From Deltaproteobacteria bacterium (lineage in GTDB: Bacteria; JAUYMQ01), in contig JAUYMQ010000100.1 of assembly GCA_030698575.1 (NCBI GenBank), positions 1-32,166 of the forward strand: 32,166 nt of DNA, in the 5' to 3' direction. The translations under genes and the position numbers were made by a program. A model generated the notes under the pieces. It saw only the letters and a list, made by a program, of their open reading frames with translations. It had not been told where the DNA came from and searched no databases. Shown here one piece after another: positions 1 to 32,166 of the stretch (the stretch's first letter is position 1; every line of letters starts with the position of its first letter).

Positions 1-1
1 A

Positions 2-1072
2 GAGGCCCTCGCCGAACGGGGGCACGATGTGCGCCTGGCGGCATACGCCGGCGGCGAGCGGCTCGCCTGCCGCGTCCCGATCCGCCGCATTCCGTCGCTT
101 CCGGGCGCCGGGCGCCTGCGCTCGGGACCCTCTCTCGCGAAGCCCCTGCTCGACGGGGCGCTTCTCTTCACGGTCCGCAGGCTGGCCCGCGAGTTTCGCC
201 CCGACGTCATTCACGCGCACAACTTCGAGGGAGCGGCCGTCGCGCTGGTCTCCGGCGCCGCGCCGGTCGTGTATCACGCCCACGGTCTCCTTTCGGCGGA
301 GTTGCCGGTCTACCTGCCGCAACTGTTCTCCACCGCGTCCCGCCTGCTCGGCGCAGCGGTCGACCGGTCACTCCCGCGCCGCGCGGCGGCCACGGTCGCG
401 CTCACCGGGGCTGCGGCGCGGGCCCTCGTCGCAGCAGGCGCGCCGGCACGCCGCGTTCACGTCATCCCGCCGGGAATCGCCGTGACGGCGGTCGATGTCG
501 CGGCGTCTGCGGCGCTCCGGGCCCGGTTCGTGGGCCCGGCGGAGTCGCTGTTGGTCTACGCCGGTAACGCGGATGCCTACCAGGAGATCGGGACATTGCT
601 CGACGTCGCGGCGATGCCCGGCTCTCCGACCGAGGCGCGCTATGTCTTCGCCCTCACGGGCGGCGCCCGGGATCTGCCGGCCGCGGCCCGGGCGCGAGGG
701 CTCGAAGGCCGCGTGCATTTTCTCGATTCAGACTGGGAGGAAACGGCACAGCTCCTCGCGGCTTGTGACGCTGCCGTCGTTCCGCGCTCCGATCCCCACG
801 GCTTTCCCATGAAGCTTCTGAACGTTCTCGCGCTGGGCGCGCCGGCGATCGTCCACCGCGGATGCGCGCACGGACTCGAGGACGGGGTGAACGCGCTCGT
901 TGCGGATGGCGCGGAAGGTTTCGCGCGCGCTCTCGGGCGAGTCTTGGATGATCGGGCGGGGGCGCGCCGCATCGGCGAGGCTGGCCGCCGCCACGCGCGA
1001 AAGCACCACGCCTGGGATGATCTCGCCCCGCGACTGGAGGCGGTGCTGGCGGATGCGGCGGCCGCGGGCTAG
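2..1072 (+). CDS. Glycosyltransferase, GT4-like, 5'-truncated by window start
   Basis: The reading frame is open from base 2 and already coding there (residues ALAERGHDVRLA), so the true start lies upstream and the GTG at 29 is internal. About 356 residues are visible. ALAERGHDV is the typical end of the first Rossmann strand and helix of GT-B enzymes. HAHNFEGAA and YHAHG follow in the N-terminal half, then VHVIPPGI near the domain hinge. The C-terminal half has the donor-site pattern CDAAVVPRSDPHGFPMK...LNVLALGAP, the usual place for the sugar-nucleotide Glu/Gly contacts. No signal peptide or membrane segment is visible. It probably acts at the cytoplasmic face in lipid or polysaccharide glycosylation; donor and acceptor are unknown. 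It is separated from mfd by 138 bp. The family call is confident, the specific role is not. Confidence 0.8.
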   Translation, partial: EALAERGHDVRLAAYAGGERLACRVPIRRIPSLPGAGRLRSGPSLAKPLLDGALLFTVRRLAREFRPDVIHAHNFEGAAVALVSGAAPVVYHAHGLLSAELPVYLPQLFSTASRLLGAAVDRSLPRRAAATVALTGAAARALVAAGAPARRVHVIPPGIAVTAVDVAASAALRARFVGPAESLLVYAGNADAYQEIGTLLDVAAMPGSPTEARYVFALTGGARDLPAAARARGLEGRVHFLDSDWEETAQLLAACDAAVVPRSDPHGFPMKLLNVLALGAPAIVHRGCAHGLEDGVNALVADGAEGFARALGRVLDDRAGARRIGEAGRRHARKHHAWDDLAPRLEAVLADAAAAG

Positions 1073-1115
1073 CGTTGGCCGACAGAAGCCTGGCAGCAGG
1101 TCCGAGTCCGGGCCC

Positions 1116-1145
1116 CCCTCCCTTGAATCCTTCGCATGGGGAGGG
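1116..1145 (+). terminator. Possible hairpin after the glycosyltransferase
   Basis: CCCTCCC (1116-1122) can pair with GGGAGGG (1139-1145) across a 16-base loop, 44 bases after the glycosyltransferase stop. No T-tract follows, so it is at best a weak terminator or mRNA 3'-end structure. The rest of the 138 bp gap before mfd shows no convincing promoter. Confidence 0.3.
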
Positions 1146-1210
1146 CGGGCGGTGGGCGAGGGCCTAGATCCGTTGGGCCGGGCCCGGATGGCCCAGGATG
1201 AGAATCTCAA

Positions 1211-4200
1211 TTGGCGCGTGAAGACCCACTGAAGAATCTGCTCGACGAGGCGCTGGAGGGGCGCGGCCCCTTGCGCCTCACGGGCCTGGCCGGCTCAGCC
1301 GGGGCCTATCTGCTCGCGCGGCTCCTGGCTCATCGGGGGATGGGCGGCCGCGGGCCGCTACTCGCCCTCTTTCCCGACGCCGAGGCCGCGGTCACCTTCA
1401 CCCAGGATCTTCGCTTCTTTGCTCGCGAGGCCGGGCTTCCTGACGCCACGTCGCGCATCCTCCATCTCCCGCCCTGGGAGATACTCCCTTACGACCGCCT
1501 TTCACCTCACCGCGGAACCTCCTTCGACCGGCTCACCGTCCTCGCGCGGCTCGCAGTCCCGCCGCCCACGCCCCGGGGGCCCGAGGGAACAGTCCTCGCG
1601 GTGATCACCGATGCGCGCTCACTGGCCCAGCGGGTGATGGCACCCGAGGCGCTCCGACGCGCGGCTTTCGATCTGGAGGTCGGCCAGGAGATTGATCGGG
1701 ATCAGCTCCTCGCGCGCTTGACGGTGTCGGGCTACAGCGGGGGTCCGCTTGCCGAAACCCGCGGGGAGTTCAGCGCGCGCGGCGGTCTCGTGGACGTCTT
1801 TCCCATCGACGCGGCGGATCCAGTCCGCATCGAGCTGGACGCCGACCGTATCGAGCGCTTCCGCCCCTACGATCCCGAGACGCAGCGCAGCCTCACCGGG
1901 CGGGCGGCCGCCGGGCGTGGGGTTTCCAGCGAACGGATACAGATCCTTCCCGCCCGCGAAGTCGTTTTTGACCACGACACGGTGGGCCGGTCGAAGGAGG
2001 CCGTCCGCGTGCGCCTGTCGGATCTCGGCTTCACGCTCGAGCAGCGCGTCGAGGTGCTTTCCGATCTCGAGCGCGCCATTTACCATCCCGGGGCCGAGTT
2101 CCTGCTTCCATTGCTCGACCCACCGGCCGTGCCCGTCACCGCCTATCTCGGCGCGCGGCCCATCCAGATCCTGTTCGAGCCGATCGAAATCGAAACAGCG
2201 CTCGAAAAACACGCGGAGGAGATCGCCCGCGGCCTCGAGCGCGCCAGGGAGAGCGGCCATCTCTACCTGGAGCCGGGCGCACTGTGGCGCACGCCGGCGG
2301 AGGTGCTCCGCGATCTTCCCGCGGCCCGCATCGAGGTCTCGGCCCTGCAGATCGACACCGCCGCGGATGCGGCCTCGGGCGAGGAGACGCCAGGCGGGCG
2401 GAGGCTCACCTTCGAGGGGAATGCCGATCTCCGATTGAAGCTCGAGGAGAGCCACACGAAGGCCCACCCCCTGCTTCCCCTCGCGCAAGCGATGGAGGCC
2501 TGGCGTGACGAGGGCGACGCGATCGTTCTCGTTGCAACCACCGTGGGAAGCGCGGACCGGCTGCGCCGCCTGCTCGAGGGGTACCGCCTGGAACTCCCGG
2601 TCTGGACGGACGGATCGCCCGTGGAAACAAGCGCGGGCGAGGGGCTCCGGGCCGGCATCGCGCTGGGGCCGCTCTCGGCGGGATTCCGGTTTCCGCAAGG
2701 CCGGCTGGCGCTCGTTACGGAGGCGGAGATCTTCGGGCCCCGGCGCCGCATGCACGGGCGCGCTACCCGGCGCGAGCAGGTCGCCGAAGCTTTCGGCACG
2801 CGCCTGGAGGATCTCAAGGCTGGCGACTATCTCGTTCACCGGGACCATGGCGTGGCGCGCTACCACGGGCTCGTCCATCTGGCTGTGGGCGAGGAGGAAG
2901 GCGATTTTCTCCAGCTCGAGTTCGCCGCCAACGACCGGCTCTATCTCCCCGTCCGGCGCGTTCACCTCGTGCAGCGTTACGTGGGGGCGGACGATGCAAC
3001 GCCGCGGGTCGACCGGCTTGGCGGCACGGCGTTCCTGCGGGCGAAGGGCAAGGCGGCGCAAGCAGTGCGAGCGATGGCGCGGGAGCTCCTGGAGGTGCAC
3101 GCCGCGCGTAAGGTGCTCCGGCGGAAATCCTACGGCCCCGCAGATGAATCCTACGAGGAATTCGAAGCGCGTTTTCCCTACGAGGAGACGCCGGATCAGC
3201 AGAAGGCAATCGATGAGACGCTGGCCGATCTCGAGAGTCCCCGCCCGATGGATCGGCTGGTGTGCGGCGACGTGGGCTACGGCAAGACCGAGGTGGCGAT
3301 GCGCGCCGCCTTCAGGGTGGTCGGCGCGGGGAGGCAGGTGGCGCTTCTGGTCCCCACGACCATTCTCGCGCTCCAGCACCATCAGACTTTCAGCGAGCGC
3401 TTCAAGGACTACCCGGTCGTTATCGAGGAGCTGTCGCGCTTCAAGTCGGCGAAGGCGCAGAAGGAGATCATCGCGCGGCTGGCCGAAGGCAAGGTGGACA
3501 TTGTCGTGGGAACCCACAGGCTTCTCGCCAAGGACGTCGCCTACAAAGATCTGGGCCTGCTCGTCGTGGATGAGGAGCAGCGATTCGGCGTCCGGCACAA
3601 GGAGCAGATCAAGCAGTCGCGGAAGCTCGTGGATGTGCTCACCCTCACCGCCACGCCAATCCCCCGAACGCTGCACATGTCGCTCGTCGGCCTCCGGGAT
3701 CTGTCGGTGATCAACACGCCGCCCGAGGACAGGCTGGCCATCCGCACGTTCGTGATGCACTGGGATGAGGGAACGGTCGCCGAGGCGATCCGGCGCGAGC
3801 GCGCCCGGGGCGGGCAGGTCTTCTTCGTCCACAACCGCGTGCGCACAATCATGGAGGCAGCCGACGGCCTGAAGAGGATGGTGCCGGAAGCCAGGGTGGT
3901 CGTAGCGCACGGCCAGATGCATGAACGCCAGCTCGAGCGGGTGATGCTCACCTTCCGGCGGGGCATGGCGGACGTTCTTGTTTCGACCTCGATCATCGAG
4001 AACGGCCTCGATCTTCCGAACGTCAACACGCTGCTCATGGAGCGCGCCGACCGATTCGGGCTGGCGCAGCTCTATCAGATGCGCGGCCGCGTGGGGCGCG
4101 GATCGCACCGCGCCTACGCCTACTTCTTTGTCCCCCGGGCCACGTCGATCAGCCGCGACGCGCGCAAGCGCCTGGCCGCGCTCCAGGAGCTTGTGGAGCT

Positions 4201-4801
4201 GGGTTCGGCGTTCAAGCTGGCGGCGCACGATCTCGAGATCCGGGGTGCGGGGAACCTTCTGGGTGCTGACCAGTCGGGGCACATCGCGGCGGTTGGCTAC
4301 GAGATGTTCGCCGAGCTGCTCGAGCGAGCCGTCCGCGAGATGCAGGGCGAGACCGTCGAGGAAGAGGTCGAAGTCGAGATTGACCTGAAGATCCCTGCGT
4401 TCATCCCGGAGGGCTACGTCGCCGACACGAGTCAGCGCCTCGCGGCCTACCGGCGGCTGTCGCTCGCGGGGAACGAGGAGGACGTCGGCGAGATCGAATG
4501 GGATCTGGCCGATCGCTACGGGGCGCTGCCTGAGGAGGCACTTTATCTCCTCGGCGCGGTTCGGGTGCGGCTGCTGGCGCGCTCCCTTGGCGTCAAGACG
4601 GTCGAGCGGCACGGCCGTGAACTGGTCGTGACCTGGAGCGATCCCGGGAAGGTCAGTTCCGGGCGGATCGTCGAGATGGTCCGCGACTCGGAGGGCGAAC
4701 TGCGGCTTTTGCCCGACAACCGCCTGCGGCTCTACATGCCGGGCAAAGCCCCGAAAACAGTGCTAGAATCCGCCAAAAACCTATTGCAAAGCGTCAGTTA
4801 G
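1211..4801 (+). CDS. mfd: Transcription-repair coupling factor Mfd
   Basis: This 1196-residue protein has the full length of Mfd. It displaces RNA polymerase stalled at DNA lesions and recruits UvrA. The N-terminal ~500 residues form the UvrB-like module (PPWEILPYDRLSPH near 90; YSGGPLAETRGEFSARGG). The RNA-polymerase-interacting domain starts near residue 535 (GDYLVHRDHGVARYHG, then NDRLYLPV). The RecG-like translocase follows: Walker A GDVGYGKTE near 686, DEEQRFGV near 786, TATPIPRTLHMS, and the motif V/VI block GLDLPNVN...QMRGRVGRG near 935-965. The C-terminal TRCF domain has GAGNLLGADQSGH. Start is TTG at 1211 with AGGATGAG just upstream; ATG at 1198 is out of frame. uvrA lies about 4.3 kb downstream on the same strand. 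Confidence 0.98.
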   Translation: MAREDPLKNLLDEALEGRGPLRLTGLAGSAGAYLLARLLAHRGMGGRGPLLALFPDAEAAVTFTQDLRFFAREAGLPDATSRILHLPPWEILPYDRLSPHRGTSFDRLTVLARLAVPPPTPRGPEGTVLAVITDARSLAQRVMAPEALRRAAFDLEVGQEIDRDQLLARLTVSGYSGGPLAETRGEFSARGGLVDVFPIDAADPVRIELDADRIERFRPYDPETQRSLTGRAAAGRGVSSERIQILPAREVVFDHDTVGRSKEAVRVRLSDLGFTLEQRVEVLSDLERAIYHPGAEFLLPLLDPPAVPVTAYLGARPIQILFEPIEIETALEKHAEEIARGLERARESGHLYLEPGALWRTPAEVLRDLPAARIEVSALQIDTAADAASGEETPGGRRLTFEGNADLRLKLEESHTKAHPLLPLAQAMEAWRDEGDAIVLVATTVGSADRLRRLLEGYRLELPVWTDGSPVETSAGEGLRAGIALGPLSAGFRFPQGRLALVTEAEIFGPRRRMHGRATRREQVAEAFGTRLEDLKAGDYLVHRDHGVARYHGLVHLAVGEEEGDFLQLEFAANDRLYLPVRRVHLVQRYVGADDATPRVDRLGGTAFLRAKGKAAQAVRAMARELLEVHAARKVLRRKSYGPADESYEEFEARFPYEETPDQQKAIDETLADLESPRPMDRLVCGDVGYGKTEVAMRAAFRVVGAGRQVALLVPTTILALQHHQTFSERFKDYPVVIEELSRFKSAKAQKEIIARLAEGKVDIVVGTHRLLAKDVAYKDLGLLVVDEEQRFGVRHKEQIKQSRKLVDVLTLTATPIPRTLHMSLVGLRDLSVINTPPEDRLAIRTFVMHWDEGTVAEAIRRERARGGQVFFVHNRVRTIMEAADGLKRMVPEARVVVAHGQMHERQLERVMLTFRRGMADVLVSTSIIENGLDLPNVNTLLMERADRFGLAQLYQMRGRVGRGSHRAYAYFFVPRATSISRDARKRLAALQELVELGSAFKLAAHDLEIRGAGNLLGADQSGHIAAVGYEMFAELLERAVREMQGETVEEEVEVEIDLKIPAFIPEGYVADTSQRLAAYRRLSLAGNEEDVGEIEWDLADRYGALPEEALYLLGAVRVRLLARSLGVKTVERHGRELVVTWSDPGKVSSGRIVEMVRDSEGELRLLPDNRLRLYMPGKAPKTVLESAKNLLQSVS
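4761..4769 (+). promoter_or_regulatory. Possible extended -10 promoter inside the mfd 3' end
   Basis: TG-C-TAGAAT matches an extended -10 element (TGn plus 5 of 6 TATAAT bases). No good -35 box sits 16-18 bp upstream. It would start transcripts near 4776, about 105 bases ahead of the foldase gene at 4882. A second weak option is TTGCAA (4784-4789), 17 bp, TAGGGT (4807-4812). Confidence 0.3.
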
Positions 4802-4881
4802 GCTGGTAGGGTCGGCGCCTCGCGAAACGTCTTCCGACCCCGTCTATCCTGATATGACCCTCCATCCACAGAGGAACGATC

Positions 4882-5886
4882 ATGTCGCGCTTTTTTCGAT
4901 CTGGCTTGATGGCAGTGGTGATCCTGAACATCGCTCTGGCGCTTTTCGCGTGCAGCCCCGACAAGGGGGGCGAGGAAGCCTCCCGGGAGGAAGGCGGGGG
5001 TGAGGTGGTGGCTTCCTACGGAGGCCACAAGCTCACGCTCGAGGAATTCGAGGCGGAGGTGAACAAGCTCCCGGAGCAGGTGAGGCCCATGCTTTCATCG
5101 CCCGATCGGCGCAAGCAGTTTCTGGAGACCTTCATCCTTAGCCAGCTCCTGATCGACGAGGCCAGGAAGAAGGGGCTCGACAAGGATGAGGAGATACGCA
5201 CCCAGGTCGAAGAGACCGAGAAGCGGCTTCTCCTCCAGCGCGCCTACGGCGACCTCCAGCAGGCCGTCGCCGTCAACGACGAGGAGATCAACGCGTATTT
5301 CAACGCGAATCCCGACGAGTTCTCCACGTCGGAAATACGGGCGAGTCACATTCTCGTCGAGGACGAGGCCACGGCGAAGGACCTGTTGACCAAGGCGAAG
5401 GCCAACCCGGACTCCTTCGAGAAACTCGCCAAGGAGTATTCGAAGGACACCGCCACCGCGTCCAACGGCGGCGATCTCGGCTTCTTCGGCCGCGGGCGGA
5501 TGGTGCCCGACTTCGAGGATGCCGCCTTCGTCCTGGTCGAGCCGGGCGAAATCTCGGAGGTGGTGAAGAGCCCCTTCGGCTACCACATCATCAAGCTGAC
5601 CGAGAAGAAGGAAGGCGAGAAGAAGCCCCTCGACCAGGTGAAGGAGCAGATTCGCGTCAAGCTTCTGCAGCAAAAGCAGGAGAAGAGCGTCGAGGAGTAT
5701 TTCGAGAAGCTGAAGGCCGACAACCAGGTGCGGATCAACGACGAGGTCCTTGCCAAGCTTTCCAATGCGCCTGCGGGCGCCGGGCAGTCGTATCTGCCAG
5801 GGGTTGGCGGCGGAGATGAGGCTCCGGAAGCCGGTGAAGCGCCCACGGAGGCGCCGGCGGAAGGTCCGGCGGAGGGGCAAGAGTGA
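4882..5886 (+). CDS. PrsA/PpiC-like lipoprotein peptidyl-prolyl isomerase
   Basis: 334 residues. The N-terminus is a lipoprotein signal: hydrophobic stretch 8-22 and lipobox LFAC with the lipidated cysteine at residue 24. A SurA/PrsA-type helical chaperone region follows (about 42-150, LTLEEFEAEVNKLP). One complete parvulin domain occupies about 151-240. Both conserved histidines are present (ASHIL His156, GYHII His235), as are GGDLGFFGRGRMVPDFEDAAF with the Met/Phe proline-pocket residues. The C-terminus is a flexible Pro/Glu/Ala/Gly tail. It presumably folds secreted or outer-membrane proteins in the periplasm while membrane-anchored. GAGGAA precedes the ATG by 5 bases. The stop codon overlaps the next start (GTGA), implying translational coupling to the SurA homologue. 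Confidence 0.9.
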   Translation: MSRFFRSGLMAVVILNIALALFACSPDKGGEEASREEGGGEVVASYGGHKLTLEEFEAEVNKLPEQVRPMLSSPDRRKQFLETFILSQLLIDEARKKGLDKDEEIRTQVEETEKRLLLQRAYGDLQQAVAVNDEEINAYFNANPDEFSTSEIRASHILVEDEATAKDLLTKAKANPDSFEKLAKEYSKDTATASNGGDLGFFGRGRMVPDFEDAAFVLVEPGEISEVVKSPFGYHIIKLTEKKEGEKKPLDQVKEQIRVKLLQQKQEKSVEEYFEKLKADNQVRINDEVLAKLSNAPAGAGQSYLPGVGGGDEAPEAGEAPTEAPAEGPAEGQE

Positions 5887-6878
5887 CCGAGAGGCGCAGG
5901 GGACCACGCATTCGAGTCCGCACGCTTCCAGCCCTGGCGGTGCTGTTGCAAGCGCTTCTCTGGGCGGCGCCTTCCGGGGGCGAGATCGTCGACGGCGTGG
6001 CCGCCATCGTAAACGACGACATCATCACGCTGAGCGAGGTCGACGCGGCGGGCGCGCCGATCTACCAGGAGATCATGAGGCGGTACGGCGACGAGGCGCA
6101 ACCCGAGATCGCGCGGGCCCGGCGTGAGGTGCTCGATCAGCTAATCAATCAGAAGTTGATGGAGCAGGTGATCGAAAAGTACGACATCACCGCCAGCGAG
6201 GGAGAGATCGACACTGCCATTGAGGACGTGAAGCGGCAGAACGGGATCACTCACGCAGATCTCCTGGAGGCGCTCCAGCGCGAGGGGATCACGTACGACG
6301 AATACCGCGACCAGGTGACGAAACAGATCCAGCGGACCAAACTCATGCGCCGCCAGGTTCGTGGCACGAAGGACACAAGCGACGCCGGCGCGCGCAAGTA
6401 CTACGACGAGAACCCTGAACTCTTCCAGCTGGGTGAGGAAGCGATGGTGGCGCATATTCTCATCGCCACGCCGCCTGCCGCACCGCCCGAGGAGAGGGCG
6501 GCGGCGCGAAAGAAAGCCGCGGCGGCCCTGGCAAGGCTGAATTCGGGGGAGGATTTCGGCGAGCTGGCCAAGAAGGTTTCGGCAGGCCCGACGGCGGCCC
6601 AGGGCGGTTCTCTCGGCTACATTCGCCGGGGGGACACGGTGCCGGATTTCGAGGACGCGGTCTTCTCGATGAAGAAGGGCGAGACGAGCGGGGTGGTGGA
6701 GACCAAGATCGGCTACCACGTCATTCGCGTCGAGGACAAGAAGCCTTCCCGCACCATCAGCTTCGAGGAGTCGAAAGAATCGATCAAGCGCCGGATGGCG
6801 CAGGAGGAGATCGAGACCGATTTTCAGGAGTGGCTCGAAAAGCTTCGAACCAGCGCATACGTCGAAAAGAAATTGTAA
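5883..6878 (+). CDS. surA: SurA-like periplasmic chaperone / parvulin isomerase
   Basis: 331 residues, starting at GTG inside the previous stop (4-bp overlap). A Sec signal covers about 1-33, with basic RRRGPRIRVR then a hydrophobic run and no lipobox. The SurA N-domain signature is VDGVAAIVNDDIITLSEVD (36-54), with helical chaperone segments to about 160. A single parvulin domain spans about 185-285, with AHILI (His191), GGSLGYIRRGDTVPDFEDAVF and GYHVI (His279) intact. A C-terminal helix closes the chaperone fold. E. coli SurA has two parvulin domains; this one has one. The likely clients are outer-membrane proteins such as the two barrels in this window. A terminator and pdxA follow; surA-pdxA adjacency is also found in enterobacteria. 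Confidence 0.88.
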   Translation: MTERRRGPRIRVRTLPALAVLLQALLWAAPSGGEIVDGVAAIVNDDIITLSEVDAAGAPIYQEIMRRYGDEAQPEIARARREVLDQLINQKLMEQVIEKYDITASEGEIDTAIEDVKRQNGITHADLLEALQREGITYDEYRDQVTKQIQRTKLMRRQVRGTKDTSDAGARKYYDENPELFQLGEEAMVAHILIATPPAAPPEERAAARKKAAAALARLNSGEDFGELAKKVSAGPTAAQGGSLGYIRRGDTVPDFEDAVFSMKKGETSGVVETKIGYHVIRVEDKKPSRTISFEESKESIKRRMAQEEIETDFQEWLEKLRTSAYVEKKL

Positions 6879-6888
6879 CCCGGAACCG

Positions 6889-6916
6889 GGGGGCTTCGGC
6901 CCCTCGTTGCTTTTTT
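6889..6916 (+). terminator. Intrinsic terminator after surA
   Basis: GGGGC (6890-6894), TTCG loop, GCCCC (6899-6903) forms a UUCG-capped stem. A run of six T follows at 6911-6916. It ends the mfd-proximal foldase unit, although pdxA begins only 40 bases later, so readthrough is possible. Confidence 0.7.
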
Positions 6917-6955
6917 GAACGCCGCCGTAGACGGGATGGCCAGGGAGGGCGCAGG

Positions 6956-7966
6956 ATGAAACCGCGGGTCGCCATCACGATGGGCGAGCCGGCCGGCGTC
7001 GGCCCGGAGGTGGTGGCGCGCGCCCTGGCGGACCGCCGGGTCTGGGAAGTCTGCGCCCCGATCGTAATCGGTCACCGGCGGCTTCTCGAGCAGGCGGCAA
7101 AGGCTCAGTCGCTCGAGGTGCGTTTCGTCGACGAGTTGCGCCCCCGCGCCGCAGCCGGGCCGGATGACGTGCCGGTGCTCCTGGGGGAGCTTTTTGATCC
7201 CGCGCTCGTGACCCCCGGCAAGCCGACCCCGGAGACTGGCCGTGCCGTCATTCGCTGGATCGAGGAAGCCGTGCGCCTGGCGCGCGGGGGAGAAGTGGAG
7301 GCGATGGCCACCGGTCCCATCGACAAGGCCGTGCTTAGCCGCGCGGGCTTCGGCTTCCCTGGCCACACGGAGTTCCTGGGCGCGCTCTGCGAGACTCCCC
7401 GGCCCGTCATGATGCTCGCGAGCCCTCGCCTGCGCGTGGTGCTCGCGACCATCCATATCCCTCTCTCGGCGGTTCCGGGACAGCTCGAGGCAGCCGATCT
7501 TCCGGGTCTTCTCCGGATCACTGATGCCGCCCTCAGGCGGGACTTCGCCCTCTCCCGGCCCCGCATTGCCGTGGCCGCCCTCAATCCGCACGGGGGCGAA
7601 GGCGGGATGTTCGGCGACGAGGAGGAGCGTCTCATCCGCCCCGCGGTGGAGGGCGCGCGCCGGGCCGGGATCGACGCCGTCGGACCCCTCCCGGCCGACA
7701 CACTTTTCTTTCATGCCCGCGAGGGGGCCTGGGACGCCGTGGTCTGCATGTACCACGATCAGGGCCTTATCCCGCTCAAGATGGACGGCTTCATGGAGGG
7801 AGTAAACGTGACGCTGGGCCTTCCCATCGTGAGGACCAGCGTCGATCACGGGACCGCCTACGACCTGGCGGGCACGGGCCGGGCGGATCCGGAAAGCCTC
7901 GTGGCGGCCCTCCGCATGGCCGCCGAGGTGGCTACCAATCGGGCTCGGATCGCCAAAAACTCTTGA
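6956..7966 (+). CDS. pdxA: 4-hydroxythreonine-4-phosphate dehydrogenase PdxA
   Basis: 336 residues, the normal PdxA length. It oxidises 4-phosphohydroxy-L-threonine with NAD in the DXP-dependent pyridoxal-phosphate pathway; it is a cytoplasmic dimer using a divalent metal. The N-terminus MKPRVAITMGEPAGVGPEV is diagnostic. Metal histidines sit in FPGHTEF (about 137), IHIPLS (about 166) and the MYHDQGLIPLK block (about 266). The C-terminal signature SVDHGTAYDLAGTG is near 297. I chose ATG 6956 because AGGGAGG lies 7 bases upstream and the family N-terminus begins there. The frame is open from 6830, but that portion encodes no PdxA-like sequence and overlaps the terminator. Confidence 0.96.
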   Translation: MKPRVAITMGEPAGVGPEVVARALADRRVWEVCAPIVIGHRRLLEQAAKAQSLEVRFVDELRPRAAAGPDDVPVLLGELFDPALVTPGKPTPETGRAVIRWIEEAVRLARGGEVEAMATGPIDKAVLSRAGFGFPGHTEFLGALCETPRPVMMLASPRLRVVLATIHIPLSAVPGQLEAADLPGLLRITDAALRRDFALSRPRIAVAALNPHGGEGGMFGDEEERLIRPAVEGARRAGIDAVGPLPADTLFFHAREGAWDAVVCMYHDQGLIPLKMDGFMEGVNVTLGLPIVRTSVDHGTAYDLAGTGRADPESLVAALRMAAEVATNRARIAKNS

Positions 7967-7973
7967 AAAATCC

Positions 7974-8002
7974 TTGATCTTTGTAAAGGGGCAAGGTATT
8001 TG
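7974..8002 (+). promoter_or_regulatory. Weak sigma-70-like promoter for the small acidic gene
   Basis: TTGATC (7974-7979), 17 bp spacer, TATTTG (7997-8002). The -35 has 4 of 6 and the -10 has 3 of 6 consensus bases. The same TTGATC-17-TAT layout recurs at 25002 and 26761. It would give about 117 bases of leader before the ATG at 8126. Confidence 0.3.
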
Positions 8003-8125
8003 AGGGATGGTTTTCGAGGGGGAAGCCATCGCCGTCAACGCCGGAGCGGGCGCCCGCGCGCGACGCCGGCCACCTCTGGAGGGACACCCGCAGCGGCGCG
8101 GCGGGGGAGCCCGAGGGTAACGCAC

Positions 8126-8371
8126 ATGCTCAAGAAGGAAGACATCATCGCCCAGATCGACGCCCGCCTGAGGGGCGATATCGACGATGAGGAACTGGTC
8201 ACCTGGGCGCACCAATGTTTCCTGGACGACGACGCCGGCGAGAACGCCTACGACGAGGAGTGGGATGACGTGATCGACGATGTCGTCTACCGCCTCCAGG
8301 CCTCCGATGAGCCAGACAAGGAACTTTCGGAAGAGACGTTGAAAGAGCTGCGCCAGAAGCTGATCGAATAG
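8126..8371 (+). CDS. Small acidic protein of unknown function
   Basis: 81 residues, predicted soluble and strikingly acidic: about a third of residues are Asp or Glu, including DDDAGENAYDEEWDDVIDD. It begins MLKKEDIIAQIDARLRG and reads as helical throughout. I do not recognise the family for certain; the opening resembles small proteins of the pattern 'MLTKEEIIxxLxALLxG'. GAGGGT lies about 7 bases before the ATG. A clean terminator follows, so it is probably a stand-alone gene with its own promoter. A DNA-mimic, toxin-neutralising or protein-binding role would fit the charge but is speculation. Confidence 0.75.
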   Translation: MLKKEDIIAQIDARLRGDIDDEELVTWAHQCFLDDDAGENAYDEEWDDVIDDVVYRLQASDEPDKELSEETLKELRQKLIE

Positions 8372-8396
8372 CGCGGCCTCCGGGACGGCGCGCGGC

Positions 8397-8425
8397 GGGG
8401 AGGGGCCATCAACCCCTCCCCTTTC
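8397..8425 (+). terminator. Intrinsic terminator after the small acidic gene
   Basis: Perfect 9-bp stem GGGGAGGGG (8397-8405) and CCCCTCCCC (8413-8421), 7-base loop, then TTTC. The T-run is short but the stem is very stable. Confidence 0.65.
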
Positions 8426-8471
8426 GATTCCGGATCGGGCTCCCGGCTCGCGCCGCGGGCGCGGCCCCCTG

Positions 8472-8480
8472 TGCTAGACT
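8472..8480 (+). promoter_or_regulatory. Extended -10 promoter abutting the start at 8487
   Basis: TG-C-TAGACT (extended -10; TAGACT matches 4 of 6) ends 6 bases before ATG 8487. The expected transcription start (about 7 bases after the -10) falls on the ATG itself, predicting a leaderless mRNA. No -35 box is seen, as is usual for extended -10 promoters, and there is no Shine-Dalgarno sequence before this gene. Confidence 0.45.
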
Positions 8481-8486
8481 GCCCCC

Positions 8487-9139
8487 ATGTGCCCCACCGA
8501 TCTCCCCCTTTTCGGCCGGTTCGCCGCCGATCACGGGCTCGCCACGAAGCCCGAGGGGTGCGTCATCCGCGAGGAGCAGGGGGGCGATGGCGAGCTTTTC
8601 ATCATTCCGCCCAATTCCGAGGTGATCTCCGGGGCGCAGCTGGCCTTCGCGATCGTCTGGGCAACCGTCTGGACTTCCGCCATTGCGATTTACGTCGCCG
8701 TCCCGAACGCCCACGGCGCGATCTTCAATTTCTTCGCGCTCCTGGCCGGGGTAGCAGGCGAGTATCTGGCGCTCTTCGTTCTCTACTCGGCGCTTGCCGC
8801 GCGCATGGCTGTCGAGCGGATCCTGGTGGGGCCCGGGGGCATCGCGCAGCAGATCCGCCTCGGGCCGCTCCGGCGCACCCGCCGAATCGCGCTCCCGCTT
8901 GTCCGCGAGTTCCGGGTCGACGCGTTTCCCGCGCCCCGGCGAGGGCCCCGCGGTTTCGCCGCCCGGCTCTACTTGCTTCACGGTGAACCGCCCGCCCCGG
9001 GAGCTCCCGGGAGCCGTCACGGCTTCCGCCCCCTTCCGATGGCCGAGGGCGCACGGGATGCCGACAAGGCCTGGCTCGCCTCCCGGCTGAACGAGCAACT
9101 CTGTACCTACCGACGCCGGAAGGAATCCCTGACGACCTG

Positions 9140-9140
<1 letters not shown>
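8487..9140 (+). CDS. Two-TM membrane protein with PH-like C-terminal domain
   Basis: 217 residues, function unknown. A short N-terminal soluble part is followed by two hydrophobic helices (about 50-71 and 79-104), making an inner-membrane hairpin. The C-terminal ~110 residues begin with [38 protein letters not shown]. This resembles the bacterial PH-like (DUF304/bPH_2) pattern in which a hairpin precedes 'r.lv...g...r.g...r..r.i.l..i..v.v'; the call is tentative. The tail is rich in Arg and Pro. The stop overlaps the uvrA start by one base (TGATG), so uvrA may depend on translation of this gene. No ribosome site precedes the ATG (see promoter at 8472). Confidence 0.75.
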
Positions 9141-11968
<2,828 letters not shown>

Positions 11969-11969
11969 G

Positions 11970-11987
11970 GGGGCCGCGCGAGGCCCC
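11970..11987 (+). terminator. GC hairpin after uvrA
   Basis: GGGGCC (11970-11975), 6-base loop, GGCCCC (11982-11987), directly after the uvrA stop. No T-tract follows, so it is a stable 3'-end hairpin rather than a proven terminator. Confidence 0.35.
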
Positions 11988-11997
11988 GGCCCTATCC

Positions 11998-12783
11998 GTG
12001 GATACGAGGCGAAGCTTGAAGCGCATCCTGCTTGCAGCCCTGCTTGCTCAAACGCTTCTTTTTGCGCCCCCGGGGTTTTCTGCGCCGGGGAAGGAAGACC
12101 CCGGCGCTTCGCCACCGGCGGATCCCCATCCTTCACCACGGCTCGAATCCTTCTACGACATCGCCTCGTCGACGCCCTGGGAGCTCAGGCGCATCGATGC
12201 CGACAACGCTTCCATCCTCGGCATTCGCATAGGCGACGCCCTGGGGCATATGAAGCGGACGCTGGGCAAGCCGCAAGCCAAACGAGTCGAGAAAATAGGC
12301 GGCGTGGTTGACCATACGGTATACCGTTTCGAGAACCTCGAGGTCCGCGTCGACGCCGACGGCCGCATCTCGCGCATAAGGTTGATGGCGAGTGGCGCAC
12401 GGGTCATGAAGAACGGCATCGAGACGCTCATGAGCGATTTCAGCGAGACCCGCATGCGCAAGGTTCTGGGCTGGAACTACCATCGCAAGCTCAAGCGGGT
12501 GTATGTCTGGCCGATCAGCCGCTCGAAGTTCAGGCAGGACAAGGACCGGGAACGGCTGCTGAACAGCGTTCAGCAGTACTACAAGCTCGATTCCGTCGAG
12601 GAGGCCGAAAAGCGCATCATCCGCGCCTGGGATACCGTATACCTTTACCCGGAACGCGGCATCCGGATGCGGGTGTACAGCAACATTCCGGTGTCGGGGC
12701 GATTCAAGGCCGATTTCGTGCTCATCAAGCCTCCGCCGCCACCCGCCCCCGAAGCGAAGGCCCCAGATTCCTCTGCGGGCTGA
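11998..12783 (+). CDS. Secreted protein of unknown function with BamE-like motif
   Basis: About 255-261 residues. The N-terminus is a classical Sec signal (LKRILLAALLAQTLLFAPPGFSA), so the mature protein is periplasmic. The core 'LGIRIGDALGHMKRTLGKPQA' followed by a short beta-rich stretch (VYRFENLEVRVDADGRISRIRL) matches the general 'GM/GDs...v...LGkP' pattern of BamE/SmpA-type domains. That is a resemblance, not a firm assignment. The middle is basic and aromatic (WNYHRKLKRVYVWPI); the tail is Pro-rich (KPPPPPAPEAK). The start is uncertain: GTG 11998 has no ribosome site, while TTG 12016 has GAGG about 6 bases upstream and gives a neater signal peptide. It sits between uvrA and the TPR-barrel gene. 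Confidence 0.7.
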   Translation: MDTRRSLKRILLAALLAQTLLFAPPGFSAPGKEDPGASPPADPHPSPRLESFYDIASSTPWELRRIDADNASILGIRIGDALGHMKRTLGKPQAKRVEKIGGVVDHTVYRFENLEVRVDADGRISRIRLMASGARVMKNGIETLMSDFSETRMRKVLGWNYHRKLKRVYVWPISRSKFRQDKDRERLLNSVQQYYKLDSVEEAEKRIIRAWDTVYLYPERGIRMRVYSNIPVSGRFKADFVLIKPPPPPAPEAKAPDSSAG

Positions 12784-12788
12784 AAAGC

Positions 12789-12818
12789 TTGACGGAAGCC
12801 GGGGGCTTCGCCTAGCCT
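12789..12818 (+). promoter_or_regulatory. Sigma-70-like promoter with dyad in its spacer
   Basis: TTGACG (12789-12794, 5 of 6), 18 bp, TAGCCT (12813-12818, 3 of 6), about 100 bases before the TPR-barrel gene. The spacer holds a perfect inverted repeat GAAGCC-GGG-GGCTTC (12795-12809). This could be an operator, or instead the terminator stem of the preceding gene. The layout (TTGAC-18-TAG) matches the strong promoter at 24963-24992. Confidence 0.4.
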
Positions 12819-12920
12819 ACCGTCGGGCCAAGCCAGAGCTCCCGGAGTGCCGGATCATTCAGAGTCTGGGCGGAGCCTGGCCGCAGGCTGGCCGGCATCC
12901 GGCGCCGAGAGGAGGGTGCT

Positions 12921-14360
12921 ATGAAGGGAATAGCTTCCATCTGCCTGCCCCGCTGCGAGCGTTCGACTCTCCTGCAGGGCGTGATGTTCCTCGGGCTCGC
13001 CTTCACCTGGCTCTTCCTTGCGGGCTCGGCCCGCGCGGACGAGCTGGCCGAGATCGCCTTCACCGAGGGACTTGTCGCCGTCAAGACCGGAGCGCCGGAA
13101 GAGGCGGTCGAACGGCTCGGCGAGGCGACGCAGCGGAACCCTGAGGACGCCGTCGCCTGGTACTGGCTGGGGGTGGCGCACGCCCGGCTGGATGAGAAGG
13201 AGGCGGCGCTCGAAGCCTTCGATCGTGCCCTCGCGCTCGACCCGCGGTTCGCCGAAGCCTCCTATGCCCGGGGAAACGTCCTCAACAGCCAGGGAGACGA
13301 GCGGGAGGCCAAGCTCGCGTGGGATCAGGCTGCAGCCCTGGCTCCCGGTTCGGACCTGGCCCGAAGGGCGCGTGAAATGGGCGACGTGCCGCGCCCCCCC
13401 GATGCGTCCGGACGAGACTGGTATGCCGACGCCGGGATGGGGGTCGAGTACGATACGAACGTCTTCCTTTATCCCAACCAGGGCGATGCCCCTGTGGTCG
13501 GGGGGATCGGCGGGAAGCGCTACCGCCCGAGTGATCCGATCCAGGACACCCGCTTCGTCTTCTACGTCGACGGCGGCTACCGGCTCTTCGGTGGCGACAA
13601 CTGGTCGATCAATACCCATCAGTCGTTTCAGGCTGGCGTCCAGGCGCGAAGCGAGGATGTGAATTATGTCGAGTACAGGCCGTCTCTTTCGCTGCTCTAT
13701 GACGCCGACCCGCTGACCTTCGGCCTGAGCTACACCTTCACGCTCTTCGGGCTGGGCGGCGAGGTCCTCAGTGTCAGCCATGAGGTGGAGCCGAGCGTGA
13801 CGCTCAGGGAGGGCAACCGGAGCTACACGCGCCTGTTCTACCGTTACACGCGCAATGACTTCGTGGATGACGTCGCGTCGAATTTTGATCTTTCCGGGAA
13901 TGATCACCGCGTGGGAATAGACCAGTATCTTCTGCTCTTCGACCGGAGAGGCTATGCGCGCCTGGGGGTGGAGTTTCGACGGGATCTCACCGACGGATCG
14001 GAGTATTCGGGAAGCTACACGACCCTTGGCGGCGAGATCCTGGCCCCGATCCCCGGCGACGCCACTCTGCGGCTGGAGGCCGCGCAGCGCTGGGCGGACT
14101 TCGACAATGACAGCGCCTTCAGCATTCCCAACACAGTGTTCTTCGTAATGGGCCCGACCTTCAACCGCACCATCGTGCCGGTGCGCACGGGTGATCCGAA
14201 GAACGAAATTCTCACCACCGTAAGCGCGACCGTATCGCGCGAGTTCGGGGATCACTGGAGCGCCTCAGCGCGCTACATCTATTCTGTGAATCAATCGACC
14301 ATCCAGACGTACGATTACAACCGGAGCATCTTCTCTGTTTTCGCGAACTACCGTTTCTGA
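12921..14360 (+). CDS. TPR/outer-membrane beta-barrel protein
   Basis: 479 residues. Signal peptide 1-39 (AGSARA-D). Periplasmic TPRs cover about 44-145 (AEIAFTEGLVAVKTGAPEEA; AVAWYWLGVAHARLDEKEAA; AEASYARGNVLNSQGDEREA). From about 165 on there is an alternating amphipathic beta-strand pattern opening with YADAGMGVEYDTNVF and ending in the aromatic signature FANYRF, as expected for a BAM-inserted barrel. TPR plus barrel with a 'G..YDTNV' opening recalls the DUF560/Slam-like architecture, but substrate export cannot be inferred. GAGAGGAGGG gives a strong ribosome site 6 bases before the ATG. A FecR protein and a CHASE2 cyclase follow, suggesting one module. Confidence 0.85.
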   Translation: MKGIASICLPRCERSTLLQGVMFLGLAFTWLFLAGSARADELAEIAFTEGLVAVKTGAPEEAVERLGEATQRNPEDAVAWYWLGVAHARLDEKEAALEAFDRALALDPRFAEASYARGNVLNSQGDEREAKLAWDQAAALAPGSDLARRAREMGDVPRPPDASGRDWYADAGMGVEYDTNVFLYPNQGDAPVVGGIGGKRYRPSDPIQDTRFVFYVDGGYRLFGGDNWSINTHQSFQAGVQARSEDVNYVEYRPSLSLLYDADPLTFGLSYTFTLFGLGGEVLSVSHEVEPSVTLREGNRSYTRLFYRYTRNDFVDDVASNFDLSGNDHRVGIDQYLLLFDRRGYARLGVEFRRDLTDGSEYSGSYTTLGGEILAPIPGDATLRLEAAQRWADFDNDSAFSIPNTVFFVMGPTFNRTIVPVRTGDPKNEILTTVSATVSREFGDHWSASARYIYSVNQSTIQTYDYNRSIFSVFANYRF

Positions 14361-14405
14361 TCGCCACGAATGGGCGACATCACCGCCGATGCAAGGAGAA
14401 TCTTC

Positions 14406-15251
14406 ATGAGTCATTCACGACTTGGCGCCCTCGCCGCCGGGCTTGCGGTCCTGAGCATGCTCTCGGCTCCCCCCGCCCTCGCCCAGGCGGTGGGCAAAAG
14501 CGTTGCGACAGTGGCGGAGAGGGCCCTCCCGGCGGAGGTGAAGCGGTCGGGGCAGACCGACTGGGCGGAGATCGAGGACGGGGGTGAAGTCCTTCTCGGT
14601 GACACGCTCCGCACCGGCGAGGGCGGCAGGCTCAAGATCGTGTTCAACGACAAGAGCATCATGATCCTGGCCGAGAACACCCTGCTCGAGATTACCCAGC
14701 ACGTCTATGATCCGGCCGCCAAGGAGCGCACGTCGCTCTTCAAGCTCTATGAGGGAAAGGTGCGAGCGATTGTGGGTGAGCTGTTCGGGGCCCAGTCGAG
14801 GTTTGAGATCGAGACGCCCGTGGCAGTGGCGGGCGTGAAGGGCACCGACTTCGAGACTCATCACCCGAAACCCTGCAGCACGGTTTACACACAGCTCGGC
14901 GACTCGTATGCCAGGAACGTCAATCCGGCCGTCAGTGGTGACGTGGTCGTACCGGGCGGATTCATGACGACCATCTGCGAGGGCGCGAAGCCCACGGACC
15001 CGGTGGAGGCTTCGGAGGAGTTCCTCGAGGGGACGATCCCGCTGCGGGGGCTCGACACGACGCGGCCTGGAACGCCGCCCATGGACGGCTTTCCGCCGCT
15101 TGGGCCGGACAACCAATTGCCTGGAAAGCCCAACATCCCTCCGGGTCCGCAGCCGAACATTCCACCCACGAGCACGGGCGGGCTGCCGCCAGGTGGCGCG
15201 CCGGTCACGCCGCCGCCGCCCAGGCCCATCGTGAACAACACGATGCAGTAA
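14406..15251 (+). CDS. Secreted FecR-domain protein
   Basis: 281 residues. Signal peptide about 1-26 (PALAQA). The FecR domain (about 45-150) shows ALPAEVKRSGQTDWAEIEDG, VLLGDTLRTGEGGRLKIVFND, the KLYEGKVRAIVG turn and ETPVAVAGVKGTDFE, the hallmark 'tP.a..gvRGT.f' motif. After it come two cysteines (KPCST and TTICEG) flanking a short insert, a possible disulphide in the periplasm. The C-terminal 80 residues are a Pro/Gly-rich low-complexity tail. I chose ATG 14406 because AGGAGA precedes it by 6 bases and the signal peptide starts there. It lies 45 bp after the TPR-barrel gene and before a strong terminator. The role is likely envelope sensing or scaffold; no iron-dicitrate gene is nearby. 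Confidence 0.88.
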   Translation: MSHSRLGALAAGLAVLSMLSAPPALAQAVGKSVATVAERALPAEVKRSGQTDWAEIEDGGEVLLGDTLRTGEGGRLKIVFNDKSIMILAENTLLEITQHVYDPAAKERTSLFKLYEGKVRAIVGELFGAQSRFEIETPVAVAGVKGTDFETHHPKPCSTVYTQLGDSYARNVNPAVSGDVVVPGGFMTTICEGAKPTDPVEASEEFLEGTIPLRGLDTTRPGTPPMDGFPPLGPDNQLPGKPNIPPGPQPNIPPTSTGGLPPGGAPVTPPPPRPIVNNTMQ

Positions 15252-15295
15252 TCCCTCATCGCCGCGTGCCGCGCGCGCGGCGCGTCCCGGAATGG

Positions 15296-15330
15296 ACAGA
15301 AGCCCGAGGGCGCCCCCCTCGGGCTTCTGT
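15296..15330 (+). terminator. Strong hairpin terminator after the FecR gene
   Basis: A perfect 15-bp stem: ACAGAAGCCCGAGGG (15296-15310) pairs with its complement at 15316-15330 across a 5-base loop. The right arm is pyrimidine-rich (CTTCTGTTAT). It separates the TPR-barrel/FecR pair from the cyclase gene. Confidence 0.8.
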
Positions 15331-15413
15331 TATGCCGGGCTGCCTCAAGTTCTCGGGAACGTGTTAAGGTTGGCTTGCTGGAGCGTTACACCCCGCCTCT
15401 GGGAGAGGAATAG

Positions 15414-17582
15414 ATGCGTGGCTGGCTGAGCCCGAGCGGCTGGAAGATCGGCCTTGCTTGCGCCGTCATATCGCTGGCTCTCTGGTACGCGGGCATTGCC
15501 TTCCTGCAGGACATCGAACTCAAGACCGTCGATGCGCGTTTCCGTCTCCGCGGCGTTCGGGATGTCAGCGATCGGGTGGTGATAGCCGCCATTGACGAAC
15601 GGAGCATCGACGCGCTCGGGCGATGGCCCTGGCCCCGGTCGGACATCGCCGCGCTGGTCGACAGCCTGAAAGACCTCGGCGCGCGCGTCATCGCCTTCGA
15701 CATCGTTTTCGCCGAACCTGAGCGAAACCACCCCGAAAACGATCAAATGCTGGCCGAATCGATCGAGCGGGCCGGCAACGTCGTGCTCGGTTACTACTTC
15801 CGCACGGCGCAGAAACGGCGGTATGCGGGCCCGACGAAGGGTCCTCCGGACGACCTCGCCAAGGAAATAGCCGTGGAGGAGGCGAAGCGCTTCAACCAGG
15901 CCCTCGCGGCGGTGTCAACCTCGCAGGTCTCGATCCTGCGGATGACCGAGGCGCCGCGAACGCCCGGGCAGTGCTCGGGCGTGGAGCCCAACATCCCCAT
16001 CATTGGCGGCGCATCCAAGGCCATGGGTTACTTCAGTATTCAGCCCGACATAGACGGCGTGGTGCGCCGCATCCCGCTTGTGCTCTCCTGTCGTGACGAC
16101 TACTACACCTCGCTCTCTCTCCGAGCCACGTCGGCTTATCTCGGCAACGCCCCGATCGCAATCGATCTCCGGAGAGACGGCATCCGATCCCTCACCGTCG
16201 GCCCGGGGCGCGTGAAAGTGGACGAGGCGGGCTTTCTGCGCGTCAACTTCCCGGGCCCTGCGCAGTCCTTCGCGTATTACTCCGCGGTGGATCTCATCCG
16301 CAAACGCGTCAACCCCGACGCGGTGCGCGACCGGCTGGTTATCGTCGGCTCCACAGAACTCGGCATCGAGGATATCCGTCCGACCCCCTTCGGCCCGGTC
16401 GTTCCGGGGCCGGAGGTCCAGGCGGCGGCCATCGAGACCATTCTCCGTGGATCTTTCATCCAGCGGGACAACGCCATCATTCTTGCCGACGTGCTCATGG
16501 TGTTCATCCTCGGCGTGGGGCTTGGCGGACTGTTCGGCCGCCTGCCCAGCGCCGTGCACCGTGCCGAGGCTTTTCTTCTTGCATCCATCCTGTTCATCGC
16601 CTGGCAGGGGTTCTCCTTCGGAAAGCTCGGGCTGCAGTTCAACACCCTTTACCCGGGCATCTCCCTCGGCCTCACCTACCTCGGCGTCAGTCTTTATGAG
16701 GCCTTCGGCATCGAGGCAAGCAGCCGCCGGACGCGCGCGGCCTTCGAGGCCTACGCGCCCCCGGAAGTCGTAGAAATGATCGTCAAGGATCCGGCGCGGC
16801 TGGTGCTCGGGGGAGAGCGGCGTGACATCTCGGTCCTGTTTTCGGACATCGAGGGCTTCACGACGCTCTCCGAGGCCCTCGCGCCGGAAGAGGTCGTGCG
16901 GCTGCTCAACACCTATCTCACACCCATGACCGAACTGGTGTTCGAGCACGGCGGCACGCTCGACAAGTACATCGGCGACGCCATCATGGCCATCTTCGGA
17001 GCGCCGATCGACGCGGCTGACCATTCCGAACGCGCATGCCGGACCGCGCTCCAGATGATGAAAGCGCTCGACGCGTTGAAGGATCAGTCCTGGTTCGATC
17101 GTGGCTGGCCCGACATACAGATCAGGATCGGCGTCAGCTCGGGTCCCATGGCGGTCGGGAACATGGGTACCGACATGCGGTTCGCCTATACCGCCATCGG
17201 CGACGGCGTGAATCTGGCGTCGCGGCTGGAGGGACTCAACAAGGATTACGGCAGCCGCATTCTTATCAGTGAGTTCACGCGCGATCAGTTGAAGACGGTG
17301 TTTTCCGTGCGAGAGATTGATGTGGTGCGCGTGCGTGGAAAGCGGGTGCCTGTGCGCGTGTACGAACTGCGCGGTGAAGGAGTCCCATCGATGGAGGAGG
17401 CGCGCTTCATCAGCGACTTCGAAGAGGGGCTGAAGGCCTTCCGATCCCAGCGTTACGATCTTGCCCGCGAGCGCTTCCGCTCCTGCCGGGAGCAGCAGCC
17501 CGAGGATGGCCCCGCGCGAGTGATGCTGGCGCGGTGCGACGCGGCCGAGAGGAAGCAGGATCTCGAAAAGGCGGCGCTCTGA
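15414..17582 (+). CDS. CHASE2-domain class III adenylate cyclase
   Basis: 722 residues. One N-terminal TM (about 11-30), then a periplasmic CHASE2 sensor (about 35-345; VDARFRLRG, VIAAIDERSIDALGRWPWPR, VIAFDIVFAEPE). Three further TMs follow at about 353-375, 384-402 and 411-430. The cytoplasmic class III cyclase domain is about 465-630. Metal aspartates are Asp478 (LFSDIEGFT) and Asp522 (IGDAIMAIFG). Lys518 (LDKYIGD) and Thr593 (AYTAIGD) are the adenine-selecting pair, and Asn600/Arg604 (VNLASRLE) the transition-state residues, so the enzyme should be active and make cAMP. The C-terminus (about 665-720) has a TPR-like helical pair. GGGAGAGGAA precedes the ATG. The gene ends 15 bp from the convergent CBS gene. 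Confidence 0.95.
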   Translation: MRGWLSPSGWKIGLACAVISLALWYAGIAFLQDIELKTVDARFRLRGVRDVSDRVVIAAIDERSIDALGRWPWPRSDIAALVDSLKDLGARVIAFDIVFAEPERNHPENDQMLAESIERAGNVVLGYYFRTAQKRRYAGPTKGPPDDLAKEIAVEEAKRFNQALAAVSTSQVSILRMTEAPRTPGQCSGVEPNIPIIGGASKAMGYFSIQPDIDGVVRRIPLVLSCRDDYYTSLSLRATSAYLGNAPIAIDLRRDGIRSLTVGPGRVKVDEAGFLRVNFPGPAQSFAYYSAVDLIRKRVNPDAVRDRLVIVGSTELGIEDIRPTPFGPVVPGPEVQAAAIETILRGSFIQRDNAIILADVLMVFILGVGLGGLFGRLPSAVHRAEAFLLASILFIAWQGFSFGKLGLQFNTLYPGISLGLTYLGVSLYEAFGIEASSRRTRAAFEAYAPPEVVEMIVKDPARLVLGGERRDISVLFSDIEGFTTLSEALAPEEVVRLLNTYLTPMTELVFEHGGTLDKYIGDAIMAIFGAPIDAADHSERACRTALQMMKALDALKDQSWFDRGWPDIQIRIGVSSGPMAVGNMGTDMRFAYTAIGDGVNLASRLEGLNKDYGSRILISEFTRDQLKTVFSVREIDVVRVRGKRVPVRVYELRGEGVPSMEEARFISDFEEGLKAFRSQRYDLARERFRSCREQQPEDGPARVMLARCDAAERKQDLEKAAL

Positions 17583-17597
17583 AGCGTGAGGTGCGGG

Positions 17598-18221
17598 TCA
17601 GCTTTCGTAGACGACCAGATCTATCTCGTAGCCGCAGGCCTCGATGTTCTCGAGAATCCGATCGAAAGCAGGCGCCGCGATGGTGAGCACCACGTCCAGT
17701 CCGGAATCGTGCAACCGGAGATGGCGTTCGGCCCTCAACAGGCGGCCGCCGCGGTCGAGGACGATCTGGCAGATCCGATGGAACAGCTCGGGCTTCCGGG
17801 GAATGGTCAGTTCAATCCGCGCGCGCCGGTCGTGCTGGCTGGCGACCTCGATGAGCGCCTCGATGACGTCGCTCTCAGTGATAATTCCCACAAGCCTTTT
17901 CCCGCGCAGCACGGGTAGCCCGGCAATGTGATGCTTGCGGAACAGCCGTGCGGCTTTCTCGACGTAAGTTTCAGGCGAGACGGTGATGACCGAGGCAGTC
18001 ATGTAGTCCGCGACCGGGCGCTCGAGCGATGAGAGCGTGCCACCGGCTCGCGCGGTGGCCGAAAGAATGTCCCGCTCGGTGATGATGCCGACCAGCTCGC
18101 GCGCCTTCACGACGGGAAGGTGGCGCACGTCATTCTTCGCCATCAGATTGCAGGCGTAACGCAAGCTGGATTCGGGAGTCACGGTGATAGGTCGGCGGCT
18201 CATGCGGGACGAAACCTGCAT
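17598..18221 (-). CDS. CBS-pair protein with ACT-like C-terminus (AcuB-like)
   Basis: 207 residues from the ATG at 18221. Two CBS motifs: about 5-62 (MSRRPITVTPESSLRYACNL ... VRHLPVV...LVGIITERDIL) and about 75-130 (MTASVITVSPETYVEKAARL ... IAGLPVL...LVGIITESDVI). Together they form one Bateman module that usually binds adenine nucleotides. The remaining ~70 residues (RARIELTIPRKPELFHRICQIV) look like an ACT-type fold, giving the AcuB-like layout. A cytoplasmic regulatory role is likely; the target is unknown. The frame stays open to 18311, but GAGGA 5 bases before 18221 and the family N-terminus favour the shorter form. It converges on the cyclase gene, leaving only 15 bp for any shared terminator. 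Confidence 0.85.
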   Translation of the reverse strand: MQVSSRMSRRPITVTPESSLRYACNLMAKNDVRHLPVVKARELVGIITERDILSATARAGGTLSSLERPVADYMTASVITVSPETYVEKAARLFRKHHIAGLPVLRGKRLVGIITESDVIEALIEVASQHDRRARIELTIPRKPELFHRICQIVLDRGGRLLRAERHLRLHDSGLDVVLTIAAPAFDRILENIEACGYEIDLVVYES

Positions 18222-18250
18222 GTCGGTCCTCAATCGCGTGGTGTGGTCGC

Positions 18251-18280
18251 ATCCTACGCGCGCGTTCGAGACGGGTGCAA
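18251..18280 (-). promoter_or_regulatory. Possible promoter of the CBS-pair gene
   Basis: On the minus strand TTGCAC, 18 bp, TAGGAT (4 of 6 at -10). The TSS would lie about 24 bases ahead of the ATG at 18221. The -35 is poor (3 of 6), so this is tentative. Confidence 0.25.
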
Positions 18281-18407
18281 GAGCAAAGGGCCTGAAGTGC
18301 GTCGATTTCAAGTTCGTTCCTGCATGCGTTCCGATTCCGGTATATGCGCGCCCGCTTGACGCCCCCCTGCTAGACCGCGCCTAGGAAGTCCTCGCAAGTT
18401 GCTTCAC

Positions 18408-18444
18408 GGATAAAGAAAATCCCCCTTCGAAATCGAAGGGGGAT
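18408..18444 (-). terminator. Intrinsic terminator of the crotonase gene
   Basis: On the minus strand ATCCCCCTTCGA and its exact complement form an 11-12-bp stem (18419-18444), followed by TTTTCTTTATC. It lies 31 bases after the crotonase stop and isolates it from the CBS gene. The A-rich other side could allow weak function on the plus strand. Confidence 0.88.
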
Positions 18445-18474
18445 CAAAAGCCGGCTGTTTCTCCGCTGTCCGCC

Positions 18475-19269
18475 TCAGCGGCCCTGAAACTTCGGATCGC
18501 GGCGTTCCATCAACGCGGTCGCGCCCTCCCGGAAATCTTCGGTCGTCAGGAGCGTGCTCTGGGCGAGCGCTTCCAGTTCCATGCCGCTCTTCTTGTCGAG
18601 CCCCTGGGCGCGATCGATGAGGCGCTTGGCCAAACCCACGGCCAGCGGCGCGTTCCGGGCGATCTCCGAGAGCAACCTGCGCGAACGGGGAAGGAGGTCG
18701 GCCGCGTCGACAACGTGGTTGACAAGACCGATCGTGTGCGACTCCCCGGCGGTCAATAGCCGGCCAGTCAGAATGATCTCCTTGGCCCAGGCCGGGCCGA
18801 CGGTCCGGAGCAGGCGTGTGGTTCCCCCTACGTCCGGAATCAAGCCCACGCGCACTTCGGGCAGACCGACGAGCGCCTCGCGTTCGGCAATCCGGAAGTC
18901 GCAGGCCAGGGCCAGTTCCAGTCCGAGGCCGACGCAGTGGCCTTGAATCGCCGCGACGATGGGCTTCTCCAGATCCTCCATTTCGTTGAAGCGCCCCTGG
19001 AGCCCATTCAACTTGGTCCGGAAGTCCGCCATGGTCGCGTTCACGGCGACCGATGAGCCCAGCCAGGCCGCGTCGATGCCGGCTGAGAAGGCCTTTCCCT
19101 CGCCACGCAGCAGGATGCCTCGCACATCCCGGTCGTCCCGCGCTTTCTCGAAGGCCTTGCTCAGGGCATCGAGCACGTCTCCGTTCAGCGCGTTGCGCTT
19201 CTCCGGGCGGTTCAGCGTGATGGTCAGAATCTGCGAATCGAGTTCGGTGAGAACGAGCGGTTCGGCCAT
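18475..19269 (-). CDS. Enoyl-CoA hydratase/isomerase (crotonase family)
   Basis: 264 residues, normal for the family. N-terminal beta strand LTITLNRPEKRNALNGDVL. Oxyanion-hole segments are GKAFSAGIDAAWLG and GHCVGLGLELALACDFRIA. The two acid/base glutamates expected of hydratases are present (GLGLE and GLPEVRVG), followed by GLIPDVGGTTRLLRTVG. The intact glutamate pair supports hydratase activity on enoyl-CoA thioesters. However, crotonases with similar motifs include isomerases, so the substrate is not assigned. AGGAG lies 7-8 bases before the ATG. The frame continues upstream to 19443 through a 12-bp tandem repeat encoding Ala/Arg/Pro-rich residues; I regard that as leader, not protein. No other fatty-acid gene is adjacent. 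Confidence 0.9.
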   Translation of the reverse strand: MAEPLVLTELDSQILTITLNRPEKRNALNGDVLDALSKAFEKARDDRDVRGILLRGEGKAFSAGIDAAWLGSSVAVNATMADFRTKLNGLQGRFNEMEDLEKPIVAAIQGHCVGLGLELALACDFRIAEREALVGLPEVRVGLIPDVGGTTRLLRTVGPAWAKEIILTGRLLTAGESHTIGLVNHVVDAADLLPRSRRLLSEIARNAPLAVGLAKRLIDRAQGLDKKSGMELEALAQSTLLTTEDFREGATALMERRDPKFQGR

Positions 19270-19283
19270 GGGACACTCCTTCC

Positions 19284-19331
19284 TTCGTGCTGGCCTTCGT
19301 GCTGGCTTTCGTGCTGCCGTTCGTGCGGGCA
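19284..19331. repeat. Four tandem 12-bp units in the crotonase/nfo divergent region
   Basis: Units read TTCGTGCTGGCC (19284), TTCGTGCTGGCT (19296), TTCGTGCTGCCG (19308) and TTCGTGCGGGCA (19320). The first two differ by one base and the later ones decay. The repeat lies in the 5' leader of the crotonase, just upstream of its ribosome site. Confidence 0.85.
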
Positions 19332-19502
19332 TCTTGCGGATACGGGCTTTCCGAGCCGGCCCCGACCCGGGGATGCGCGCAGCGCTCCGCAAGATGCCCC
19401 GGGCCGGATGTGGCATGTTGGCACGGGGGTGAAAAACCGGCAACCTGTCGGCCGGTAGGACGCGGACGCGCTGGAACGCGCGCCCGCGAAAGGGAGGAAC
19501 GC

Positions 19503-20441
19503 ATGCCGCGGTTCGGCGCGCACATGTCCGTGGCGGGCGGCGTGGAACTCGCCTTCGAGCGAGGAAAGCGCGTCGGCTGCGAGGCGATGCAGATATTCAC
19601 GAAGAACGCGAACCAGTGGAACGCGCGTCCGCTGGATGCCGGTGTGGCGGAGCGGTTCCGGAAGGCTGCGCGCGACAGCGGCATCCGGCCGCTTCTTGCG
19701 CACGACTCCTACCTGATCAATCTGGGGTCACCCCGGTCGCCGTTGTTGCGAAGGTCGCGCGCGGCTCTGGAGGACGAGCTGCAGCGGGCGGAGGCCCTCG
19801 GCCTCGACTATCTCGTGATTCATCCGGGAGCCGCTGTGGGAGGGTCGAAAGACGATTGTCTGCGGCGGATCGCCGAGTGCATCGACGATGTGCACGGCCG
19901 CACCTCCGGCTTCCGCGTGAGGATCCTCCTCGAGAACACGGCCGGGCAGGGAACCGTGGTTGGCCACCGGCTGGAGCATCTCGCGCGGATCATCGATGCG
20001 GTGGATGAGCCCGGGCGGCTTGGCGTCTGCATCGACACCTGCCATCTCTTTGCGGCGGGCTATGATTTTCGTGATGCGAAAGGCTACGCCGCAACCATGA
20101 AGGAGATCGGGCGAGTTCTTGGATTTCGCCGCGTGAAGGCCTTCCACCTGAACGACTGCAAGAAGGATCTGGGCTGTCGCGTGGACCGGCACGAGCATAT
20201 CGGCCGGGGCTTCATTGGACAGGAAGCCTTTCGCCTGATCGTTTCCGACAGCCGGTTCCGGGCGACGCCGATGATCCTCGAAACGCCGAAAGGAGACGAC
20301 GGATTCGGCATGGACATCGAAAACCTGACGCTGCTCAGGCGGCTGGCCGGGCGGACGAGCGGTGGGGGTGGGGCCGGGGGATTGCTTCAGCGCCCCTCAG
20401 CTGCGCGTCGCGATGACCCGCGCGGAGGCGGTGGAACGTGA
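19503..20441 (+). CDS. nfo: Endonuclease IV (AP endonuclease Nfo)
   Basis: 312 residues. It cleaves DNA 5' to abasic sites in base-excision repair using three zinc ions. The TIM-barrel metal ligands are all visible: AHDSYLINL (His), VIHPGA (His), LLENTAGQG (Glu), CIDTCHLFAAGYD (Asp and His), FHLNDCKK (His), DRHEHIGRG (Asp and His) and ILETPKG (Glu). The N-terminus MPRFGAHMSVAGG is typical. AGGGAGGAA sits just upstream of ATG 19503; the longer open frame from 19287 runs through the divergent regulatory region. About 30 Gly/Arg-rich residues at the C-terminus (GRTSGGGGAGGLLQ...) exceed the usual ~280 and encode the ribosome site of the overlapping next gene. Confidence 0.97.
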   Translation: MPRFGAHMSVAGGVELAFERGKRVGCEAMQIFTKNANQWNARPLDAGVAERFRKAARDSGIRPLLAHDSYLINLGSPRSPLLRRSRAALEDELQRAEALGLDYLVIHPGAAVGGSKDDCLRRIAECIDDVHGRTSGFRVRILLENTAGQGTVVGHRLEHLARIIDAVDEPGRLGVCIDTCHLFAAGYDFRDAKGYAATMKEIGRVLGFRRVKAFHLNDCKKDLGCRVDRHEHIGRGFIGQEAFRLIVSDSRFRATPMILETPKGDDGFGMDIENLTLLRRLAGRTSGGGGAGGLLQRPSAARRDDPRGGGGT

Positions 20442-20668
20442 GCGATCTGCTGAACGTCAGCATCGAGGTGAGGGACGATGCCGATCTCTCCGATCTGCGG
20501 GCGCTGCTGCGCGACCGGGGAGCTTCGGTCATCACGTCGCGGGCGGCTGCCGCCGGGCGGCTGGAGTTTCTTGTCGTGATCGAAGCGGAGCAAGTCGAAG
20601 GGCTGGCCGACGTCCTGCCGGCCGGCGCGACCTGGCGGCGAACGGGCGTGCGGGGGAATCTCTCCTGA
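20438..20668 (+). CDS. Small ACT-sized protein of unknown function
   Basis: 76 residues starting at GTG, which overlaps the nfo stop (GTGA), with GGAGG 9 bases upstream inside nfo. The coupling indicates a real gene. The sequence SIEVRDDADLSDLRALLRDRG, then RLEFLVVIEAEQVEGLADVLP, has the beta-alpha-beta-beta-alpha rhythm and size of a single ACT-like domain, but no diagnostic motif. No TM or signal is present. Function unknown. Confidence 0.65.
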   Translation: MSDLLNVSIEVRDDADLSDLRALLRDRGASVITSRAAAAGRLEFLVVIEAEQVEGLADVLPAGATWRRTGVRGNLS

Positions 20669-20698
20669 CGGGGCCGCCGGGCGTCGAGGGAGGGGCGG

Positions 20699-22681
20699 CT
20701 AGTCCGACGATTGGACCAGCGCTGTTCGAGCCGGAGACGCATCTGGGAGCGAGAGGCTGACTTCCTCGATCAGCGCGCGAATGTAGCGCGAGGGGACAGC
20801 GAAGTTGAGCCCGGTCAATGCGACCTCTTCCGATTCACGAACGATGAAGGTGTTGATGCCGACGACCTCTCCCTGGAGGTTGAGCAGCGGGCCACCGGAA
20901 TTGCCGGGATTGATGGAAACGTCGGTCTGAAGGAAGTCCACGCCGTTGCGCATACGGCGGGTGGAGCTGATGATCCCCTTTGTGACCGTGTGCATGAGCC
21001 CCATGGGCGCGCCGATGGCGATCACGTCGTCCCCGGCGCGCAGCGGCGCCGCCGCGACGTAAAGGAAGGGGAGATCGCGCCCGCCCGTCCGCAGGATCGC
21101 CAGATCGCTCAGACGATCTTGCGACAGGATCCGCGCGCGCCGGCTCCCGTGCTCGGGAACACTCACCATGATCTTGTGGGCCCCCTCGATGACGTGAAGA
21201 TTGGTGACGACGATGCCGTCGGGACGGATGAGGGCGCCCGATCCGTAGGCCCGCTTTCCATCGCCGAGCTGAGCGGTGATCATGACGACGGCGCGCTCGC
21301 TGCGCGAAACGACCGCAGGCAACGAGCCGGGTTCGGTCGCTTCGGGGACGTACACCGAAGCCGGCCGTGTCTGGATGTCGAGCTGCAGCGGATCGTCGTC
21401 GTCCTCGAGGCGAAAACTGGTTGCCAGGCGGGTCAGCTCCGAACGCACCTCATCGAAGACGCCGTCGCCTGCGATGCCGAGCAGGAGATAGCGCTGTCCG
21501 CCCGCCACGTAGCAGGTGATGAGGAAGCTTTTCCGGCCATCCTCAAGCGAAACGGAGACAACCTCCTGGGCGCCGATCAGCCCGCCCGCCGACACGCTCT
21601 GCTCCTGGTAAACGGTCGGTTCGCGGCCGAGGGCCTTCAAGCGGCTCGCGCTTTCCGAAAGACACGCCTCCGCACTCCCCGTGTTTTCCTCAACAAGCAC
21701 GATCATCCGCGCAAACCCGTCCGCGCGCACGAGTTCGAGATCGGCTTCCGGCTGACCCGCGATCGGGCGGGGCGCTCCGAGCCCGTGCCAGTCGTCGTTC
21801 GGCCGGCGAAGCGTGTAGCCGTAGGCTGCTCCCTGAAGCAGCCGCTCTTCCTCCCAGCGGCTGATCCCTCGCCATGCGCCGATGATAAGGGAAGTGGAGA
21901 GGATCGCCGCAAGCGAGAGGCCGACCGCCGCGTGCAGGCCGCCCCCGGGACGGAAGGAAGCACGGACCGGGCGGCTCATGAGAACGGTCGCGGCCAGCGC
22001 GGACAGTCCGATGGCCGCCATGCCGCCGGCCAGCGGCGCCCAGGCTGCCTCGAGCGCGGCCCAGGTCATGCCGGCCAGCGCTGAAAGCGAAAGAAGAGCG
22101 AGAAGCACGAGTGCGGCCCGCCTCGCCCAGGACCGCATGGCAAGGAGCCCGGCGCCGATGACCACCCCCGGAGCGTTCAGCGACAGGAGGCTTGTGGCCA
22201 TAATCCCGGCGGCCACGGCGCGCACACGGCGCTGGACGTCGCGGGGCGTGACATCCTGGAGGCGTATCTTGACCGGGGGAGCGTCGGCGGTGGCGGTCGC
22301 GGCTGCTACCGTCGTCGCCCTGCCCTCCCGCGTCGCGGCTGCCGCCTGCACGTGCTCGATGAGCAGGCGCTGCTCGAGGGCCGGGAGCCAGACCCCGCCG
22401 TCCTGAGAGACGAGATCTTCCCAATCTACCCGTTCCTCGCCCATCCACTTCATGAGGCCGGCGAGCGGGACGGGCCCGAAAACGCCGGTGGTCACCTCGA
22501 CGAACCAGCGATCGCGGGCGGGCTCGTCATCGGGAGGGATCTCACCCGCGCCGCCGAAGCGCTCGGGCGCCCGCGGATCGAAGATCGTCCGGCAAAAGGG
22601 GCAGCGAGCCAGGGCGTCGGGCGCGAGCGACTCGTCGGCCGTCTCCCAGCTGGCGTCACAGGCTGGACAGTGAGGTGTCAT
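20699..22681 (-). CDS. Membrane-anchored trypsin-like protease with zinc ribbon and GYF_2-like domain
   Basis: 660 residues with an unusual domain order. An N-terminal zinc ribbon (Cys5, Cys8, Cys27, Cys30) precedes a GYF_2-like segment at about 59-101 (WFVEVTTGVFGPVPLAGLM ... VWLPA). Four hydrophobic helices lie near 155-182, 189-210, 214-235 and 250-270. A beta-rich domain at about 283-425 (YGYTLRRPNDDWHGLG...) follows. The HtrA/Deg-type protease domain is at about 455-640. Catalytic triad His496 (VTNLHVIEG), Asp526 (LSDLAILR) and Ser595 (NPGNSGGPL) is intact; no PDZ domain follows. With four TM helices and a cytoplasmic zinc ribbon the protease would be cytoplasmic unless one helix is not membrane-spanning. 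The ribosome site is weak (GGACGGA). It is last in a leftward four-gene unit. Confidence 0.85.
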   Translation of the reverse strand: MTPHCPACDASWETADESLAPDALARCPFCRTIFDPRAPERFGGAGEIPPDDEPARDRWFVEVTTGVFGPVPLAGLMKWMGEERVDWEDLVSQDGGVWLPALEQRLLIEHVQAAAATREGRATTVAAATATADAPPVKIRLQDVTPRDVQRRVRAVAAGIMATSLLSLNAPGVVIGAGLLAMRSWARRAALVLLALLSLSALAGMTWAALEAAWAPLAGGMAAIGLSALAATVLMSRPVRASFRPGGGLHAAVGLSLAAILSTSLIIGAWRGISRWEEERLLQGAAYGYTLRRPNDDWHGLGAPRPIAGQPEADLELVRADGFARMIVLVEENTGSAEACLSESASRLKALGREPTVYQEQSVSAGGLIGAQEVVSVSLEDGRKSFLITCYVAGGQRYLLLGIAGDGVFDEVRSELTRLATSFRLEDDDDPLQLDIQTRPASVYVPEATEPGSLPAVVSRSERAVVMITAQLGDGKRAYGSGALIRPDGIVVTNLHVIEGAHKIMVSVPEHGSRRARILSQDRLSDLAILRTGGRDLPFLYVAAAPLRAGDDVIAIGAPMGLMHTVTKGIISSTRRMRNGVDFLQTDVSINPGNSGGPLLNLQGEVVGINTFIVRESEEVALTGLNFAVPSRYIRALIEEVSLSLPDASPARTALVQSSD

Positions 22682-22745
22682 TCCGTCCGTGCATCCGCGC
22701 GAAAGGTTCCGGGGGGACAGGGAATACGTTTCAGAGGTTATCGGC

Positions 22746-22793
22746 GGAGTTGCGGGCGGGGTTGAGGGCTGGGTTGCCGGACCGGATTGCGGG
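22746..22793. repeat. Degenerate 12-bp tandem repeat upstream of the protease gene
   Basis: Four 12-base units share a (G)GGTTG(C)GGG core: GGAGTTGCGGGC, GGGGTTGAGGGC, TGGGTTGCCGGA and CCGGATTGCGGG. They fill much of the 123-bp gap between the DUF gene and the protease gene. The unit length equals that at 19284 but the sequence is different. Confidence 0.6.
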
Positions 22794-22804
22794 AGGTGAG
22801 GGTT

Positions 22805-23398
22805 TCAGCGGGAGAGCGCCTTCTCCCACCGGATACGGCAGGGGTAGCGCTCGAGGCCGGGCTTCCAGGCAGCCATTTCAAGCTCCGTGGCGGAGCCGCC
22901 GGCCAGCTCGACGGTCTTGTTCAGGAAGCCCTGCGCGATGAGATAGAGCGGGTAGGGAAGATCGGGAAAATCCTCGATGTCCATGTCGACATAGTTCGAG
23001 TCCTGCGGCGCCGCCGCCTTTGGCGGTATTGCATAGTTCACCTTGCCGAAGTTGAAGCAGTTCTTCCAGAAGACGGGAAAGAGCTTCAGGGTCGCCGCTG
23101 GATCGCCCGGCTTCAGATACATGCTGTAGGGGCCCATGAGCAAGGAGGAGGCCATGAACTGCCCCATTCCGCGAGCGGCGTCGTCCTGCGCGTTAGAGAG
23201 CTTGTTGAAGATGACGTCGAGCGTGCGCTCGTAAACTTCGTAGGGATACCAGGAGCTGGGGAGAATGTAGGACATAACGACTTCACGGATCTCGGGCGAG
23301 AATTCCTCGAGCAGGCTCTCGTCCTTGGCGCGCCGCAGGATTCGAACATGCTGGGCGACCAGCGTTCCCTTGGCCTTGCGAGGCTCCCGTTCTGCCAT
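22805..23398 (-). CDS. Hypothetical protein, possibly V4R/DUF2378-like
   Basis: 197 residues, soluble, no signal. GAGAGGTGAGGGG before ATG 23398 makes the start clear. The sequence runs LPSSWYPYEVYERTLDVIF, then GMGQFMASSLLMGPYSMYLKPGDP, FWKNCFNFG, a beta stretch, QGFLNKTVELAGG, and ends LERYPCRIRWE. This order (helical half, 'f.fG', short beta segment, 'G.l......aGG', C-terminal 'C.i.W') is that of the V4R/heme-NO-like superfamily and of the myxobacterial DUF2378 group. I offer this as a pattern match only. It lies 89 bp after the lipoprotein gene on the same strand, so it is probably cotranscribed. Confidence 0.7.
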   Translation of the reverse strand: MAEREPRKAKGTLVAQHVRILRRAKDESLLEEFSPEIREVVMSYILPSSWYPYEVYERTLDVIFNKLSNAQDDAARGMGQFMASSLLMGPYSMYLKPGDPAATLKLFPVFWKNCFNFGKVNYAIPPKAAAPQDSNYVDMDIEDFPDLPYPLYLIAQGFLNKTVELAGGSATELEMAAWKPGLERYPCRIRWEKALSR

Positions 23399-23487
23399 CC
23401 CCTCACCTCTCGTGGATACTCTCGATCCATCGGTCCGGAAGGGGCAGGGCTTGAGCGGGCGAGGCGGGAGGGGGCACTGGAGGGGGG

Positions 23488-24165
23488 TCAGTTCGTGGCG
23501 GGCTCGGCCTGGGCTGTACCGGCCTCTGTCAACCCGGAGTCGGAGAACTTCGCAAGATCTTCGCCGATGCGGGTGGCCACACTGTCGCAAATCGCCAACA
23601 TCTGTCCATGCAGGAGTCCCCGGATCGGGCCGTAGACGAGTCCTCCCGTCCAGACGGGGATCTTCTGGAGCCCCTGGTTGCGGACCTGCTCGTGACTCGA
23701 CTCAACCAGGAGCTTGCCCGTCCTTCCATCATAAATCTTCACGCGCATCCCGACGCGGGCCACGGATTGGATCAGGTAATAGCTTCGGTCCCGGGCGAAG
23801 AGTTCGGGCTGGATCACGAGGTCCGCAGCCAGCGCCTGTCCGGCGCGGGCCATCTCCGCCTCGCCCTCGACCGGCCCTTCGCTGAGCGGAATCGCGCGAT
23901 CAACGCGCGGAAGGGAAATTAACTGATAGGCGTCTTGCGGGATTTTCATCGCGAGGCACCCGCGAACTTCTTCCAGGAGGTCGTAGCTGAAGTCGGGCAC
24001 TTCCTCCCCTTCAGCGGGGCTCGCCGGAATCACGGGAAGCAGCACCGCGCGCCACGGCGGTGGCCCGGAAGGATTGCCGGTTTTCAGGTAAACCGGTTCC
24101 GAGGCGCACCCTGCCGCCAAGAGCGCCAGCACCGCGAGCGCGGTGGTGGTTCCGGAACGCGTCAT
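23488..24165 (-). CDS. Lipoprotein, GNA1162/LpoB-like
   Basis: 225 residues. Lipobox LLAAGC with lipidated Cys20. The mature part has AVLLPVIPAS near its start and later MRVKIYDGRTGKLLVESSH and GLVYGPIRGLL. This is the 'vaVlP ... v.d..tGkll' arrangement of the CsgG/GNA1162/LpoB group of envelope lipoproteins. ALAADLVIQPELF occupies the position where that fold usually has 'adaVi.g.i'. Ala at +2 favours the outer membrane by the E. coli rule. The start ATG overlaps the preceding stop (ATGA), so it is translationally coupled to the first lipoprotein. Function unknown; a paired complex with its neighbour is plausible. Confidence 0.85.
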   Translation of the reverse strand: MTRSGTTTALAVLALLAAGCASEPVYLKTGNPSGPPPWRAVLLPVIPASPAEGEEVPDFSYDLLEEVRGCLAMKIPQDAYQLISLPRVDRAIPLSEGPVEGEAEMARAGQALAADLVIQPELFARDRSYYLIQSVARVGMRVKIYDGRTGKLLVESSHEQVRNQGLQKIPVWTGGLVYGPIRGLLHGQMLAICDSVATRIGEDLAKFSDSGLTEAGTAQAEPATN

Positions 24166-24953
24166 CTAACGCCCCCCGCCCCACTTGCGAGGGCCCCGCC
24201 GTCCCCTTCGACCTCCGCTGCCTTCTCCAGGCTTCCGCCCGTTTCATCGAGGGGCTCCGGGATGGTCTCGAGGAGTTTGCGAACCGCCACGTCGGCGGTG
24301 CGGCGGTAGGCCGCGGGCAGGTCCTTGTTCTTCGGCTCCTCCATCCAGATGTCAGCGACGAAAAGATTGATGAACATCCCTCCCCGCGCTCCTTCCCACA
24401 GCCGCCCCGACCAAAGCACGTCGCCGGTGCTCGCCTCGACCAGTCGGAACGTCCCCTCGTAAACTGTGTGGGAGTAGACGTAGAGCGTCATGTTGCGGGT
24501 GCGTTTCACGTCGCAGTAGAGCAGTACTTCGGCGCCCGTGATTCTGCCGAGCGTGTCCGGGTTCATGCCGGGGATCTTGTCGGGCGTGATTCCCGCCTCC
24601 GCAAGCCGCCCGTCGACGTCCGCGAGCGGCACGACGCCGTAGCTGCGCAGCCGGCTGAGCGCCAGATCGAAGCTCGCGCGGAGCGTGTCGATGGCCTCCT
24701 CGCGCTCGGCGTTCGTGCCCTGCTCGGCGACAAAGGGAAGCACGGCGATCCTGCCCTGGCTGGTCTGCATGCGATCCTGCGCGCCGCCCACCGTGACGCT
24801 CGACTCGTAAAAGGGAAGCGGATAGATGCGATGGGCCCACTCCCAGCTGCAGCCGGGCAGGGCGAAAAGGAGAATCAGGATCGAGATGACGAGCGCGGGT
24901 CGCGGAGCGATAGCGGCGCGATCTGAGTCGGGTGTGGCGTGGGGGGAGGGCAT
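24162..24953 (-). CDS. Lipoprotein, GNA1162/LpoB-like, first gene of leftward unit
   Basis: 263 residues. A long N-terminal region (about 17 residues) precedes the hydrophobic segment, then lipobox ALPGC with Cys35 and Ser at +2. The mature domain has GRIAVLPFVAEQG, LRSYGVVPLADVDGRLAEAG, ITGAEVLLYCDVKRT and RLVEASTGDVLWSGRLW. This is the same fold type as the next lipoprotein and the classical 'iavlpf ... gad.vl.g ... v.a.tG.vlw' pattern. A low-complexity Gly/Ala/Glu tail ends the protein. It has no Shine-Dalgarno sequence. A TTGACA-18-TAGACT promoter ends 9 bases before the ATG, so the transcript probably has almost no leader. Confidence 0.85.
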   Translation of the reverse strand: MPSPHATPDSDRAAIAPRPALVISILILLFALPGCSWEWAHRIYPLPFYESSVTVGGAQDRMQTSQGRIAVLPFVAEQGTNAEREEAIDTLRASFDLALSRLRSYGVVPLADVDGRLAEAGITPDKIPGMNPDTLGRITGAEVLLYCDVKRTRNMTLYVYSHTVYEGTFRLVEASTGDVLWSGRLWEGARGGMFINLFVADIWMEEPKNKDLPAAYRRTADVAVRKLLETIPEPLDETGGSLEKAAEVEGDGGALASGAGGVR

Positions 24954-24962
24954 AGGGCGCGG

Positions 24963-24992
24963 AGTCTAGGCGATAGGGTGCCTCGGTGTCAA
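24963..24992 (-). promoter_or_regulatory. Strong sigma-70 promoter of the leftward lipoprotein unit
   Basis: On the minus strand a perfect -35 TTGACA (24992-24987), 18 bp, and -10 TAGACT (24968-24963, 4 of 6). The expected start is near 24956, three bases before ATG 24953. It lies back to back with the rightward promoter; the two -35 boxes are 9 bp apart. Confidence 0.65.
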
Positions 24993-25001
24993 CGGACCTC
25001 C

Positions 25002-25030
25002 TTGATCTACCCCGCAGGGCCTTCTATTCT
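25002..25030 (+). promoter_or_regulatory. Sigma-70 promoter of the TPR gene, leaderless layout
   Basis: TTGATC (25002-25007), 17 bp, TATTCT (25025-25030, 4 of 6). The expected start is near 25037, two bases before ATG 25039. No Shine-Dalgarno sequence is present; the bases between are CCCCCAGC. Confidence 0.5.
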
Positions 25031-25038
25031 CCCCCAGC

Positions 25039-26712
25039 ATGAAGCGCGCATTGCTATTCTCCGCCCTCCTCCTGCTGGCCGACGCCTTTTCGCTGCCCGT
25101 GCCCGCGCTCGTTTTCGCTGCCACCGATGACGTGCCTGAATCGCTTCGTGAGGCAGGCGAAGCGCTGGGCCGGGAGGTTCCGGAGTCGCCGAAGGAGGGC
25201 GAAGATGAAGCGGCGCCCGCCCGGGCAGTTCCGCCCGAGGTGCAGGCGATTCTCTCCAAGGGGAACCGCTTCTATGCTCTGGGAGATTACGACGCCGCCC
25301 GGGTGCAGTATCTCGAGGCAATCAGAAAGGATCCGGGATCTCCCGAGGGCCACTACGGGCTCGGGATGACCTACCTCGCGCTGGGCGATGTGAACGCGGC
25401 GATCATCGCCTGGCGACGAGCCGGCGGGGTCGATTCGGTGACTGCGGGGCTGTTCGACGAGTTCCGGAGTTTCCGCTCCGCGCGCGACGCGGTGCAATCG
25501 CAGCTCATGGCCACCCGCCGAAGCCAGGCTGAGGCGGTGGCGCGCGAGGAGCAGCCGGTGAGCGAGCGCTACGTGGGGCGCGGCGCGAGCGGGCTCTTCG
25601 ATTCATCCAACCGGGCCATGCTTGGGCGCCTCGACATTCCGCCGGAAGAGGAGACGGATACCCGGGCGCAGGATGGCGAGCTTCCTCCGCTGGGCAACAC
25701 CGCCTTTCCCCCGCCCCCGGATGCCGTCGCCGGGGAAGATCTTGCTCAGGAGCAGCTCCCGAGAGCCGCCACGGAAATGCCGCTCTCGGTTCAGAACGTG
25801 CCCGACACGCCGCGACCCGGGGGGCCGGCGCCTCCGGCCGTCGCCGCTCTCAGCCCCGAGCAGGCCGCCGACCCGAAGGCGCGGGGCATCTACTATGTCC
25901 AGACCGGAAACGATCAGGGCGCGGTGACCGCCTTCGAGGAGGTCCTGGCCACGGACCCGCGCGACAGCGATGCACTGAGCTACCTGGCCGGGCTCTATCT
26001 GGCGGGCGGGCGCGCCGACGATGCGGAAGGGGCCTACAAGCGCCTCGCCCGGCTCGAGCCGGCCTCGAGCGTGCCTCTCACCAACCTGGGAGGTCTGTAC
26101 TTGAATCTCGGCCGATTCGATGAGGCATCGACGACGCTCCAGGAGGCGCTGCGGCTCGACCCGTCGGATTCGCTGGCCATCAACAACCTGGCGGGCGTCT
26201 ACTACAAGACGGGCCGTGTCGATGACGCCGTCCGCGAGCTTAATCGGGCCATCGAGATCAATCCGGAGGATCTGAACTCACATAACAACCTGGCGGGCAT
26301 CTACTACCGCCAGGAAAGATTCGAGAAGGCCATCGAGGAGCTGCAGAGAATCCTGTCTCTCGATCCCTCGCACGCTGTTGCTGCCGCGAACCTCGAGGAA
26401 GCCTACAAGCGCAAGCGTGAGTTCGAGTCCGCCCGCAGTGAGCGGAAAATGCGGGCGCGCCAGATCGTGCTCCCTTCCGAGGAGGAAGCGAAGGCCGTTC
26501 GCGCGGAGATTCAGGACGGAAATGACTTCGTGCGGCTCGCCCGCGAGCGGAGTATCGATCAGACGGCGGCGAAAGGCGGCGATCTCGGTTTCTTCGACAA
26601 GGGCGATCTGGACAGCGAGGCGGAGGAAGCCATCCGCAAGCTCGCCCCCGGCGAGATCTCCGGTGTGGTGAAAACCCCCGGCGGCTACAGCATTTTTCAG
26701 CGGCTCGACTGA
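25039..26712 (+). CDS. TPR protein with degenerate parvulin domain
   Basis: 557 residues. Signal peptide about 1-28 (PALVFAA), so periplasmic. One TPR pair at about 66-130, a 150-residue Pro/Ala/Glu-rich linker, then five TPRs at about 280-455 (e.g. SLAINNLAGVYYKTGRVDDA; LNSHNNLAGIYYRQERFEKA). Residues 471-557 align along their length with the parvulin domains of the two foldases in this window (RARQIVLP, AKGGDLGFFDKGDL, LAPGEISGVVKTPGGYSIFQ). Both active-site histidines are replaced (Gln475 for ASHIL, Ser551 for GYHII). The Met/Phe pocket of 'MVPDFEDAAF' is lost as well. It is therefore probably a binding module, not an isomerase. Divergent from the lipoprotein unit. Confidence 0.9.
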   Translation: MKRALLFSALLLLADAFSLPVPALVFAATDDVPESLREAGEALGREVPESPKEGEDEAAPARAVPPEVQAILSKGNRFYALGDYDAARVQYLEAIRKDPGSPEGHYGLGMTYLALGDVNAAIIAWRRAGGVDSVTAGLFDEFRSFRSARDAVQSQLMATRRSQAEAVAREEQPVSERYVGRGASGLFDSSNRAMLGRLDIPPEEETDTRAQDGELPPLGNTAFPPPPDAVAGEDLAQEQLPRAATEMPLSVQNVPDTPRPGGPAPPAVAALSPEQAADPKARGIYYVQTGNDQGAVTAFEEVLATDPRDSDALSYLAGLYLAGGRADDAEGAYKRLARLEPASSVPLTNLGGLYLNLGRFDEASTTLQEALRLDPSDSLAINNLAGVYYKTGRVDDAVRELNRAIEINPEDLNSHNNLAGIYYRQERFEKAIEELQRILSLDPSHAVAAANLEEAYKRKREFESARSERKMRARQIVLPSEEEAKAVRAEIQDGNDFVRLARERSIDQTAAKGGDLGFFDKGDLDSEAEEAIRKLAPGEISGVVKTPGGYSIFQRLD

Positions 26713-26760
26713 GATCCGGCGCTCACCCCTCCGCCACGCCGGGCTTGCCCCCAAACTGTA

Positions 26761-26789
26761 TTGATCCAGAACCACTGCGGGTGTATAAA
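26761..26789 (+). promoter_or_regulatory. Sigma-70 promoter upstream of the porin
   Basis: TTGATC (26761-26766), 17 bp, TATAAA (26784-26789, 5 of 6). It has the best -10 in the window. Transcription would start near 26796 and run directly into the hairpin/T6 element. Confidence 0.55.
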
Positions 26790-26803
26790 ATCCGCCATAC
26801 CAC

Positions 26804-26831
26804 GCGCCCCCTCCCGGGAGCGCTGTTTTTT
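26804..26831 (+). terminator. Hairpin with T6 tract, terminator or attenuator
   Basis: A GC-rich inverted segment (GCGC...CTCCCGGGAG...GCGC, 26804-26823) is followed by TGTTTTTT ending at 26831. The stem needs bulges because the centre CTCCCGGGAG is a perfect palindrome. It may end the TPR gene transcript or attenuate the promoter at 26761. Confidence 0.35.
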
Positions 26832-26856
26832 CCTGCCCGAATCCCCCCCCCCGCTC

Positions 26857-26873
26857 TGCCCAAATATTGGGCG
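26857..26873. promoter_or_regulatory. NtrC-like dyad upstream of the porin sigma-54 promoter
   Basis: TGCCCAAATATTGGGCG is a 17-bp dyad (perfect GCCCAA-ATA-TTGGGC). It has the TGC...GC spacing of NtrC sites (TGCAC-N7-GTGCA) but C/G at the A4/T14 positions. Its centre is about 130 bp upstream of the predicted sigma-54 start, a normal enhancer position. Confidence 0.3.
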
Positions 26874-26969
26874 GTGACTCAAATTTCATCACGGTACCCG
26901 GTGGTGCGCGGCGGTCGTGCGGTACACGAAACCGCGGCCAAGCCGGAAGAATCGACAAGCGGCAGACAT

Positions 26970-26985
26970 CGGCACGCTTCTTGCT
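26970..26985 (+). promoter_or_regulatory. Sigma-54 promoter of porin-PII
   Basis: CGGCACGCTTCTTGCT matches TGGCACG-N4-TTGCW at all positions except the first base, with GG (26971-26972) and GC (26983-26984) exactly 10 bases apart. The start is expected near 26995, giving an 84-base leader. Confidence 0.8.
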
Positions 26986-27078
26986 GAACAGACCGTGTTT
27001 TGCACCGGGAGCCGCCGGGGAGCGCGTGACGAGTGTGTCGACGCCTGAATCCACGGGAAGCCAAGGGGAGGAGATTCA

Positions 27079-28497
27079 ATGGAGACGCTCGGAAAGGCAA
27101 CGATCGGAAGCGCAATGAAGGCGTTTCGCCGGGGGGTCGTCGTTGCAACCAGCTTGGCGACGACCGCCGTTCTTGTTCCAGCCGCGTGGGCCGGTGATCC
27201 GTCGAACACCGAGATGGTCAAAGAGTTCCAGAACATGAAGAGCGAGATCCGGGCGCTCCAGCAGAAAACCAACACCCTGGAACTGCGGAACGCGGAGAAG
27301 GACAGCCAGATCAAGTCGCTCGAGGGCCAGGTGCAGAAGACGAACGAGGATCTCACCGGCATGTCGGCCTACAACTTCGTAAAAGACGTCGAGGTTTCCG
27401 GCTACGTTTCGACCATCTTCACGGACACGCTGACAAACCCGAGCGATCAGACACGGCGGCTCGGCGTGTTCGAGACCAACTCGCACAGCTTCAACAACTC
27501 GGCCTTCAAGCTGGTGTTCGAGAAGCCGACCTCGAACGAGAGCCGGGCCGGCTTCCGCGTGGACATTCTGAGCGGCGAGACGGGACGCCTTCTCGGAAAC
27601 GCTACCTCGGACGTTCCCACTGGAAGCACGGGGCTCGACGACTTCGAACTGGAGCAGGCCTACGTGACCTACAAGGCCGACCTCGGCGACGGGCTCGACA
27701 TCTACGCCGGCAAGTTCGTGACGCTCCTCGGCGCGGAGGTCATCGAGAGCCCGCTCAACTACAACATCAGCCGATCCATTCTCTTCGGCTTCGCGATTCC
27801 CTTTACGCATACCGGCATTCGCGCGACCTATCCCCTCACCGACAAGATCAGCGTAACGGCGGGCGTGAACAACGGCTGGGACAACAACGATGACCTGAAC
27901 CACGGCTACAGCTATGAGGGCCAGGTGGCCTGGTCGCCGAACGACGACTTTTCCCTCTCGGTGAACGGTATCTGGGGACCGGAGCAGGTGGGTATCGAGC
28001 GGCGCAAGCGCGGCGTGGTGGACGTCGTGGCGAACTGGACCCCGACGGACAAGCTGACCTTGATCGGCAACTTCGACTGGGGCCACGAGTCGGGCGTCAC
28101 CGTTACCCACGAGAACATCATCTACGTGACGGAGCCCGACCCCAACGCGGTTCCACCATTCTCCTCCAATATGATCACCGCCGTAGATCAGTCCTATAAC
28201 AGCAAGACGGTGGCCGACTGGTACGGCGGCGCGCTGGTGGCGAACTACCAGTTCACCGACCGGTTCGGGCTTGCAGGCCGCGCCGAGTACTTCGTGGACG
28301 CCGACGGATCGCGCACGGGCTTGTCTCAGGACCTGTGGGAGTTCTCGGTCACTCCCGCCTTCTGGGTGACGCCGAAGCTCCTCGCGCGCCTCGAGTTCCG
28401 CACCGATCATTCGAGCGATAAGTATTTTCTGCAGGGATCCCAGCCGGCCAATCACCAGGAGACGGTGTTCGGCGAAGTTGCATACCTCTTCCCTTGA
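27079..28497 (+). CDS. Outer-membrane porin, BBP2-like, nitrogen-regulated
   Basis: 472 residues. Signal peptide about 1-38 (second Met at 13; AAWAG cleavage). A coiled coil spans about 44-92 (MVKEFQNMKSEIRALQQKT...), as in porins tethered to peptidoglycan by an N-terminal helix. The rest is antiparallel amphipathic beta: VEVSGYVSTIF, YVTYKADLGDGLDIYAGKF, LLGAEVIESPLNYNISRS, GIRATYPLTDKISVTAGVNN, ending FGEVAYLFP. The 'GK...LG.E..e...N.n.srs' block is typical of the BBP2 (beta-barrel porin-2) group. AGGGGAGGAG lies 5 bases before the ATG. Sigma-54 control and the downstream PII gene suggest uptake of a nitrogen source, probably ammonium or a small organic N compound. Confidence 0.88.
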   Translation: METLGKATIGSAMKAFRRGVVVATSLATTAVLVPAAWAGDPSNTEMVKEFQNMKSEIRALQQKTNTLELRNAEKDSQIKSLEGQVQKTNEDLTGMSAYNFVKDVEVSGYVSTIFTDTLTNPSDQTRRLGVFETNSHSFNNSAFKLVFEKPTSNESRAGFRVDILSGETGRLLGNATSDVPTGSTGLDDFELEQAYVTYKADLGDGLDIYAGKFVTLLGAEVIESPLNYNISRSILFGFAIPFTHTGIRATYPLTDKISVTAGVNNGWDNNDDLNHGYSYEGQVAWSPNDDFSLSVNGIWGPEQVGIERRKRGVVDVVANWTPTDKLTLIGNFDWGHESGVTVTHENIIYVTEPDPNAVPPFSSNMITAVDQSYNSKTVADWYGGALVANYQFTDRFGLAGRAEYFVDADGSRTGLSQDLWEFSVTPAFWVTPKLLARLEFRTDHSSDKYFLQGSQPANHQETVFGEVAYLFP

Positions 28498-28502
28498 CCT
28501 GA

Positions 28503-28889
<387 letters not shown>

Positions 28890-28937
28890 TCCGTCGCGAC
28901 ACAACCGAGCGAGGGTGGGCGGTCGAGCCCGCCGCGG

Positions 28938-28963
28938 AAAGGCAGGCCTTCGGGCCTGCCTTT
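28938..28963 (+). terminator. UUCG-capped intrinsic terminator after PII
   Basis: Perfect 11-bp stem AAAGGCAGGCC (28938-28948), TTCG loop, GGCCTGCCTTT (28953-28963). The loop is closed by C-G, the exceptionally stable UUCG tetraloop form. It ends the porin-PII transcript. Confidence 0.88.
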
Positions 28964-29025
28964 GCTTTGGGCCTCCCAAACCGCTCCGGGAGTTGCCCGG
29001 CCGTCCGTGCGGGGCGTCCCGATGC

Positions 29026-29042
29026 TGCTTAAAAACTGTGCA
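29026..29042. promoter_or_regulatory. NtrC-like site upstream of amtB
   Basis: TGCTTAAAAACTGTGCA is 17 bp with one near-consensus half (TGTGCA versus GGTGCA) and a partial left half (TGC). Its centre is about 118 bp upstream of the expected sigma-54 start. Confidence 0.3.
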
Positions 29043-29097
29043 GCTGCCTCTGGCCTGCGCAGGGCACACCCGGCGGCCGGCACAAAAAGGTCTTGTA

Positions 29098-29110
29098 AAT
29101 CAAGAGTTTT
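29098..29110 (+). promoter_or_regulatory. IHF-like site between enhancer and sigma-54 promoter
   Basis: AATCAAGAGTTTT matches WATCAANNNNTTR at all defined positions but the last. It is centred about 48 bp upstream of the predicted start. The same bases form a small hairpin TCTTG-TAAAT-CAAGA followed by GTTTTTT, so a terminator reading is possible too. Confidence 0.4.
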
Positions 29111-29125
29111 TTGGACTTCCGGGTC

Positions 29126-29141
29126 TGGCACGGACATTGCT
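29126..29141 (+). promoter_or_regulatory. Sigma-54 promoter of amtB
   Basis: TGGCACGGACATTGCT is a full match to TGGCACG-N4-TTGCW, with GG and GC 10 bases apart. The start is expected near 29152, about 106 bases before the GTG. Confidence 0.88.
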
Positions 29142-29257
29142 TTGGGGAGAGCGGGGTTCACATATCTGTTCCAGTCCATCGACCCTCGGGGACGACGAGG
29201 CGGGCCTGGCGCCGGACAATCGAGCCGGAAAGGTCGGGCCCCTGACAGGAGGTAGAC

Positions 29258-30667
29258 GTGAGGCGCCTTGAACGAATACTCAGCGCAACCGCATTCGGGG
29301 CGCTGCTGACGATTTTGCTTCCCGTAGCGGCGCTGGCCCAGGAAGAGGCTGTGGTGGACAGCGGTGACACGGCGTGGATTCTCACCTCGTCGGCGCTCGT
29401 TCTGATGATGACCGTTCCCGGCCTGGCCTTCTTTTACGGCGGCCTGGTCCGGGGAAAGAACGTGCTCTCGACGCTCATGCACAGCTTCGTGATGATGGGT
29501 ATTGTGTCGGTATCCTGGATCCTCTGCGGCTACTCGATCGCCTTCGGTCCGGACGTCGCGGGGCTGTTCGGCAACCCGCTGACCCATCTCGGGCTGAAAG
29601 GGATCGGGCCGAATGACGTCTCGGGGTCGATACCGACTTATGCCTTCGTGGTCTTCCAGCTCATGTTCGCGATCATCACGCCGGCGCTCATAAGCGGCGC
29701 CATCGCGGAGCGGATGAAGTTCAAGGCTTACTTGCTCTTCATGATTCTCTGGGCCACGTTCATCTACGCGCCGCTCTGTCACTGGGTGTGGGGCGGCGGC
29801 TGGATCGCCGAGAAGTGGGGAGCCCTGGACTTCGCGGGGGGCACGGTCGTGCACATCTCCTCGGGCGTGAGCGCGCTGGTTGCCGCGATACTGCTCGGCC
29901 GCCGCCGTGGCCACGGTTCCGAGCCCATGCCTCCGCACAATCTCGCCTACTCCGTCCTCGGAGCCGGCCTGCTGTGGGTGGGCTGGTTCGGCTTCAACTC
30001 GGGAAGCGCGCTCGCCTCGAACAGTCTCGCGGCAACGGCGTTCATCACGACGAATACGGCGACCGGCGCCGCGGTGCTCGGATGGATGTTCACAGAGTGG
30101 ATCCACCGCGGCAAGCCGACAATGCTCGGTGTAGCCTCCGGTGCGGTGGCGGGCCTGGTGGCCATTACGCCGGCGGCGGGCTTCGTGAGCCCTATGGCCG
30201 CCATGCTCATCGGAGTCGTTGCGGGCGGTCTGTGCTACGGGGCAGTGAACCTGAAGGCCAGGTTCGGCTATGACGACGCGCTCGACGTGGTTGGCGTGCA
30301 CGGCGTCGGCGGGACCTGGGGAGCTCTGGCGACGGGCGTGTTTGCCTGGACAGCCATGAACGACGGCGGGAGCAACGGGCTCATCCACGGCAATCCGGGC
30401 CTGCTGCTCACCCAGCTCAAGGCGGTCCTGGCTACCTGGATCTTCTGCGGCGTGGGCACCTTCGTGCTGCTGAAGATCACCGACATGATCGTTGGACTCC
30501 GCGTCAACGACGAGGACGAGGTCATGGGGCTCGACATCACACAGCACAGCGAACAGGCCTACACCGGCGCGGGTTTCGGTGGCTCGGTCATGGGCATGGT
30601 GGGCAGCCATCAGCCCAGCGTGGAGAAGCCCGCGGCGCTGGGAATACCTGCCCGCAGCACGCCCTGA
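29258..30667 (+). CDS. amtB: Ammonium transporter AmtB
   Basis: 469 residues. A cleavable signal-like N-terminus (LPVAALAQ) is followed by the eleven-helix Amt fold. Landmarks are DTAWILTSSALVLMMTVPGLAFFYGG, ERMKFKAYL, CHWVWGGGWI, DFAGGTVVHISSG with Asp191 and pore His199, and DVVGVHGVGGTWG with the second pore His348. The twin-His pore is intact. The C-terminal cytoplasmic region (RVNDEDEVMGLDITQHSEQAYTG) is the part bound by PII in known Amt proteins. GTG start with AGGAGGT 5 bases upstream. The 258 bp after it hold no gene, only a bulged GC hairpin near 30690-30720 and no convincing promoter. Confidence 0.97.
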   Translation: MRRLERILSATAFGALLTILLPVAALAQEEAVVDSGDTAWILTSSALVLMMTVPGLAFFYGGLVRGKNVLSTLMHSFVMMGIVSVSWILCGYSIAFGPDVAGLFGNPLTHLGLKGIGPNDVSGSIPTYAFVVFQLMFAIITPALISGAIAERMKFKAYLLFMILWATFIYAPLCHWVWGGGWIAEKWGALDFAGGTVVHISSGVSALVAAILLGRRRGHGSEPMPPHNLAYSVLGAGLLWVGWFGFNSGSALASNSLAATAFITTNTATGAAVLGWMFTEWIHRGKPTMLGVASGAVAGLVAITPAAGFVSPMAAMLIGVVAGGLCYGAVNLKARFGYDDALDVVGVHGVGGTWGALATGVFAWTAMNDGGSNGLIHGNPGLLLTQLKAVLATWIFCGVGTFVLLKITDMIVGLRVNDEDEVMGLDITQHSEQAYTGAGFGGSVMGMVGSHQPSVEKPAALGIPARSTP

Positions 30668-30823
30668 GGGGCAGTCTGATCCGCTTCGGAGGGGCGGCGA
30701 GCGCAAGGCGCCGTCCCTTCGGTGCATCGACGAAGGCCGATGGAAGCCGGGCGTTTTCAGGCCGGGTGCGCTCTGCCGGAGCGGGATCGGTACCGGCAGC
30801 CCCGGGCCCTCATGGACAGTTGA

Positions 30824-31264
<441 letters not shown>

Positions 31265-31279
31265 GGGAGCGCGGCGGCG

Positions 31280-31374
31280 CCGGGTTCGAAACGCCGAATG
31301 CCGGCGTGCCACGCCCGGTTTGTATGACAGCGAATAGTGAATTCTCGGCCTGCTCTCCCGGATCGGGACCCGAG
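31280..31374 (+). other. Structured leader before glnA
   Basis: Two compound hairpins lie in the 140-bp PII-glnA gap. First, outer CCGGG (31280)/CCCGG (31314) encloses ACGCCG-AATGC-CGGCGT and is followed by TTT. Second, outer CTCGG (31344)/CCGAG (31370) encloses TCCCG-GAT-CGGGA. They may terminate or process the transcript, or attenuate glnA. No sigma-54 or good sigma-70 promoter is visible here. Confidence 0.35.
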
Positions 31375-31404
31375 TACATTGGATCGAAGAAGGAGAAAAA
31401 GAAG

Positions 31405-32166
31405 ATGACCCCGAAAGAGGTACTCGCGTTTGCCAAGAAGAACAGTGCCGTCATGCTGGATCTCAGGTTCATGGATTTTCCGGGCTTGTGGCAGCATTTC
31501 TCGGTGCCGATCGATGAGCTGAACGAAGGAAGTTTCGAGGATGGTTTCGGTTTCGATGGTTCCAGCATCCGGGGCTGGCAGCCCATTCATGCGAGCGACA
31601 TGCTCGTCGTTCCTGATGGCACGACAGCCGTCATGGACCCGTTCTGCCAGCATCCCACGCTCACGATGATCTGCGACATCGTCGACCCGATCACCCGCGA
31701 GAGGTACTCGCGTGACCCGCGCAACATCGCCCAGAAGGCCGAGGCCTACGTCCGGTCGACGGGAATCGCCGACACGATCTACTTCGGCCCCGAGGCCGAG
31801 TTTTTCATCCTGAACGACGTCCGCTTTGCGAACAGTCCCGAGCACGCCTTCTATTACATCGATTCGATCGAGGCGAACTGGAACACCGGGAAGGACGAGA
31901 AGCCTAACCTCGGCTACAAGCCCCGCTACAAGGAAGGCTATTTCCCGGTTCCCCCGATGGACCGCTTCCAGGACTTGCGCACAGAGATGGTGCTCGAGAT
32001 GCAGAAGGTCGGGATCGTTGTCGAGGCGCAGCATCACGAAGTAGCGACGGCCGGCCAGGCCGAAATCGACATGAAGTTCTCGCCCCTCACGAAAATGGCC
32101 GACTACCTCATGTGGTACAAGTACTGTATCAAGATGGTGGCCTTCCGCCACAACATGACTGTCACC
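31405..32166 (+). CDS. glnA: Glutamine synthetase type I, cut by window end
   Basis: The first 254 residues of a GSI enzyme, which makes glutamine from glutamate, ammonia and ATP. N-terminal beta-grasp: VMLDLRFMDFPGLWQHFSVP and DGSSIRGW (Asp51 latch). Catalytic domain: FGPEAEFFIL with metal Glu130 and Glu132, HHEVATAGQAEID with His211, Glu212 and Glu220, ending at RHNMTVT. Everything visible is intact. AAGGAG lies 9 bases before the ATG. The C-terminus, including any adenylylation tyrosine, is outside the window. Confidence 0.97.
   Translation, partial: MTPKEVLAFAKKNSAVMLDLRFMDFPGLWQHFSVPIDELNEGSFEDGFGFDGSSIRGWQPIHASDMLVVPDGTTAVMDPFCQHPTLTMICDIVDPITRERYSRDPRNIAQKAEAYVRSTGIADTIYFGPEAEFFILNDVRFANSPEHAFYYIDSIEANWNTGKDEKPNLGYKPRYKEGYFPVPPMDRFQDLRTEMVLEMQKVGIVVEAQHHEVATAGQAEIDMKFSPLTKMADYLMWYKYCIKMVAFRHNMTVT

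Follow-up and report, generated by a model that had tools for sequence, protein, structure and literature searches.

Gene and domain layout of the TPR-parvulin protein

We analysed a stretch of 32,166 nucleotides (hereafter the window), contig JAUYMQ010000100.1 of a Deltaproteobacteria bacterium whose genome assembly (GCA_030698575.1) amounts to 4.13 Mb in 653 contigs; the closest relatives compared share only its taxonomic domain. An open reading frame on the forward strand (25039-26712) starts with ATG and encodes a 557-residue TPR protein with a C-terminal parvulin domain. The gene stands alone in the window. Upstream and divergently oriented are two genes for GNA1162-like lipoproteins with an unassigned reading frame beside them (22808-24953, reverse strand), and downstream, after 366 bp, genes for a BBP2-type outer-membrane porin, a P-II regulator and an ammonium transporter follow in a row (27079-30667). 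No neighbour or operon was common to the loci across the phyla compared. A folylpolyglutamate-synthase-like neighbour found in the phylum of genome G249 was considered as a conserved partner and rejected, as it is absent from the window.

The protein is predicted to begin with a hydrophobic signal peptide (residues ~1-28, MKRALLFSALLLLADAFSLPVPALVFAA; 25039-25122), which was recognized by eye, and the N-termini of its relatives likewise carry signal peptides or lipoboxes. This segment is followed by an N-terminal TPR pair (residues ~71-135; 25249-25443), matched by Pfam TPR_11 at 75-116 and TPR_17 at 91-122, by a linker rich in Pro and Ala, as judged from its composition (residues ~200-275; 25636-25863), and by the main TPR array (residues 280-445; 25876-26373), which was assigned from Pfam TPR families and from AlphaFold2 helices with pLDDT values of 97-99. 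Among the Pfam families listed for the protein there was no match to SurA_N; TPRs were found instead. A long capping helix (residues 446-469; 26374-26445) then runs straight into strand beta-1 of the parvulin module, which occupies residues 471-557 (26449-26709) up to the end of the chain. In the AlphaFold2 model of residues 270-557 (mean pLDDT 92.6), the TPR superhelix, the 24-residue capping helix (H177-200 of the construct) and beta-1 (from E202) succeed one another with no flexible linker. This arrangement agrees with a preliminary description of the locus, in which the parvulin domain was proposed to be coupled to a TPR array, probably periplasmic.

The same description had assigned residues 471-557 to a parvulin domain and placed it at 26443-26712, a span that correctly runs from residue 469 to the stop codon. 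Our searches confirmed this assignment. The domain matched the Pfam families PF00639 (Rotamase; 62 bits, E = 9.4e-17), PF13616 (E = 4e-14) and PF13145 (E = 3.5e-9), and a sequence search of the PDB recovered Bacillus subtilis PrsA (1zk6, E = 5.4e-14, with the whole domain covered) and Escherichia coli PpiD (2kgj, E = 4e-11). An AlphaFold2 model built from the window sequence and sequences of related loci adopted a parvulin fold with pLDDT values of ~90-98 across the block, and in Foldseek it matched PrsA (4wo7, E = 3e-10) and PpiD (2kgj, E = 1.2e-7, 37% identity), the outcome expected under the structural check that had been suggested. Both the profile match and the beta-alpha3-beta-alpha-beta2 fold of the PF00639/PF13616 family were thus found, and the Pfam, PDB and fold searches together rule out a chance similarity to parvulins.

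Active site of the parvulin domain

Residue checks and alignment with the parvulins encoded at 4882 and 5883 in the window and with the P1 and P2 domains of E. coli SurA placed Gln475 (26461-26463) at the first conserved histidine position (Pin1 His59) and Ser551 (26689-26691) at the second (Pin1 His157), so that both family histidines are changed, as had been noted previously. The accompanying statement that the Met/Phe proline pocket is gone holds for the phenylalanine, which is replaced by Ala528 (26620-26622); the methionine is replaced conservatively by Leu524 (26608-26610). Because leucine is common at this position among relatives that retain both histidines, only the loss of the phenylalanine is unusual: alanine at position 528 was found in none of the 66 sampled TPR fusions (Phe in 52, Ile in 7, Val in 7). 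Glutamine at the first histidine position is common also in ordinary parvulins whose second histidine is intact. The informative changes are Ser551 in combination with Gln475 and Ala528.

The window domain thus departs from the canonical combination of both histidines and a Met/Phe pocket at Q475, S551, L524 and A528. To describe it as lacking catalytic residues was nevertheless somewhat overstated, since Asp507 (26557-26559), which is kept at the position of Pin1 Cys113 and the bacterial Asp (alignment; equivalence table in PMC12524980), is retained together with Thr546, Leu516 and Phe519; the active site is therefore eroded rather than erased. The glycine/aromatic core of the domain is intact. 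The genome also encodes three further parvulins with intact histidines, so isomerase function is available elsewhere.

Parvulin domains that lack isomerase activity have been reported before. No such activity was found for the PpiD parvulin domain (PMC9797188, PMC6468809) or, in vitro, for Streptococcus pneumoniae PpmA and Lactococcus lactis PmpA (PMC3307742), and in the latter two both histidines are replaced (residue table in PMC12524980), as they are in the window domain; PpmA and PmpA differ from the window protein in being Gram-positive lipoproteins of PrsA architecture, without TPRs. TbPar42 is inactive, yet still binds peptide (PMC6468809). The histidine state nonetheless predicts activity imperfectly, since SurA P1 is without isomerase activity (PMC6468809) with both histidines present in our alignment, and single histidine mutants of Pin1 kept about half of their activity (unpublished data quoted in PMC6557836).

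A chain-terminal module marked by Arg555

The preliminary description missed the two stable features of the domain, its chain-terminal position and Arg555 (26701-26703). This arginine is invariant in all 66 TPR fusions, whose chains end 0-2 residues past the domain match, whereas among 31 other parvulins from the same searches it occurred in only one, an SH3b module protein. In a larger set, Arg555 was present in 69/69 module sequences and in 0/26 ordinary parvulins; the search profiles included the arginine, which introduces a recruitment bias, although these profiles also brought in the ordinary parvulins. A tree placed the 69 module sequences on one side of a branch and 29 ordinary parvulins, of the SurA/PrsA/PpiD type, on the other (SH-aLRT 98), and when the last columns, which contain the arginine region, were removed, the one-clade tree outscored the free tree and was not rejected. 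The alignment of this short domain has 97 columns; the order of the deeper branches is not firm, and neither is the position of the window protein, on its long terminal branch (0.8). The window protein carries Arg555, ends within 0-2 residues of the domain, has an N-terminal TPR scaffold and groups with the module clade.

PrsA/SurA-type parvulins share the fold of the window domain and include its closest solved structures. In contrast to the module, however, they lie between N- and C-terminal chaperone segments, have long tails after the domain and lack Arg555; their second histidine, lost in the window domain, is kept in 28 of 29.

Full-length TPR-parvulin fusions were found in only a handful of genomes across a spread of 386, and a scan of the contigs of the window genome gave mostly TPR-only matches. 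Within particular phyla the fusion is frequent: matches were found in 15/16 genomes of the phylum of G249 (two of them contig-end fragments), in 45/64 of the phylum of G282 and in 3/6 of the phylum of G055 (two of them weaker). A module-only profile matched 71/82 genomes of the phylum of G045, some of the weaker matches having the frame lengths of ordinary parvulins. In the best-scoring loci read from this phylum, the module lies behind an SH3b domain in exported proteins of ~180-200 residues, and in family f280 of the same phylum it lies behind a TPR array. The SH3b proteins resemble the window protein in their chain-terminal module with Arg555 and, in some, in having Ser, Asn or Ala at the second histidine position; they differ in their SH3b scaffold and small size. 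Counting that of the window, at least five phyla have the chain-terminal parvulin module, borne on TPR arrays or SH3b domains. On inspection, long-frame matches in ten further genomes proved not to be TPR fusions. Dead parvulin domains are already known; the chain-terminal family borne on TPR or SH3b scaffolds in bacteria is apparently undescribed, as full-text literature searches, which mostly did not extend to subscription papers, returned no description of it.

Two groups of loci illustrate the variation. In loci L227-L256 of the phylum of G045 (e.g. L228, L234 and L236), which combine SH3b with the module, the second histidine position holds His, Asn, Ser or Ala, and the equivalent of Arg555 never varies. 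Five loci of family f269 encode a second TPR-parvulin paralogue that has both histidines intact and ends in R-[IT]-Y; several of these paralogues look like lipoproteins (lipobox Cys).

The second histidine was missing in 29/69 modules as compared to 1/29 ordinary parvulins (Fisher p = 7e-5, for sequences that are not independent). It was absent from 16/44 TPR modules, with Met, Val, Ala, Ile, Phe or Ser in its place, and from 13/25 SH3b modules, with Asn, Ser or Ala, and its loss requires at least 6 changes on the tree. Double loss is seen in the window protein (Gln/Ser), family f219 (Met/Ala), family f270 (Tyr/Ile-type) and genomes G198 and G401 (Gln/Val and Gln/Phe). Orthologues with intact histidines had been expected to count against a non-catalytic domain, an objection that applies in part: many module relatives are His/His or Gln/His, and the loss is therefore lineage-specific and recurrent rather than family-wide. 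Since other relatives keep both residues, the ancestral module probably had canonical histidines.

In the f270 genus g351, which shows the Tyr/Ile-type double loss, omega was 0.077 for the parvulin part and 0.149 for the TPR part (simple pairwise counting). The parvulin part of this double-loss genus is under purifying selection. By analogy with this sister lineage and with the double-loss parvulins that were inactive when tested, the fold may likewise have been selected without isomerase activity in the window lineage.

Possible role of the module

We assign a probability of roughly 0.6 to the reading that, by analogy with PpiD, a periplasmic TPR scaffold here carries the module as a binding head with weak catalysis or none. 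The protein would be exported as a scaffold that is probably periplasmic, as the predicted signal peptide suggests, and in this lineage its module would have little or no isomerase function left. Since the fold and the module-specific Arg555 are kept, the module would most likely bind or dock peptides or proteins from its place at the end of the TPR superhelix and, as proposed for the inactive parvulin of PpiD, would serve as a holdase-like or adaptor component of envelope protein biogenesis. E. coli PpiD (2KGJ) offers a parallel: it is periplasmic, has a parvulin fold without both histidines and is inactive in assays, and its dead pocket is predicted to dock DsbA by burying a DsbA phenylalanine (PMC9797188). 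Unlike the window protein, PpiD has a transmembrane anchor, its parvulin domain is internal, and the chain continues past it with no R-x-x end. Against this reading, no conserved neighbour ties the gene to envelope biogenesis, the histidine state is an imperfect guide to activity, and with Asp507, Thr546, Leu516 and Phe519 retained, Gln and Ser could still form hydrogen bonds.

The retained residues also speak for an isomerase of altered chemistry, in which Asp507, Thr546, Gln475 and Ser551 would form a weaker hydrogen-bond network and a pocket of Leu524, Ala528, Leu516 and Phe519 would accept another residue. The residual activity of the single Pin1 mutants (PMC6557836) agrees with this proposal, as does the frequent occurrence of first-position glutamine among ordinary parvulins that keep the second histidine. 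However, the window domain has lost both histidines and the pocket phenylalanine together, and the double-loss proteins PpiD, PpmA and PmpA were inactive when tested; we regard this reading as unlikely.

Still less probable is that the domain is a decaying, functionless remnant tolerated at the chain end. The long terminal branch, an alanine at 528 that none of the other sampled TPR fusions shares and the drift of the second histidine in many lineages would fit decay, but the glycine/aromatic core and Arg555 are intact, the fold is confidently predicted, sister double-loss lineages show purifying selection, and the module is retained in most genomes of two phyla. A purely structural cap, which would stabilize the final TPR without binding a ligand itself, would account for the capping helix running into beta-1 and for an invariant Arg555 beside a variable pocket, but is very improbable, as the same module is found on SH3b scaffolds without TPRs and a cap alone leaves the many His-intact relatives unexplained.

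The binding-head reading can be extended, more tentatively, to the whole family: a portable chain-terminal module, marked by an invariant arginine three residues short of the chain end, may have acquired, in at least five phyla, a new use as a recognition head without catalysis, carried by envelope scaffolds of the TPR or SH3b type. Because the active-site histidines are freely lost and the arginine-centred surface is fixed, the conserved ligand or partner site would in that case be the Arg face, not the isomerase pocket. Discussions of why periplasmic chaperones retain dead parvulin domains usually draw on PpiD and SurA only. In the module family, His/His, Gln/His, His/Asn and doubly lost forms occur naturally on related scaffolds, together with an invariant arginine outside the active site. 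Whether it is the fold, the pocket or some other surface that selection preserves can therefore be tested directly.

PpiD works beside a separate TPR protein, YfgM (PMC9643414), whereas the TPRs of the window protein are in the same chain. That this chain replaces the YfgM-PpiD pair, as a 'Rosetta stone' fusion, is a weak proposal, because a His-intact parvulin chaperone of the general PpiD type (C326) is encoded separately in the genome, a profile search with PF09976 (TPR_21, YfgM) gave no clear YfgM in the window genome and no listed match at the TPR-parvulin locus, and in G449 a TPR_21-type protein is encoded near the TPR-parvulin gene.

Elsewhere in the window, a SurA-type chaperone gene is directly followed by pdxA (5883-7966), the surA-pdxA order of E. 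coli K-12, and genes for a TPR protein, a FecR-domain protein and a CHASE2-adenylate/guanylate cyclase lie in a row at 12921-17582.
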